A stretch of DNA of 64,000 bases from Opitutaceae bacterium (lineage in GTDB: Bacteria; Verrucomicrobiota; Verrucomicrobiia; Opitutales; Opitutaceae): the NCBI GenBank assembly GCA_027490995.1, contig JAIXWY010000003.1, positions 434,001 to 498,000 on the forward strand, in the 5' to 3' direction. The notes below the pieces were generated by a model. That model did not search any database, was not told where the DNA came from, and saw only the letters and a program-made list of their open reading frames with translations. The position numbers were made by a program, and so were the translations under genes. Positions 1-64,000 of this stretch are shown here, in pieces. Each line of letters starts with the position of its first letter. Position 1 is the first letter of the stretch.

Positions 1-771
1 CGCGTGGACGACGGCCTTGGTGAAGAACGACATGAAGCCCAGCTTCAGGCCGTGACGCTTGACGAATTCGTCTTGGTAGCGGGCGCGGAGCGCCATGACG
101 GCAGACATGTCGACCTCGTTGAACGTGGTCAGCATCGCGGCCTCGTGCTGCGCCTGCACCAGCCGCTCGGCGATGCGCTTGCGCAGCGGGGAAAGACGGC
201 GGCGCGATTGGCGCGCGCCCGGCGCGGCGGTGGCGACGGCCGCCGGGGGGACCGCGGGAGCCGCTGCCGGAGTGGCGGACGGGGCGGGGGCACTGACCGG
301 TGCGCTGACACTGGCCTGAGAGGACGCGGCAGCGGCGGCGGCTAGCAGGTCGCCCTTGGTCACGCGTCCGCCTTTTCCGGAACCCGGGATCGAAGCGGGG
401 TCTACCCCGGTTTCCTCGGCGACCCGCCGCGCGGCAGGGGATAGCGGAGCCGTCGGAGCCTTGGGGGCGGCGGCGCTGGCCGTGGCGGGCGTGGCGACCG
501 CGGCCGCGTTGGCGGCGGGTGCAGCGGCCGAGACCGTGGTGTCGAGAGTAGCGACGACCTGACCGATCTTGACCTCGGTGCCTGGCGCGACGCGCAGCGA
601 GATGCGCCCGGCGACCTCGGCGGTGCCTTCGGACGTGATCTTGTCCGTCTCCAGCTCAAAGAGCGGTTGATCCTTGCGGACCGTGTCGCCGTCGGCGACG
701 TGCCACTTGGCGAGGATGCCGGAGCTGATGGATTCGCCCAGCGGCGGGATCTTGACTTCGATGAGAGCCAT
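1..771 (-). CDS. sucB: Dihydrolipoyl succinyltransferase, E2 of 2-oxoglutarate dehydrogenase (partial)
   Basis: E2 core subunit that transfers the succinyl group from the E1 enzyme to CoA on a lipoyl arm. Translation from the ATG at 771 gives an N-terminal lipoyl domain (residues about 1-75; lipoyl-lysine K44 in ETDKIT), an Ala/Pro-rich linker, an E3-binding domain (about 107-142, ending [12 protein letters not shown]), a second Ala/Pro linker and the beginning of the acyltransferase domain ([15 protein letters not shown]). The chain runs off the left edge after 257 codons, so the catalytic His-Asp motif is not visible. It lies 32 bases downstream of sucA on the same strand, which identifies it as the succinyl- rather than the acetyl-transferase. 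Confidence 0.93.
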
Positions 772-803
772 GGCGGGAAGGGGGTAGATGAACGAGCGGT
801 CGA

Positions 804-3590
<2,787 letters not shown>

Positions 3591-3726
3591 GGACGGGAAG
3601 GAGGGTTGACGGGCCCCATCTCATCGGTACTCACGGATGATTGCCGTAAGCCGTTGAAACATGGACTCCGCGAACGTTGGCGTTCCCCGGGCGGCTGGCA
3701 AGCCATGCGCCGCCCTCACCCTCGGA

Positions 3727-3754
3727 TTGAAAGCTCGCTTACACTCATTAGAGT
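3727..3754 (+). promoter_or_regulatory. Putative promoter for the small gene-SUI1-cobW operon
   Basis: TTGAAA at 3727-3732, a 16-base spacer and TAGAGT at 3749-3754. The -10 coincides with a short inverted repeat ACTC-ATTA-GAGT (3743-3754), and CATTAGA occurs twice nearby, so a regulator could bind here. Pattern match only. Confidence 0.4.
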
Positions 3755-3781
3755 TTGTCATTAGAAGACGACCATCCCCCC

Positions 3782-4027
3782 ATGGAGACGCAGATCAAAG
3801 AGACTCTAATCCAATTGCTTGACGGCATTAACCGTTCTGATGCTGGGTCGATCCTGCGGGGTCTGGAGGCGTTGGACGCGCACTTGGAGACGGGGCGCGG
3901 AAAACTCCACCCGCAATTGATTCACTACTTGGAGGGCCGGAGCTATGCGAAGGCATTGGCTTGGTTGGGAGGAGATTCGGGTATTCCGGTCGGTTCCTGT
4001 GCTCCGCGGCGTTCTGAAAACCGATGA
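3782..4027 (+). CDS. Small conserved-looking hypothetical protein
   Basis: 81 residues from the ATG at 3782 (an upstream TTG in frame at 3755 sits too close to the putative -10). No signal peptide or membrane segment; mostly predicted helix with the pattern IKETLIQLLDGINRSD followed by LEALDAHLE and LIHYLEGRSYAKAL, then a short Arg-rich tail. I do not recognise a family. Its stop overlaps the start of the SUI1 gene by four bases (ATGA), so translation is coupled, and the cobW-like gene follows. Overlap and coding-like composition support a real gene; the function is unknown. Confidence 0.7.
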   Translation: METQIKETLIQLLDGINRSDAGSILRGLEALDAHLETGRGKLHPQLIHYLEGRSYAKALAWLGGDSGIPVGSCAPRRSENR

Positions 4028-4440
4028 CAAAAGGAAAGGTTCCCACGGGTGGCGGCAGTTCACTGTCGCAGAATCCTTTCGATAAACTGGTTGTGCCATC
4101 GACGGGCACTTCACCGGGCAGTCCGATATCGGCGAAGGCGCCGATCTCTCCGCCACCGGTACCTGCAACGGATTCGCGGGTTGAGTCGCCGAAGAACCGT
4201 GGGCGCGTCGACATTCTTCGCAGCACCGCGGGGCGGGGAGGGAAGACCGTGACGGTGGTGCAGGGATTCACGGGCATCGGCTTGGCGGAGAAGGAAGACC
4301 TCGCGCGTCGGATGCAGAAGCGGTGTGGCACGGGTGGGACGGTGAAGGAAGGTCGGATTGAGATTCAGGGTGACCAGCGCGAAGCGGTGGCCGAGGTGTT
4401 GACTGCGGCGGGCTTCCGCCCGGTGTTTGCTGGTGGCTGA
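4024..4440 (+). CDS. yciH: SUI1/YciH-family translation initiation factor-like protein
   Basis: Bacterial homologue of eIF1 (SUI1 fold), thought to bind the small ribosomal subunit and influence start-site fidelity. 138 residues: about 65 disordered Ser/Pro-rich residues, then the SUI1 domain (about 70-138) with GKTVTVVQGFTGIG, CGTGGTVKEGRIEIQGDQ and a C-terminal VLTAAGFRPVFAGG. The glycine-rich basic loop is intact. Coupled to the upstream small gene by an ATGA overlap and followed after 34 bases by the GTPase gene. Confidence 0.9.
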   Translation: MTKGKVPTGGGSSLSQNPFDKLVVPSTGTSPGSPISAKAPISPPPVPATDSRVESPKNRGRVDILRSTAGRGGKTVTVVQGFTGIGLAEKEDLARRMQKRCGTGGTVKEGRIEIQGDQREAVAEVLTAAGFRPVFAGG

Positions 4441-4474
4441 GCCCCGCGACGGACTTTCAGGCTCACAGACCGCC

Positions 4475-5713
4475 ATGGATTCTGATCCTCGACCGCCGGT
4501 CACGATTCTCTGCGGGTTTCTGGGGGCGGGGAAAACGACGCTGCTCAATCATCTCCTTGGGCAGACGGAGGGGGAGCGCTGGGCTTTGGTGGTGAACGAC
4601 GTGGCGGCGGTGAACATCGATGCGCGGCAGGTGGCGGTGCGCGTGGAGGCGCTGTCGGGCGTGGACGTGCCACCGGTCGTGGAGCTCGGCAACGGCTGTG
4701 TGTGCTGCTCCAGTAAGGATGATCTTGCGGAGTCCCTGATCCAGTTGGCGCTTACCGGGCGGCCCGGGGGCCCGGCGGGCAGACCCTACGACCGGATTGT
4801 GGTGGAGACGACGGGCGTCGCGGAGCCGAAGGAGATCGCGCGTCTTTTTACTCAGCGCAATCCCTTCGGCCGCTCGCCGGGCGACGTGGCGCGGTTGGCG
4901 GCGTTGGTCACGGTCGTGGACGCGGGGGTGTTCCTCCGGCTCTGGCGGGAGGCCGGTCCGCTGCGTAAGGGCCCGCTGACTTCGGCGCATCCGGTGGCTT
5001 CCGGTGGGCCGCGACCCCTGATCGAGCTCCTGATCGAGCAGGTGGAGACGACGGACCTCGTGGTGCTCAATAAGTGTGATCGTATCACGGCGGAGGAACA
5101 GACCATTCTGGAAGCAGCGATTGCGGGTTTGAATCCACGGGCGGCCCTCGTTGCGGCGGAGCAGGGTCAGGTAGCGCGTGAAGTAGTGATCGAACCGATA
5201 CGTTTTTCCGAACGGGAAACACTGGGAAGCGCGGCGTGGATTCGCGCGCTGAACGCGCTGGTGCCCCTTTCGGCATCGGCCGCCGCGCTCTCGGCGCGCG
5301 CCCCGGTGGTGCGTCCGGTAGCCGCTCCGGTGGAGCCGTTGCACGAGCGCCGCTACGGGCTGCGCAGCGGCGTGTTTCAGGCGCGTCGCCCCTTCCGTCG
5401 GGAGCGTTTGCTTGCCGCGCTGGCGTCGGCCCGTCCGGCGCTGGTGCGGGCGAAGGGCTTCGTCTGGCTGGCGGAGCAGCCGGATGAGATGCTTTTCCTC
5501 TCGATCGCGGGCGACGAAGTCCGCCTCGAGACCCTCAATTACTGGTGGGCGGCGCTGATCGAGAATGGCCGCGCGCGACGCGAGGACCGCCCTGGGCTGA
5601 TCCAGGCTCTGTGGGAAGAGCCACACGGGGATCGACGGCAGGAACTCGTGTTCATCGGTGCGAGCATGGATGAGGCGGCGCTGCGCGCGGCGCTAGAGGC
5701 GGCGCTGGTCTGA
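4475..5713 (+). CDS. COG0523 (CobW/ZigA-like) GTPase, putative metal chaperone
   Basis: P-loop GTPase of the CobW/YjiA/ZNG family, which delivers metals (often zinc) to client proteins. 412 residues from the ATG at 4475. Walker A GFLGAGKTT (14-22), the family metal motif GNGCVCC (C75, C77, C78), VVETTGVAEP, and the NKCD guanine-specificity motif; the C-terminal CobW_C domain follows (YGLRSGVFQARRPF, KGFVWLAEQP). No His-rich loop is obvious. No cobalamin gene is nearby, so a B12 role is unlikely. Convergent with a WD40 gene and a small CxDPGCP gene; from memory such genes neighbour COG0523 members elsewhere, which makes a zinc-starvation role plausible. Confidence 0.9.
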   Translation: MDSDPRPPVTILCGFLGAGKTTLLNHLLGQTEGERWALVVNDVAAVNIDARQVAVRVEALSGVDVPPVVELGNGCVCCSSKDDLAESLIQLALTGRPGGPAGRPYDRIVVETTGVAEPKEIARLFTQRNPFGRSPGDVARLAALVTVVDAGVFLRLWREAGPLRKGPLTSAHPVASGGPRPLIELLIEQVETTDLVVLNKCDRITAEEQTILEAAIAGLNPRAALVAAEQGQVAREVVIEPIRFSERETLGSAAWIRALNALVPLSASAAALSARAPVVRPVAAPVEPLHERRYGLRSGVFQARRPFRRERLLAALASARPALVRAKGFVWLAEQPDEMLFLSIAGDEVRLETLNYWWAALIENGRARREDRPGLIQALWEEPHGDRRQELVFIGASMDEAALRAALEAALV

Positions 5714-5761
5714 CAACGGAGGAGTCGGGTCCTCGTCGGCGTGGTCCGTCATCCAACGATC

Positions 5762-6130
5762 TCACGTACTGCTCTGCGGTGGAAGCGCGCTTTCCTCCGG
5801 CACGAGTCCGGTCTCTCTCGATTCAGTCGGTGTCCGCGCGGGCGGAACGAAGCCGGGCGTGGCGAGTACCTGTTCGAGCGTGACCCGATTGACGGCCACG
5901 CGGGGTCGCTGAAACCTCCACGCTCGGGCGGCGGTGCCGGGTGTTTGTACGAGCACGGTCGTCTCGATGACCGGGCAGCCCGGGTCGACGCACGACGTGT
6001 TCAGCACCGAAATCACGGCGTCGGGGCCCAGCTTGAGGAAGTCGCTGGTCCACCGCTTCAGCGCCGCGGTTTCGCTCGCCGCGATTGAGGGAGCGGAGGA
6101 GGGCGAATCGACGGGGACAAAGCGATGCAT
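5762..6130 (-). CDS. Small CxDPGCP-motif protein next to WD40 and CobW genes
   Basis: 122 residues, no signal peptide. The core has a helix (AALKRWTSDFLKLGPDA), a strand and the motif NTSCVDPGCPVIETTV (C47, C52, E56), then strands ending with a repeated V-x-R pattern and VNRVTLEQVLA. The C-x4-C-x3-E arrangement resembles a small family I recall beside COG0523 GTPases, often poorly named; that recollection is not checked. The two cysteines and the glutamate could bind metal or take part in transfer, but nothing here proves it. The residues after about 100 look disordered. It starts 15 bases after the end of the WD40 gene, so the two form an operon. Confidence 0.72.
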   Translation of the reverse strand: MHRFVPVDSPSSAPSIAASETAALKRWTSDFLKLGPDAVISVLNTSCVDPGCPVIETTVLVQTPGTAARAWRFQRPRVAVNRVTLEQVLATPGFVPPARTPTESRETGLVPEESALPPQSST

Positions 6131-6143
6131 GCCGCGGCAGGTG

Positions 6144-6172
6144 GTCTACGTGCCGCACTTCAGCACGTAGAC
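6144..6172 (-). promoter_or_regulatory. Perfect hairpin spanning the WD40 stop codon
   Basis: GTCTACGTG (6144-6152) and CACGTAGAC (6164-6172) form a perfect 9-bp stem with an 11-base loop. It covers the last codons and stop of the WD40 gene and ends about 13 bases before the next start codon (6130), with no U tract. It may control stability or translation of the downstream small gene. Confidence 0.6.
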
Positions 6173-7171
6173 GGGCCCCTTGGCTGAACCGACGGCGAGC
6201 AACTGGTCATCCGGAGACCACGACAAGCGCGTGGCGGCGGAAGGCAGACGGACGGTGGCGCGGAGCGGTTGGGCGCGCTCCGGACTCCAGAGCAACAGGC
6301 TTCCGTCCTCCGCGGCGGTGGCGAGCAGTCCATGGGAGCGCTGAAAGGCGACGGCGCAGACCTTGGCATCGTGGGGCAGCATGGCGGGCTCGCGCCCCTC
6401 GGGGCCTTTCCCGGAGCAGTCCCAGACGCAGGCGTCCTGGCCCCCACCCGTGGCGAGCCAGCGACTGGTCCGATCGAAGGACAGCTCCCGGACCTTGCCC
6501 TCGTATCCGCTCATGTGCAGCTCGTCATCCTCGGCGGGAAGCCAGAGATGCACGCTGGGATCCTGGTTGCCGGAGACGAGCCAGCGGCCGTCGGGCGACC
6601 ACGTCAGCGCATGGATCCCGTTCGTGTAGGCGTAGGTGCGATGCGCGCTGAAATCGTTACCGTTCCAGAGCTGAACCCCGCCGAATGACGCGCAGGCGAG
6701 CAAGGTGCCTTGCGGATGCCAGGCAAGGGCGCTGACGGTCTTTGAAGCATCAGCGAAGCGGTGGCTCACGGTGCCATCGGCGAGGACCGCCGTGACGCTG
6801 CGCCCGGCGGCGGCGGCGAGCCAGAGGGTGCTGGTCGAATCGGTGTCTCGGCTGGGGCGCCACGCGAGATGATCCACCCAGCTGCCGCCGAGTGCGGCGG
6901 TGCCGGTATGTTGCCCGGCATCTGGGTCCCAGAACTTGACCGCGCCATCCTGACCTCCGGAGGCGAGCACACGGCGGCGGGGATGCCAAGCGAGGGTGTT
7001 GGTGCCCTCCTCGTGACCGCTCAGCGTGTGGAGGGCGGAGCCGTCACGGGTCGCACGGAGGGCGATGGGGCCAGCGGACGATGCGGCGGCGAGTTGCAGG
7101 CCGTCGTGAGACCACGCGAGATCGATCACGTAGTCATCAAGAGTGAAGGCCCAGTGTTTGGTCAGCTCCAT
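6146..7171 (-). CDS. Cytoplasmic WD40-repeat protein
   Basis: 341 residues consisting almost wholly of WD40 repeats, enough for one seven-bladed propeller; typical repeat ends are GAVKFWDPDAG, GGVQLWNGND, PSVHLWLPAED, DACVWDCSGKG and GSLLLWSPERA, each preceded by LAWHP/LTWSPDG-type strands. There is no signal peptide, so it should be cytoplasmic and act as a protein-binding scaffold. It lies directly upstream of the CxDPGCP gene and is convergent with the COG0523 GTPase; the simplest reading is a scaffold or partner of that GTPase, which is inference. Divergent from the DUF2237 gene with a 103-base shared upstream region. Confidence 0.9.
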   Translation of the reverse strand: MELTKHWAFTLDDYVIDLAWSHDGLQLAAASSAGPIALRATRDGSALHTLSGHEEGTNTLAWHPRRRVLASGGQDGAVKFWDPDAGQHTGTAALGGSWVDHLAWRPSRDTDSTSTLWLAAAAGRSVTAVLADGTVSHRFADASKTVSALAWHPQGTLLACASFGGVQLWNGNDFSAHRTYAYTNGIHALTWSPDGRWLVSGNQDPSVHLWLPAEDDELHMSGYEGKVRELSFDRTSRWLATGGGQDACVWDCSGKGPEGREPAMLPHDAKVCAVAFQRSHGLLATAAEDGSLLLWSPERAQPLRATVRLPSAATRLSWSPDDQLLAVGSAKGPVYVLKCGT

Positions 7172-7239
7172 GGACTCCCCACGCTGGGCGGAGAGGTGGC
7201 GGGACGGAAGCGCGAAAACGACGCGGAAGCGGGGCGGGA

Positions 7240-7268
7240 TTGCGTCGCGTGACGGCGCGGACTAGGGT
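7240..7268 (+). promoter_or_regulatory. Putative promoter of the DUF2237 gene (near leaderless)
   Basis: TTGCGT (7240-7245), 17 bases, TAGGGT (7263-7268). The ATG follows only six bases after the -10, so the transcript would begin at or next to the start codon. Confidence 0.5.
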
Positions 7269-7274
7269 CGTCGC

Positions 7275-7646
7275 ATGAAACCGGAACCCGCGATCAACGT
7301 CTTGGGAAGTGAACTTCGGGTGTGCAGCACCCGGCCGCTGACGGGTTTTTTCCGTGACGGACACTGCCAGACCTGCGCGGAGGATCAGGGTTGCCACACG
7401 GTGTGCGTGGAGGTTAGCGAGGCCTTCCTGCGGTGGCAGGCGGACGCGGGCAACGATCTGACGACGCCGCGTCCCGAGTACGACTTTCCCGGCCTGCGCC
7501 CCGGGGACCGCTGGTGCGTCTGCGCCTCGCGCTGGCGTGATGCCGTCGAGTCGGGTGTGGCGGCACCGGTGGTGCTGGCGGCGACGCACCAGCGCACGCT
7601 GGAAATCGTGCCGTTGACGCAGCTCCGCGCTCACGCCTGCGGGTAG
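7275..7646 (+). CDS. DUF2237 family cysteine-rich protein
   Basis: 123 residues; a compact family of unknown function. Landmarks are NVLGSELRVCSTRPLTGFFR, the cysteine cluster C17, C31, C34, C40 and C44 (GHCQTCAEDQGCHTVC), FPGLRPGDRWCVCASRW and APVVLAATHQRTLEIVP. The GDRWCxCxxRW segment is the family hallmark as I remember it. Cysteine spacing suggests metal binding or disulphides, but there is no signal peptide. A damaged copy of its 3' end lies 2.1 kb downstream (9625-9757). Its terminal codons also form the hairpin at 7627-7656. Confidence 0.88.
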   Translation: MKPEPAINVLGSELRVCSTRPLTGFFRDGHCQTCAEDQGCHTVCVEVSEAFLRWQADAGNDLTTPRPEYDFPGLRPGDRWCVCASRWRDAVESGVAAPVVLAATHQRTLEIVPLTQLRAHACG

Positions 7647-7656
7647 GCGTGAGCGC
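7627..7656 (+). terminator. Perfect 11-bp hairpin at the convergent gene end
   Basis: GCGCTCACGCC (7627-7637) pairs with GGCGTGAGCGC (7646-7656), loop TGCGGGTA. It includes the TAG stop of the DUF2237 gene and sits 13 bases from the end of the oppositely oriented phytase-like gene. No T tract, so termination is probable rather than certain; it could serve both strands. Confidence 0.6.
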
Positions 7657-7668
7657 GGGCGGAATCAC

Positions 7669-9510
7669 TCAAGGCAGCTCGTAGACCTCGACGAGACCGA
7701 CGCCGCCCGGACCCGTCGCCGAGGCGACGACGGTGTAGTTCCCGGGCCCGAGGTTTAGCAGCAGGGCGGCATCGCGACTGCCGAGCGCGAGCGGGAATGC
7801 CCCGGCGCGCTGGGAGGCGTCGACCAAGGAGGAGAGATCGCCCCAGTTGTCGTTGGCAGCGACGAGAGAGCCGGTGGCGGAGAACACCTGAATCGACGGA
7901 TCTAAGGCGGCGCCGGTCACGCCGAACGCACCCAGCGCAGGGCCGACGCCCCGCACCAGCACCGTTTTCGGACGGGCTCCCGAGACCACGAAGCCCACGA
8001 TGTGCGCATCGGTTCCCGCTCCCAGCCGGCCGCGGCTCGACACGTTGAGCAGGCGTCCCGGCAGAGAGACCCGATAGACGAGGACCATGCTGTCATTGTC
8101 GACGCCGGCGTTGTACGACGCGCCGTCATGGAAGCCGTTGGTGGTCTGAAAGTCGTTATCGTTGCCGATGAACAGGAAGTAGTCGTCGGGCGCGAACGGA
8201 TCGAGCGCGGGCATGAGGGCGAGGGCCTCCCACTTTTCCGAAAGATTGTTGGCATCATCGGTCGGACCGTTCTTGAGTCCGAAGCGGGCGAGATCCGAGG
8301 AGACGTTGAGGTTCAAGAACTCCGAGCGGGCCGCCGGTCGGATTCCGGCGTCGAGGACGCCGTTGGGCGCGACCGGGCGACCGGCGGTTTCGAACTCCGT
8401 GCCCACCAGATTCGTCGCCGAGGCCACGTCGTAGACGAGGACGCTACGGTAGAGCGACGTGGGGTTCAGGCCGCGGCCGTTGCCGCTGTCGCGAGCGAGG
8501 ACGAGGAACTGGGTGTTGTTGAGAGCGAGCATTTCGCTTTGCGCGGCGACGAGCGTGGTGGTTCCCGAGGTGAAGGTCGGGAGTTGAACCACGTAGTGCC
8601 CTCGGAGCACTGGCGCAGGGCCGGAGATGTCGTAGGCGAGCAGGCGGGTGTTGAAGCGGGTGGCGCTGGTGCCGCCGGTGCCTCCGTCCTGTCGCGTGGC
8701 TGACTGGAGAAGCGCGAACAGTGTGCGGCCATCCGGGCTGACGCTGAGCCCCTCCAGCCCCTGGTTGTTTTGACGTCCGGTTACCGGATTCGCGGGTGAC
8801 GGCGCCGGCTGGCCCGCCGGGCTGTTGTTGGACGAAAACGAGTCGGCTCCGTTGCGTTTGCCGACCAACGCCTCGGGCGGCCGGATTGCGGAGAGCAGCT
8901 TACCATCGGCCGCGAACCGCCAGAGAAAGGGACCGTATTCATCGCTGACCCAGAACGAACCATCGGCATTCACGATGATGCCCTCGGCGTCGAGAGAGAT
9001 GCGATTGTTGAAGGCGGCCGGCAGGACGGGGAAGCCAGTCCGGGACGCGGAGGTGTTGCTGCCAGGGTCAAGTGACGTGAGAGGAGTACCGTCGGCCTCC
9101 GTGTACTTGATGGTGTCGATGAGCGTGAGGCCGACTTGGTTCTGGGACGCGGCGCCGGCCGGCGCGGGACGGAAGACGAGATTTAGGCGGTAGACGCGGG
9201 GCGTGTAGTTGAGCGTGGCGTTCACGTTGTAGCCCCGATCGGGCTGCGCGAACAGGGTGCCGGTGTACCACCCGTCCGGCTGGCGCGTCCACGAACCGGG
9301 CTGGAAGGCGAAGGCGGAGAACGATCCGAAGGTCTCGCCGAAGCGGTCGCGGGCGGAGGCTGGGATGCGTCCCACCCCGACCAAACCATGATTGACGAAG
9401 AGGGAGGACCCGACGCGGGCGGTAGAAACTGGTTGCGCGGAAAGCGGGAGGGCCGCCCCCACTACCAGAAGCGAGAGGAGGACCCGGAGGACGCGGAGTG
9501 GGGAGTTCAT
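7669..9510 (-). CDS. Secreted phytase-like (esterase-like activity) protein
   Basis: 613 residues with a signal peptide (MNSPLRVLRVLLSLLVVGA to about SAQ). Residues about 35-480 match the phytase-like propeller family: IPASARDRFGETFGSFSAF near the start, DAEGIIVNADGSFWVSDEYGP, NNQGLEGLSVSPDGRTLFAL, SEKWEALALMPALDP and DDYFLFIGNDNDFQTTNG. The final 100 residues form a separate module (RGRLGAGTDAHIVGFVVSG, KTVLVRGVGPALGAFGV) of a kind common at the C termini of exported proteins of this lineage. Substrate not predictable; phosphate-ester hydrolysis is assumed from the family name only. It lies between the intact DUF2237 gene and the remnant. Confidence 0.85.
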   Translation of the reverse strand: MNSPLRVLRVLLSLLVVGAALPLSAQPVSTARVGSSLFVNHGLVGVGRIPASARDRFGETFGSFSAFAFQPGSWTRQPDGWYTGTLFAQPDRGYNVNATLNYTPRVYRLNLVFRPAPAGAASQNQVGLTLIDTIKYTEADGTPLTSLDPGSNTSASRTGFPVLPAAFNNRISLDAEGIIVNADGSFWVSDEYGPFLWRFAADGKLLSAIRPPEALVGKRNGADSFSSNNSPAGQPAPSPANPVTGRQNNQGLEGLSVSPDGRTLFALLQSATRQDGGTGGTSATRFNTRLLAYDISGPAPVLRGHYVVQLPTFTSGTTTLVAAQSEMLALNNTQFLVLARDSGNGRGLNPTSLYRSVLVYDVASATNLVGTEFETAGRPVAPNGVLDAGIRPAARSEFLNLNVSSDLARFGLKNGPTDDANNLSEKWEALALMPALDPFAPDDYFLFIGNDNDFQTTNGFHDGASYNAGVDNDSMVLVYRVSLPGRLLNVSSRGRLGAGTDAHIVGFVVSGARPKTVLVRGVGPALGAFGVTGAALDPSIQVFSATGSLVAANDNWGDLSSLVDASQRAGAFPLALGSRDAALLLNLGPGNYTVVASATGPGGVGLVEVYELP

Positions 9511-9624
9511 CGCAGCATGTTATCCGCGGGCCGTGGCGACGCAGGGTCAACGGCGTGACGTTTCTACGATCTTCTGGCGACGCGGGTGTGCCGCCGAACC
9601 CGTTTCATCTCGGTTCTCGGTCAA

Positions 9625-9757
9625 CCGCGCCTCGCGCGGGCGGGATGCGGTGGAGGCGGACGTGTCCGCCCCGGTGGTCCTGACCGCGACGCACCAGCGC
9701 ACCCTGGAGTGGGTGCCGCGGGTGCTGCTCCGCGACCACGCCTGCGGACAGGCGTTC
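9625..9757 (+). pseudogene. Remnant of a second DUF2237 gene (3' end)
   Basis: Read on the plus strand, 9631-9747 encodes ASRGRDAVEADVSAPVVL continuing TATHQRTLEWVP and DHACG, closely matching the C terminus of the intact gene at 7525-7643 (ASRWRDAVESGVAAPVVL, AATHQRTLEIVP, AHACG). The stop codon is lost (GGTAG became GGACAG). The cysteine cluster is absent. A weak hint of the N-terminal region (RGCAAEPVS) precedes it, suggesting a large internal deletion. Even the 3' hairpin persists in shortened form (ACGCC-TGCGGACA-GGCGT, 9739-9756). Confidence 0.7.
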
Positions 9758-9768
9758 GGGCGGCCGTC

Positions 9769-10569
9769 TTACGCCAGTTCCCAGAAAGGGGTGTTCCCGC
9801 CGGGCGAGACCACGGTGAACTCGCAGGCGAGCTGCGGGCGCAGGGTGGCGAGCATGCGCTCGACCGCTTCGAGGCTGTTGCAGTCGCGCGACAGATGCGT
9901 GAGCACGATGCGGCGCCAGCGCGGGCTGGCGATGGAAGCGAGCAGCTCGCGGGTGCCCTCGTTCGAGAGATGGCCGTGACGACCGCTGATGCGCTGCTTG
10001 GTCGACCAAGGACGGCGGTGGTCGGCTTGGAGAAGCGTGGGACAGTGGTTGGACTCGACCACCACAGCGTCGCAGTCGCGCAGGCGCTCGCGGACGTGCT
10101 GTGGCACATGGCCGAGGTCGGTGAGCCAGGCGAGGGAGCGGCGGGGGGCGAGGAGGTCGCCGTCGAATCCGGTGCTGAAACGGAAACCGACGGGATCGTG
10201 TGCGTCGTGCGGTACGGCGAAGGCATCGACTTCCAAATCGCGGAAGCGGAATCGGGAGCCGGTCTCGAAGAGTTTCCACGCCAACGGGTGCTCCACGCGA
10301 TCCTGCACGGCGCGGGCGGTGGCGGCGTTCGCGAAGAGCGCGACCTGGGGAGCGCGGGCGAAGCTGGCGATGCCGGCGGCGTGGTCGCCGTGTTCGTGCG
10401 TCAGGAACACGGCGTCGATTTCCTCGGGCTTGAGGTTCTCCGCCGCGAGCAGCTCTCGCGTCCGACGCGGCGAGAAACCGACATCGATCAGGACGCGCGC
10501 CTGCTCGGTCTGCAGCAGGGCGCAGTTGCCCGAGCTGCCGCTGCCGAGAATACGAATCCGCATCGCCAT
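9769..10569 (-). CDS. MBL-fold metallo-hydrolase (YycJ/WalJ-like)
   Basis: Metallo-beta-lactamase-fold hydrolase of the COG1235 type, some members of which are nucleases or phosphodiesterases. 266 residues from the ATG at 10569; another ATG at 10563 is equally possible. MRIRILGSGSSGNCALLQ is the classical first strand, LTHEHGDHAAG (HxHxDH) is the di-metal motif, ESNHCPTLLQADHRRPW and GRHGHLSNEGTRELL carry further ligands, and IVLTHLSRDCNS the late histidine. The reading frame stays open upstream, but that part is not conserved-looking. Divergent from the PTPS gene; ends 12 bases from the DUF2237 remnant. Confidence 0.88.
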   Translation of the reverse strand: MAMRIRILGSGSSGNCALLQTEQARVLIDVGFSPRRTRELLAAENLKPEEIDAVFLTHEHGDHAAGIASFARAPQVALFANAATARAVQDRVEHPLAWKLFETGSRFRFRDLEVDAFAVPHDAHDPVGFRFSTGFDGDLLAPRRSLAWLTDLGHVPQHVRERLRDCDAVVVESNHCPTLLQADHRRPWSTKQRISGRHGHLSNEGTRELLASIASPRWRRIVLTHLSRDCNSLEAVERMLATLRPQLACEFTVVSPGGNTPFWELA

Positions 10570-10629
10570 GCAGTGATGTTCGGGCTCGCTGCACCGGAGC
10601 CGCAAGCGTGAACCGGTGGGTGCGAGGAG

Positions 10630-10659
10630 TTGACCCCGACCAGTTTCAGGGCATGTTAG
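10630..10659 (+). promoter_or_regulatory. Putative promoter of the pterin gene cluster
   Basis: TTGACC (10630-10635), 18 bases, TGTTAG (10654-10659). The PTPS ATG begins seven bases later (10667), again near leaderless. Confidence 0.4.
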
Positions 10660-10666
10660 TCCCTTC

Positions 10667-11143
10667 ATGCCTCGAGTCCGGTCACGTCCCGCCGCCCCAC
10701 CGTCCTCCGCGCCGAACGCGCGGGACACGGTGCTCGTGACGCGTCAGGTGCACTTCAACGCGGCGCATCGTTTGCACAATCCCGCCCGCAGCGCGGCTTG
10801 GAATCAGCGGGCGTTCGGGCCGTGCAACAACCGCGACGGTCACGGGCACAACTACGTGCTTGAGGTCACGGTGTCCGGCTCGCCGGATCCCGAAACGGGC
10901 TACGTGATCGATCTGGGCCGCCTGAAGGACATCCTGGAGCGGGTGATCGTGCGGGCCTGCGACCATCGGAACCTCAACACTCAGGTGCCGTTTCTGAAGG
11001 GTATCATCCCCTCAACCGAAAATCTGGTCATCGCCTTCTGGCGCCAGCTCGAACCACGGATCCGTCCCGGCCGGCTGCACGCCATCCGGCTCTACGAGAC
11101 CCCTCGCAATTTCGCCGAGTATCGCGGACCCGATCCGCGCTGA
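10667..11143 (+). CDS. 6-pyruvoyl-tetrahydropterin synthase
   Basis: Converts 7,8-dihydroneopterin triphosphate to 6-pyruvoyl-tetrahydropterin (or, in the QueD branch, to 6-carboxy-tetrahydropterin). 158 residues. Zinc ligands H34 (FNAAHRL), H59 and H61 (GHGHNY); catalytic C53 in FGPCNNRDGHGHNY, which reads like the animal-type PTPS motif CNNPNGHGHNY rather than typical QueD; CDHRNLN and PSTENL supply the catalytic Asp-His and the substrate-binding Glu. About 20 disordered residues precede the domain; the promoter position supports the ATG at 10667. Followed 80 bases on by folE2 and then an SDR, which argues for biopterin-type synthesis, though queuosine cannot be excluded. Confidence 0.9.
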   Translation: MPRVRSRPAAPPSSAPNARDTVLVTRQVHFNAAHRLHNPARSAAWNQRAFGPCNNRDGHGHNYVLEVTVSGSPDPETGYVIDLGRLKDILERVIVRACDHRNLNTQVPFLKGIIPSTENLVIAFWRQLEPRIRPGRLHAIRLYETPRNFAEYRGPDPR

Positions 11144-11170
11144 TCCTCCCGGGCCCAAGCCCAGGCGGCA

Positions 11171-11194
11171 ACGGTTGTTATCGTCCCCAACCGT
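11171..11194 (+). promoter_or_regulatory. Inverted repeat between PTPS and folE2
   Basis: ACGGTTG (11171-11177) and CAACCGT (11188-11194), perfect 7-bp arms, 10-base centre. Located 30 bases before the folE2 ATG; could be an operator or a hairpin in the transcript. Not a recognisable Zur box. Confidence 0.4.
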
Positions 11195-11223
11195 AGCCGC
11201 GGCCAGCCCACCAAAAAACGACT

Positions 11224-12216
<993 letters not shown>

Positions 12217-12251
12217 GAACGCAACCGGCGCGGACTCCTCTTCGTTTCATC

Positions 12252-13094
12252 ATGGCTCGGTCCCTCTCGAAATCCACCGTTCGCGTCACACCCGCTCGCC
12301 CCCAGAGCGCCCCGTCCAAGCGGAATCAGTCGAGGCGCGGTCGGGTCACGAAGACCGTGCCGGGCCGCAAGGATCAGGGTGCGACCCCGCCACCGGTGGT
12401 GCTGATCACGGGTGCGTCGCAGGGGATTGGTTCAGCGATCGCACGCGCGTTTGCCGGCACGATCCCGGGCGTACGTCTCGCGCTGGTGGCCCGGCAGGCA
12501 GACAAGCTCGCTGCGGTGGTCCGGGCATGTGCGGGACAAGGTGCTACGGCGCGGGCGTTTGTCGGTGATGTGAGCTCCGAAGCTGACGTCACCCGGGTCG
12601 CGGCGGAGGTCCACGCCGTTTGGGGCGCTGTCGATGTGTTGGTGAACAACGCCGGCAGTTTTCGCCCGGGTCGCCTTCTCGAGACCTCCGTCGCGGACTT
12701 CGACGCGATGGTTGCGGTGAACCTCCGCAGCGTCTTTCTCGTTACGCGCGCCTTCGCGCCCGCCATGGTGCGGCGCGGCCGCGGCGATGTTTTCAACATG
12801 AGCTCCATCGCGGGCCTCTCGGCCTATCCCAGCAGTGCGGGCTACTGCGCGGCAAAGTTTGGCGTGACTGGCTTGTCCAAGGTGATGCGGGCGGAGTGGC
12901 GCGACAAAGGTATTCGGGTCTGCACGGTTTACCCGGGCGCGACGCTTTCCCCGGCGTGGGAGGGGAGCGGATTTCCCGAGGCACGACTGATGCCGGCGGA
13001 GGACGTCGCTCGGGCCTTTGTCGACGTGTACCGCCTCACGCGGCGGACGGTCGTCGAGGAGATCGTCCTGCGGCCGCAGGCGGGTGATCTCTGA
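12252..13094 (+). CDS. Short-chain dehydrogenase/reductase, possible sepiapterin-reductase role
   Basis: 280 residues. An unusual basic, Pro-rich N-terminal tail of about 48 residues precedes the Rossmann domain: VVLITGASQGIGSAIA (NADPH loop), NNAGSF, the catalytic serine in NMSSIAGLS and the YCAAK pair. Ends with a PAEDVARAFVDVYRL helix typical of classical SDRs. Position directly after PTPS and folE2 (35 bases) suggests reduction of 6-pyruvoyl-tetrahydropterin, completing a tetrahydropterin cofactor; this is context inference, since SDR substrates cannot be read from sequence. A later in-frame start that drops the tail is possible. Confidence 0.85.
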   Translation: MARSLSKSTVRVTPARPQSAPSKRNQSRRGRVTKTVPGRKDQGATPPPVVLITGASQGIGSAIARAFAGTIPGVRLALVARQADKLAAVVRACAGQGATARAFVGDVSSEADVTRVAAEVHAVWGAVDVLVNNAGSFRPGRLLETSVADFDAMVAVNLRSVFLVTRAFAPAMVRRGRGDVFNMSSIAGLSAYPSSAGYCAAKFGVTGLSKVMRAEWRDKGIRVCTVYPGATLSPAWEGSGFPEARLMPAEDVARAFVDVYRLTRRTVVEEIVLRPQAGDL

Positions 13095-13182
13095 CGTTCG
13101 ACCCTCGGGTGCACGAAGCGCGAGGCGCGGGTCGCCATCGCCGCAGGTGTGACCCTCTGATCCCGGCCGGGCGTCGGAGAGA

Positions 13183-13210
13183 TTGCCAGCGTCGGGCCCC
13201 CTGCTAGAGT
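13183..13210 (+). promoter_or_regulatory. Putative promoter of the FGGY kinase gene (near leaderless)
   Basis: TTGCCA (13183-13188), 16 bases, TAGAGT (13205-13210); ATG six bases later at 13217. Same geometry as the DUF2237 promoter. Confidence 0.5.
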
Positions 13211-13216
13211 GGCGGC

Positions 13217-14530
13217 ATGGCCGCAGTTCTCGGACTCGACATTGGATCCTCTTCGGTGATCGCCGGGCTCCTCGATGGACGCCGGGTCCTAGCGGAGTCG
13301 CCGCGCGCATTTTTCCGCACGCGGCATGACGGCGGACGGGCGGAGGTGGATCCTGAAGTTCTGCTCGCCGCCGTCGCCACGGCGATTCGCGGTCTGGGCG
13401 AGCGGGCGCGTCGCGTCGATGCGGTGGCTCTGGCCACGATGTGCCCGGCATGGGTCGCGCTCGATCGCGACGGAAAAGCGCTCACGCCGATTGTCACTCA
13501 TCAGGATCGACGCAGCGTGGCCGAGGCCCGGGGGTTGGAGGAGCGGATCGGCGCGGACCGGCACCTCGCGCTTTGCGGATGCCGACCCTTTCCCGGAGGC
13601 ATCAGCTCGACGACCTGGGCTTGGTTTCGGAAACACCAACCCGGGGCGTTGCGACGGGCTGACCTGGTCGGCCACTTGAACACCTTCCTGCACCGACGCC
13701 TGACCGGCGCCCGGGTAACTGATCCGTCGAACGCGTCCTTCACCGGGCTGTATCGCACGCTGACGCTCGACGGCTGGAGTGAAGAGCTCTGTGCGAATCT
13801 GGGCGTATCGGAGAAAGTGCTACCGGAGGTGGTGGATGCCGACGTCATCGGCGGCGGATTGACTCGGGAGGCGGCGCGGCGGCTGGGCCTGCCGGCAGGA
13901 TTGCCGATGCTGACCGGGCTGATGGATGGCAGTGCCGGGATGCTTCTGGCCGGGGCGCGGGTTGGGCAGCTGTTCAACGTGGTTGGCTCGACCGATGTTC
14001 TTGCCCTGTGCACCGACCGTCCTCGCCCCCATCCGCAGCTCCTGACGCGGGCGCTGGGAGTCGGGCGGAAGTGGCTGCAGGTGAGCACGCTCGCGGCGAT
14101 GGCATCGGCGCTTTATTGGGCCCGAGAGCAGTTCTTTCCGGAATGGTCGCTGGAAGACTTTCAGCGTGAGTTGCGGACCCTGAGTCGCCGTGGCCCGCGG
14201 CCCGGCTGCACGGTGCGCTTCGCTCCCTATCTCGCCGGCGAGCGCACGAGCATTGAACAGCGGCAGGGAGCCTTCACTGGACTCACCCTCGCGACCACGA
14301 GAATGGATCTGCTGTCGGCGATCATCGAGGGACTCACCGCGGCCAGTGCGGAGCGCTTGCCGCTGCTGCGCGCCACCGGTACGGCGTTGCGCCGGACGGT
14401 GGCGGTTTCGGGAGGGGCCGATCGGCTCGACCGTCTCATGCATCGCGACTGGCCCGGGCGCTGGCAGTATCGGCCGGTGACCGACGCGACGATGCGCGGC
14501 CTGGGCTTGCTGACCCCACGGGCGCGTTGA
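13217..14530 (+). CDS. FGGY-family carbohydrate kinase
   Basis: ATP-dependent sugar kinase, 437 residues, shorter than the usual 480-500. N-terminal ATPase lobe GLDIGSSSVIAGL; VTHQDRRSVAEA and FPGGISSTTWAWF at the substrate side; LTGLMDGSAGMLL, FNVVGSTDVLALC and the FGGY_C signature AVSGGADRLDRLMHRDW. The segment after this signature is abbreviated, so the C terminus looks trimmed. Sugar specificity is not readable. The next gene is a RhaE-type aldolase/dehydrogenase, so a ketose such as L-rhamnulose is a reasonable guess. Confidence 0.88.
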   Translation: MAAVLGLDIGSSSVIAGLLDGRRVLAESPRAFFRTRHDGGRAEVDPEVLLAAVATAIRGLGERARRVDAVALATMCPAWVALDRDGKALTPIVTHQDRRSVAEARGLEERIGADRHLALCGCRPFPGGISSTTWAWFRKHQPGALRRADLVGHLNTFLHRRLTGARVTDPSNASFTGLYRTLTLDGWSEELCANLGVSEKVLPEVVDADVIGGGLTREAARRLGLPAGLPMLTGLMDGSAGMLLAGARVGQLFNVVGSTDVLALCTDRPRPHPQLLTRALGVGRKWLQVSTLAAMASALYWAREQFFPEWSLEDFQRELRTLSRRGPRPGCTVRFAPYLAGERTSIEQRQGAFTGLTLATTRMDLLSAIIEGLTAASAERLPLLRATGTALRRTVAVSGGADRLDRLMHRDWPGRWQYRPVTDATMRGLGLLTPRAR

Positions 14531-14615
14531 GCGCTGCACGCATCCGCCGTGAAGGAGGGCAAAGCTCACGCCTGCTCGCTTCTTATCGCGATATAGAGCA
14601 ACAGTTTAACGCATA

Positions 14616-14653
14616 TTGGTAGAATGTGATCGGATTCTAGCACAATCTATCAC
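14616..14653 (+). promoter_or_regulatory. Promoter with overlapping operator before the aldolase/dehydrogenase gene
   Basis: In a locally AT-rich stretch, TTGGTA (14616-14621), 16 bases, TAGCAC (14638-14643) gives a promoter. An imperfect inverted repeat, GTGATCGGATT (14626-14636) against AATCTATCAC (14644-14653), surrounds the -10. This is the layout expected for a repressor site; the regulator is not in the immediate neighbourhood. Confidence 0.45.
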
Positions 14654-14710
14654 CTAATCGAGGGCGTCCCGCGTTGGGCGCGATTTCGCTGCCTGATCCG
14701 GCTTTTTCCC

Positions 14711-16903
14711 ATGAAGTCCTATTCCTACGTCAATTATCTCTGGGACGACGCAAAGGCGACGTCTCTCGATCCGGTCGGTCGCTTGATCTACCGCTCCAAC
14801 CTGCTCGGCAGCGATCAGCGCATTACGAATACCGGTGGCGGCAACACCTCGGCCAAGTTGCCGGAGAAAGACCCCCTGACGGGCCAGACCGTGGAGGTGC
14901 TTTGGGTGAAGGGTTCGGGCGGGGATCTTCGCACGAGCACGCGGGAGAACTTTTCTTCGCTCTATCAGTCGAAGCTGATCGCGATGCAGGCGTTGTATGC
15001 TTCGCGTGCGGACAAGGGACTTAAGTCGCCGGCGGAGGATGACATGGTGGCGATGTACGCGCACACGACGTTCAACCTGAACCCGCGGGCTTCGTCGATT
15101 GATACGCCGCTGCATTCGTTCCTGCCGGGTCGGCATGTCGATCACATGCACCCGAATGCGATCATCTCGATCGCGGCGTCCGCGCGGTGTGAGGAACTGA
15201 CGAAGGAGATTTTTGGCGGTGCGATGGCCTACGTGCCGTGGATGCGTCCCGGCTTCGAGTTGGGTCTGGCGATGCAGGAGATCGCGCGCAAGCAACCGGC
15301 GATCAAGGCGATCATGATGGGGCAGCATGGCTTCATCTCGTGGGATGATGATGAGAAGGTGTGCTACATCCGTACGCTGGACCTGATCGAGCAGGCGGCT
15401 CAGTACATCGAGAAAAAGTATCAGGCGAAGGGCGGCGACGCGACGGTGTTCGGGGGAGCGAAGTATCACACGTTGGCGGACGAGCCGCGTCGCGCGGCCT
15501 TCGCCGCGATCCTGCCATGGCTGCGTGGTCAGGTCTCGGCGCAGCGGCGTTTCATCGGCACGATTCAGGATGATGAGCGCATCCTCCGTTTCGTGAACTC
15601 GAAGGATGCGGCGCGCCTGGCTGCTTTGGGCACGTCCTGTCCGGATCACTTTCTGCGGACGAAGATCAAGCCGCTCTACGTGGACTGGAACCCGCAGGCC
15701 GAAGACCTCGCCGCTCTCAAGGCGAAGCTGGCGGCGGGGATCACCCAGTACCGCAAGGACTACGCCGCGTATTACGAGTCGTGCCGGCGTCCGAACTCCC
15801 CGGCGATGCGTGACCCGAATCCGACCGTGGTGCTGATTCCGGGCCTTGGCATGATCGCGTGGGGCAAGGACAAGTCGGAGTCGCGGGTCACGGCCGAATT
15901 CTACAACTGCGCGGTCGAGGTGATGCGCGGGGCCGAGGCGATCGATCGCTACATTGCCCTGCCGCAGCAGGAGGCTTTCGACATCGAGTACTGGCTGCTT
16001 GAGGAGGCCAAGCTCAAGCGCATGCCGGCGGAGAAGGAACTGGCGCGGCAGGTCGCCGTCGTGGTCGGTGCCGGCTCCGGCATTGGTCGTGAGACGGCGC
16101 TGCGGTTGTCCCGTGAGGGCGCGCACATCGTGGCTGTCGACCTGAATGAGGCGGCGGCGCAGGCGACCGCGAAGGAGATCACGGACCGGCTCGGCCTCGG
16201 TATCGGGGTGGCGGGTAGCGGCATTTCCGGCTGCGGTCCGGCCGTGGGCTTGGCGGCGAACATCACCGACCGCGCCAGCATCCGGCGCATGCTCGATCAA
16301 GTGGCTCTGGCCTATGGTGGCTTTGACGCAATTTGTGTCACCGCTGGCATCTTCTTCCCGTCCGATCGGACCGGGCACATCCCGGACGACAAGTGGGCCG
16401 CCACCTTTGCGATCAACGTCATGGGCAGCTACCTGGTCGGTGATGAGGCGGCGAACACGTGGCGCGAGCAGGGGCTCAGTGGCAGCCTCGTGCTCACGAC
16501 TTCCGCGAACGCCGTCGTGGCGAAGCGTGGGTCGGTCGCCTACGATGCGTCGAAGGCCGCGGCCAATCACGTCGTGCGCGAACTGGCGATCGAGCTGGCC
16601 CCGCTCGTGCGAGTGAATGCCGTGGCGCCGGCGACGGTGGTGAAGGGATCGACGATGTTCCCGCGCGAGCGCGTGATCAGCTCGCTGGCCAAGTACAACA
16701 TCGCCTTCGCGGAAGACGAGTCGACGGACTCGCTGGTCCAGAAGCTGGCGCAGTTCTACGCGGACCGTACGCTGACGAAGTCACCGATTACGCCGGCGGA
16801 TCAGGCGGAAGCCTACTTGTTGCTCGTGACCGGGCGGCTTTCGAAGACCACGGGGCAGATCATTCCCGTGGACGGCGGACTCCACGAGGCCTTCCTGCGC
16901 TGA
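14711..16903 (+). CDS. Bifunctional rhamnulose-1-phosphate aldolase/L-lactaldehyde dehydrogenase-type protein
   Basis: Fusion of a class II (AraD-like) aldolase and a short-chain dehydrogenase, 730 residues, as in the RhaE/RhaW-type enzyme that cleaves L-rhamnulose-1-phosphate and oxidises lactaldehyde. Aldolase part (about 1-430): TNTGGGNTSAKL, zinc-ligand region DHMHPNAIISIAAS and MMGQHGFISW. Dehydrogenase part (about 445-730): VVVGAGSGIGRETALRLS, CVTAGIF, serine in TTSANAVV, YDASK and a C-terminal TGQIIPVDGG. No gap or frameshift at the join. Follows the FGGY kinase after a 180-base regulatory region, together a small deoxysugar-catabolic locus; isomerase and transporter are absent here. 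Confidence 0.9.
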   Translation: MKSYSYVNYLWDDAKATSLDPVGRLIYRSNLLGSDQRITNTGGGNTSAKLPEKDPLTGQTVEVLWVKGSGGDLRTSTRENFSSLYQSKLIAMQALYASRADKGLKSPAEDDMVAMYAHTTFNLNPRASSIDTPLHSFLPGRHVDHMHPNAIISIAASARCEELTKEIFGGAMAYVPWMRPGFELGLAMQEIARKQPAIKAIMMGQHGFISWDDDEKVCYIRTLDLIEQAAQYIEKKYQAKGGDATVFGGAKYHTLADEPRRAAFAAILPWLRGQVSAQRRFIGTIQDDERILRFVNSKDAARLAALGTSCPDHFLRTKIKPLYVDWNPQAEDLAALKAKLAAGITQYRKDYAAYYESCRRPNSPAMRDPNPTVVLIPGLGMIAWGKDKSESRVTAEFYNCAVEVMRGAEAIDRYIALPQQEAFDIEYWLLEEAKLKRMPAEKELARQVAVVVGAGSGIGRETALRLSREGAHIVAVDLNEAAAQATAKEITDRLGLGIGVAGSGISGCGPAVGLAANITDRASIRRMLDQVALAYGGFDAICVTAGIFFPSDRTGHIPDDKWAATFAINVMGSYLVGDEAANTWREQGLSGSLVLTTSANAVVAKRGSVAYDASKAAANHVVRELAIELAPLVRVNAVAPATVVKGSTMFPRERVISSLAKYNIAFAEDESTDSLVQKLAQFYADRTLTKSPITPADQAEAYLLLVTGRLSKTTGQIIPVDGGLHEAFLR

Positions 16904-16911
16904 TCCTCACG

Positions 16912-16944
16912 GGAGGGAGCGTCGCCTCTGGTGCCGTTCCCTCC
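16912..16944 (+). terminator. Hairpin between convergent genes
   Basis: GGAGGGA (16912-16918) pairs with TCCCTCC (16938-16944) in the 89-base gap between the aldolase/dehydrogenase and the TPR gene. No T tract. Confidence 0.35.
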
Positions 16945-16992
16945 GGCGGATTCCGGCGTTTTCGCGCCGTTCGTCCCCCCCCGCCCGGCCCC

Positions 16993-17793
16993 TCAGCGGG
17001 CGGGCGCGGCGGGAAGGGCGGCGAGCGCCTCCGCGGCGCGTCGTTTTGATAGTGCGTCGTGCACCTCGCGTTCGGGCAGAGCGAGGCCGCGGGTGAAGGC
17101 GGTGCGAGCGTCTGCGATCCGTCCGCTTGAGCGGTAGACGAAGGCCAGTTCGACTTGGTGGCCGACCGCGTCTGGAGCCAAGGTGGCCGCGCGCTCGAGG
17201 TGGCGTACCGCCTCGGCGAGGGAAGCCTTGGGCAGGCCGCCGAAGAACAGTTGGACGAGGAACCGTCGGGTCATGCCCAGCTTAGCCACCTCGTAGTGCC
17301 AGCGACCGAGCACGTGGTGAGCCCAATCGTAGTCGGGATTGAGGCGGAGTGCCTCCTCGGCGAATTGGTGAATCTGGCGGGAATGACGCACCTTGGCTTC
17401 CGTGTCGCCGTACAACCCAAGGTTGCCGTGGCAGATGGCGATGGACAGCACGACTTCGGCGTTCGTGGGATCGACGGCGTACGCCTTCTCAGCGTACGAG
17501 AGAGCCGTCTCGGCGAGCCGCCGCTTTTCCTCTGGATCGGAAAGGAGAAATGACTGATCGGAGTATTGCCGGGATATCTTCTGAAGGATGACGGCATCGC
17601 GCGGCTTGGCGGCGTCGGCAGCGAGGAAGAGCGGGAGCGCGGTCGACGGATCGAGTCGGCGCTCGGCCTCCATCCCCTGGCGTACCAGTTCCTCGACTGA
17701 GGTTACCGCGTTCGCGTAACCCGGAAGTGCGAGGAGGAGCAAGATCGCCGCGATCGCCTGACGGAACGGACGGTGGACTCTGCGCGGCGTCAT
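16993..17793 (-). CDS. Exported TPR-like protein
   Basis: 266 residues from the ATG at 17793. N-terminal signal peptide (basic start, hydrophobic AIAAILLLLALPGYANA). The rest is helical TPR-like repeats: SALSYAEKAYAVDPTNAEV-type units with RLAETALSYAEKAYAVDP, QFAEEALRLNPDYDWAHHV, HLERAATLAPDAVGHQVELA and SSGRIADARTAF. Resembles the RMD-type TPR proteins. It is the last gene of the leftward lipid cluster (37 bases after the second CFA-like gene), suggesting a periplasmic scaffold for that system; function otherwise unknown. Confidence 0.82.
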   Translation of the reverse strand: MTPRRVHRPFRQAIAAILLLLALPGYANAVTSVEELVRQGMEAERRLDPSTALPLFLAADAAKPRDAVILQKISRQYSDQSFLLSDPEEKRRLAETALSYAEKAYAVDPTNAEVVLSIAICHGNLGLYGDTEAKVRHSRQIHQFAEEALRLNPDYDWAHHVLGRWHYEVAKLGMTRRFLVQLFFGGLPKASLAEAVRHLERAATLAPDAVGHQVELAFVYRSSGRIADARTAFTRGLALPEREVHDALSKRRAAEALAALPAAPAR

Positions 17794-17830
17794 GGTGGAG
17801 AATGGAGGCGGTTCGAGGCTCGCGCGGGGC

Positions 17831-18844
17831 TCACTTCTGGCGCCGGAACAAATAGTGGCTGACGAGCCACTCCTCGCCTTTGCGGTAGCCCCACAACTCG
17901 GCGCACGCCATGTAAAACACCCGCCAGTAGACCCACCAGCGGGTGACCGCGGCCTTCCCGTAGGTTTTCTCGAATAAGGGGAGGATCTCAGCCCGGTGGC
18001 GGTCCATGTTCTGGAGCCAGTGCTCGGCGGTCTGTTGGTAGTGGCGACCGTTGACCTTCCAGTCCTGGACGAGCTGGAGGTGCTCGTCGAATGCGGGGAG
18101 CAGATCGTGCGCGGGCATCTGTCCACCGGTGAAAAAATACCGTGCCATCCAGTCCGTCGCATCGCGCGGGACGAAGTGGTAGCTGAGTTGGTGGTGAGTG
18201 AAGATATGGACAAAGAGCAGGCCGTCGGGCTTCAGCCAGCGGGCAACATTCCCGAGGAGCCGCTGGTAGTTCTTCATGTGCTCGAACATTTCCACCGACA
18301 CGACGCGGTCGAACTGCGCGCCGGGCAGGTCGAAGGCATTCATGTCGCAGGTGATGATCTGTAGATTGCTGAGTCCGCGGCGCCGGGCCTCGGCGTCGAT
18401 GTACTCCTTCTGGGTGCGCGAGTTGGACACCCCGGTGATGCGGGAGTGCGGGAAGCGCTCCGCGAGGTAAAGTGAGAGGGAGCCCCAGCCGCAGCCGAGC
18501 TCGAGGACCGACTGCCCGTCTTCGAACCGTCCTCGCTCGACGTAGAGGGCGAGCATCGCCTCCTCGGCCTCGTTAAGCGACTCCGCGCCTGTCTGGTAGA
18601 AACAGCCGGAGTACTTCAGGCGGCGGCCGAGACAGAGCCGGTAAAAATCGGTTGGCACCTCGTAATGTTGCTCGTTCGCGGCGCGGGTCTCTTCCGCGAT
18701 GGGCCGCGATTTGAGATCAGCGACGTAGGCGGCGCGGTTGTACTGGGAGGTTTCCTCGCGAATGCGCTGGGCAAGGAGGCGGCGGATGCCGATGCGAATC
18801 AGCCAGTCCGGCAGCAGGTTTTTCTCGAGCAGGGAATCGATCAT
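17831..18844 (-). CDS. CFA-synthase-like SAM-dependent methyltransferase
   Basis: 337 residues from the ATG at 18844. The central class I methyltransferase fold has VLELGCGWGSLSLYLAERFP (SAM motif I), ITGVSNSRTQKEYI, FDRVVSVEMFEHMKNY and LFVHIFTHHQLSYHFVP. The upstream EQHYEVPTDFYRLCLG matches the entry of the cyclopropane-fatty-acyl-phospholipid synthase superfamily, but the long N-terminal domain of true CFA synthase is missing and the C-terminal half is specific to a subfamily better known for N-methyltransferase-like relatives in plants. Substrate unknown; with a true CFA synthase four genes upstream, a second acyl-chain or head-group methylation is the likely role. Confidence 0.87.
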   Translation of the reverse strand: MIDSLLEKNLLPDWLIRIGIRRLLAQRIREETSQYNRAAYVADLKSRPIAEETRAANEQHYEVPTDFYRLCLGRRLKYSGCFYQTGAESLNEAEEAMLALYVERGRFEDGQSVLELGCGWGSLSLYLAERFPHSRITGVSNSRTQKEYIDAEARRRGLSNLQIITCDMNAFDLPGAQFDRVVSVEMFEHMKNYQRLLGNVARWLKPDGLLFVHIFTHHQLSYHFVPRDATDWMARYFFTGGQMPAHDLLPAFDEHLQLVQDWKVNGRHYQQTAEHWLQNMDRHRAEILPLFEKTYGKAAVTRWWVYWRVFYMACAELWGYRKGEEWLVSHYLFRRQK

Positions 18845-18872
18845 GGAAAGAGGAGGGGCGAGTCCGGCGGAG

Positions 18873-19667
18873 TCAGGAACCGGAGCGGCGCGGAAACCAC
18901 GGAAAGAACGCCGAGGTGGTTTGCTGGTAGCGGCGGTAGGCATCGCCCCGTGAACGCAGGGCCTGCTGTTCGGTCAGCGGGATGCCGGTGACGCGAAGCA
19001 GCAGGTGCAGCATGACCGCCGGGCAAATCACCGAGATCCACCCCCAGGGTGAGCCGCAGGCGAAGATGAAAAAGGCGACCCAGACCAGCCACTCGAAGAA
19101 ATAGTTCGGATGGCGACTGTAGCGCCACAGGCCGCGGTCGCACACTGCACCGCGGTTGGCCGCGTTTCGTTTGAAGGCGGCCAGTTGGGCGTCGGCGAGC
19201 GTCTCGCCGCAGAGCGCGATGAACCAGAGTAGCGCGCCGGCGACCTCCAAGGGGTGCAGTTCCGTGCGTACATTCAGACTGGGGATCAGGAAGGGTACGC
19301 TTAGGATCACCAGCGAGAGGGCCTGGATCTGGTAGAACTTGAACATCTCCCAGGCGAAGTTCGCCTTCCACCGCGTGCGCATCTCGAGGTAGCGCCCGTC
19401 CTCTTCCGGATGATGGCTGGCAACCCGGCGAAGCAGATGGCTTCCCAGTCGCACGCTCCAGAGCACCGCGAGGGCCGCGAGGAGCACGCGGCGCATCGGC
19501 CAGCCCCCAGCGAAGGCAGCATAACCCGCAGCAATCGGAGCGAAGGCGTAGGCCCAAGCAACGTCGACCACGCTGTAGTTGTCCACGCGACGCGCGAACC
19601 AGAAGACGAGTGTCATCAGGACGCCGCACCCCACGAGGGCGAAGAGGAGGAGAAGCCAGACGCTCAT
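18873..19667 (-). CDS. DUF1295 membrane protein (steroid 5-alpha-reductase-like)
   Basis: 264 residues, about six or seven membrane helices beginning with SVWLLLLFALVGCGVLMTLV. The C-terminal part has the family core RGLWRYSRHPNYFFEWLVW and later LRVTGIPLTEQQALRSRGDAYRRYQQTTSAFFPW. The family is related to 5-alpha-reductases and isoprenyl methyltransferase-type membrane enzymes, so reduction of a double bond in a lipid is plausible. Its start overlaps the end of the DUF2062 gene by four bases and it is 28 bases before the CFA-like gene. Confidence 0.9.
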   Translation of the reverse strand: MSVWLLLLFALVGCGVLMTLVFWFARRVDNYSVVDVAWAYAFAPIAAGYAAFAGGWPMRRVLLAALAVLWSVRLGSHLLRRVASHHPEEDGRYLEMRTRWKANFAWEMFKFYQIQALSLVILSVPFLIPSLNVRTELHPLEVAGALLWFIALCGETLADAQLAAFKRNAANRGAVCDRGLWRYSRHPNYFFEWLVWVAFFIFACGSPWGWISVICPAVMLHLLLRVTGIPLTEQQALRSRGDAYRRYQQTTSAFFPWFPRRSGS

Positions 19668-20227
19668 AAGACGGATGACTCGGGCGACGACGAGGCGGAG
19701 GGGAGACGGCGGGCGACGCGCCGGATCACGGGACGCAGCAGCCGGTTCAGGCTAAAGACGAGAATCGGCAGGGTGAGCAGCCACGCCGTGAACGCATGCA
19801 CGCCGGCCATGCCGAAGCGCTGCAAGAACTCGGTGAAGCTCGCGTCCCGGAATGTTTGCACCAGCACCCCGATCGAGAACGGCAGGGGCTCGGCACCCCA
19901 GATTCGCTCGCCGACTCGGATATAGAGGACGATCAGCACCAGCTGGACCGGTCCGAGCAGCTGATTTAGAGTCTGGAGCAGCGGCTGGTTTAGGCGCAGG
20001 GCGAGACCAACCACGAGATTGAGGAGGCTCGTGAAGCCGAGGAAGGGAAAGAGGGAAAGTCCGGTTCCGAGGGCGAGCGTGTAGCTGACCTTGTCTGCGG
20101 TAATTCCCTGGGTGAGTAGGGCAATGATCGGATCGCCGAGGCGGCGACGCCAGAAACCGCGCCGGGGCGTGGCGGTGGGCTCGTTGGCACCGCGGGCGGG
20201 TTCGGAAAGGGGAGCGACTGAGGTCAC
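19664..20227 (-). CDS. DUF2062 membrane protein
   Basis: 187 residues if started at the GTG at 20227, which overlaps the stop of the preceding gene as GTGA; longer in-frame starts would run through that gene. Cytoplasmic N terminus, then LALGTGLSLFPFLGFTSLLNLVVGLALRLNQP, which fits the DUF2062 core, and a last membrane segment FTAWLLTLPILVFSLNRLL with a basic tail. The molecular role of the family is unknown. Translationally coupled on both sides inside the lipid cluster. Confidence 0.8.
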   Translation of the reverse strand: MTSVAPLSEPARGANEPTATPRRGFWRRRLGDPIIALLTQGITADKVSYTLALGTGLSLFPFLGFTSLLNLVVGLALRLNQPLLQTLNQLLGPVQLVLIVLYIRVGERIWGAEPLPFSIGVLVQTFRDASFTEFLQRFGMAGVHAFTAWLLTLPILVFSLNRLLRPVIRRVARRLPSASSSPESSVL

Positions 20228-20562
20228 GAGGTGCGACGCAGTAGGACCGATGAAAACGGCGCGTCGCTCGGAACGCGGAACAGTTCGCGCAGACAGTACA
20301 CGGCCATGGCGATGTTGCCGAAGAGCAGGATCGCGACGAGCCACAGCACCCGGGCGACGACCCCGGTCTCCTTGTAGGCCACCCAGATATAGAACGTGAG
20401 GAAGCCCCAGTAGGCATCAAACAACGTGGCGATGAACCAGCGGTCTCGGGAGGCGGGCGAGCCGATGAAGTCCCAAAGGGCCTGTCCGAGCGATGCCCAG
20501 CTGGTCACCCAGAGCATTGAGGCCAAGACCACGAGGAAGAAGAGACGAAGGAAGAGGATCAT
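20224..20562 (-). CDS. DUF1475 small membrane protein
   Basis: 112 residues from the ATG at 20562, three predicted membrane helices (LRLFFLVVLASMLWVTSWA; LFDAYWGFLTFYIWVAY; VLWLVAILLFGNIAMAVYCL). The motif RDRWFIATLFDAYWGF and YIWVAYKETG matches DUF1475, a family I recall next to CFA synthases. Function unknown, possibly a membrane partner. It follows the CFA synthase by 38 bases and is coupled to the DUF2062 gene. Confidence 0.82.
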   Translation of the reverse strand: MILFLRLFFLVVLASMLWVTSWASLGQALWDFIGSPASRDRWFIATLFDAYWGFLTFYIWVAYKETGVVARVLWLVAILLFGNIAMAVYCLRELFRVPSDAPFSSVLLRRTS

Positions 20563-20600
20563 GGCCGCGGGGTGGGGGACTTTTCTGGGGGGCGCGGCGG

Positions 20601-21917
20601 TCAGCGCAGCGCGAGGTTGTTCGGCCGGGTGTGGAGGGTCTGCACGACGGAGATGTTGCGCATCGCGAAGGCGGACTCGCAGTAGCAGAGGTAGTAGTGC
20701 CACTTGCGCACAAAGCGGTCGTCGAAGCCGAGGCGGCGGACCTCGTCGAGCCGCGCGTGGAACGTCTCACGCCAGGCTCGGAGCGTGCGCGCGTAGTCGT
20801 GGGCGAGGTCGTCGAGGTGGTGCAGGACGAAGCCACCGTGGCGGCTCATCAGTTCGTTGACGCGGTTCAGCGACAGGAGCAGCGAGCCGGGAAAGATGTG
20901 CTTCTGGATAAAGTCGACCCCGCGTCGGAATTCGCGGTAGCGGGAGTCCGGGCACGTGATGAATTGGAGGGCGACAAGACCACCGGGCCGCAGTCGGGCG
21001 TGCAGCGTCCGGCAGAAGTCCGGCAGGTACGCGTGGCCGATTGCCTCCATCATCTCGATCGAGACGATCTTATCGAACTGTCCCTCGATGTCCCGGTAGT
21101 CTTGGAGCCGCACCTCGATGCGTGACTCCAGTCCGGCGGCAGCGATCCGGCGGCGCGCGAGATCGTACTGCTGCTGCGAAATGGTCAGGGACGTTACGCG
21201 GCAACCATGGTGGGTGGCAGCGTGGAGGGCCCAGCCGCCCCAGCCGGTGCCGATCTCGAGCACGTGATCGGAGGGGGAAAGCTGCAGGCTACGGCAGAGA
21301 GCCTCGTTTTTCTCCCGCTGCGCGTCCGCCAGGGTGGTGGCTTCGTTTGCGTAGCGAGCGGACGAATACATCATGGACTCGTCGAGGAACAAGGCAAAGA
21401 AGTCGTTGGAGAGATCGTAGTGCCGAGCGATGTTGCGTCGGGCGGTGCGGCGCGAGTTCGGCTGGAGGAGGTGCTCGATGCGGTGGGCGAAGCGCAGCAG
21501 GTTTAGTCCCCAGGCGCGGGCGCGCCCGGCCGTCGAGCCGGAGAGCGTGGGGGCGTGTTCAACATTGAGCATGAACCACGCGAGCACCGACGGCAGGTCG
21601 GGTGTTTCCCAGTCGCCGTCGATAAACGACTCCGCGAAGCCGATATCGCCGGCGAGGACGCAGCGACGGAAGAAGCTCTCGCGGCGCACGCGCAGCGTGG
21701 CGATGGCGGACAGGCCCAGGGGAAGGTCGGGAGCGACCGGTTCGCCGGGTTCGCCGCAGTCGACGTGACCGCCCTCCGGCAACTCAATTCGCAGGCGACC
21801 GCGCGGCATCGCGCCGAAGGAGTTGAGCACGAGCCGCCGGTGGAACGACGGGCTTGCCGGGGGGCTGAAGTCCGAGGCGTCGGAGGGGCTGGAAGAAACG
21901 GGAGAGGAGTCGCTCAT
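20601..21917 (-). CDS. cfa: Cyclopropane-fatty-acyl-phospholipid synthase family protein
   Basis: 438 residues, full length for the family. Adds a methylene from SAM across double bonds of unsaturated acyl chains in membrane phospholipids. N-terminal lipid-binding domain (LSAIATLRVRRESFFRRCVLAGD, EGGHVDC), then ARRNIARHYDLSNDFFALFLD, MMYSSARY, SAM motif VLEIGTGWGGWALHAATHHG, VTSLTISQQQYDLARRRI, FDKIVSIEMMEAIGH and QFITCPDSRYREFRRGVDFI. Substrates other than simple cyclopropanation (for example methylation toward branched or furan fatty acids) are known for near relatives. Preceded by DUF1365 and an unusual duplicated junction (21913-22285). Confidence 0.93.
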   Translation of the reverse strand: MSDSSPVSSSPSDASDFSPPASPSFHRRLVLNSFGAMPRGRLRIELPEGGHVDCGEPGEPVAPDLPLGLSAIATLRVRRESFFRRCVLAGDIGFAESFIDGDWETPDLPSVLAWFMLNVEHAPTLSGSTAGRARAWGLNLLRFAHRIEHLLQPNSRRTARRNIARHYDLSNDFFALFLDESMMYSSARYANEATTLADAQREKNEALCRSLQLSPSDHVLEIGTGWGGWALHAATHHGCRVTSLTISQQQYDLARRRIAAAGLESRIEVRLQDYRDIEGQFDKIVSIEMMEAIGHAYLPDFCRTLHARLRPGGLVALQFITCPDSRYREFRRGVDFIQKHIFPGSLLLSLNRVNELMSRHGGFVLHHLDDLAHDYARTLRAWRETFHARLDEVRRLGFDDRFVRKWHYYLCYCESAFAMRNISVVQTLHTRPNNLALR

Positions 21918-21953
21918 GCGTCGGACGTCGTAGGCTGGGTAATCAAGGAAGCG
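21913..21953. repeat. Imperfect direct repeat, copy A (at the cfa start)
   Basis: Begins ctcatgcgtcgga and contains taggctgg; about 80 percent identical over roughly 41 bases to copy B 332 bases away. The cfa start codon lies in it. Confidence 0.65.
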
Positions 21954-22244
21954 TGGCAGGGCGGTCTGGGCTGGCGAGAGCTAGTAGAATCGCGGCAGAA
22001 CTAACAGAATCACGGAAAGGTGCAGCGCGCATGAGACCTTGGCAGATTAGCCGACTTTCCGTGAAGGAGGCGTGAAGAGACGATCGAAAGTCTGTGAGAT
22101 GCTCCGGGGGGAACGCCGCGCGTTGGCGTTTCGACTCGACCGGCGCCGCGAGCGATGGATCGGTGGTGACTCCGGGGTGATGGCGAGCCTGGCGTCCCGG
22201 AGCCCAACGGGTTTTTTAGGTAGGCGCGACAAGGGGCGGGAGCT
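21954..22244. other. Non-coding segment between cfa and DUF1365 genes
   Basis: About 290 bases between the two repeat copies, with no convincing gene. It holds a near-tandem pair AGAATCGCGG/AGAATCACGG (21987-22015), the inverted repeat CACGGAAAG...CTTTCCGTG, and on the plus strand a weak GC hairpin followed by six Ts (gggttttttagg, about 22209-22220). It looks like an insertion into a formerly tight gene junction. Confidence 0.5.
22011..22063. repeat. Inverted repeat with perfect 9-bp arms
   Basis: CACGGAAAG (22011-22019) and CTTTCCGTG (22055-22063), 35-base centre. Could be an operator pair or a long-loop hairpin. Confidence 0.5.
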
Positions 22245-22285
22245 CTCATGCGTCGGATGCCTTAGGCTGGAGAATCGAGGAGTGA
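22245..22285. repeat. Imperfect direct repeat, copy B (at the DUF1365 end)
   Basis: Partner of the repeat at 21913. On the minus strand it encodes the last residues of the DUF1365 protein (QPKASDA) and a stop that overlaps an ATG as ATGA. Confidence 0.65.
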
Positions 22286-23061
22286 GGACGGAGCAAGTCG
22301 CGCTGGTCCGCGGCGCGGGCGGACTTACGGAACCAAGGAACGGACTTCAGGAACAGGCGTAGGGCATGCCAATGGATGAGGGTGATGATGCGGAGGGTGA
22401 TCAGGGGATAGAGAACCGTAAACCACGCGAGACGCGAGTCCGTCAAGGGCCGCGCCGACCCGGTCAGGCGGCTGGTCAGGGTACGCTCCTCGCCGATGTA
22501 GTCGTCGATCTGGATCGCCATCGCGCTGTCCGGTACCGGAAGGAGGAAGTCGAAGGCCACGTCCACGTCGGAAAAGGGTGAGACGTAGAAGTGCTTGGGT
22601 ACCCTGAGGTGAAAGCGCCCGGCCTCGTCGCGGGTGGAGGGGCCGAGGAAGAACGGCTTCATCTCGCGGAAGGTGTTGGTGACTTCCGGGATCGCGGCGA
22701 CGGGTTCGCCGGTGCGATCGAAGCAGAAGTAGAATGAGACGGGATTGAAGAGGAAGCCGGCGACGCGGGGCAGGGTGATCAGGACGACGCGCCCGCCGGA
22801 GAGATCGACCCCATGTTGCTGTAGGACGGCTTGGACGCGGGCCTTGAGGGGGGCGCCGGCGGGCTGGTTGGTCGGGAGGAAGTCGGCGTCGCGAAAGGAG
22901 TAAAGTGCGTGTCCCTCGCTGGAAAACAGGCTCAGACGGTGGTCCAGCGCGGCAAGCTCATCCAGATCGATCGCGAAGAGAAAAATGCGGTAGCTGAAGG
23001 CGTGTCGCCGGGGGGAGAAGCGGGCGTGCATGACTTGGCACTCGTAGAGACAGGAGTTCAT
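22246..23061 (-). CDS. DUF1365 protein of the CFA cluster
   Basis: 271 residues. Family of unknown biochemistry that accompanies CFA synthases in many bacteria and is fused to them in some plants. Recognisable by YECQVMHARFSPRRHAFSYR at the start, VAGFLFNPVSFYFCFDRTG and HLRVPKHFYVSPFSDVD; one membrane-associated segment near the C terminus (LAWFTVLYPLITLRIITLIHWHALRLFL). The FAD-dependent amine-oxidase-like partner usually found with it is not in this window. First gene of the leftward cluster. Confidence 0.9.
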   Translation of the reverse strand: MNSCLYECQVMHARFSPRRHAFSYRIFLFAIDLDELAALDHRLSLFSSEGHALYSFRDADFLPTNQPAGAPLKARVQAVLQQHGVDLSGGRVVLITLPRVAGFLFNPVSFYFCFDRTGEPVAAIPEVTNTFREMKPFFLGPSTRDEAGRFHLRVPKHFYVSPFSDVDVAFDFLLPVPDSAMAIQIDDYIGEERTLTSRLTGSARPLTDSRLAWFTVLYPLITLRIITLIHWHALRLFLKSVPWFRKSARAADQRDLLRPHSSILQPKASDA

Positions 23062-23168
23062 GCGCGGCGGACGTTAGTACGGAGGTAAACCCCCTTTGCG
23101 GACGGACGCAACCCGTGAGAACGACGGGGTGATGGCCGGGTGTGCGCCGTGGGCGTGTCTACGGGCAC

Positions 23169-23202
23169 AAAAAAGGCGGCCGCAGGTAAACCCGCGGCCG
23201 CC
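23169..23202 (-). terminator. Rho-independent terminator of the Oar-like receptor gene
   Basis: On the minus strand, GGCGGCCGC (23202-23194) and GCGGCCGCC (23183-23175) make a perfect 9-bp stem with a 10-base loop followed by six Ts (23174-23169), 26 bases after the receptor stop codon. The clearest intrinsic terminator in the window. Confidence 0.92.
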
Positions 23203-23227
23203 GAAAGGTCCGAAGTGCGGGACCGGA

Positions 23228-26200
23228 TTAGAACTTAATCCGCATGCCGATCTGGGCCTGCCAGCGCGACACCGGGGTCTCGTCTACCGTCACCGGCACG
23301 CCATTAAGCGTGGTGGAGTTGAAGACGTAGTTCCACTGGCCCTTGCCGTTGTTCGCGGTCGGATTGAGGGTCGCTCCGGCGACCGCGCGGCGGTAGGAGA
23401 ACGGAACCTCCTCTTGGATGCCCCAGTCGCTGTCGAAGAGGTTCGCGAAGTTCAGGATGTTCGCGAAAACCTCGGCGCGGACCGACTTGAAGAGCGGGAT
23501 CTGCTGGGTGAGCTTCAGGTCGACCGTCTGCAGCCACGGGGACGTTTCGGAGTTACGCGCGGGATTGGAGCCCTTGAAGTCCTTGAGGGACGTGGTCTCG
23601 ACGAAGCGGAAGAACGCATCGCGCTGAGCGGTGTCGGCCCACGCCACGCGCGTATCATCCGGACCCGTCGGGACGTAGAGCAGGTCGTTGAAGGTCAGGC
23701 CGTCTCCGTTCGCGTCACCGTAGAAGACCCACGAGTACGGACGGCCGGTGCGGCCGATGTAGCTGAGGTTCACGGTCGTCGGGGCGTTCTTGACGAACTC
23801 GAAGCGCCGCGTGATCGACAGCACGACGGTATCCTTGATGTTCGTGTTCGAGACGGAATCGGTGTTCTCGTTCGGATTGAACACCGCGCGGTTCGAGTAG
23901 TTCGACAGCGCCACGGAGGACGTCATCGGGCTGACCTCGGTCGCGTTGCCGTTGGTCCACGAGGCGGACCAGGCCCAGTTGTTCTTCATCGGGCGGCTCA
24001 GGCTGATCGTGACGCCGCTGGCCTCGCCCTTGTCGGTGTTCGTGAGGTAGAGCACGTCGGCGAAGTTCGAGACGCGACGACGACCGGCGATGTTGCCGCT
24101 GGTCGAGCTGACGATGCTGGCGGCCGAGCCGAAGCGCAGGCGGCCGTCGGGAGCGAGGCCGGTGCCGTCGCCGTCGTTGGCCTGACGGTAGTTCAGGAAC
24201 TCGGTGTTCAGGCCGACATCGACGTCGTGGTAGTAATACTCCACCGTCAGGGTCGTATCCAACCACGGCAGCTGGTGGTCGATCGCGATATTGCTCTTCC
24301 ACAGCGCGGGCTGACGGAAGCTAGGATCGGTGATGTTGACGTTGGGGGGCGGATTGGCGGTGCCGGGGACGGACTGCGTGGCCGCGTTCGGGTTGAACGT
24401 GATGAGCGGACGCTCGGCGACGGCCGCGGTGTAGTTGTAGACCGCGCCGGCATTCGAGAAGGCGTTCGACAGCCACACGGCCGGGTTACGGCCTTGGAAG
24501 AGTCCGAAGCCGCCGCGGACCTGGGTCTTGCGCTGGGTCTCCATCTCGTACGTGAAGCCAAGGCGCGGAGCGTAGGTCGGGTTGCCGTCGTTGGTGGTGT
24601 TGTTGCGGGTGATCGGGATGCCCTTCGAGTCGACGAAGCCTGCCGTGGCAAAGCCCGGGGCGATCGGGGGAGCCTCGTCCACCACGGGCAGGTCGAAACG
24701 GATACCGGCCATGACCGTCAGTTGCGGATTCGGACGCCACGTGTCTTGCACGAAGCCGGCCAGAGCCGTGTAGCTCCAATTGGCGATGGCGTCGTTGATC
24801 GAGAACCCAGGGTAGGGCTTCTGGAGGATAAAGTTCGTCGGCGGGGTGCCAGCGAGGAAGGTCGCGGGCGAGGCGAACGTGTAGTTGCCCATCGTGTTTT
24901 GCACGAAAGCGTTCGAGTAGTCGGTGGTGATCTGCTCGCCGCCCACCGTGAAGGTGTGGTCGCCGAAGGTGTAGTCGCCGGAGAGCTTGAACTGCTTTTC
25001 CTTGCTGGTGAGGCGGTTCAGCTGACGGCTGTTTTCGGTACCGAAGATGATCGCACCGCTGGTGATCGTGGCGCCGGTATCGAGACGACGGCCGGTCAGG
25101 CCCTCGACGCGGACCATGGGGAACGGCGTGCCGCGATTGGCGGGCGTACCGTCGTAGTCGGTCATCGACACCGTGGCTTCCGTGCGGAAGTCGGGGGTCC
25201 ACTGGCTGTTGAGCTGCGCGGTGTAGCTATCCGTGTTGCGCGGTTGGTCGAACCAGTGATTGCTCAGCGACGTGGCGGTCGTGCTGCTGTAGTTCGCGAA
25301 GCTCGTATTCTGGCCGTAGTTGCGGCGGTAGGTGGCGGCCAGACGGTGATCGCGGGAGATATTCCAGTCGATCTTGCCGATGTAGGTTTCCTGCTCCTGC
25401 AGGTTGGTGCTCGGGCCGGAGAGGGTGCCCGGGTCGTAGTTCTGCGACTTCACGCGGGCGATGATCGAATCGATCGCGGCCAGTCCGGCGGCATCGGGGA
25501 CGAACGTCGCCTGCGGCGGGACCGTTTCACGCTCCAGCTTGTCGTAGGAGAACGAGAAGAAGAGTTTGTTCTTGATGATCGGACCGCTGAAGGTCGTGCC
25601 GAAGTTCTTCTCGTCGAAGGCTTCCTTCACGCCGGTGAGGGGATTCTTGGCGCGGAGGTTCTCGTTACTCATGCGGTAGTACACGCTGCCCCGGTACTTG
25701 TTGGTGCCGGAACGGATCACCGCGTTGATGACGGCGCCGGTGAAGCCGGCGTAGCGGACGTCGTAGGGAGAGAGCTGGATGCTCAGGGTTTCGAGGGCAT
25801 CGAGCGGAACCGGGCTGGCCAGAGACGAGAATCCGTTGGAATTGAGGCCGAATGGGTCGCCGGCCTGGACGCCGTCGATGAGGAACGAATTGTAGCGGAA
25901 GTTCTGGCCTTGGGCGCTGAGCTGGCCGCCTTGGTCGAGCGAACCGAGGAACATGCGCGAATCGAGACGGGCCACGTCCTGCACGCTGTTGCGGACCGTC
26001 GCGGTGTTGGCGATCGCGTCTTCGTCAAAGCTGCTTCCCGTGCCCATCTTGCCGGTGCCGAAGGTCAGGTCCTTGTCGGCCGACACGCTCACGGCCTCGA
26101 GGACGACGACATCGGAGGCGACAACGAAGGAGATGTCTGCGTTGGCACCGAGCTCGAGGAAGATGTCGCCTTTCTCTGCGGCGGAGATCGTTGATGACGA

Positions 26201-26479
26201 GACCTTCACGCTGTAGGGACCGCCGACGCGCAGGCCGGAGACGGAGTACTGACCGTTTGCACGGGTCAGGGTCGTCGCCACCGTGCCGGACGGCTGGTGA
26301 GTCACAGTCACGGAAGCCCCGGAGACGGGGTTATTGGCTTTGTCGGTGACAAAACCGCCGATGCCGGCGGTGGTGACACCTTGGGCAATCAGGCCCGGAG
26401 CGGCGAAAAGGGCCGCTGCGAGGCCGAGCAGGGCAAACCAGCCGGCCTTGGCCGTGCGGAGAGCGTGGGTTGGATTCAT
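23228..26479 (-). CDS. TonB-dependent outer-membrane receptor with carboxypeptidase-like regulatory domain (Oar-like)
   Basis: 1083 residues. Signal peptide (AGWFALLGLAAALFAAPGLIAQ), an N-terminal carboxypeptidase-regulatory-like beta domain (about 35-110; NPVSGASVTVTHQPSGTVAT, LRVGGPYSVKV), a plug domain (DVARLDSRMFLGSLDQGG, RYNSFLIDGVQAGDPFG) and a large beta barrel ending with F (QIGMRIKF). The layout is that of Oar/RagA-like receptors rather than siderophore FhuA types, so a bulky ligand such as peptide or glycan is possible. Stand-alone transcription unit with its own terminator. Confidence 0.93.
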   Translation of the reverse strand: MNPTHALRTAKAGWFALLGLAAALFAAPGLIAQGVTTAGIGGFVTDKANNPVSGASVTVTHQPSGTVATTLTRANGQYSVSGLRVGGPYSVKVSSSTISAAEKGDIFLELGANADISFVVASDVVVLEAVSVSADKDLTFGTGKMGTGSSFDEDAIANTATVRNSVQDVARLDSRMFLGSLDQGGQLSAQGQNFRYNSFLIDGVQAGDPFGLNSNGFSSLASPVPLDALETLSIQLSPYDVRYAGFTGAVINAVIRSGTNKYRGSVYYRMSNENLRAKNPLTGVKEAFDEKNFGTTFSGPIIKNKLFFSFSYDKLERETVPPQATFVPDAAGLAAIDSIIARVKSQNYDPGTLSGPSTNLQEQETYIGKIDWNISRDHRLAATYRRNYGQNTSFANYSSTTATSLSNHWFDQPRNTDSYTAQLNSQWTPDFRTEATVSMTDYDGTPANRGTPFPMVRVEGLTGRRLDTGATITSGAIIFGTENSRQLNRLTSKEKQFKLSGDYTFGDHTFTVGGEQITTDYSNAFVQNTMGNYTFASPATFLAGTPPTNFILQKPYPGFSINDAIANWSYTALAGFVQDTWRPNPQLTVMAGIRFDLPVVDEAPPIAPGFATAGFVDSKGIPITRNNTTNDGNPTYAPRLGFTYEMETQRKTQVRGGFGLFQGRNPAVWLSNAFSNAGAVYNYTAAVAERPLITFNPNAATQSVPGTANPPPNVNITDPSFRQPALWKSNIAIDHQLPWLDTTLTVEYYYHDVDVGLNTEFLNYRQANDGDGTGLAPDGRLRFGSAASIVSSTSGNIAGRRRVSNFADVLYLTNTDKGEASGVTISLSRPMKNNWAWSASWTNGNATEVSPMTSSVALSNYSNRAVFNPNENTDSVSNTNIKDTVVLSITRRFEFVKNAPTTVNLSYIGRTGRPYSWVFYGDANGDGLTFNDLLYVPTGPDDTRVAWADTAQRDAFFRFVETTSLKDFKGSNPARNSETSPWLQTVDLKLTQQIPLFKSVRAEVFANILNFANLFDSDWGIQEEVPFSYRRAVAGATLNPTANNGKGQWNYVFNSTTLNGVPVTVDETPVSRWQAQIGMRIKF

Positions 26480-26739
26480 GGTGTAGGCGAAGGGAAGGAA
26501 AGTCGGATTGGAGAAAAAGTCTAAGCTTCCGGTAAAAACGGAATCAGGCGTGTCGCGTCGAGTCTGGAAGTCCGGCGGAACGTAAAGTTTCCGTGTCGCC
26601 CTGACCGCTGTCGCGCTACGGCCGGATCTACAGTGAGTGATTGCCCCAAGATCGGTCGAGCCCCGAAAACCGGTCAGGCCAAAATCATCCGCCGACCAAG
26701 TCTTTGCTGGTCAGACGCTTTAGCTGTCGAGTGGCGTTA
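26480..26739. other. Intergenic region upstream of the Oar-like receptor
   Basis: 260 bases without a gene. A small hairpin TTCCG-gtaaaaa-CGGAA (26527-26543) lies in the receptor leader. No clear promoter consensus or operator recognised. Confidence 0.4.
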
Positions 26740-27822
26740 TCAGCCTTCGGAGCGCTCGATCCAGTCTGGGTGTCGCTCGGCATGCTCAGCGATCTCCTGA
26801 AAAATCTGTTCGGGGCCTCGGGTCGGGCGCCACCGCCACCGAGACTCGGCGCGACGCGCATCGAGCACGATCCAAGGAAGATCGTACGGACGGGGGGCTG
26901 GATCCTCGGTCACGGTGTGTGGACCGAAGCGGTCGTCGCACCACGCAGTCAACTGGCGCAGGGAGCGACCGGAGGCGAGACCTCCGCTGACGTGGAAGAC
27001 GCGAGATGCCGTCGAGGGTGCGTCGGTGGAGGAGGTCAGCTGGAGATGGACCAACTGGGCGAGGTCTGCCGGGTGCAGGCAGTCACGGACCTGGAACCCG
27101 TGCCCGCCGAACCCAATGTACCGGAGCGGGCGGCGTCGGAGGTGGCGGTTGATCCAGTAGGCAAAGATCCCTTGGTCGGCGCGACCGAACTGCCCCGCGC
27201 CAGCGAGCACGCCGCACCGATTGATCCAGACCGGGAAGCCGAAGGCCTCGCCGTACTCCAGTGCCAGAGTTTCACTGGCTAGTTTTGTGGCCCCGTACAG
27301 GGAGACGGGGGCCTCCGTGGAGAAGTCCTCGCGAATCCCGTGTTCAGACGCCCCGCTGACCGATGCTGCGGGTACGCTGGCATTCCAGCGAAACGCTCCC
27401 TTCTCTGCGGTAACCGGCAGCGCGGCGAGGGCGCGGATGGAGTAGACGCGGCTGGTGCTGAGGAGGATGAGTCCGGCCCGCTGCTGGCGGCAGTACTCGA
27501 GGAGGTGCAGCGTCCCACCGAGATTGTGTTCAACCAGTTGTCGAGAGGTGGCCCGCCCATCGATACCCGCGAGGACGCTGGGATTGGCGGCGGCATCGAT
27601 CACCCAATCGACCGTCGGTAGGGCTTCCACATCACTGGCGAGACGAAGATCGCCGTGGATGAGCCGGACCCCGAGTGTCCGCAGCGCGGAGCGGTTGGCT
27701 TCGCTTCCGGGCCGGCTGAGGTTATCGATCCCGATCAGATCCACCGCCGGGATTGCGGCGCGCAACGCGCTGGCGAGAGAGGTGCCGACAAAGCCTGCGG
27801 CGCCGGTGATCAGGATGCGCAT
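26740..27822 (-). CDS. NAD-dependent epimerase/dehydratase (extended SDR)
   Basis: 360 residues from the ATG at 27822. Nucleotide-sugar-modifying extended SDR: ITGAAGFVGTSLASAL binds NAD, DWVIDAAANPSV, LLSTSRVYS and the catalytic YGATK in SLYGATKLASETLALEYG. YIGFGGHGFQVRDCLHPADLAQL is the substrate side. Closest in style to the WcaG/CDP-paratose 2-epimerase group; the exact sugar cannot be told. Monocistronic; no polysaccharide cluster surrounds it. Confidence 0.88.
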   Translation of the reverse strand: MRILITGAAGFVGTSLASALRAAIPAVDLIGIDNLSRPGSEANRSALRTLGVRLIHGDLRLASDVEALPTVDWVIDAAANPSVLAGIDGRATSRQLVEHNLGGTLHLLEYCRQQRAGLILLSTSRVYSIRALAALPVTAEKGAFRWNASVPAASVSGASEHGIREDFSTEAPVSLYGATKLASETLALEYGEAFGFPVWINRCGVLAGAGQFGRADQGIFAYWINRHLRRRPLRYIGFGGHGFQVRDCLHPADLAQLVHLQLTSSTDAPSTASRVFHVSGGLASGRSLRQLTAWCDDRFGPHTVTEDPAPRPYDLPWIVLDARRAESRWRWRPTRGPEQIFQEIAEHAERHPDWIERSEG

Positions 27823-27987
27823 GCGGCAAGGGTTAGCCGACGAAGCGCTCCGGGTGAAGGCTCGAATGGCGGTCGGAATCGCGACGTCGGCGAGGGGAGG
27901 TACCTGAGGTGCAGGCGGATCCCGGAATCGGGACCTCCCGGAAGGCCGGCCAGCGAGCGACTTCGAGCAGGGCTGGCGGCGAACAAG

Positions 27988-28063
<76 letters not shown>

Positions 28064-28183
28064 GAGAAACGAAGGACGAGGAGAAACCCTGCGGCTGACG
28101 GGCGTCAACAGGGATTTTCGATTTCGAGAGCGTGCCGGCGGAATCGGCTGGGCAAGATCGGACCTTCGCGTTCAATCGAGGCG

Positions 28184-30379
28184 ATGACGGTTTCTTACCG
28201 GACACTTCGCCTGCTCCTCCCGGCTCTACTCGTAGTCGTGGGCGCGGGCCGACTCGCCGGCCAAGTGGCGCGGCCGGACGATCCGATCAATTTGGATCCG
28301 GTGGCGGTGGATGCGCGACGTGACTTGGACGGTTACGACGAGACCGGGATGGGTGCGCAGGAGGCTGAGTTGTCCGATCCGCCCTTTTCAAATGACCTTG
28401 TCGCTGCGGCCATGGAGGAGACCGAGGCGGTGGGCGATCTTAACCTCGAGCTAAGCCGGATCGCGGCGCCCTCGCCGGCTGACTTGGTGGCCGGACTGAG
28501 CCGTTTGAACCTGCGCGGGTTTCCCACCCCGCGCCTGCGCAACGGATTCATTCAGCTTGGCGTGCCGGAAGTGCTCAATGCCGAGAGCGGGGAGCGCATT
28601 CAGGGCCCGCTGACCCCCGTTACCGGAAAGGCTGCTCCGGGCGGCATTGAAAACTTCGTGACGGAGCGCCCCCGCGCCCGCCGCCAGAGCCGGGTCCTAC
28701 TGACCGCCACGAGTGCCCGCGAGCGCGTCGCCAGCGTGGAGCACAACGCGCCGCTGGTGGCCCGTAAATCGTGGCAGCGCTGGATGCTGGGGTGGCGCGA
28801 GCGTGCGGGCCCCGAGGCGTTTGCGGTGAACCGCCAGCGCCTTTTCAGCGGTGCGGTGACCCTCAAGCACTCGGCGGCGGCGAGCACATTGTTCCAGTTC
28901 GACTACACCGATACCGATGCGAATCCCGGTTCGGGTATCCCTGAGTATCGCGCGACCCGCGGCGCTCCGGTGCTGGGTCCCTATCTGCCCCTCGCGTACC
29001 TCCACGTGAATGGTCCAGAGGGTAACATTCGTAAGCAGGTGGCGAGTGCGAGCGCGCAGCTTGAGGCGCAGGTGAATCGGAACGTCAGCGTGCGGGCCGG
29101 TGCCCAGTGGTTCTGGCGTTCTTTGGTCGAAGATCGCTTCACGAAAGGCGAGTTCCTCCTGGACGAGCGGGTCTTTGCGGGGACGCGGGAGCCGCAGCAC
29201 GCGGAGCAGCCATGGGAAGCCTTGAATGGAGGCGTGGAAGTCACCACGCGGTTCTCCAGCGGCCGGACGGATCATAAGCTCCTCGTCTCGCTGCAGGCCT
29301 CGCGGGCGGACAGCGCGCGCACGCAGCGTGGGCTGGATGCAGTGGAGCGGGCGGCCCTGCCCGCGACCGTGCGGCGGTTTGATCCGGAGCAACCGGATTA
29401 TTTTCGCCCCCCGTTTGGCCCGGAGACCTATCGTCGCCTGATCACCGATCGCTCCGAGTTGGCCACCTACACGGCGTTGGCGATCACGGAGCGCATGGCG
29501 CTGGCGCAGGGACGAACCGTGGTCACCGCGGGCCTGCGGCGGGATGCGGTGCAGTTGGAAGTGGAAGATCGTCGGCCCGGCGCGCCCCGTGCCCACCTCT
29601 CGGACGGCGCCGATGAAGTGACGTGGCTGGCTGGGATGAATCATCAGCTCAAACCGGGGCGGGCGCTGCTCTTCGCGAACGCCAGCACCGCCTTTGAGCC
29701 TTCGACCCGGGTGGATGCTCGCACAGGTCGTATCCAGGGTAATGAAACGACGAAGGGTCTTGAGGGAGGGCTTAAGACCCTGACGCTCGGCCGCCGCCTG
29801 ACCGCCACCCTGCTCGGATTCTGGTACCTCAACGAGAATATCTCGCGGCGGAATCCGCTGTTCGACGATCCAATCGCGGATGCCAACCAGACCCAGCCGC
29901 AGTTGGTGGCGGCGGGAGGAGAGCGGTTCTCCGGTGCCACGCTGGATGTCCGCTACGCGATCACTCCGGCGTTGATCCTCACTGGACGCGCGACGCACAC
30001 CCGGGCGATCACCACGGCGTCGCCGGATCTGCCGGAGGAAGTGGGGCGCCCCCTGACACGCCTGCCGGCCGAGACTCTGGCCATGGGGGTGCGGCACAGC
30101 GTGAACCGCGGGCGTTGGAAGGGCCTGATGACCTCGTGGACGCTGACCCACGTCGGGGGATTCGTGTCGAGCTACGCCGACTCGAACCGCTCTTTCCTGG
30201 CATTTCCCTCCTACACGCTCCTCGGAACCTCGCTGAACTACTCGTGGGAGCCGACGAAGACCACGCGGCACACGGTGGGGCTGGCGGTGCGCAACCTGAC
30301 CGACGTGGATCTTCTGGAGCGGGTCGCGCGGGTGGGTTCGGGACGGACCCTCTCGGCGAGCTATCGCGCCACCTTCTGA
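28184..30379 (+). CDS. TonB-dependent receptor-type outer-membrane protein
   Basis: 731 residues with signal peptide (LRLLLPALLVVVGAGRLAG). A mature N terminus with INLDPVAVDA and a shortened plug-like region (DLVAGLSRLNLRGFPTPRLRNGF, GAPGGIENFVT-like VTGKAAPGGIENFV) leads into a long beta barrel with the family elements NETTKGLEGGLKT, TLLGFWYLNENISRRNP, LAVRNLTDVDLLERV and a terminal F (LSASYRATF). Likely uptake of a chelate or sugar; ligand unknown. The plug is shorter and more divergent than usual. The GH13 gene follows after 42 bases, which may hint at an alpha-glucan. Confidence 0.85.
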   Translation: MTVSYRTLRLLLPALLVVVGAGRLAGQVARPDDPINLDPVAVDARRDLDGYDETGMGAQEAELSDPPFSNDLVAAAMEETEAVGDLNLELSRIAAPSPADLVAGLSRLNLRGFPTPRLRNGFIQLGVPEVLNAESGERIQGPLTPVTGKAAPGGIENFVTERPRARRQSRVLLTATSARERVASVEHNAPLVARKSWQRWMLGWRERAGPEAFAVNRQRLFSGAVTLKHSAAASTLFQFDYTDTDANPGSGIPEYRATRGAPVLGPYLPLAYLHVNGPEGNIRKQVASASAQLEAQVNRNVSVRAGAQWFWRSLVEDRFTKGEFLLDERVFAGTREPQHAEQPWEALNGGVEVTTRFSSGRTDHKLLVSLQASRADSARTQRGLDAVERAALPATVRRFDPEQPDYFRPPFGPETYRRLITDRSELATYTALAITERMALAQGRTVVTAGLRRDAVQLEVEDRRPGAPRAHLSDGADEVTWLAGMNHQLKPGRALLFANASTAFEPSTRVDARTGRIQGNETTKGLEGGLKTLTLGRRLTATLLGFWYLNENISRRNPLFDDPIADANQTQPQLVAAGGERFSGATLDVRYAITPALILTGRATHTRAITTASPDLPEEVGRPLTRLPAETLAMGVRHSVNRGRWKGLMTSWTLTHVGGFVSSYADSNRSFLAFPSYTLLGTSLNYSWEPTKTTRHTVGLAVRNLTDVDLLERVARVGSGRTLSASYRATF

Positions 30380-30421
30380 GCGCGGTGAAATTGTGCGCTT
30401 GTCCCGACGGCTGGGTGCCGG

Positions 30422-32893
30422 ATGCTGCAGCCGCTGCTCATGTCCGCCCGCGCTCGGAAGATCATTCACGCTCGACTTGAATCGCCTACGCACGGGGTGG
30501 TGGAGCTCGCGCATGACTGGCGGGGGCGCGCGGTGCCACCGCTGGTGTTGTTGGGGAGAGGTGCTCCGCAACGTGTGGAGGTGCGGCGTGAGCCGGAGGA
30601 GCTCTTCGCCTTGGCCAGCGGCTATGGCATTGATGCGACGGGTGACCTCACGTTCGCGGTGCGGCTGGGTGATTACCCCGGATTGAGGGAGGAATTGGCG
30701 GCGGGGCGCCTTTACGTGGCGGGCGATTTTAACGGATGGGATCCGATTGGCCGACCAGAGTGGGAACTCCAACCTGGTTTTCTCGCGGGTGAGGCGGTCA
30801 TGCGGCGCTCGTGGCGCGCGGACGGCTTTCTCTCGCATCCGTGGATGCGCTTCAAGTTCGTGACGGAGTCGGGCCGATGGCTGGACGTCCCTGCGGATGC
30901 TCCGAATGCGGCGACGGACGAAGCGGGAAACCGCAACCGGACGGTCGATCCTGATCGTACGGGTTGGCACCGGTTTCGTTTTGATCTCCCGGCCCCGTTG
31001 GATTTGGCCGCGATGTGGAAGATCGGATGGGGCGAGGATGCGGGAGAGGCGGGCTCGGTGCCGCTGATGCCGGGAGACTTCTTCTTTGCCCTTCGGTGCG
31101 AAGCGCCCTTGGGCGCGGAGGTGCGCGGAGGGGCAACCGTTTTCCGGCTCTTCGCTCCCCGCGCGCGACGCGTCGATGTGGTGGTCAGCAGCGCACTCGG
31201 AAGCAACGCTGAACCGCGACAGTATGCGCTGCAGGCGCGTGGGGATGGCGCCTGGGAGCTGGCGCTCGACGAGGACTTGCACGGCTGGTACTACTGGTTC
31301 CACCTCGACGGGCCGCACGATGCCTTCGGCCTCTACGATCACTCGCGTGCGGTACTCGACCCCTATGCGCGGGCCGCGGTGGGGCGGGAAGGCCCGGGCA
31401 TCATCTTGCGCGACGATTGGATTGGTGCGGTGCGGGATGGTTTTCGGACGCCGGCGTGGCATGATCTGGTGATCGCCGAGGCGCACGTTCGCGACCTCGT
31501 GCACCGCGCGCCGATTTCGCTCGGACCGCGGGAACGACGCGGCTTCGCGGGATTGGCGGCGTGGGTGCGGAGTCGCGACTTCTACCTTCACTCACTCGGC
31601 GTGAACTGCGTCGAGTTACAGCCCGTCCAAGAGTTCGATGCCCGGACGGGGGACGAGTACCACTGGGGGTACATGACCACGAACTTTTTCTCCCCTGCGA
31701 GCGCCTACGCGACGGAGCCGGAGCAGGCCTCCGGGGTGCATGAGTTTCAGGATCTCGTGGCGGCCTTTCACTCCCGGGGGATCGCGGTGATCCTCGACGT
31801 CGTGTTCAATCACGTCGGCGAGCCGGCTCACCTCATGTTCGTCGACAAGCTGTACTACTTTGATCAGGACGCGGCGGGCAACCTGACCAACTGGAGTGGT
31901 TGCGGCAACGACCTGCGCGCGACAGCGGCGATGAGTCGGCGACTGATCATTGATAGTTGCACCCACTTCCTGCGGAGCTACGGAGTCGACGGGTTCCGCT
32001 TCGACCTCGCCGAACTGCTGGGCGCCGATGTCCTGCTGGAGGTCGAAGCGGCGCTCAAGAAGGTCAAGCCCGACGTCATTCTCATCGCGGAACCGTGGAG
32101 CTACCGTGGGCACGTGGCGCGTGAGCTGCGTGAGACCGGATGGGCATCATGGAATGATGGATACCGCGATTTTGCGCGCGACTATTTGCGTGGAGGAAGT
32201 TCGGCAGCGAGCTGCGAGTATTTCCTGAAGGGTTCACCGTGGCACTTTGCGAAATGGCCGGCCCAGACGGTGAATTACACCGAGTCGCACGATGACCGCA
32301 CCTGGATCGACGTGATCACGGAGAACCATCAGTACGATGGCTCGGCTCCGACGGCGAATGACCGCCGCCGGACCCATCTGATGGTGGCGATGTTGATGAT
32401 GTCGGTGGGCATCCCGATGCTGGCGAGCGGGCAGGATTTCCTCCGCTCGAAACACGGAGTCTCGAACACCTACCAGCGCGGCGAACTCAACGCGCTGGAT
32501 TATCATCGACTCCTGCGTTACCCGGGGAGTCATACCTATGTCGCGGCGTGGGTCGCCTTCCGACGCGGCCCGCTGGGTCATCTGCTCCGCCACTACACGC
32601 GTGTCTCGGAAGGTTTTTTCCGCTTCTTCTCCTTGCCGGAGTCGACGGCGGTTGCCGCTCTTTACAATGCCGATGGCTCGGCGGGGGTGAGTCGCCTCCT
32701 GTTTGCGATGAATCCCACATTGGAGGATGTGCACCTGTCGATCCCGAACGCGGCAGTGGCTGGTTGGGATTGGCGTGTCGTGGCGGATGTGGAACAGTTC
32801 TTTGGCGAACGCAGTGCGGGAATGCGACCAGTGGTCTCGGACGTGCTGTTCCTACCGCCGCTTAGCTGCGTCTTGTGGGTCACGGAGGCCTGA
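30422..32893 (+). CDS. GH13 alpha-glucan-active enzyme with two N-terminal CBM48-like modules
   Basis: 823 residues (ATG at 30422; 30440 also possible). Cytoplasmic, no signal peptide. First module around LYVAGDFNGWDPIG, second module FRLFAPRARRVDVVV to GWYYWFHLDGPHD, then the GH13 barrel with region I ILDVVFNHVG, region II DGFRFDLAELLG (nucleophile Asp), region III ILIAEPWSYRG (acid Glu) and region IV YTESHDDRTW. Order and LGVNCVELQPVQEFD place it with pullulanase/isoamylase-type debranching enzymes. It probably trims glycogen or imported branched glucan. Sits between a TonB receptor and the glycolytic operon. Confidence 0.9.
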   Translation: MLQPLLMSARARKIIHARLESPTHGVVELAHDWRGRAVPPLVLLGRGAPQRVEVRREPEELFALASGYGIDATGDLTFAVRLGDYPGLREELAAGRLYVAGDFNGWDPIGRPEWELQPGFLAGEAVMRRSWRADGFLSHPWMRFKFVTESGRWLDVPADAPNAATDEAGNRNRTVDPDRTGWHRFRFDLPAPLDLAAMWKIGWGEDAGEAGSVPLMPGDFFFALRCEAPLGAEVRGGATVFRLFAPRARRVDVVVSSALGSNAEPRQYALQARGDGAWELALDEDLHGWYYWFHLDGPHDAFGLYDHSRAVLDPYARAAVGREGPGIILRDDWIGAVRDGFRTPAWHDLVIAEAHVRDLVHRAPISLGPRERRGFAGLAAWVRSRDFYLHSLGVNCVELQPVQEFDARTGDEYHWGYMTTNFFSPASAYATEPEQASGVHEFQDLVAAFHSRGIAVILDVVFNHVGEPAHLMFVDKLYYFDQDAAGNLTNWSGCGNDLRATAAMSRRLIIDSCTHFLRSYGVDGFRFDLAELLGADVLLEVEAALKKVKPDVILIAEPWSYRGHVARELRETGWASWNDGYRDFARDYLRGGSSAASCEYFLKGSPWHFAKWPAQTVNYTESHDDRTWIDVITENHQYDGSAPTANDRRRTHLMVAMLMMSVGIPMLASGQDFLRSKHGVSNTYQRGELNALDYHRLLRYPGSHTYVAAWVAFRRGPLGHLLRHYTRVSEGFFRFFSLPESTAVAALYNADGSAGVSRLLFAMNPTLEDVHLSIPNAAVAGWDWRVVADVEQFFGERSAGMRPVVSDVLFLPPLSCVLWVTEA

Positions 32894-32911
32894 GGCCACC
32901 CGCCAAAACCC

Positions 32912-32967
32912 TTGCCATCGCGAGGGGCGGTGTGTTGATCTGAACCCTCCGCGCCTTCTTGGCGCGG
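32912..32967 (+). promoter_or_regulatory. Putative gapA promoter and leader hairpin
   Basis: TTGCCA (32912-32917), 17 bases, TTGATC (32935-32940), then in the leader a perfect 7-bp hairpin CCGCGCC-TTCTT-GGCGCGG (32949-32967), 45 bases before the gapA ATG. Could stabilise the transcript. Confidence 0.45.
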
Positions 32968-32997
32968 TCTCACCTGAAACAGCAAATCCCTACCTAG

Positions 32998-34059
<1,062 letters not shown>

Positions 34060-34086
34060 CGCTTCGACGCCCCTCCGCGCATTTCG

Positions 34087-34117
34087 GGCGGCGGGAGGCA
34101 CGGGCCTTCCCGTCGCC
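34087..34117 (+). promoter_or_regulatory. Strong hairpin between gapA and pgk
   Basis: GGCGGCGGGAGGC (34087-34099) pairs with GCCTTCCCGTCGCC (34104-34117), one G-T pair and one bulge, 4-base loop. No T tract directly after it. Likely an mRNA processing or stability element that sets different levels of gapA and pgk. Confidence 0.55.
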
Positions 34118-34162
34118 GGTGCGGTGGACTTTTCCTGCCCGGACTGCGCCGTTTGTTCCGCC

Positions 34163-35407
34163 ATGCCTCACTTCAAGACCATCCGTGACCTTGCTCTCGC
34201 CGGGAAGCGCGTTTTTCTGCGCGTCGACTTCAACGTCCCCCAGGACAAGGTGACGGGAGCGATCACCAACAACCAGCGGATTGTCGCCGCGTTGCCGACC
34301 CTTCGTTACGCCCTAGATCAGGGTGCATCGGTCGTGCTGGCGAGTCATCTGGGCCGTCCCGATGGCAAGGCGATCGCGAAGTTCTCGCTCCGCCCGATCG
34401 CTGCGGAACTGCAGTCGCTGCTCGGCCGTCCGGTCGCGTTTGCGTCCGACTGCGTGGGCCCGGCGACTGAGCAGGCCGCCGCGGCATTGCGTCCAGGCGA
34501 GGTGCTGCTGCTGGAGAACCTGCGTTTCCACATCGAAGAGGAGGGTAAGGTGAAGCTGGAGGACGGTACGTCGCTGAAGGCCGACAAGGCGGCGGTGGAC
34601 GCGTTCCGCGCCAGTCTCTCCCGACTCGGGGATGTCTACGTGAACGACGCGTTCGGCACCGCTCATCGCGCGCATTCGTCGATCGTCGGGGTCAACCTGC
34701 CGCAGAAAGCCGCCGGCTTTTTGATGGAGGCGGAGTTGAAGGCGTTCGCGGCGGTGCTGGAGCATCCGCAGCGCCCATTGCTCGCCATTTTAGGTGGCGC
34801 GAAGATCGCGGACAAGATTCCCCTGATCAAGAATCTGCTGGAGAAGGCCGACGAGGTCATCATCGGCGGTGGCATGGCCTACACGTTCAAGAAGGTCATG
34901 CACGGTATGGAAATCGGCACGAGCCTGTTCGACGAGGAGGGCGCTAAGCTGGTCCCTGAACTCGTTGCCAAGGCGAAAGAGCGCGGCGTGCGGCTGACGT
35001 TCCCCGTCGACTACGTCGCGGCGGATCGCTTTGCGCCCGACGCCGCCACGCGTCCTGCCAGCGACGAGACCGGCATCCCGGCCGGATGGATGGGACTCGA
35101 CGCGGGTCCGAAGTCGATCGCGCTGTATCGCGAGGCGATCCTGCGCTCCCGAACGATCGTGTGGAACGGCCCGGCCGGCGTGTTCGAGTTCGACGCGTTT
35201 GCCGGGGCCACCAAGGCGATGGCTGCGGCCATCGCGGAAGCCACGGCGCTGGGCGCAACCACGGTAGTGGGCGGAGGCGACACCGCGACCGCCGCGAAGA
35301 AGTTCAAGGTCGCAGACAAGGTCAGCCACTGCTCGACCGGTGGTGGAGCCAGCCTCGAGTTCCTCGAGGGCAAGGTGCTCCCCGGCGTCCAGTTTCTCGA
35401 GTCCTGA
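34163..35407 (+). CDS. pgk: Phosphoglycerate kinase
   Basis: 414 residues from the ATG at 34163. Transfers phosphate from 1,3-bisphosphoglycerate to ADP. Motifs: [62 protein letters not shown] and the nucleotide-binding [14 protein letters not shown] / [15 protein letters not shown]. Second gene of the glycolytic operon, 103 bases after gapA with an intervening hairpin and 26 bases before tpiA. Confidence 0.98.
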
Positions 35408-35433
35408 TTCGTTCCTCTCACGCTTTTCCCACC

Positions 35434-36207
<774 letters not shown>

Positions 36208-36228
36208 CCCGATCGCCGGGACGCGGGA

Positions 36229-36930
36229 TCAAAGATCTGCCGGCGCGGAGCGTGGCACGTTGGCCACGGGCTCGGTGCGACGTTCACCGGTCGCCTCGGC
36301 CGAGGCTTTCCGCGCTCCATCCTCGGTCCAGCGCCGTCGGATAGCGGTCGCGGTCTGCAGGCCAAGTGTGCCAAGTGACACCAGCCAGATCAAGGGATCG
36401 ACCACGTAGTCCCAGGCGTTGTTGGACTCAAGGGCGCCCACCGCAAAGGCGGCGAGTGCGGCCGTGAGCACCACGCCGGCACGGTTACCGACCGCCAGGA
36501 GGAAGAGCGCCAAGGCGGTGATCGTCCAGATCGCCGGACCGTTGCGCCATCCAAAGTAGTAGAAGTCCACCGCGCGTCCCCAGAGAGGATTCAAATAGAG
36601 CAATGAGCCGCCCACGGCCGCAATCGTCAGGAGCGCGCGGAGGTCGGCTGGCCGCAGCAGTTCACGTTGGGTCAGGTTCCGCCACAGGAGGGTGAGGACG
36701 AGGGCCATCCCGACGAGGCTTGGGTTTGGATAAAAGCTCTCGACCCAGCGTCCGAGCGAGACCGATCCGATCGGAACAAACAGGAGACCGACAGAGACGA
36801 GACCCCAGGCGGCCTGCAGACGCGGTCCGATCGGCCGTCCGCGCATCCGCGCCGTCGCCCAGTTCAGGGTCAGCCAGATCACGCCCGTCAGCGCGATCGG
36901 GTGAAGCAACGTTGAGGGAAGGTGGTTCAT
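36229..36930 (-). CDS. Polytopic membrane protein coupled to the sialidase-like gene
   Basis: 233 residues with about seven hydrophobic segments (for example LHPIALTGVIWLTLNWATA, GLVSVGLLFVPIGSVSL, IWTITALALFLLAVG, VVLTAALAAFAVGALE, PLIWLVSLGTLGLQTAT) and a charged cytoplasmic tail. No family recognised with confidence. Its ATG overlaps the stop of the upstream sialidase-like gene by four bases, so the two are made together. Confidence 0.75.
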   Translation of the reverse strand: MNHLPSTLLHPIALTGVIWLTLNWATARMRGRPIGPRLQAAWGLVSVGLLFVPIGSVSLGRWVESFYPNPSLVGMALVLTLLWRNLTQRELLRPADLRALLTIAAVGGSLLYLNPLWGRAVDFYYFGWRNGPAIWTITALALFLLAVGNRAGVVLTAALAAFAVGALESNNAWDYVVDPLIWLVSLGTLGLQTATAIRRRWTEDGARKASAEATGERRTEPVANVPRSAPADL

Positions 36931-38111
36931 CGCTGGACGAGCGAGCGTGGTTGCGCAGTGGCTTGGTCCAGCCAGACGGCGTTAAACTCCAGATGTTTGA
37001 TCCGTTCGCGTCTCCACGTATAGGTCACATGGATACGGCCTCGAGAATCCTCGATAATCGAGGGGTAGGAGAATTCTCGCTTGGGCTCGTGTTCAAGTAC
37101 GGGCCCGGGGCTCCACGTCGCCCCGGCGTCGGTCGAAACCGCCAGCCGCAGGGAATCACGGCCTGCGGTCGCGTCATTGTAGGCGAGCAAGATGCGGCCG
37201 TCGCGCAGGCGTACGGCATCCACGGCTGCATCTGGGTTAGGCAACGAGGTCTGCGCGGTCGGTGACCACGTCCAGCCGTTGTCGCGGGAGAACGCGGTGC
37301 GCAAGGTGCGCTCCGGGCGGCCGTCGCGCAGGAGCATGAGCATGCGGTCCTGACCGAGGGGCACGAGCACTGGTTGGAGCAGTTCCGACTCGGCGGGCAA
37401 GCTGCGGAGCTCATAGCTGCGGAGCCCGCCCTTCGGCTCTGGATCGAGCCACAGCACTTGGGGGTACTTCAGTGCCATCTCGTGGTAGATCGGCAAGCCG
37501 ATGCGCCCGTCGCTGGCGTACACCGGCCGGCTCCGCACGAGGCTGCTCAGATTCATGTAGGGATTGAGCGAAAGCCGCTGGCTCTCCCCCCAGGTTTGGC
37601 CGTTATCCAACGACGCCTTGATGTTGAGCGAGCATCCGGACCATCCGCCCACCATGACGCTCACATAGACCATCCACAGCGTCCCATGCTGATCCGGAAA
37701 GACCACGGTGTTGCCGAGCTTCTTCACCGGCCGGTCCAGCTCAAACTCCGCTTGAGCACGGTCGATCACGCGCTGCGGCGGCGACCACGCATCGTCCCCG
37801 GCGTTCCACCGCGCCGTGAAGACCGCGACATCTCCGGAACCCTCGCGTTGGCCACCATACCACGCCGCGATCAGATCGCCGTCCGGCAGCAGCGAAACCA
37901 TGCTGCAGTGAACGGAGCGAGTGTATCCCTCGGGAGAGAGCCAGCGTTCGCGGTGGAAAGGCAGGGTCTCCTGTACCCACTCCCGCGGCGGCGGCTTGGC
38001 CTGAGCGATCACCGCCTCGGGCGCCTGCGAGTGCCGCTCCGGCGCTACCTTCATTGTCGCAGTCACCGCGACAATGAGAGTGGCGGCGGCAAGCAGCAGC
38101 CGCTTCGTCAT
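36927..38111 (-). CDS. Exported exo-sialidase-like BNR-repeat protein
   Basis: 394 residues from the ATG at 38111 (an ATG at 38132 is an alternative). N-terminal hydrophobic signal or anchor (RLLLAAATLIVAVTA). A six-bladed sialidase-type propeller is shown by three Asp boxes, SLDNGQTWGE, SRDNGWTWSP and STDAGATWSP, and by HCSMVSLLPDGDLIAAWYGG near the start and REFSYPSIIEDSRGRIHVTYTWRR at the end, where sialidases carry the arginine triad. In this lineage such proteins act on diverse glycans, so true sialidase activity is unproven. Coupled to a membrane protein downstream. Confidence 0.85.
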   Translation of the reverse strand: MTKRLLLAAATLIVAVTATMKVAPERHSQAPEAVIAQAKPPPREWVQETLPFHRERWLSPEGYTRSVHCSMVSLLPDGDLIAAWYGGQREGSGDVAVFTARWNAGDDAWSPPQRVIDRAQAEFELDRPVKKLGNTVVFPDQHGTLWMVYVSVMVGGWSGCSLNIKASLDNGQTWGESQRLSLNPYMNLSSLVRSRPVYASDGRIGLPIYHEMALKYPQVLWLDPEPKGGLRSYELRSLPAESELLQPVLVPLGQDRMLMLLRDGRPERTLRTAFSRDNGWTWSPTAQTSLPNPDAAVDAVRLRDGRILLAYNDATAGRDSLRLAVSTDAGATWSPGPVLEHEPKREFSYPSIIEDSRGRIHVTYTWRRERIKHLEFNAVWLDQATAQPRSLVQR

Positions 38112-38385
38112 GTCGAGGGGACGCGGTTCCATCGAGTCAGACCCTGTTGCTCGGGCAGGGTGGGAAATGGGCATGAAACTGAGAAAGGATCACCGGCCGG
38201 GGGATGAGGGGGACGGGCGAGTGACCCTCGGAGACTTTCGGGTCCTTTCGCGGGGTCAATCCTCGTCTGAAACCCGACGCCGCGGGGGAGATGCAATCGA
38301 TCATCGTTTGAGGCGGTGTAAGGAACAGAATTCTTCCGGTTGCCATTCGCAACCGCCGAAGAAACTCTCGGCGACTTTTTCTCCC
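38112..38385. other. Divergent intergenic region
   Basis: 274 bases between the divergent sialidase-like and GH10-like genes. Contains a perfect 7-bp hairpin CGGTTGC-CATTC-GCAACCG (38337-38355) 30 bases before the plus-strand ATG. No sure promoter. Confidence 0.4.
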
Positions 38386-39936
38386 ATGCTGGCCCCATTT
38401 CGTGCCCTGTTCCTCGTTTGGATTGTCGGTGCATACCCGGTGCTCTGGGCCGCCGAGGCCAGTGCGGCCCGTCCGCGCGACTTGCTGATCATCAACGAAG
38501 ATAACAGTCACTTCTTCGGCTCCCGTCCGGAGTCGGAGATGACCCGGGAGGGGGTGGACGCGTGGGTCGACGCCTACGCAGGGGGGGCTGTCACCCACCT
38601 CTTCCTGAATCCCAACTCGATGCGCTCGAGCGTGCGCAGCCGGACCCGCGATGCAATTTGGGAGCCGGTCGATGGCGTGGTCCCGCAGGGTCTCTGGCCG
38701 CGGAACGCGCTTCGACTCGATCACGCTGGAATCGATCCTTACCTCCGGTGGATCGAGCGCGCCCGCCGGCATGGAATCTCGCCGTGGATTTCGATGCGCA
38801 TGAATGATGTTCACGCGGCCGACGATCCGAAGAGCTACCTGCATTCGGAGTTCTGGCGCAAGCATCCCCACCTGCGACGGATGCCGGAGGGGCCGACAAC
38901 GCCTTGGACCAATCAGGCGCTTAACTACGTCCATCCCGAGGTGCGGGAGCATCAGATGGGTTTCCTGCGCGAGCTGTTTGAACGTTACGAGCCGGATGGC
39001 TTCGAGATCGACTGGATGCGGTTCGGGTATCACCTCACTCCCGGACGCGAAGCGGAGGAGAAACATGTCCTCACCGCCTTCATGCGCGAGGTCGATGCGC
39101 TGCGCCGGGAGTGGTCCGAAAAGCGGGGGCGCCGGATCCTGCTCGCCGTGCGGATTCCGGCTCACCCGGATGCCGCGGCTGGGCTCGGGATGGATGCGCT
39201 CGCCTGGGCGCGCGAGGGCTTGGTGGATTGGCTCATTCCTTGCCCGTTCTGGTCCACCTCAGACCTCGATATCCCCGTCGAACTGTGGCGCGAGCGCCTC
39301 GGCGTGGATGCCGCGCGCGTCCTCGTCATTCCCGGAATTGAACACAACCTACGGGCTTGGCCGACCGGTAAGTCCGTACCCAATGACCTCGCTTCCCTGC
39401 GCGGCTTCGCCGCCGCCGCCCGCGAACGTGGGGCAGACAATCTTTACCTCTTCAATTGGATGGACAGTCAGACGCGCCCCGTGAGCGAGCAGGAGTACGC
39501 GCGGCTGATCCACTTCGGGCTCTCGGCCAAGGCGATTGCTGGCCAGTCTCGCCGCCACCCCTTGACGTATCGCGATACGGTGCCGGCCGGCTTCCCGAAC
39601 GGTGCTCAGCTTCCGGTCGAGGCGAAAGGCGGTGGTCTCTTCCGTGTTCGCACCGGTGGCACCGGCGACGTGCCCCGCGCTTCCCTCGTGGTTGGTCTGG
39701 CCGCTCGCGAGGGCGTCGCTGCCGCGGTGCTCGAGGCAGCGGTGAACGGCCGCGCGCTCGGTGTCCCGCAGGAGTTGCGCGACATCACCGGGCTCGGCGG
39801 GGTGCAGCGCGCGCTGCGCTTCGAGGTGGACCCGGCATTCCTGCAGGCAGGCGAGAATGCCGTCAGTGTCCGGCAGTCGGACCCCCATCCATCGCAGCAG
39901 ATCGTCTGGCTCGAGCTGCGCGTCAACGAGCGCTGA
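38386..39936 (+). CDS. Secreted GH10-like/GHL family TIM-barrel protein
   Basis: 516 residues from the ATG at 38386, with a signal peptide (FRALFLVWIVGAYPVLWAAEASA). The barrel begins RDLLIINEDNSHFFG; YLRWIERARRHGISPWISMRMND, QALNYVHPEVREHQMGFLREL and DGFEIDWMRFGYHL (probable acidic active-site residues) resemble the family 10-like glycosylhydrolase group common in Verrucomicrobiota and Planctomycetota. A beta-rich C-terminal domain covers about 395-516. Substrate unknown. Adjacent to the sialidase-like gene, so both may serve glycan breakdown. Confidence 0.8.
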   Translation: MLAPFRALFLVWIVGAYPVLWAAEASAARPRDLLIINEDNSHFFGSRPESEMTREGVDAWVDAYAGGAVTHLFLNPNSMRSSVRSRTRDAIWEPVDGVVPQGLWPRNALRLDHAGIDPYLRWIERARRHGISPWISMRMNDVHAADDPKSYLHSEFWRKHPHLRRMPEGPTTPWTNQALNYVHPEVREHQMGFLRELFERYEPDGFEIDWMRFGYHLTPGREAEEKHVLTAFMREVDALRREWSEKRGRRILLAVRIPAHPDAAAGLGMDALAWAREGLVDWLIPCPFWSTSDLDIPVELWRERLGVDAARVLVIPGIEHNLRAWPTGKSVPNDLASLRGFAAAARERGADNLYLFNWMDSQTRPVSEQEYARLIHFGLSAKAIAGQSRRHPLTYRDTVPAGFPNGAQLPVEAKGGGLFRVRTGGTGDVPRASLVVGLAAREGVAAAVLEAAVNGRALGVPQELRDITGLGGVQRALRFEVDPAFLQAGENAVSVRQSDPHPSQQIVWLELRVNER

Positions 39937-39940
39937 TGCG

Positions 39941-40645
39941 CTAGAGCAAGCGGCCTTCGGCTGGACCGACCTCGGGTAGGCTCCAGTCGAAGGGTGGCTG
40001 GCCCCAACGTTGGAGGTGTTGGTTGACCGCCGAGAAGCAGCGGCAGCCGAGAAAGTGGCGGGCGGAGAGTGGCGAGGGGTGGGCGGCCTGGACGATGGCG
40101 TGACGGTCTGCAGTGACGAGATCGGCCTTGGCGTGGGCCGCGTTGCCCCAGAGCAGGAAGACCACCGGATCGGGACGTGCGTTGAGGGCGGCGATGATCT
40201 GGTCGGTGAAATCCTCCCAGCCTCGACGGCGGTGCGAGTTCGCGGCGTGAGCTCGGACGGTCAGCACCGTGTTGAGCATCAGCAGTCCGCGGCGCGCCCA
40301 AGCCTCCAAATGCCCGTGGTCCGGAGCGTGGAAACCCGGTATATCCACGGCGAGTTCGCGGTAGACGTTGCGGAGCGAGCGTGGCGTGCGCCGGTCCGGC
40401 GTGACGGAGAAACACAGCCCGTGTGCATCGCCCGGGGTGGGATAGGGATCTTGGCCGAGCAGGACGACACGGACGGCGTCCGGAGGTGTCAACTCGAGGG
40501 CGCGAAACCGTAAGGCGGGAGGCGGGAGAACAATCTGACCTTCGGCCGCCTCAGCCGCGAGGAATGCTTCAAGAGCCCGAAAGGATGGAGCCTGCATCGC
40601 GGCGTGCAGGAGGGGGTGCCAGGCTTCGGGAAGAGGCGGGAGCAT
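39941..40645 (-). CDS. ung: Uracil-DNA glycosylase
   Basis: 234 residues. Removes uracil from DNA. Catalytic Asp66 in VLLGQDPYPTPGDAHGLCFSV (the PYP variant of the usual PYH), LLMLNTVLTVRAHAANSH, FLLWGNAAHAK and the HPSPLSARHF loop. Full length for family 1 UNG. Convergent with the GH10-like gene, four bases apart. Confidence 0.96.
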   Translation of the reverse strand: MLPPLPEAWHPLLHAAMQAPSFRALEAFLAAEAAEGQIVLPPPALRFRALELTPPDAVRVVLLGQDPYPTPGDAHGLCFSVTPDRRTPRSLRNVYRELAVDIPGFHAPDHGHLEAWARRGLLMLNTVLTVRAHAANSHRRRGWEDFTDQIIAALNARPDPVVFLLWGNAAHAKADLVTADRHAIVQAAHPSPLSARHFLGCRCFSAVNQHLQRWGQPPFDWSLPEVGPAEGRLL

Positions 40646-40800
40646 GGGGGCGGTTCGAAGGCCACTCCGGTGGCCGCGCCCGAGGTCATCGGGGATCGAC
40701 CGCGATCGCCAGTCGAAAGGGTCGGCGCCGGGGCTGGTCCGCCTCTCCCGTGGCTTGCGCTTCCGTGGGTGTTTCGACAGCCTCGCAGCCTTTCCCCATC

Positions 40801-41763
40801 ATGAGCCCCTCCCTTCGCCTTGCCTCCGTTTTCCTTGGCGTCCTCCTTCCGGCGCTTCCTCTCGTCGCCCAAACCGCGGCTCCGGCGACTGCGCCGACCC
40901 AGCCGGCCGCGGTGACGCCTGCTTCCGAGCTGAACGACCTGCGCGCGCGCATCATGACCAAAGTTCGGGCGGGCCAGAAGAGCGCGACGGAGCTCGCGGT
41001 GGAGATCGCGGAGTTCGATCGCCTGCTGGCCAAGTACGCCGGCGACAAGTCGGAGGAAGTGGCGCAGATCCTCTTCATGAAGGGGGCGTTCTTTGCGCAG
41101 GTGCTGGATGATGAGGCGGCGGCGGTCGCGCTGCTCAAGGACCTGATTGCGGGCTACCCGGGCACGAAGGCGGCCACGAATGGTGAGCGCCTGATTGGTC
41201 AAATGGAGCGCGCCGCGAAGGCGGAGGCGACCCAAGCGGGATTGGTGGGCCGTGCGGCCCCCGAACTGAATTTCACGTGGCGCAGCGATGAGGGGCCCAA
41301 GACCCTTTCCGAGCTGCGCGGCAAGGTCGTGGTGTTGGATTTCTGGGCCACGTGGTGCGGTCCGTGCATTGCCTCGTTTCCCAACGTCCGCGCCTTGGTC
41401 GATCACTACCGCGGTGCCGACGTCGTCGTCATTGGAGTCACCAGCCTGCAGGGTTTTGTCGCCGGCCTGGAAGGCGGCCGTGTCGACACCAAGGGTAATC
41501 CAGAGAAGGAGATGGCCCTCATGCCCGATTTCATGAAGGCGAAGCAGATGAACTGGACCGTGGCCTTCAGCAAGGAAGAGGTCTTCAATCCCGACTACGG
41601 CATCTCGGGCATTCCTTACGTGGCGATCATCGCGCCGGACGGCACGGTGCGGCATGCCGGGTTACACCCAGCGGGGCCCCTGGCGGAGAAGGTGGCGAAG
41701 ATCGACGCGATCCTGAAGGAGTTTGGCCGCAGTGTTCCCGCCGCCCCGGCGACCTCGTCGTGA
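40801..41763 (+). CDS. TlpA-like exported thioredoxin-fold protein
   Basis: 320 residues from the ATG at 40801, with a signal peptide ending near PLVAQ. A helical segment of about 100 residues (TELAVEIAEFDRLLAKYAGDK, EVAQILFMKGAFFAQVL) precedes a redoxin/AhpC-TSA domain: VGRAAPELNFTWRSDEG, GKVVVLDFWATWCGPCIASFPN with the redox-active WCGPC, and the cis-Pro loop ISGIPYVAIIAPDG. A long insertion between strands (VTSLQGFVAG to MNWTVAFSKEE) is typical of the redoxin subgroup. Acts in the periplasm on protein disulphides or peroxides. Stop overlaps the next start (GTGA). Confidence 0.9.
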   Translation: MSPSLRLASVFLGVLLPALPLVAQTAAPATAPTQPAAVTPASELNDLRARIMTKVRAGQKSATELAVEIAEFDRLLAKYAGDKSEEVAQILFMKGAFFAQVLDDEAAAVALLKDLIAGYPGTKAATNGERLIGQMERAAKAEATQAGLVGRAAPELNFTWRSDEGPKTLSELRGKVVVLDFWATWCGPCIASFPNVRALVDHYRGADVVVIGVTSLQGFVAGLEGGRVDTKGNPEKEMALMPDFMKAKQMNWTVAFSKEEVFNPDYGISGIPYVAIIAPDGTVRHAGLHPAGPLAEKVAKIDAILKEFGRSVPAAPATSS

Positions 41764-42740
41764 GTGCAGAGACCCTCGCGCGCCCGGGTGCCACGCGCCG
41801 GGAGTTTCTGAATTTGGCCGGGTGGGCGGCACTGGCCGCGCTGCCCGTCGCGCGGCTGTCCGCCGAGACGTCCGCTGGCGCACCGGCTGCCGCCCGCGCC
41901 GGGTTTGCCCGCTCGGGCTCACCGCGCCTCCGGCTCAGTCTCGCGGCGTATTCGTTTCGCGACTACTTTCCGGTCGTGCGCGGCCGTCCCAATGCGCGGG
42001 TCCCGGCCGGTCGGGCGATTGACCTGTCCCGGTTCGTCGACTTCTGCGCCGAGCACGGCTGTGAGGGTGCCGAGCTGACCAGCTACTTCGTCGCGGATGA
42101 GGGAGACGCGGCGGCCGTCGCGCTGCGCCGCCATTGCTTCCTGCGCGGTGTGAGCGTGAGTGGCACGGCGATCGGGAACAACTTCTCCCATCCGGCCGGG
42201 CCACGTCGGGAAGCCGAGATCGCGCAGACCAAGCGCTGGATTGACTGGGCCGCCTTGCTCGGCGCCCCGCATGTCCGCGTCTTCGCCGGGGTGACGAATG
42301 AGCAGCCGCGTGAGGCGGCGGATCGCGATGTGATCTCGGCCCTCGAGGAATGCGGTGACTATGCCGGCCGCCGCGGAATCTTTCTCGGACTGGAGAATCA
42401 TGATTCGATTGGCAGTGCTTCCACCTTGCTGCCGATGGTCCGGGCGGTACGCAGTCCCTGGGTCGGCGTGAACCTCGATTCCGGCAACTTCCGCACGGAC
42501 GATCCCTACCGCGACTTCGCGGAGTGCGTGCCGTATGCGGTCAACGTGCAGATCAAAGCGGACCTCACGCACGCGCGCCAAGGTGTGGCGGGTCGTCCGG
42601 CGGATTTTCGTCGCCTCGCGCGACTCCTCCGGGAGGGTGGCTATCAGGGCTGGGTCGCCTTGGAGTACGAGTCGAGCGAGGACCCGTGGTTGGCCGTTCC
42701 GCGGTTACTCGGCGAGCTTGGCGAGGCCTTGCGCGCCTAG
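41760..42740 (+). CDS. Tat-exported sugar phosphate isomerase/epimerase-like TIM-barrel protein
   Basis: 326 residues from the GTG at 41760, which overlaps the previous stop. The N terminus carries a twin-arginine signal (RREFLNLAGWAALAALPVARL), so a folded, perhaps metal-loaded enzyme is exported. The barrel (COG1082 type) shows LSLAAYSFRDYFP, DFCAEHGCEGAELTSYF, PHVRVFAGVTN, FLGLENHDSIG, GVNLDSGNF and GWVALEYESSEDP with likely metal-binding acidic residues and His. Likely modifies sugars in the periplasm; substrate unknown. Convergent with glnD. Confidence 0.87.
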   Translation: MSAETLARPGATRREFLNLAGWAALAALPVARLSAETSAGAPAAARAGFARSGSPRLRLSLAAYSFRDYFPVVRGRPNARVPAGRAIDLSRFVDFCAEHGCEGAELTSYFVADEGDAAAVALRRHCFLRGVSVSGTAIGNNFSHPAGPRREAEIAQTKRWIDWAALLGAPHVRVFAGVTNEQPREAADRDVISALEECGDYAGRRGIFLGLENHDSIGSASTLLPMVRAVRSPWVGVNLDSGNFRTDDPYRDFAECVPYAVNVQIKADLTHARQGVAGRPADFRRLARLLREGGYQGWVALEYESSEDPWLAVPRLLGELGEALRA

Positions 42741-42742
42741 CT

Positions 42743-45601
42743 TCAGACAGGTGCGCGTGGCGCCGGAGCAGCCATCGCGGCCATGGGCGCCTCCGCGCCT
42801 GGATTCGCGGGCTCAAGCGGCGCGATGGCCTGCGCGAGCGCAGCTTGCAGGGTCTGAAGGCGGCCGGGATCGGCGACGGGTTGGTGGGCGTCGTCTTCGA
42901 TATAGAAGGTATCGATGGCCACGCCGCGTTCGGTCCCGATACGCGCGAACGAGATGTCTAAACCTTGGTCGCTGATCACCTTGGCGAGACGGAACAGCAG
43001 TCCGATCTCATCCCGCGCCTGCACCTCCACGATCGTCCGCGCCATCGTGGCGTCGTGGTACACTTCGACCGTCGAGGGGAACGACGCGTGCAGGGCCTCT
43101 CCGGACTTCGCGGCGGCGCTGAACCGCGACGCAGCGGCCAGCTTGCGGGCCTGCGCCACCATGTCCGGGTAGAGATCCTTGTTCTGGACTAGCGCAACGT
43201 CGACACTGCGGGCGAAGGCTTCGAGGGCCGATGCACTCTGGACTACGCCGCGACCCGGCTCGACGACGTGGAACGTGTCGATTGCCACGTGGTCGGCGCG
43301 TGAGTGGACCTTGGCGCTTAGGATTGAGAGGCCGGCGACGCTCAGCGCACCGGCGAGTTTGTAGAAGAGGCCCGGTCGGTCCCAGGTCACTACGTTGACG
43401 AGCGTGAGCGATCGATTGAGATCGTCCTTCCAGTCGATCACCGGTTGCAGGGAGCAGGCCGCGCCCTCCTCAAAGGCAGCGTGGAGCAGGCGGTGGACCA
43501 TCCGGATGTGGAGGGCGACGTCCGCGCCGTCGGTGTGCAGAAAATAGCGCTCGGGCAGGCGGTCAAAGTGCGCCCGGATCTCTGTGCCGCTGACGTCCGG
43601 GATCCCGCGCGCGAGCAGTTCTTCAAGGGTACGCTGGCGGCGTTCCGAATGGCGGGTGGCGAGGGCCGCACCGTGGATGAAGTGGTCGAGGGTGACCTGG
43701 TAGAGCTGGCTGTGGAGGGTATCCTTGTAGCTGTTCCAGAGCCCCGCCGCCGTGCCCCGTGCGTCGCAGAACGTGTGGACGTAAAGATACCGCAGGCGCT
43801 CGGTGTCGATGACCGCCTCCGCGAACGCCGCGGCGGTGGCTGGGTCATCGACGTCGCGCTTCTGCCAGAAGCGCGTCATCAAAAGGTGCTGCCGGATGAT
43901 GAAGCTGACCACCTCGCGGCTGGAGGGGTCGATGCCGAGGCGTTCGAGGATGGGCGCGGCGATGGCGACGCCGCTTTCCGCGTGACCCTTGATACCCCGT
44001 GCCTTGCCGATGTCGTGCAGCAGGAGGATCAGGTAAAGAAGGGTCGGGGAGCCCGTCTCGTGCAGCGTGGCGCGGTACTTCTGGCTGAGCGGCGACGCGT
44101 CCGTGAAGATGTGGTCGAGCTCGCGGATCGCGTGGAGCGTGTGGATGTCTGCGGTGTACCGGTGATAGAACTCGTGCTGCACCAGGCAGGTGAGTTCGTC
44201 GAATTCCGGAATGAAGCGACCGAGCACGCCGAGCTCGTGCATCAGCGAGAGGGTCGGGAATACGGCGCCCGCCTCCTCGAGGATGGCCCGGAAAGAGATG
44301 CAGGCGTCCGGCGAGCGTTGTACTTGGCGGGTGAGCAGGGGAAGCGACTCGCGGATTTGGCCCTGCAGGGCGAAGTCGGGCTGGGCGCCCAGTTGCTGGC
44401 AGTGGCGGAAAACGCGGATCAGGCGCGCCGGGTCGCGGCGGAAGACGTCGCTGGTTTCGGGCGCGAGTTCGCTGCCGCGGAGAATGAAGCCGTCGATGCG
44501 CTTGGTGCGCTCCAGCTTGCGCGCGCGGATGAGATCGCGGAACGAGATGCGGTTCTGGTCTGGCGCCTCGAGGGTCAGCGCGAGGCGGTTCTCGATCAGC
44601 TTGGCGACGCGGTGGATCGTCTGCGCGGCGCGGTAGTAGTCGCGCATGAACTGCTCCACTCGGCCGAGCATGTCGTGGTGCGTGTACCCGAGTCCGAGCG
44701 CGATCTTGGGCTGGATATCGAGGGTGAGCAGGTCGGTCGGGCGCTTGCTCTGAAAGTGCAGCTCGTTGCGGACACGCAGCAGGAAGTCGTAGGCCCGCTG
44801 GAAGTCGCGCGCTTCGTTACGCTGCAGGTACGACTGCGCGGCCAGTTCATCGATCGCGGTGATGCCGAGCTTCACGCGCGCCATCCACAGGGCGTTCTGG
44901 AAGTCGCGGAGGCCGCCGACGCCATTTTTGATCTCAGGCTCTTGCAGGAACACGGTGTCTCCGTACTTCCCTCGACGCGCCGCCTGATCTTGGAGGCGGA
45001 CCGCGATGTAGCCCTTGGGATCTTCCTCCGAGTAGAACGCGCGATAGGCGGTGGCGAAGGCGTCGTACAGCGCGGTGGTGCCCGCGACGAGGCGCGACTC
45101 CAGCAGCGCCGTCTTGGTCTGCATGTCCTTCCGGGCCTCGGCGAAGGTCTCGTCGACAGTCCGCATGGCGTGCCCGACCTTCAGCCCGCAGTCCCACAGC
45201 ACGTAGAGGATCTCGTTGCTGAGATGCTCCTGGACCGGCTTGATCACGGCGGGTTTGGCCTTGGAGGGAAAAAGAAAGAGGACGTCGATGTCGCTGAGGG
45301 GGCTGAGTTCGGAGCGCCCGTAGCCGCCTTGGGCAACGAGGGCGACGGGAATGGGCAGGGGCCCATGGGCGCGCTCGTAGGAAGCGACCGCGTAATCGAA
45401 CAGGTGGGACAGCATCAGGTCCACCATCGCGGCGCGGGCGCGGGCGGTGGCCATGCCGGACTCGCCGGCTTCGTGCCGCATCCGGATCATCGCGCCCTCC
45501 AGCCGCAGGAACGCCTTGCAGGCCGTGAGGCGCTGCGGCACGGGCACCTCGCCGACAAAGTTCAGGCGTTCGCGGGCGTGCTTATGGATGCGTCCGATCA
45601 T
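42743..45601 (-). CDS. glnD: PII uridylyltransferase / uridylyl-removing enzyme
   Basis: Nitrogen sensor that uridylylates PII when glutamine is low and removes UMP when it is high. 952 residues from the ATG at 45601. N-terminal nucleotidyltransferase (ALVAQGGYGRSELSPLSDID), the GlnD linker domain, an HD hydrolase domain (ILLLHDIGKARGIKGHAESG) and two C-terminal ACT domains (VVTWDRPGLFYKLAGALSVA; VQARDEIGLLFRLAKVISDQG) that sense glutamine, followed by an Ala/Pro tail. All active-site motifs intact. No glnB or glnA nearby. Confidence 0.96.
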   Translation of the reverse strand: MIGRIHKHARERLNFVGEVPVPQRLTACKAFLRLEGAMIRMRHEAGESGMATARARAAMVDLMLSHLFDYAVASYERAHGPLPIPVALVAQGGYGRSELSPLSDIDVLFLFPSKAKPAVIKPVQEHLSNEILYVLWDCGLKVGHAMRTVDETFAEARKDMQTKTALLESRLVAGTTALYDAFATAYRAFYSEEDPKGYIAVRLQDQAARRGKYGDTVFLQEPEIKNGVGGLRDFQNALWMARVKLGITAIDELAAQSYLQRNEARDFQRAYDFLLRVRNELHFQSKRPTDLLTLDIQPKIALGLGYTHHDMLGRVEQFMRDYYRAAQTIHRVAKLIENRLALTLEAPDQNRISFRDLIRARKLERTKRIDGFILRGSELAPETSDVFRRDPARLIRVFRHCQQLGAQPDFALQGQIRESLPLLTRQVQRSPDACISFRAILEEAGAVFPTLSLMHELGVLGRFIPEFDELTCLVQHEFYHRYTADIHTLHAIRELDHIFTDASPLSQKYRATLHETGSPTLLYLILLLHDIGKARGIKGHAESGVAIAAPILERLGIDPSSREVVSFIIRQHLLMTRFWQKRDVDDPATAAAFAEAVIDTERLRYLYVHTFCDARGTAAGLWNSYKDTLHSQLYQVTLDHFIHGAALATRHSERRQRTLEELLARGIPDVSGTEIRAHFDRLPERYFLHTDGADVALHIRMVHRLLHAAFEEGAACSLQPVIDWKDDLNRSLTLVNVVTWDRPGLFYKLAGALSVAGLSILSAKVHSRADHVAIDTFHVVEPGRGVVQSASALEAFARSVDVALVQNKDLYPDMVAQARKLAAASRFSAAAKSGEALHASFPSTVEVYHDATMARTIVEVQARDEIGLLFRLAKVISDQGLDISFARIGTERGVAIDTFYIEDDAHQPVADPGRLQTLQAALAQAIAPLEPANPGAEAPMAAMAAPAPRAPV

Positions 45602-45737
45602 GAGACGTCCCGGGCAAGGACGAGGGGCATCATCGTGGGGTAGCCCGACCCCCTTCAACGCCCAAGTTTGGCTCCCGCTTGTCGCTTGCCTCGGCCCCCT
45701 CGGCAGGGTTTTCTTGCGGGTTCACCCGTCCAAGCCC

Positions 45738-48539
<2,802 letters not shown>

Positions 48540-48548
48540 GTTCTTAAT

Positions 48549-48596
48549 GCTCTGAAAAAGAGCGATTTAGATTCTCTGTCTCTTTAGTTTACTAAA
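48549..48596 (+). terminator. Two small hairpins after valS
   Basis: GCTCT-GAAAA-AGAGC (48549-48563) and TTTAG-TTTA-CTAAA (48583-48596) in an AT-rich 106-base gap. The first may terminate valS; the second lies in the cysH promoter area. Weak as terminators. Confidence 0.35.
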
Positions 48597-48645
48597 TAAC
48601 CCTTATTTACTCGTAATCGTTGTCGCGGCGGCTAGATTCAGGGGA

Positions 48646-49446
48646 ATGCAAGGTGAGGTAAGCGAGATGCCGGGGTCGTTACCGGACTCCGGAACGAGCA
48701 CCGCTGCGGTGGCGGATGCGCCGGCGAGTGCAGGCTCGGAGGGGGCGACCCTCAACGAGGAGTCGCGTCTGGAAACCGCCTCGGCCGAGGCGCGGGTCGA
48801 GTGGGCGTACGAGACCTACGGCGACAGCCTTGTGATGACGACGAGCTTTGGCGTGCAGGCCGCGGTGATGTTGCACCTGGTCACACGCATCGTGCCGCGG
48901 ATCCCGGTGGTGTTCATCGATACCGGTTACCTGTTTCCCGAGACCTACCGATTTGCCGACGAACTGACGCGTCGTCTCGATCTCAACCTCAAGACTTACG
49001 TGCCCGCGATGACGGCGGCCCGTCAGGAATCCCTGCACGGCAAACTCTGGGAGCAAGGACTGGCGGGGTTGGAGCGCTACAACCGCATCAATAAGGTGGA
49101 GCCGATGGACCGTGCGGTCCGCGAATTGGGCGCGAAGGCGTGGCTGGCGGGCTTGCGCCGTTCCCAGTCGGGTTCGCGCGAGAACCTGCGCGTGGTCCAG
49201 CCGCAGAAGCGTGTGGTGAAGGTTCATCCGATCCTCGACTGGGACAATCGGCGGGTGCATCGGTACCTTACGGAGCACGGACTGCCTTATCATCCGCTCT
49301 GGGAGCAGGGCTACGTATCGCTGGGCGATTGGCACAGCTCGGCGCCGCTGCAAGCGGGGATGACAGAGGAACAGACCCGCTTCGGTGGGTTGAAACGCGA
49401 GTGCGGTTTGCACGACGCCACCGGGCGCGTTGACTTCCAGATTTGA
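48646..49446 (+). CDS. cysH: Phosphoadenylyl-sulfate (PAPS) reductase
   Basis: 266 residues from the ATG at 48646; an in-frame ATG at 48667 is possible. Reduces PAPS to sulfite with thioredoxin in assimilatory sulfate reduction. PP-loop-like [59 protein letters not shown] and the catalytic C-terminal KRECGLH. The paired-cysteine iron-sulfur motif of APS reductases is replaced by NKVEPM, so it is the E. coli-type PAPS enzyme without cluster. Isolated from other cys genes. A possible -10 TAGATT (48633-48638) lies seven bases before the ATG. Confidence 0.94.
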
Positions 49447-49588
49447 GTCCGCGCGGGGCGGTGGCTCTGCCGCGCTTCATGGGCCGACGCGAAGCGAAAG
49501 GACAGCGGAGGATGAAGCCCGCGCAATGGCCACGCGTGCTCCCAACCATTTACCCCGGCCGCCCGAGTCCGGCGGCGTGAGAATCGGC

Positions 49589-49613
49589 GCCCGGGGGGCT
49601 AAGTACCCCGGGC
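49589..49613. terminator. GC-rich hairpin between convergent cysH and clpP
   Basis: GCCCGGGG (49589-49596) pairs with CCCCGGGC (49606-49613), 9-base loop. No T tract on either side; a bidirectional terminator is possible. The rest of the 198-base gap is unremarkable. Confidence 0.45.
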
Positions 49614-49644
49614 TGTTGCGGTGAGTCCCGCGGCGGAACGCGGC

Positions 49645-50292
49645 TCAGACCCGATCGACGATCCGGTCGGCGAGTCCGTAGGCGATCGCCTCCTTGGCGG
49701 TCAGGTAGAAATCGCGGTCCGTGTCCTGATTGATCCGCTCCAACGGCTGGCCGGAGGCGTCGGACAGAATTTGGTTCAACTCCGCCCGGAGCTTTTCCAT
49801 CTCCTGCGCCTGGATGTTGATATCGGTCGCGGGGCCACTGAACCGACCGCTGATGAGCGGCTGGTGAATGAGCACGCGGGAATGGGGATAGAGCAGACGT
49901 CGGCCCTTGGGCGCACCGCTCAGCAGGATGGAGCCCATCGACGCGGCCATGCCGGTCACCACGACGGTGATCGGCGACGTGATCAGCTTCATCGTATCGT
50001 ACACCGCCATGCCAGCGGTGATCGAGCCGCCCGGGGTGTTGATGTAGAAGGTGATTTCTTTGCCCGGACCGATGATCTCGAGGTACAGGAGTGACTCGGT
50101 GAGCTGCTTGGCGGACGCGTCGGTGACGGGACCCCAGAGGAAGATTTTTCGCTGCTCGAGGAACTTCCGCGCGATGACGGCGCTGACGGGGGAAGCGCCG
50201 CGCTTTTCGACTGCGCCCTCCTCGTCCTCATCATCCTCGTCGGCGCGAGGCAGGGGAGCGGAGAGACTGGCCTGAAGGTTGTCGAAGTGCAT
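49645..50292 (-). CDS. clpP: ATP-dependent Clp protease proteolytic subunit
   Basis: Serine peptidase that forms the ClpP tetradecamer fed by Clp ATPases. 215 residues from the ATG at 50292 (MHFDNLQAS). Catalytic Ser in GMAASMGSILLSGAPKGRR, His in HSRVLIHQPL and Asp in INQDTDRDFYLTAKEAIAYGL. An acidic N-terminal segment (DEDDEDEE, about residues 20-27) replaces the normal short propeptide, which may affect docking or processing. No clpX adjacent, so this may be an accessory paralogue. Confidence 0.93.
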   Translation of the reverse strand: MHFDNLQASLSAPLPRADEDDEDEEGAVEKRGASPVSAVIARKFLEQRKIFLWGPVTDASAKQLTESLLYLEIIGPGKEITFYINTPGGSITAGMAVYDTMKLITSPITVVVTGMAASMGSILLSGAPKGRRLLYPHSRVLIHQPLISGRFSGPATDINIQAQEMEKLRAELNQILSDASGQPLERINQDTDRDFYLTAKEAIAYGLADRIVDRV

Positions 50293-50453
50293 GGAAGAAG
50301 GCTGTAATCTTGTCCGGGTTCCCGCCCTTGGCAAGTCCCGGACCGAGTTGAGGAATCCGGAGTGGTGCGGGGCTACCGTGCGGGTGGGGAGGCGAAGCCG
50401 AAATTGCGTTGCCCGCGGCGTGAATGCGCGAAGGCTTGGGTTGGTTGTTCTCG

Positions 50454-50915
50454 ATGAAATCCCTCCTTGCTGCCCTCCTTGCCGGGGTCGTTGTTTTCCT
50501 CACCGGCTGCTCTTCGGTGTCACGCAGCGTCGCTGCCGGGGTCGATTTCGCGCCGGTCCGCAGCATTTGGGTGGAGCAGCGGCTGGCGGACAATCACAAC
50601 GTCCGGGATCGCTTGGTGCGGGCGTTGCGAGCGCATGGCTATCAGGCCGATGCGGGTCCGCTTACCATGATGCCCGAGAAGGGAATCGATGCGGTCTTGG
50701 TGTATGAGGACCGTTGGACGTGGGACTTTCGTTCCTACATGATGGAGCTTGAGGCGAAGCTCCGGCATCCGCGCACGCAGGCGCTGATGGCGCAGGTGTT
50801 CATCCACCAACTCCCGTTCCGCGGCTACTCCACGGACGGGATGGCGGAGAAAGCGGTCCAGACCCTGCTCCCGCGCGGAGCGGTGTTGGCGCCGGGGGTT
50901 CCCGCCAGCCCGTAA
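50454..50915 (+). CDS. Small lipoprotein of unknown function
   Basis: 153 residues from the ATG at 50454 (MKSLLAALLAGVVVFLTGC), a good lipoprotein signal with LTGC lipobox, cysteine at about 20. The mature part has FAPVRSIWVEQRLADNHNVRD, ALRAHGYQADAGPLTMMP, VLVYEDRWTWDFRSYMMELE and a helical C-terminal part. Resembles small DUF-type lipoproteins (LPS- or stress-associated) but no family is certain. Convergent with the hydroxyacid dehydrogenase. Confidence 0.8.
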   Translation: MKSLLAALLAGVVVFLTGCSSVSRSVAAGVDFAPVRSIWVEQRLADNHNVRDRLVRALRAHGYQADAGPLTMMPEKGIDAVLVYEDRWTWDFRSYMMELEAKLRHPRTQALMAQVFIHQLPFRGYSTDGMAEKAVQTLLPRGAVLAPGVPASP

Positions 50916-50925
50916 CGCGTGGGCG

Positions 50926-51867
50926 TCAGTTGACCACGTTCTCCGGCTTTCCGGCAACGAAGGCGGAGACGTTCGCGATCGCGGTGCCCATGAGGCGTTC
51001 GCGAGCCGCGCGCGTGGCCCACGCGATGTGCGGCGTGATCACGCAGTTCGGCGCGGTGAAGAGAGGGTTGCCCGGGGGCGGCGGCTCAGTGCTCAAGACA
51101 TCGAGCCCGGCACCGGCGATCTGCCCGGCGTGCAGCGCCGCTGCGAGGGCGGCATCATCGATCAACGGTCCGCGTGAGGTGTTGATCAACAGCGCGCTCG
51201 GCTTCATCCAGCCCAGCGTGGTGGCGTTGATCAGGTGGCGAGTGTCGTCCGTGAGCGGGCAGTGGAGGCTGATAACATCGGCGGCTCGCAGCACCTGCTC
51301 CAACTCCGCCCGGCCACCGGAGCGACGCGCGTAGACGACCTTCATTCCAAACGCCTCGGCGATGCGGGCGACGGCGCTGCCGATGCGGCCGGCGCCGACG
51401 ATACCGAGCGTCAGGCCCGACAGTTCAAGGAGTGGAGTCTCCCAGAAACAGAAATCACGACTCTCGGACCAGCGACCGGCCCGCACGCTGGCGGAATGCC
51501 GCCCGACGTGCTGGGTGAGTTCAAGCAGGAGAGCGAACACATGCTGAGCGACCGATGCGGTGCCGTAGAGCGGCACGTTCGCGACCGGGATCTCGCGCGA
51601 CCGGGCGGCGGCGACATCGACGACGTTGTAGCCCGTGGCCAGCACGCCGATGTACCGCAGGTCCGGCAGGGCGGCGATCGTTGCGGCAGAAAGGGGGGTC
51701 TTGTTCGTCAGGACAATCGGTGCGCCCGCCGCGCGTGCGACGATCTCCGCCGCCGGGGTGTGGGCGTGGATCGTGCAGTCTCCGAGCGCTTCGAGTGCGT
51801 TCCACGAAAGGTCGCCGGGATTGAGGGTGTGGCCGTCGAGGACGACGATGCGGGGGCGGGCGTTCAT
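50926..51867 (-). CDS. D-2-hydroxyacid dehydrogenase (glycerate/glyoxylate reductase-like)
   Basis: 313 residues. NAD(P)-dependent reduction of 2-oxoacids such as hydroxypyruvate or glyoxylate. Rossmann motif [47 protein letters not shown] and the catalytic-histidine region [13 protein letters not shown]. Its ATG overlaps the stop of the dehydratase gene by four bases, so it is the last gene of the sugar-acid operon; it may recycle a side product (glyoxylate or a 2-keto acid). Confidence 0.9.
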
Positions 51868-53810
51868 ACCCCGCGGTTTTCTTCGGCGCGGGCCCCGAGG
51901 TCAAGCAGGTGCCGGATCCGGTCGACGTCGAAGACGCTCCCGCCCCAGCTCCCGCCGCTCGCTGACTGCAGTGCCGCCCACAGCCGCGTGTCCGCCGGCA
52001 CGCGAGGATCCGGTTTCAGGTCCGGGTGAGTCGCCCGCGTCCGGAATTCCTCCGCGGGAACAGAGATGACATCTGCCGAGCCTTCGAGCGAGCGCGTGTC
52101 GATGCGCAGCCGCACGAGGTCGCCTTCGCGAAGGCGTCCGATCGGGCCGCCAGCCCACGCTTCGGGACTCACGTGCCCGATGCAGGCTCCCGTGGAGACG
52201 CCCGAGAACCTCCCGTCGGTGAGCAACGCGATGCGCGAGCCGTCGCGCACGTACTTGAGCGCAGAGGTGATCTGATACGTCTCAGGCATGCCCGAGCCCG
52301 GGCCAATGCCGATCAGGATCATGACATCGCCGGCGCGCAGGTCGCCACGCTTGACCGCGGCGATGGCCGCGGCCTCCGACGTGAAGATCCGCGCCGGTCC
52401 CTCATGCAGGAAGACGCCATCCGGTCCGATGCGCTCGGGCGCGATCGCTGTGCTCTTCACCAAGGCGCCTTCGGGCGCGAGGTTTCCCCGCAGGAAGGTG
52501 ATCGTGGGTGTCAGCCCACGCTCGCGCGCCCGGGCGGGCGACAGGATGACGGCGTCCGGATCGACGCCGTCGAGTTCGCGCAGCTTCGCGCGGAGGCGGC
52601 GCCGCCGTTCCGACGTCTCCCACCACGTGAGGTTCTCGCCCAGCGTACGCCCGGAGACGGTGCGCGCATCCAGACGCAACAGGCCCAGGTCGCGCAGGTG
52701 CAGCATCACTTCGGGTACGCCGCCCGCGAGGAACACCTGCGACGTGGCATAGTGATGCGGCCCGTTTGGTAGCACGTCGACGATGCGCGGCACCTGCTGG
52801 TTGATCCGCGTCCAGTCCTCGACGGTAGGACGGCGCAGCCCAGCCGCGTGGGCGATGGCGGGGACGTGCAGAATGAGGTTCGTCGAGCCGCCGAAGGCGG
52901 CGTGGGTGACCATCGCATTGTGGACCGCATCGTCCGACAGGATCTGCCGCGTGGTCGTGCTGTGGCGTTCAAGCTCGAGGAGCGCGCGGGCGGAACGCCG
53001 GGCGAGGTCGCGCCAGATTTCCGCTCCGGATGGGCTGAGGGCGGAGTGGGGCAGGGAGAGGCCGAGGGCTTCGCCGACCACCTGACTCGTCGCTGCGGTG
53101 CCGAGAAACTGGCAACCGCCGCCGGGGGAGCCGCAGGCCTTGCAGCCCATTTCTGCAGCGTACTCCAGCGAAACCTCGCCCTGCGCAAAGCGGGTGGGCA
53201 GCGTCTGGACCTTGCCTGCATCCTCCGCCTCCTCGGCCAGCAGGGTGACGCCGCCGGGAACAAGAATGGTCGCGAGATCCGGGGTGCCCGCGAGCGCCAT
53301 CATCATCGCAGGAAGACCTTTGTCGCAGGTGGCGATGCCGAGGACGCCGCGGCGATTGGGCAGCGAGCGGATCAGCCGCCGAAACAGCTGCGCCGCGTCG
53401 TTACGGTAGGGCAGGCTATCAAGCATGCCCGCGGTGCCGTTGGTGCGTCCATCACAGGGGTCGCTGCAGTAGGCGGCGAAGGGGATCGCCCCGGCCGCGG
53501 AAAACGTCCGCGCGGCCTCCTCCATGAGCAGGCCGATCTCCCAGTGCCCGGTGTGAAATCCGAGCGCGACCGGGCTGCCGTCCGGGGCACGGATTCCGCC
53601 CTGAGTGCTGAGGATGAGGAATTCTTTCCCCAACAGCTTGGCCGGGTTCCAGCCCATGCCGGCGTTCTGCGTCCAGCCAAAGAGATCGCCGCTGGCCATC
53701 GCCTTGAGCTGTGCGGCGTCGAGCGGCAGGCGTCCGTTGGGGCCGGGGCCGGAGGTGCGGAGCACGTAGATTGCCTCGTCGGCGGAGTCGAGCAGGGGGT
53801 CGGAGGACAT
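51864..53810 (-). CDS. YjhG/YagF-family sugar-acid (D-xylonate type) dehydratase
   Basis: Iron-sulfur dehydratase of the IlvD/Edd superfamily that turns an aldonate (D-xylonate or L-arabonate) into the 2-keto-3-deoxy acid. 648 residues, the size of YjhG/YagF. Likely cluster ligands in [28 protein letters not shown] and [18 protein letters not shown]; also [20 protein letters not shown] and [16 protein letters not shown]. The subgroup differs from biosynthetic IlvD, which fits its setting in a catabolic operon between the semialdehyde dehydrogenase and the hydroxyacid dehydrogenase. Confidence 0.93.
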
Positions 53811-53917
53811 TGGAGAAAACGTCGTGAGGGGAAGGTGAGGTCGACAGGCGCAGCGGGGAGCGCGTGGCGGAACGGTGGCGCGGGGGCGTGAAGCGGCGAG
53901 TCCGGGTCAGGACGGTC

Positions 53918-55483
53918 TCAGGCGGTGCCGAGGGTCGCGCGGGTGGGCGCGCCGTTGACGAGGCGCATGAGCCCAAGCGGATTGGCGTCCTGCAGCGCTG
54001 GGGGCCGGAGAGAATCCGGGAAATCCTGGTAGCAGACGGGCCGGACAAAGCGTGCGAGAGCGGCGGTGCCGACCGACGTGAATCGGCTGTCGGTGGTAGA
54101 CGGATACGGGCCGCCGTGTTGCATGGCCGGAGCGACCTCGACCCCGGTCGGAAAGCCGTTGAGCACGATCCGTCCCGCGCGCTGGCCGAGTGTCCGCAGC
54201 AGATCCGCGGTGGCCGGCGCGCTGAGATCGTCCGCGTCGCCATGCACGGTCGCGGTGAGCTGTCCGTCGAGTGCGCGGGCGAAGGAGGTGAGCCCGGCCG
54301 CGTCTGGGACCGTCACCAGCAGGGTGAAGGGCCCGAAGATTTCCCGGTGGAGTGTGGGGTCATCAAGGAAGCGGGCGGCGGAGACGCGGGCCGCGGCGGC
54401 GGGTCCCTTGGATAGCCATTCGACGTCGCGCAGGTCGGCCGTGGACTCCGCAAAGGCGCCGGCGATGCCAGCGTGGAGCATGGTGCCAGCGGGCACGGAA
54501 CGGGCCAATTCGCCCAGCCGTGCGGCGAACGCATCCCACGCGGGCGAGGCGACGCCGATCACGACGCCGGGCTTCGTGCAGAATTGGCCGACGCCGAGGG
54601 TGAACGACTGCTTGAGTCCCTCAGCGATGGTTGAACCGCGGGCGGCGAGCGCGCTGCTGAGTAAGAAGACTGGGTTCAGGCTGCTCATCTCGGCGAAGAC
54701 CGGGATCGGGCGCGGCCGGGCGGCGGCCGCGTCGAAGAGGGCGCGGCCTGCCGTGTGCGAGCCCGTGAAGCCGACGGCGCAGGTGTCGGGATGGCGGACG
54801 AGGTCGAGGCCCGTGCGCGGCTCGCGCCCGTGGAGCAACGAGAACGTGCCCGCGGGCAAGCCGCAGGCGGCCACCGCGCGGTCGACGGCGTCGGCGACCA
54901 GCTCCGACGTGCCGGGGTGGGCCGGATGGGCCTTGACCACCACCGGATTGCCGGTGGCGAGAGCGGACGCGGTGTCGCCTCCGGCGACGGAGAAGGCGAG
55001 GGGAAAGTTGCTGGCGCCGAAGACGACGACGGGACCGATCGGCTGGAGCATGCGCCGCAGATCGGGTCGGGGCAGTGGTTGCCGCTGCGGCAGCGCGGGA
55101 TCAATGCGGGCGTCGACCCAAGAACCCTCGCGGGCCACCTGGGCAAAGAGCCGGAGCTGGGCGCAGGTCCGCCCGCGCTCGCCGGTGAGGCGCGCGAGCG
55201 GCAGCCCGGTTTCGGCGTGAGCGCGGGCGAGCAGCCCATCGCCGAGCGTCTCGATCTCGCGGGCGATCGCTTCCAGCAGCGCGGCGCGGGTCTCGCCGTC
55301 GGCTGCAGCGAGGACCTCGAACGCACCCGCGGCCTCGCGCAAGGCGGAGTCGATCTCCTCGGGCGTGGCCTCAGGGTAGCCGGGCTCAAGTCGCGCCTGG
55401 GTGGTCGCGTCGATGCCGTGAAAACGCGGCGCGGCGGCGGCGCGGGCCTGACCCGCAATGCGGTGAAGTCCGGAAAGGGCCAT
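53918..55483 (-). CDS. 2,5-dioxovalerate (2-oxoglutarate semialdehyde) dehydrogenase
   Basis: Aldehyde dehydrogenase family enzyme, 521 residues, that oxidises 2-oxoglutarate semialdehyde to 2-oxoglutarate. GPVVVFGASNFPLAFSVAGG, PVVVKAHPAHPGTSELV and VGFTGSHTAGRALF (NAD site), catalytic Cys in LGVGQFCTKPGVVIG. The FGASNFPLAFS and FCTKPGV forms are characteristic of this subgroup rather than of general ALDHs. Third structural gene in the LacI-led operon. Confidence 0.92.
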   Translation of the reverse strand: MALSGLHRIAGQARAAAAPRFHGIDATTQARLEPGYPEATPEEIDSALREAAGAFEVLAAADGETRAALLEAIAREIETLGDGLLARAHAETGLPLARLTGERGRTCAQLRLFAQVAREGSWVDARIDPALPQRQPLPRPDLRRMLQPIGPVVVFGASNFPLAFSVAGGDTASALATGNPVVVKAHPAHPGTSELVADAVDRAVAACGLPAGTFSLLHGREPRTGLDLVRHPDTCAVGFTGSHTAGRALFDAAAARPRPIPVFAEMSSLNPVFLLSSALAARGSTIAEGLKQSFTLGVGQFCTKPGVVIGVASPAWDAFAARLGELARSVPAGTMLHAGIAGAFAESTADLRDVEWLSKGPAAAARVSAARFLDDPTLHREIFGPFTLLVTVPDAAGLTSFARALDGQLTATVHGDADDLSAPATADLLRTLGQRAGRIVLNGFPTGVEVAPAMQHGGPYPSTTDSRFTSVGTAALARFVRPVCYQDFPDSLRPPALQDANPLGLMRLVNGAPTRATLGTA

Positions 55484-55535
55484 GACTAGGGAGTGGACGA
55501 CGGAGTGGGGCGGAAAGAGGAACCCGGTGCGGGTT

Positions 55536-56369
55536 TCAGCCGACCGGATTGATCAGGGTACCGATGGGTTCGATGGTGATGCGGATCTCGTCGCCGCTTT
55601 GCAGTGTGAAGGCATCGGGCGGCACAATGCCCGTGCCGGTCATCAGGTAGCAGCCGTTCGGAAAGACATTGTCGCGGAAGAGGTACTCCGCGAGTTCATC
55701 GAAGCGGCGCTTGATCTGGCTCATGGCGGTGTGGCCGCTGAAGACGGTCGCTCCGCCACGTCGGATCTCGATGGCGATCTCCGTGGTGGTGGGCAGAGGC
55801 GTATCGCGGACGAGCAGCCGCGGTCCGAGAGCCGCCGAGCGGTCGTAGACCTTGGCTTGCGGAAGGTAGAGGGGATTCTCGCCCTCGATGTCGCGGGAGC
55901 TCATGTCATTGCCGATCGTGTAGCCGAAGATTGCCCCGCGGTGGTTCAGCGCGAGCGTGAGCTCGGGCTCGGGGACGTTCCAGCGGGAGTCGCCGCGGAT
56001 CCGTACGGGGGTTCCGGGCGCGGCCACCCGGGGCGGGGTCGCCTTGAAGAAGAGTTCCGGCCGCGGCGCGTGGTAGACCTTGTCGTAGAACGAACCGCCG
56101 CCGGCGTCTTTCGACTCCTCCATGCGTGCGGTGCGGCTGCGCAGGTAGGTTACGCCGGCCGCCCAGATTTCCTGTTGCCCGACCGGGGCGAGGGTCAGCG
56201 ACGTAGGACGTGCGGTGTCGCGGGATCGACCAAAGACGTCGGCGAGGTGTGCCACCGGATCGTCCGCCGCAAAGAGACGATCCAAGGACCAGTCCGTCGG
56301 AGCGAGACGGGTTAAGCCCCTTTGGTCGATGAGGATGCCTTCAGCATGCTTGGAGACGAAGAATTCCAT
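55536..56369 (-). CDS. FAH-fold 2-keto-3-deoxy-pentonate dehydratase
   Basis: 277 residues of the fumarylacetoacetate hydrolase fold. In Weimberg-type clusters this protein converts 2-keto-3-deoxy-xylonate/arabinonate to 2-oxoglutarate semialdehyde. WAAGVTYLRSRTARMEESK, RPELFFKATPP, WNVPEPELTL (metal-binding Glu pair), YTIGNDMSSRDIEGENPLYL and GTGIVPPDAFTLQSGD. The SRxARMEESK and DIEGENPLYLPQ segments point to the pentonate dehydratases rather than FAH itself. 52 bases upstream of the semialdehyde dehydrogenase gene. Confidence 0.9.
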   Translation of the reverse strand: MEFFVSKHAEGILIDQRGLTRLAPTDWSLDRLFAADDPVAHLADVFGRSRDTARPTSLTLAPVGQQEIWAAGVTYLRSRTARMEESKDAGGGSFYDKVYHAPRPELFFKATPPRVAAPGTPVRIRGDSRWNVPEPELTLALNHRGAIFGYTIGNDMSSRDIEGENPLYLPQAKVYDRSAALGPRLLVRDTPLPTTTEIAIEIRRGGATVFSGHTAMSQIKRRFDELAEYLFRDNVFPNGCYLMTGTGIVPPDAFTLQSGDEIRITIEPIGTLINPVG

Positions 56370-56484
56370 GGATGATGGGTTTAAGGACTGAGTCGTTCTG
56401 CCGTTCCGTGTCGTCGCGGCGTCTTCGCCGTGAGAGAGCGGGGTTCAGGGGCGTTACCGCGCGCTGGGTTCTGGCTTGTCGGCG

Positions 56485-57207
56485 TCAGCGGGGCCGGACC
56501 ACGAGGTCCTCGATGATGGCGCGGGGCGGAAGCGTGATGGCCAGGAGTACGCAGGCGGCCACGTCCTCGGGTTGGAGCATGGCTTGGCGCGCTTCGGCCG
56601 CGGGCGGCTGGGGACGACGGTCGAGCAAGGGCGTGTTCACGTCGCCCGGATAGATCGAGCACGCGCGGATGCCGCGGTGCCGCTCCTCGGCGTTGATCGA
56701 CTGCGTGAGGCCGGCGAGGCCGAACTTGGAGACCACGTAGGCCGCCCCCGCCTTTGCACTCGCGCGCAGGCCGGCCTCGGAATTGATGTTCACGATCGTC
56801 CCGTTGCCCCGCTCCCGCATTCCCGGGAGAAACGCCTGAACGGCGGCGTAGGCGCCGTGCAGGTTGGTCGCGACGATCTCATCGAAGTCCTTCTGTGAAA
56901 CCACCTCCAAGGCCCGCTGAGGCAGGTTGGTCCCGGCGGCATTGACCAGCACTTCGACGGGTCCCAGCGCGGCGAGAATGTCGCGACCGGCGGTGGCCAC
57001 GGCATCGGGCTTGGCGAGGTCGCAGGGGAAGACATGGAGCGTCGCGGCGTGTTCTCCGGCGAGCGCCTGTGTTTCGTCGAGGGCGGTGCGGCGTCGACCG
57101 AGGAGTGCGACGGTCCAGCCCTCGCGGGCGAGTTGGAGTGCGACGGCCCGACCGATGCCGGAGCCGGCGCCGGTGACCACCGCGGTACGCCGAGGAAAAG
57201 GGTTCAT
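56485..57207 (-). CDS. SDR family oxidoreductase of the sugar-acid operon
   Basis: 240 residues from the ATG at 57207. Classical SDR: TAVVTGAGSGIGRAVALQLA, NAAGTN, catalytic Ser in NINSEAGLR, YVVSK. The C terminus ends with a hydrophobic AIIEDLVVRPR. In an oxidative pentose route it could be the sugar (aldose) dehydrogenase that makes the lactone; in a related diketo route it would oxidise a 2-keto-3-deoxy acid. The sequence does not decide. No lactonase gene is in the operon. Confidence 0.86.
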   Translation of the reverse strand: MNPFPRRTAVVTGAGSGIGRAVALQLAREGWTVALLGRRRTALDETQALAGEHAATLHVFPCDLAKPDAVATAGRDILAALGPVEVLVNAAGTNLPQRALEVVSQKDFDEIVATNLHGAYAAVQAFLPGMRERGNGTIVNINSEAGLRASAKAGAAYVVSKFGLAGLTQSINAEERHRGIRACSIYPGDVNTPLLDRRPQPPAAEARQAMLQPEDVAACVLLAITLPPRAIIEDLVVRPR

Positions 57208-57306
57208 GGGGCGAGCCGGAAGTCTGCGGTGCCTGCCGCAGTGTCGCAAGAGTGCACTTCAGGCCGATGGTCGAGTCCGCGTCGTGCCCTTCGCGCCACC
57301 GTCCGC

Positions 57307-58326
57307 TTACAGCGGGCGCAACGTGCGCCCTTGGTGCCACGTGAACGACTCGACCAGCGTCGTCGTCGGTACCCGGGGGGTTCCGCGCTCGTTGGTCTCG
57401 ATCATGCGCATCAGCACGGTCGCCGCCATGCCACCGACCAAGCGTGAGTCGATCACCAGTCCGGACAGTGAGCGCTTGGAGTGCTCTTTGTAGAAGAACG
57501 CGATCCCGAGGTCGTGAGGCACCCGGAGCTTGAGGTGCTGCACCGTCTCGTGCAGTTCATCCTCCTCGGTCAGAATCACGTCAGGTTTTTCGCGGTCCAG
57601 CCAGGCGGTAAACAGGTCGGCGTTCCAGCGATCCTCGGGAAGGATCAACGGAGGAATGTCGCTCCAAGAGGGATACAAGCGTCGGCGGACGAGGAAGACA
57701 CCAAGCCGGCTGTGATGGGTGCGGACATCTTGAGATTCGCGCAGGACGAGGCCAGGGCGCCGGTAGCCGCGGCGCGCGACTTCCTCGAGCACCCGCTCCA
57801 TCGCGAATGCGTGGTCATCGACGACGCGGTGATGCTTTGGATTAGCGAGCGAGTAGTCGAGGCTGAGGCTCGCGAACCGTTCCCAGTTCAGCGTCATGGG
57901 CGGACTGTTCACCGGCATCGGGGCCAGGATCAGTCCCTGGACATTCTGGGTCCAAAGGATCTGGCTGAGCCTTCGCTGATCCACTGCTGGGTCACCGAGC
58001 CAGAAACTCTCGCAGAGGTAGCCACGTTCGGTCGCCGCCGCTTTGGCCCCCGCGAAACATCCCGCGGCGTAGTTGCTCGGCCAGCGGCCACGAACGGGGA
58101 AGGGCGTGAGGAAGGCGATCTTAGCGTGGAGGGCGGCAGCGGGACGCTTGCGGCGCTGCGCCATCAGGGCCGACACCAGCGGATTCGGCCGGTACCCGAG
58201 TCGCCGCGCTGCGGACCGCACGGTTCGCACCGTGGCGGCAGGGATCGAGGGATGGTTGCGCAGGGCCAGCGAGACTGCGGTCTGGGAAAGGCCGAGTTCC
58301 CGCGCGATGTCCTGCTGGTTGACCAT
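57307..58326 (-). CDS. LacI-family transcriptional regulator
   Basis: 339 residues. Helix-turn-helix at the N terminus (DIARELGLSQTAVSLALRNH), hinge region RRLGYRPNPLVSALM, then the periplasmic-binding-like effector domain. As the first gene of the leftward sugar-acid operon it probably represses it and is released by a sugar or sugar acid. A perfect inverted repeat (58401-58417) lies 75 bases upstream of its start and could be its operator. Confidence 0.92.
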   Translation of the reverse strand: MVNQQDIARELGLSQTAVSLALRNHPSIPAATVRTVRSAARRLGYRPNPLVSALMAQRRKRPAAALHAKIAFLTPFPVRGRWPSNYAAGCFAGAKAAATERGYLCESFWLGDPAVDQRRLSQILWTQNVQGLILAPMPVNSPPMTLNWERFASLSLDYSLANPKHHRVVDDHAFAMERVLEEVARRGYRRPGLVLRESQDVRTHHSRLGVFLVRRRLYPSWSDIPPLILPEDRWNADLFTAWLDREKPDVILTEEDELHETVQHLKLRVPHDLGIAFFYKEHSKRSLSGLVIDSRLVGGMAATVLMRMIETNERGTPRVPTTTLVESFTWHQGRTLRPL

Positions 58327-58600
58327 GGTGTGGGGGGCCGGGAGAGGCGATCCGGGAAGGAGCGAGGGGAACCTTACGGCGGAAAGTCAGGAGCCGCAAG
58401 CCACCGTCGACCGGTGGTTGACGAGGCCGCGACCTGCCAATCGGAGCGGGGACTGCGCCCTCGATCAGATCGCGGGAACGCGTTCGCCGTGTCGCAGCCC
58501 GCCCCCCGGGACTACTCCGCCGAGGAGCGCGTGTCGTTGGTCAGCGGGGGCGGTGGTCCCGCCCGCGTCATTTACCTGTCGAGCGAGAACCTGACGCCGC
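58327..58600. other. Intergenic region upstream of the LacI gene
   Basis: 274 bases, GC-rich, no gene seen. It holds the LacI-candidate operator at 58401-58417; the rest shows nothing I can name. The DoxX gene ends at its right edge on the same strand. Confidence 0.4.
58401..58417 (-). promoter_or_regulatory. Candidate operator for the LacI-type repressor
   Basis: CCACCG-TCGAC-CGGTGG, perfect 6-bp arms with a 5-base centre, 75-91 bases upstream of the repressor start. LacI sites are palindromes of about this length. No second copy noted. Confidence 0.45.
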
Positions 58601-59020
58601 TCAGCCGTTGCCGAGCTTGGCGTCCAGCGAGTGGCGACCGGCGCCACTGAAGATGAGTGCGCCGAAGCCGACCATGTAGAGGAAAGCCATTTCTCCGCTG
58701 TTTTGACCGCTCAGCGCGCCGCCGTGGATGACAAAGTAAGCGACGGCCATCGTGATCGCGGCGCCGAGGGCTGCGAACCGGGTGAAGAGGCCGACCACGA
58801 TGAGCGCGGGGAGCACGACCTCTCCGATGATCGCGAGCACGAGGCTCGTCGACGAACCCAGACCAAAGACGCTCGGGAACTGGCCGCTCATCTGTGAGAA
58901 CCCCGTGAGCTTTCCGAGACCGTGCAGCCAGAACATCGCGAGGCCAAACGTGAGACGGAGAACGAGCAGGCCGAGGTCGGTGCAGCGGGGTACGAAGGAG
59001 AGCGTGAGGAGTTTCTTCAT
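58601..59020 (-). CDS. DoxX family membrane protein
   Basis: 139 residues from the ATG at 59020, four predicted membrane helices: LGLLVLRLTFGLAMFWLHGLGKL, LVLAIIGEVVLPALIVVGLFTRF, ALGAAITMAVAYFVIHGG and MAFLYMVGFGALIFSG. DoxX-type GxxK (HGLGKL) at the end of the first helix. Family associated with quinone or thiosulfate oxidation, but most members are of unknown role. Divergent from aroB. Confidence 0.88.
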   Translation of the reverse strand: MKKLLTLSFVPRCTDLGLLVLRLTFGLAMFWLHGLGKLTGFSQMSGQFPSVFGLGSSTSLVLAIIGEVVLPALIVVGLFTRFAALGAAITMAVAYFVIHGGALSGQNSGEMAFLYMVGFGALIFSGAGRHSLDAKLGNG

Positions 59021-59042
59021 GTCGCTACGGAGCAGGTAAATG

Positions 59043-59099
59043 CCGGGCTTGGCAAGCCCGGGCGAGCGTGCGGGGCGCTTCCATGCCGACGGTGTCGGC
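59043..59099. promoter_or_regulatory. Two hairpins in the doxX-aroB divergent region
   Basis: CCGGGCTT-GGC-AAGCCCGG (59043-59061) and GCCGAC-GGT-GTCGGC (59085-59099), both perfect. Possible regulatory structures; no T tract. Confidence 0.4.
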
Positions 59100-59141
59100 G
59101 ATTGACCCGAGTGGGGTGCTGATGCTTGGCTTCGCGCTCCC

Positions 59142-60230
59142 GTGGACCTCCTCACCGTTTCCCTTGGCCCCCGCAGTTACCCGATCCGTTTCGGGCACTC
59201 TTTGCGCGTTGAGGTGAAGGCCGAGGTGCAGACCGCTCAGCGCGAGGGACGCACGCTCGCCCTGGTCACGGATCGCCAGGTGGCGGCCGTTCAGGCGGAC
59301 CTCCTTCGCGACATGTTTGGCGATGTGCCGCGGCTGGTGCTGGATCCGGGTGAGTCGACCAAGTCGCTGGAGGCGCTCGGTCGCGTACTCGATTTCATGG
59401 CGGAGCATCGGCTCGACCGCGGCTCGATCCTGGTGGCGGTGGGCGGCGGCGTGATTGGCGACCTTGCGGGCTTCGCGGCGGCCGTCTACCTCCGTGGGAT
59501 CGCCTTCTGGCAGGTGCCGACGACGCTGTTGGCGATGGTCGACAGTTCGGTGGGGGGAAAAACGGGGATCAATCTCAAGGCGGGCAAGAACCTGGTCGGC
59601 TCCTTCCACCAACCGGCGCGGGTCATGGTCGCCACGGAGGTGTTGCAAACGCTGCCCGCGCGTGAATTCGCCGCGGGGATGGCGGAGGTGATCAAGTGCG
59701 GCCTTCTGGGTGACGCACCGTTGTTCGCTGATTTGGAGCGGGCGCCGGTAACGGTACGGAGCGCGGACCTTGCCATGATCATCCGGCGCTGCTGTGCGGC
59801 GAAAGCGCGCGTGGTCGAGGCGGATGAGTTTGAGCGCGCCAAGGAGGGCGGTCGCGCGCTGCTCAATCTCGGTCATACCTTCGGTCACGCCATTGAGCAG
59901 GTGACCGCCTACCGCCGCTACCTGCATGGCGAAGCGGTGGCGATCGGACTGGTCGCGGCGGCTCAACTCTCGGCGGCTCTCGGGATGATCCCGGACGATG
60001 ACGTGTCGCGGATCCGCGCGGTGATCGCGGCGCACGGACTCCCCGTTGCGCTCGCTGCGCCGCTGCCTTGGCCGGAGCTGCTGGCTGCAATGTCGCGCGA
60101 CAAGAAGGTCCGTGCCGGCAAGCTGCGTTTCGTCGTGCTCGAGACAATCGGCCGCGCCGTCACCCGCGACGACGTCGATCCTGAGTTGGTCGCCGCGGCC
60201 TTTGCGAGCGTGGGGGCGGAGCGTGGCTAG
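59142..60230 (+). CDS. aroB: 3-dehydroquinate synthase
   Basis: Second step of the shikimate pathway. 362 residues with a GTG start at 59142. VAVGGGVIGDLAGFAAAVYLRG, QVPTTLLAMVDSSVGGKTGINL (NAD and substrate site), AGMAEVIKCGLLGD and NLGHTFGHAIEQVTAY with the zinc-binding His residues; DKKVRAGKLRFVVLETIG near the end. Full length and standard. Confidence 0.97.
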   Translation: MDLLTVSLGPRSYPIRFGHSLRVEVKAEVQTAQREGRTLALVTDRQVAAVQADLLRDMFGDVPRLVLDPGESTKSLEALGRVLDFMAEHRLDRGSILVAVGGGVIGDLAGFAAAVYLRGIAFWQVPTTLLAMVDSSVGGKTGINLKAGKNLVGSFHQPARVMVATEVLQTLPAREFAAGMAEVIKCGLLGDAPLFADLERAPVTVRSADLAMIIRRCCAAKARVVEADEFERAKEGGRALLNLGHTFGHAIEQVTAYRRYLHGEAVAIGLVAAAQLSAALGMIPDDDVSRIRAVIAAHGLPVALAAPLPWPELLAAMSRDKKVRAGKLRFVVLETIGRAVTRDDVDPELVAAAFASVGAERG

Positions 60231-60331
60231 CTCGCGACGCTGGAGGGTTCCGCGGGGCGGGGGATCGACAGGGAGCGAATCCTTCTCCAGACTCGTGCGA
60301 GGTTGTTCCCCCATTCCTGTCGCCTGATCCC

Positions 60332-60937
60332 ATGTCTGCCATCGACGAAGGCTTAGTCCGCGAATACTTCGAGCAAAACGGCTTCCTCGTCCGTCAGCTC
60401 CGGAAGTACCAAGTCATGTCCCGGAAGAAGACCGACGACGAAGAGATTGACCTGCTTGTCTACAACCCGCGTTGCGAGCGGGGGAGCCGCAAGCCGGACT
60501 TCTTTCTCTTCGTAAACGAGCTGCCTTACCTGCGGCGGGCGGTGATCGCGATCAAGCCGTGGCATACGGACGTGTTTTCTCCGGCGACGCTGAAGAGTTC
60601 GCCGGAAATTTTCCGCTTCCTCGAGTCGACGGTCTTGGAGCATGCAGCGAAGTGGTTTCCGGCGGAGGACCGGGAAGGGGAGGACGAGGAGTTTACGAAA
60701 GTCCTGGTGATTCCCGGTCTGCCGACCGTGGAACCCTTCCGTTCGCAGAGTGTGGCGCTGCTCAAGGAGCGCGGCGTCGATGCGATCATTTCCTTTCGCG
60801 CGGTGCTGCAGGACCTGATTCAGAAGGTCGAGGCGAACCGCAACTACCGGAAGAGCGATACGCTGCAGGTGATCCGCATCCTGAAGAACTACGATCTCCT
60901 GAAGGACGCGCAGATGGACCTTGAACCCCGGCGCTGA
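60332..60937 (+). CDS. Conserved-looking unknown protein, possible PD-(D/E)XK-like fold
   Basis: 201 residues, soluble, no signal peptide. Begins with a helix LVREYFEQNGFLVRQLRKY, then DEEIDLLVYNP, a strand RAVIAIKPWHTDVFSP, then helical IFRFLESTVLEHAAKWF and VLVIPGLP. Helix, EIDLLV, xVIAIK spacing resembles PD-(D/E)XK nucleases, with the third motif degenerate (AIK instead of ExK). No family identified. The gene lies between aroB and lpxA, 21 bases before lpxA, and likely belongs to the same transcription unit. Confidence 0.78.
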   Translation: MSAIDEGLVREYFEQNGFLVRQLRKYQVMSRKKTDDEEIDLLVYNPRCERGSRKPDFFLFVNELPYLRRAVIAIKPWHTDVFSPATLKSSPEIFRFLESTVLEHAAKWFPAEDREGEDEEFTKVLVIPGLPTVEPFRSQSVALLKERGVDAIISFRAVLQDLIQKVEANRNYRKSDTLQVIRILKNYDLLKDAQMDLEPRR

Positions 60938-60958
60938 TTCGCCCGACCCTGCGCGCTC

Positions 60959-61720
60959 ATGGCAACGGAAGTGCATGCAACGGCGATTGTGGAGTCGGGG
61001 GTAACGCTCGGGAGCGACGTGGTGCTCCGGGCGGGTGCGATCCTTCGACCGGGCACCACGCTGGGCGACCGGGTGGTGGTGCATTCGTACGCCGTGATCG
61101 GTGGCGAACCCCAGGACCTGCGCTTTGATCCCGCGACCCCGAGTGGCGTGACGGTGGGGGAGGGCACGACGATCCGCGAGTTCGTCACGATCAACCGCGC
61201 AACGCGCGCTGGCACCAGCACGACGGTTGGACCGAGCTGCTTCTTGATGGCGGGCGTGCACCTCGCGCATGACGTTCGTCTCGGCGAGGCGGTGATCTTG
61301 GCGAACAACGTGCTCCTCGCGGGCCACGTCGCGGTGGGCGACCGGACCTTCATCGGTGGCGGGGCGGCGGTGCACCAGTTCTGCCGGATCGGCGAAGGTG
61401 CGATGGTGGCGGGCCTGGCGCGCATTACCGAGGACGTGGCTCCGTTTACCATGGTGGCGGAGCGCGACGAAGTGATCGGCCTGAACCTCGTCGGTCTGAA
61501 GCGCCGCGGCGTCTCGCGGGCGGCGATCCAGCAGCTTAAGGATGCGTTCCGCCGGGTCTATTTCACGCCGGGCAACATTCGCGCGGTGGCGGCGCAGGCG
61601 CTGGCCGAACTCGCGGCCGGAGAGCCCGAGGTGCGGCGCTTCCTTGAGTTCTTCGCCGGCGGCAAGCGCGGATTCGTTCGCCCCCGGCGCGAGGTGGCCC
61701 TGGATGCGGACCCGACCTGA
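60959..61720 (+). CDS. lpxA: Acyl-ACP--UDP-N-acetylglucosamine O-acyltransferase
   Basis: First committed step of lipid A synthesis. 253 residues with left-handed beta-helix hexapeptide repeats (HATAIVESGVTLGSDVVL, GAILRPGTTLGDRV). SYAVIGGEPQDLRF and the catalytic His in MAGVHLAHDVRLG, followed by VAERDEVIGLNLVGLKRRG and a helical C-terminal domain. The family is single-enzyme and usually linked to lpxB/D, but here those are absent; pdxA follows. Confidence 0.95.
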   Translation: MATEVHATAIVESGVTLGSDVVLRAGAILRPGTTLGDRVVVHSYAVIGGEPQDLRFDPATPSGVTVGEGTTIREFVTINRATRAGTSTTVGPSCFLMAGVHLAHDVRLGEAVILANNVLLAGHVAVGDRTFIGGGAAVHQFCRIGEGAMVAGLARITEDVAPFTMVAERDEVIGLNLVGLKRRGVSRAAIQQLKDAFRRVYFTPGNIRAVAAQALAELAAGEPEVRRFLEFFAGGKRGFVRPRREVALDADPT

Positions 61721-61762
61721 GGGCGTGCGAACGATTCACCTCTGCGTCCGCGATTCGACACC

Positions 61763-62689
61763 ATGAAACCGCTCGCGCTCACCTGCGGGGATCCGGCCGG
61801 GATTGGGCCCGAGGTGGCGGAGGCTTGGCTGCGGACCGCGGGTGAGGACGCGCACGGCGTCGTCGTGATCGGCCCAGCGCGCTGGGTGGCGGCATTACCC
61901 CTGCCGCCGGAGCGGCGGATCGCCGTCGGTGAGCCCGCGTACGCGGCGCAGCCGGGCCGTCCGGATCCCGAGGGAGCGCGCTTGGCGTGGGCGGCGATGG
62001 AGCGGGCCGCGGCGGGTTGCCTGGCGGGCGAGTTTTCCGGCGTGGTGACGGGCCCGGTGGCGAAGGCCGAGCTGGCGCGCGTCGGATTCCCCCATGCCGG
62101 ACAGACGGAGTTCTTCGCCTCGCGCTGGCCCGGAGATCCCACCATGGCCTTCTGTGGCGGTCGCCTCCGCGTGGCTCTTTTGACGTGGCACATCCCCTTG
62201 AGCCAAGTCGCTTCCCACCTCACGCCTCGCGAGTTGGAGCGCACGGTGGTGGCGGCGGCGGAACTGGCGCGTGCGGATGGTGTATCCGAACCCCGGATCG
62301 CGGTGTGTGGCCTCAATCCGCACGCCGGCGAGGAAGGGTTGCTCGGCACGGAAGAGCGGGAGCGAATCGATCCGGTGCTCGACCGCCTGCGCCCGCGCTT
62401 TCCCGGCCTGTCGCGGTGCGTGCCGGGGGACACCGCCTTCGGCCGGGCGCTGCGGGGCGAGTTCGACGTCGTGGTGGCGCTGTATCACGACCAAGGCCTG
62501 GCCCCGCTGAAGACGTTGGAGTTCGATGAGGCGGTGAACGTGACGCTTGGGCTTGCCCATGTCCGGACCAGCCCGGACCACGGGACCGCGTTCGGCATCG
62601 CCGGCCTTGGGAAGGCGAACCCCCGGAGTTTCGCGCAGGCCGTGGCGGTCGCGCGGCGCTTGATCGCCCGTCGGCCGACGACCTGCTGA
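61763..62689 (+). CDS. pdxA: 4-hydroxythreonine-4-phosphate dehydrogenase
   Basis: NAD-dependent step in pyridoxal-5-phosphate synthesis (DXP-dependent branch). 308 residues. LTCGDPAGIGPEVA at the N terminus, VTGPVAKAEL, FPHAGQTEFFASR, CGLNPHAGEEGLLG with metal-binding His, LYHDQGLAPLKTLEF and VRTSPDHGTAFGIAG with the family histidine. Normal length; 42 bases after lpxA. Confidence 0.96.
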   Translation: MKPLALTCGDPAGIGPEVAEAWLRTAGEDAHGVVVIGPARWVAALPLPPERRIAVGEPAYAAQPGRPDPEGARLAWAAMERAAAGCLAGEFSGVVTGPVAKAELARVGFPHAGQTEFFASRWPGDPTMAFCGGRLRVALLTWHIPLSQVASHLTPRELERTVVAAAELARADGVSEPRIAVCGLNPHAGEEGLLGTEERERIDPVLDRLRPRFPGLSRCVPGDTAFGRALRGEFDVVVALYHDQGLAPLKTLEFDEAVNVTLGLAHVRTSPDHGTAFGIAGLGKANPRSFAQAVAVARRLIARRPTTC

Positions 62690-62755
62690 TCGCGGCGGGG
62701 CGTCGCCGGCAGGCGCGTCTGGCCTCGGGTAGGCTCCCCGCCCTCCCTTCAGCGG

Positions 62756-62783
62756 TTGCGCGGCTGCCCTGGTTGCATAGGGT
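62756..62783 (+). promoter_or_regulatory. Putative promoter of the S8 protease gene
   Basis: TTGCGC (62756-62761), 16 bases, TAGGGT (62778-62783), about 90 bases before the protease ATG. Same -10 form as the DUF2237 promoter. Confidence 0.4.
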
Positions 62784-62872
62784 GGAAGTCAGCGTGTGCA
62801 ACCTCAGATCCTTTTCCCGCCTGACGACACGCAACTTTCGGCGGCCGGTCGTGTTTTAATTCTCACCCCCCT

Positions 62873-64000
62873 ATGAAACGATTCCCTTGGCTTCGAACGC
62901 TCTCGGCTCTCTTGGCGCTGGTTTGTGTGGTCGGTACGGTCTCCCTGCGCGCAGCGGCGGAGAAACCCCGGATCACCTCCCAGGATCAACTTCCCCGCTA
63001 CAGCTATCCCTTCACCGGCAAGGTGACGGCGGTGCTGACGAGTGATGAGGCATATGCGCCGCTGGCGGAGGCGGTCCGGGCGGACCTCGAGAAACTACTT
63101 TCGACCTACGACATTGCTGACCGCGCGACGCTGCGGGAGGTGATCGGCACGCTCCTCAGCCTCGACGTGCACGCGGGGCGCTACGACGCCGCGCTGAAGC
63201 GCATTGCCGAGCTCCGCGAGCTGGAGGAGAAGCCGGCGGCGAAGCTGATGACGGGTCTGCTGGCGGAGACCTACATCGCAACCCGGCGCTCGGGCGAACA
63301 CGCCTCCGAAGCGGCATTCCGGTCGTCTTTCCAGCAGGCGTACGCCCGCCGCCTTGCGACCCTGCCGTGGGACGTGGTGGCCGACGCCGTGCGCTCGACC
63401 AAGGGTAGCGCGGAGATCGCGACCGAGGCGTTGGTGCTCGGCTCGATTGAAAGCGCGACGCAGCCCGGCGTCGACAAGACCGGAACCGTGAGCGGCAGCG
63501 TGGCGTGGACGCTTGTATCGCAGCGGACCGGGCTGGCGCATTATCTTCCTTTGAAAGCGGAGCGGGTGGCTGCACTGGGGGCGTACATTGCTGCGAATGC
63601 ACGGGTGAAGGCGGACATTTGGGCGGCCCGCGAGGCGAGTCTCGGCGCCGGCGGGACCGCGCTCTCCCCGGTGGTGGTAGCCGTGTGGGATTCCGGAGTC
63701 GATATGGCACCCTTTGCTCAGCAGCGCTGGGTGAATGCGGCGGAAGTGGCGGGCAACGGCGCGGACGACGACCGCAACGGGTTTGTGGACGACGTGCACG
63801 GCATCGCCTTCGACCTCGATTCGAAGCGGGTCCCGGACATCCTGATGCCGTTGGATGCGGCGCAGCGAGAAGCGTATCCGTCAATGCGCGACAAGACCAA
63901 GGGCATCCTTGACCTTCAGGCCAGCATTGACTCGCCGGAGAGTAAGGCCCTCAAGCAGCAACTTGCCGGGCTCAAGCGCGAGCAGACGCAGCCCTTCCTT
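62873..64000 (+). CDS. Subtilisin-like S8 peptidase with long N-terminal region (partial)
   Basis: Open to the right edge; 376 codons visible from the ATG at 62873. Signal peptide (LRTLSALLALVCVVGTVSLRA). A helical region of about 230 residues (TYDIADRATLREVIGTLLSL, ATEALVLGSIESATQPG) precedes the protease domain, which starts SPVVVAVWDSGVD with the catalytic Asp of S8 peptidases. NGADDDRNGFVDDVHGI is the calcium-binding-like insert of many such enzymes. The catalytic His and Ser lie beyond the window. Secreted protease; substrate unknown. Confidence 0.88.
   Translation, partial: MKRFPWLRTLSALLALVCVVGTVSLRAAAEKPRITSQDQLPRYSYPFTGKVTAVLTSDEAYAPLAEAVRADLEKLLSTYDIADRATLREVIGTLLSLDVHAGRYDAALKRIAELRELEEKPAAKLMTGLLAETYIATRRSGEHASEAAFRSSFQQAYARRLATLPWDVVADAVRSTKGSAEIATEALVLGSIESATQPGVDKTGTVSGSVAWTLVSQRTGLAHYLPLKAERVAALGAYIAANARVKADIWAAREASLGAGGTALSPVVVAVWDSGVDMAPFAQQRWVNAAEVAGNGADDDRNGFVDDVHGIAFDLDSKRVPDILMPLDAAQREAYPSMRDKTKGILDLQASIDSPESKALKQQLAGLKREQTQPFL

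Follow-up and report, generated by a model that had tools for sequence, protein, structure and literature searches.

What does this seven-gene cluster make, and is its pathway a new one? The window, a stretch of 64,000 nucleotides from an Opitutaceae bacterium of the phylum Verrucomicrobiota, carries at 16993-23061 seven intact open reading frames, all on the minus strand (Table 1, where the starts are the likely ones, read from the sequence), and all seven proteins score over the curated Pfam cut-offs. Two overlaps of four bases join the middle genes, GTGA between DUF1475 and DUF2062 and ATGA between DUF2062 and DUF1295, so the compact one-strand layout described in the original prediction stands. 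The remaining intergenic gaps are of 28, 37 and 38 bases, apart from the long one between ufaO and ufaM, which gave no match to any family model tried and is shorter in relatives (e.g. G045 and G140; such labels are our own, G000 being the genome of the window). Terminator-like sites number 11 in the window against 4.1 expected, and the weaker ones mean little. The arrangement is not a chance one, since the gene order recurs in relatives and on an Acinetobacter plasmid, there without the DUF1475, DUF2062 and TPR genes.

Table 1. Genes and other features of the cluster, in positions of the window.
Feature	Position	Strand	Details
Terminator-like hairpin	23175..23202	-	12 pairs then T6; between preceding gene and cluster
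ufaO candidate (DUF1365)	22246..23061	-	271 aa, start 23061; PF07103 237.9 bits
ufaO-ufaM gap	21918..22245	-	328 bases
ufaM candidate (CMAS-1)	20601..21917	-	438 aa, start 21917; CMAS 284.2 bits
DUF1475 small protein	20224..20562	-	112 aa, ATG 20562; PF07343 32.6 bits
DUF2062 protein	19664..20227	-	187 aa, GTG 20227; PF09835 31.0 bits
DUF1295 protein	18873..19667	-	264 aa, ATG 19667; PF06966 229.8 bits
fufM candidate (CMAS-2)	17831..18844	-	337 aa, ATG 18844; CMAS 139.2 bits
TPR protein	16993..17793	-	266 aa, ATG 17793; PF21033 (RMD1-3) 41.1-42.2 bits, TPR_19 31.5-33.6 bits

From two SAM-dependent acyl methylases the original prediction had concluded that more than simple cyclopropanes are made, with a furan among its guesses, and had supposed the pathway to be undescribed. 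The first two ideas hold, as the methylase genes are of the UfaM and FufM types and the cluster is best read as furan fatty acid (FuFA) genes; the third does not, as the pathway is already described as UfaM, UfaD, UfaO and FufM (PMC7380195). We propose that the cluster, together with ufaD and a desaturase gene elsewhere in the genome, very probably produces methylated furan fatty acids on the phospholipids of the membrane. The chemistry of the four enzymes was demonstrated in Cereibacter sphaeroides and Rhodopseudomonas palustris (PMC7380195); homology, residue signatures, linkage and co-occurrence are our grounds for proposing its transfer to the window. The desaturase would supply a chain with a cis double bond, onto which UfaM would place a methyl group taken from SAM, so that a methyl-branched trans-monoene results; UfaD would convert this to a methylated conjugated diene, UfaO would insert oxygen from O2 and close the furan, and FufM would add the second methyl group to give the dimethyl-furan acid. 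Furan fatty acids are known from purple bacteria as antioxidant lipids of the membrane, and the product here is expected to counter singlet oxygen and oxidants of a similar kind in that way. DUF1295 would belong to the same physiology, in which it may act as an NAD(P)H reductase, and the DUF1475, DUF2062 and TPR proteins would be accessory.

The larger CMAS gene, which had been taken for a full CFA synthase, is by its sequence features a UfaM-type methylase and not a CFA synthase. Its product is 39-42% identical to Rhodopseudomonas UfaM, compared with 33-35% to another Rhodopseudomonas CMAS gene, and at two conserved sites it has EA and Q, whereas EH and H stand there in CFA synthases. The EA and Q combination is found in all 38 UfaM rows of our alignment and in 0/4 CFA rows, and EH and H in 4/4 CFA rows and 0/38 UfaM rows, as well as in three solved CFA synthases in printed alignments. 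In CFA synthases the histidine next to the E-H pair in this signature belongs to the bicarbonate site, as known from structure work on the E. coli CFA enzyme. Because the FufM rows also retain E-H and H, the signature speaks for UfaM only; it does, however, separate UfaM from the cyclopropane synthases that now share one name with it. In a tree built by a quick method the 38 UfaM rows form one branch with a support of 90, which is below 95 and was obtained with four CFA rows. A third Rhodopseudomonas CMAS gene is 31% identical to XCP UfaM, and the published identity of RPA3082 to R. sphaeroides UfaM is 38% (PMC7380195). Residues, tree and gene context together led us to reject an ordinary CFA synthase here. 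The DUF1365 protein is best read, on sequence, as UfaO.

The second CMAS gene is likewise best read as encoding FufM, predicted to add the second furan methyl. The original description of a second CFA-like methyltransferase was right about a methylase, while its naming has to be corrected to the branch of FufM and coclaurine N-methyltransferase. One gene in six of seven Rhodopseudomonas genomes matches it at 48-50% identity (E 1e-104 to 2e-96, 324-351 bits; 48-49% over ~335 aa and 312-321 bits by BLAST), and 33 FufM rows form a single branch in the tree with a support of 100. This Rhodopseudomonas gene is 27% identical to XCP UfaM, and FufM is reported as 26% identical to R. sphaeroides UfaM (PMC7380195). 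The Rhodopseudomonas genomes are from strains other than CGA009, so that RPA0924 and RPA0923 were assigned by pattern and not by locus tag.

Where is the FAD-dependent partner then? It is missing from the cluster, as originally pointed out, but not from the genome: ufaD, which codes for an FAD amine-oxidase-like enzyme that desaturates the methylated chain, lies on another contig (G000:C14:1358207-1359496) beside a fatty-acid desaturase gene, the pair spanning G000:C14:1356981-1359496. The encoded UfaD is 66% identical to that of G088 and 38-40% to Rhodopseudomonas UfaD, and in the relatives G085 and G140 ufaD also lies apart from the cluster.

Co-occurrence, one of the checks suggested with the original prediction, bears out the set, as UfaO, UfaD, FufM and strong DUF1295 matches all fall within one set of 32 among the 145 phylum genomes. 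Every member of this set, and no other genome, has UfaO and UfaD (p 7e-33), with one UfaD match (G032, E 9e-5) and weak second matches dropped. FufM is found in 25, all inside the 32, and in 0/113 others (p 4e-22); for this count matches below 300 bits were dropped, the best score under the 25 kept being 109 bits, and a methyltransferase match of some kind at E <= 0.001 was present in 128 of the 145 genomes. DUF1295 is found at E <= 1e-40 in 29 of the 32 and in 0/113 others (p 2e-27), leaving aside four genomes whose matches were no better than E 7e-7 to 7e-5. These p-values ignore kinship, and the 32 genomes span 17 families. Among the 31 of 32 UfaO genomes whose loci were read (G086 was left out), ufaO follows ufaD in 26 and UfaM is present in 29, with none in the stretches read of G018 and G125. 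The order on the Acinetobacter plasmid, desaturase-ufaD-ufaO-ufaM-DUF1295-fufM, comes from one of five plasmid regions chosen by hand among 312 matching records.

How do other readings of the cluster compare? That the pathway stops at methyl-branched or methyl-diene chains, the DUF1365 protein closing no furan here, is in our opinion quite unlikely. The protein is just 37-40% identical to Rhodopseudomonas UfaO, and the cofactor and mechanism of UfaO were reported as unknown (PMC7380195); however, UfaO shares its 32 genomes with UfaD, 19 of its positions are at least 97% identical across 40 rows (Rhodopseudomonas included), and FufM, whose known substrate is a furan, is present too. The FufM-like protein could instead be an N-methyltransferase with an amine head group or small amine as its substrate, unrelated to furans, since by sequence its nearest relatives of solved structure are the plant coclaurine and pavine N-methyltransferases (PDB 6gkv and 5kn4, E 3e-77 and 6e-67). 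Coclaurine and pavine N-methyltransferases methylate an alkaloid nitrogen. Yet the match of the FufM-like protein to the Rhodopseudomonas gene is the stronger one (324-351 bits against 264 bits for coclaurine N-methyltransferase, the programs differing), and for this the reading was dropped. The gene is, moreover, confined to genomes with UfaO and UfaD (25/25 in the sample), and Arabidopsis AT4G33110 is given as 37.87% identical to FufM (PMC10940516), which leaves the amine reading with a very slim chance.

It is hardly credible that the cluster is a plain cyclopropane fatty acid operon whose neighbouring membrane genes have nothing to do with it. The larger methylase does match the CFA model PRK11705, but its 248 bits are far below the model cut-off of 400, the protein has other residues at the two sites that CFA synthases conserve, and gene order and co-occurrence tie it to ufaD, ufaO and fufM. 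The genome also holds no further strong CMAS gene, since of its two other CMAS matches one, at 30.7 bits, barely passes the cut-off of 27 and the other reaches 22.9 bits.

With furan fatty acid synthesis as the preferred reading, what is the role of DUF1295? By its sequence it is a member of the steroid-reductase/ICMT superfamily and a membrane protein conserved as partner of the FuFA genes. The original prediction had taken it for a putative lipid reductase, and the profile evidence points both ways. It passes the Steroid_dh model (PF02544) with 30.4 bits against a cut-off of 22.6 and stays under those of ICMT (20.7, cut-off 24) and PEMT (19.1, cut-off 25), while the best match in a profile search of the PDB was ICMT (4a2n) at E 1e-4, with SRD5A (7c83) lower at E 0.019; a single-sequence structure model had a pLDDT of 51.7 and was too poor to use. 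The partnership is seen among the phylum genomes sampled as well as in Rhodopseudomonas and on the plasmids examined: DUF1295 adjoins FufM or UfaM in 25/29 phylum members, and adjoins FufM in 6/6 Rhodopseudomonas genomes with FufM (in the seventh, no match to either reaches that strength) and on 5/5 plasmids. In the phylum it stands next to UfaM in 8 genomes, upstream in 7 and downstream in 1. An obligate partner of FufM it is not, as it is kept in 6/7 UfaO genomes of the phylum without intact FufM (with DUF1295 itself broken in G121), although across the seven Rhodopseudomonas genomes it does track FufM. The family is not confined to FuFA organisms, because Lactococcus lactis and Methanosarcina acetivorans, used as controls, match DUF1295 (and not DUF1365) and a weaker paralogue is present in all seven Rhodopseudomonas genomes; the viral contigs scanned held none.

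An essential role of DUF1295 in building the furan core is unlikely, because in C. sphaeroides ufaM, ufaD and ufaO sufficed in a triple mutant and fufM by itself was enough for the dimethyl acid in a strain of that species (PMC7380195). A doubtful idea is that DUF1295 is an NAD(P)H reductase of the ene-dione left when singlet oxygen opens the furan, giving the saturated 1,4-dione, which could then lose water and re-close to the furan. If so, the cluster would encode a renewable, catalytic lipid antioxidant cycle rather than a sacrificial one, and the cycle would exist also in algae, via their co-induced DUF1295, DUF1365 and CFA genes. In a weaker form of the idea, DUF1295 would simply clear the reactive ene-dione. 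RPA0923 is the likely R. palustris counterpart, and its role is directly testable since the deletion has already been built, being listed in the strain table of PMC7380195, whose main text gives no phenotype.

The other three genes are patchy additions to FuFA loci. The original prediction had singled out DUF2062 and TPR as unusual members, and in the loci read they are indeed found in only 12/31 and 6/31 phylum genomes. DUF2062 directly follows DUF1475 in 9/9 genomes with both, and the TPR gene follows FufM in 5/6 with both. The DUF1475 family occurs in 11/145 phylum genomes, 11/11 of them with UfaO. The TPR protein probably carries a signal peptide, as judged by eye from its first residues.

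Overall, the cluster suggests that dimethyl furan fatty acids are made in Verrucomicrobiota, a phylum for which a limited literature search found no earlier report. The closest known system is the FuFA pathway of R. palustris CGA009 and C. sphaeroides (Lemke et al. 2020, PMC7380195), all four enzyme families of which are encoded in the genome of the window, three of them in the cluster. As in Rhodopseudomonas, DUF1295 directly precedes FufM; in R. palustris, however, fufM lies elsewhere, whereas here it shares a cluster with ufaO and ufaM. Further differences from the two known organisms are the other phylum, the separation of ufaD from ufaO, the desaturase beside ufaD and the extra DUF1475, DUF2062 and TPR genes. 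FuFA genes belong to the core Sigma-E/ChrR (ECF11) singlet-oxygen regulon, according to PMC6852236, and are common to both systems, but this regulation probably does not transfer, because the cluster has no ECF gene, the genome assembly (94.7% complete) has no match to the ChrR anti-sigma cupin (PF12973), and the window lacks the exact sigma-E-like motif, from which the consensus of this host may differ; a simple scan also gave no sigma-70-type site. In the relatives G035, G050, G087, G015 and G131 an ECF gene does lie within the FuFA locus, and sigma and anti-sigma genes are near FuFA genes on Burkholderia, Shinella and Rhizobium plasmids.

The same families are proposed for plant furan acids in the lipid-droplet proteins AtUFAMD1, AtUFAO1 and LIME1/AtFUFM1; according to PMC10940516, function there is inferred by homology, UfaM and UfaD are fused and there is no operon, and the DUF1365 protein AT1G30130 is 26.42% identical to UfaO. 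In Chlamydomonas the SAK1-dependent singlet-oxygen genes include CFA1, CFA2 (coclaurine N-methyltransferase in another table), DUF1365, DUF1295 and GPX5, according to PMC4067076, so that in this alga singlet oxygen induces a DUF1295 gene along with the same gene set.

The seven minus-strand genes are all intact and belong to the families first assigned to them; the idea of an undescribed pathway did not survive, since the UfaM-UfaD-UfaO-FufM chemistry has already been shown (PMC7380195). From sequence comparisons we infer that the cluster represents this known furan fatty acid (FuFA) pathway in a new context, accompanied by one conserved partner and by extra genes of patchy occurrence. Two pairs of genes overlap by 4 bases (DUF1475/DUF2062 and DUF2062/DUF1295, with starts read from the sequence), DUF1365 (the UfaO candidate) is separated from the first CMAS gene by 328 bases and the remaining gaps are 28–38 bases. 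A strong terminator-like hairpin lies ahead of the set. The gene immediately before the cluster encodes a beta-barrel, where three relatives (G045, G060 and G091) have desaturase and ufaD genes upstream of ufaO, and the sugar genes on the other side show no sign of connection to the cluster.

Features discussed in the text (G000, the window's own genome, and C14, one of its contigs; other G numbers, genomes of the same phylum; L numbers, stretches read)
Feature	Location	Strand	Content
Cluster	window 16993-23061	-	DUF1365, larger CMAS, DUF1475, DUF2062, DUF1295, second CMAS, TPR
Outer-membrane gene	window 23228-26479		large beta-barrel with carboxypeptidase-regulatory domain (PF25183, PF13620)
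Sugar catabolism (by family)	window 13217-16903	opposite to cluster	FGGY kinase; aldolase/short-chain dehydrogenase fusion
Fatty-acid desaturase	C14:1356981-1358165 (G000)		75% identity to a relative's; ufaD directly after
ufaD	C14:1358207-1359496 (G000)		66% identity to a relative's
Second module	L126:6435-9561 (G000:C14, about 60.4-63.6 kb)		chalcone-isomerase-like, DUF1475, DUF2062, DUF1295, lipocalin
Decayed pair	L112:7144-8271 (G121)		broken DUF1295, then FufM fragment
FufM-like gene	L139:3101-4252 (IMGVR_UViG_3300049491_000933)		classed viral by IMG/VR; 48% identical to window's
UfaO (DUF1365) and UfaM in a single frame	L086, L089, L091, L092, L107, L108, L109		seven relatives: G038, G047, G115, G056, G118, G124, G121

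The larger CMAS gene had been called a full CFA synthase in the original prediction, an assignment that we reject on its residues and tree position. It is 39–42% identical to UfaM of the Rhodopseudomonas triplet and 33–35% identical to a third CMAS gene of that genus (read in two genomes), and in a quick tree it groups with UfaM, which forms one branch (38 rows, support 90), as FufM forms another (33 rows, support 100). At two sites of a 75-sequence alignment it carries E-A and Q, found in 38/38 UfaM rows, instead of the E-H and H of 4/4 CFA rows, which are shared by the FufM rows (n=33) and by three solved CFA synthases in printed alignments. In E. coli CFA, the histidine at the second site forms part of the bicarbonate site.

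Among solved structures the second CMAS protein matches coclaurine (E 3e-77) and pavine (E 6e-67) N-methyltransferases, CFA synthases being far weaker (best E 4e-31). It was therefore considered as FufM, which methylates mono-methyl to dimethyl FuFA (PMC7380195) and to which Arabidopsis AT4G33110 is 37.87% identical (PMC10940516). One gene 48–50% identical to the candidate is found in six of seven Rhodopseudomonas genomes (R. palustris XCP, 2.1.18 and JSC-3b, R. pseudopalustris, R. pentothenatexigens and R. faecalis), R. rhenobacensis being the one that lacks it. In the three of these six where both places were read (XCP, 2.1.18, R. pseudopalustris), this gene and the ufaD-ufaO-ufaM triplet sit on different contigs, in agreement with how far apart the locus tags RPA0924 and RPA2571-2569 lie. 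Of the solved structures, plant coclaurine N-methyltransferases (L249, L252, L255; PDB 6gkv) stand closest to the window's FufM, and the question arises whether they evolved from a methylase of furan fatty acids in plants. A FufM-like gene is also found on the viral-classed contig, beside HD phosphohydrolase-like, DHFR and PrkA kinase genes matching phage protein families; no phage structural gene was seen on this contig, and a phage-borne lipid methylase is possible.

The FAD partner, originally thought missing, is indeed outside the cluster but present in the genome: the broad Pfam Amino_oxidase model has 8 matches there, and the one match to a relative's ufaD is a clear UfaD. In G060, G045 and G091 the consecutive order is desaturase, ufaD, ufaO, ufaM, DUF1475, DUF2062, DUF1295, fufM, TPR; G088 and G102 keep it through fufM but with other frames separating ufaD from ufaO, and have no TPR match. 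An Acinetobacter plasmid has desaturase-ufaD-ufaO-ufaM-DUF1295-fufM. The desaturase would provide the monoene, and this organism and its relatives would then run the steps described elsewhere, in which UfaM methylates the chain, UfaD desaturates it, UfaO closes the ring using oxygen from O2 and FufM adds a second methyl (PMC7380195). The furan product would protect the membrane from singlet oxygen, upon exposure to which the mono-methyl acid disappears and cells unable to make it are killed (PMC7380195).

Across 145 phylum genomes, one of them the window's own, and with weak rows set aside, UfaO and strong UfaD occupy identical sets of 32, and FufM (25/145, >300 bits), DUF1295 (29/145, E <= 1e-40, one copy broken) and DUF1475 (11/145) all fall inside them. 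Fisher p-values (UfaO against UfaD 7e-33, FufM 4e-22 and DUF1295 2e-27; 1e-8 for DUF1475) ignore kinship, yet the 32 genomes span 17 families. Since 14 named controls gave DUF1295 matches in three (Caulobacter, Lactococcus, Methanosarcina) and a DUF1365 match in one (Caulobacter), the DUF1295 family is broader than the pathway.

DUF1295 is the most interesting point of the cluster. Furan acids react with singlet oxygen to ene-diones, and a 1,4-dione is able to close to a furan; the DUF1295 superfamily contains NADPH enone reductases as well as methyltransferases. Pfam favours the reductase side, an ICMT ranks first in the PDB profile search and the predicted structure model is too poor for use. 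The gene directly precedes FufM in 17 of 23 phylum genomes having both and in 5/5 plasmid records read, and adjoins FufM or UfaM in 25/29 phylum genomes. A strong DUF1295 adjoins FufM in 6/7 Rhodopseudomonas genomes, while the seventh has the triplet, no FufM and only the weaker DUF1295 paralogue common to 7/7; from this pattern RPA0923 is probably the DUF1295 gene. Lemke et al. deleted RPA0923, alone and together with RPA0924, and its six mentions in their main text are all in strain or plasmid lists, without phenotype (PMC7380195). The Chlamydomonas singlet-oxygen genes that depend on SAK1 include CFA1, CFA2 (labelled coclaurine N-methyltransferase in another table), DUF1365, DUF1295 and GPX5 (PMC4067076). 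Among the papers listed by our most direct literature search, none contains both DUF1295 and furan fatty acid. In G121, which retains ufaD-ufaO-ufaM, DUF1295 and FufM are lost together. The second module in the window's genome is without a methylase gene; its make-up hints at joint action of DUF1475, DUF2062 and DUF1295.

The window's genome has no match to the ChrR cupin, so control of its cluster probably differs from the sigma-E/ChrR system. At the FuFA loci of some relatives and proteobacterial plasmids, genes for ECF sigma or sigma/anti-sigma factors, lipocalin, chalcone-isomerase-like, SnoaL-like and peroxidase proteins are found, a content in line with what the sigma-E/ChrR response would predict (PMC6852236).
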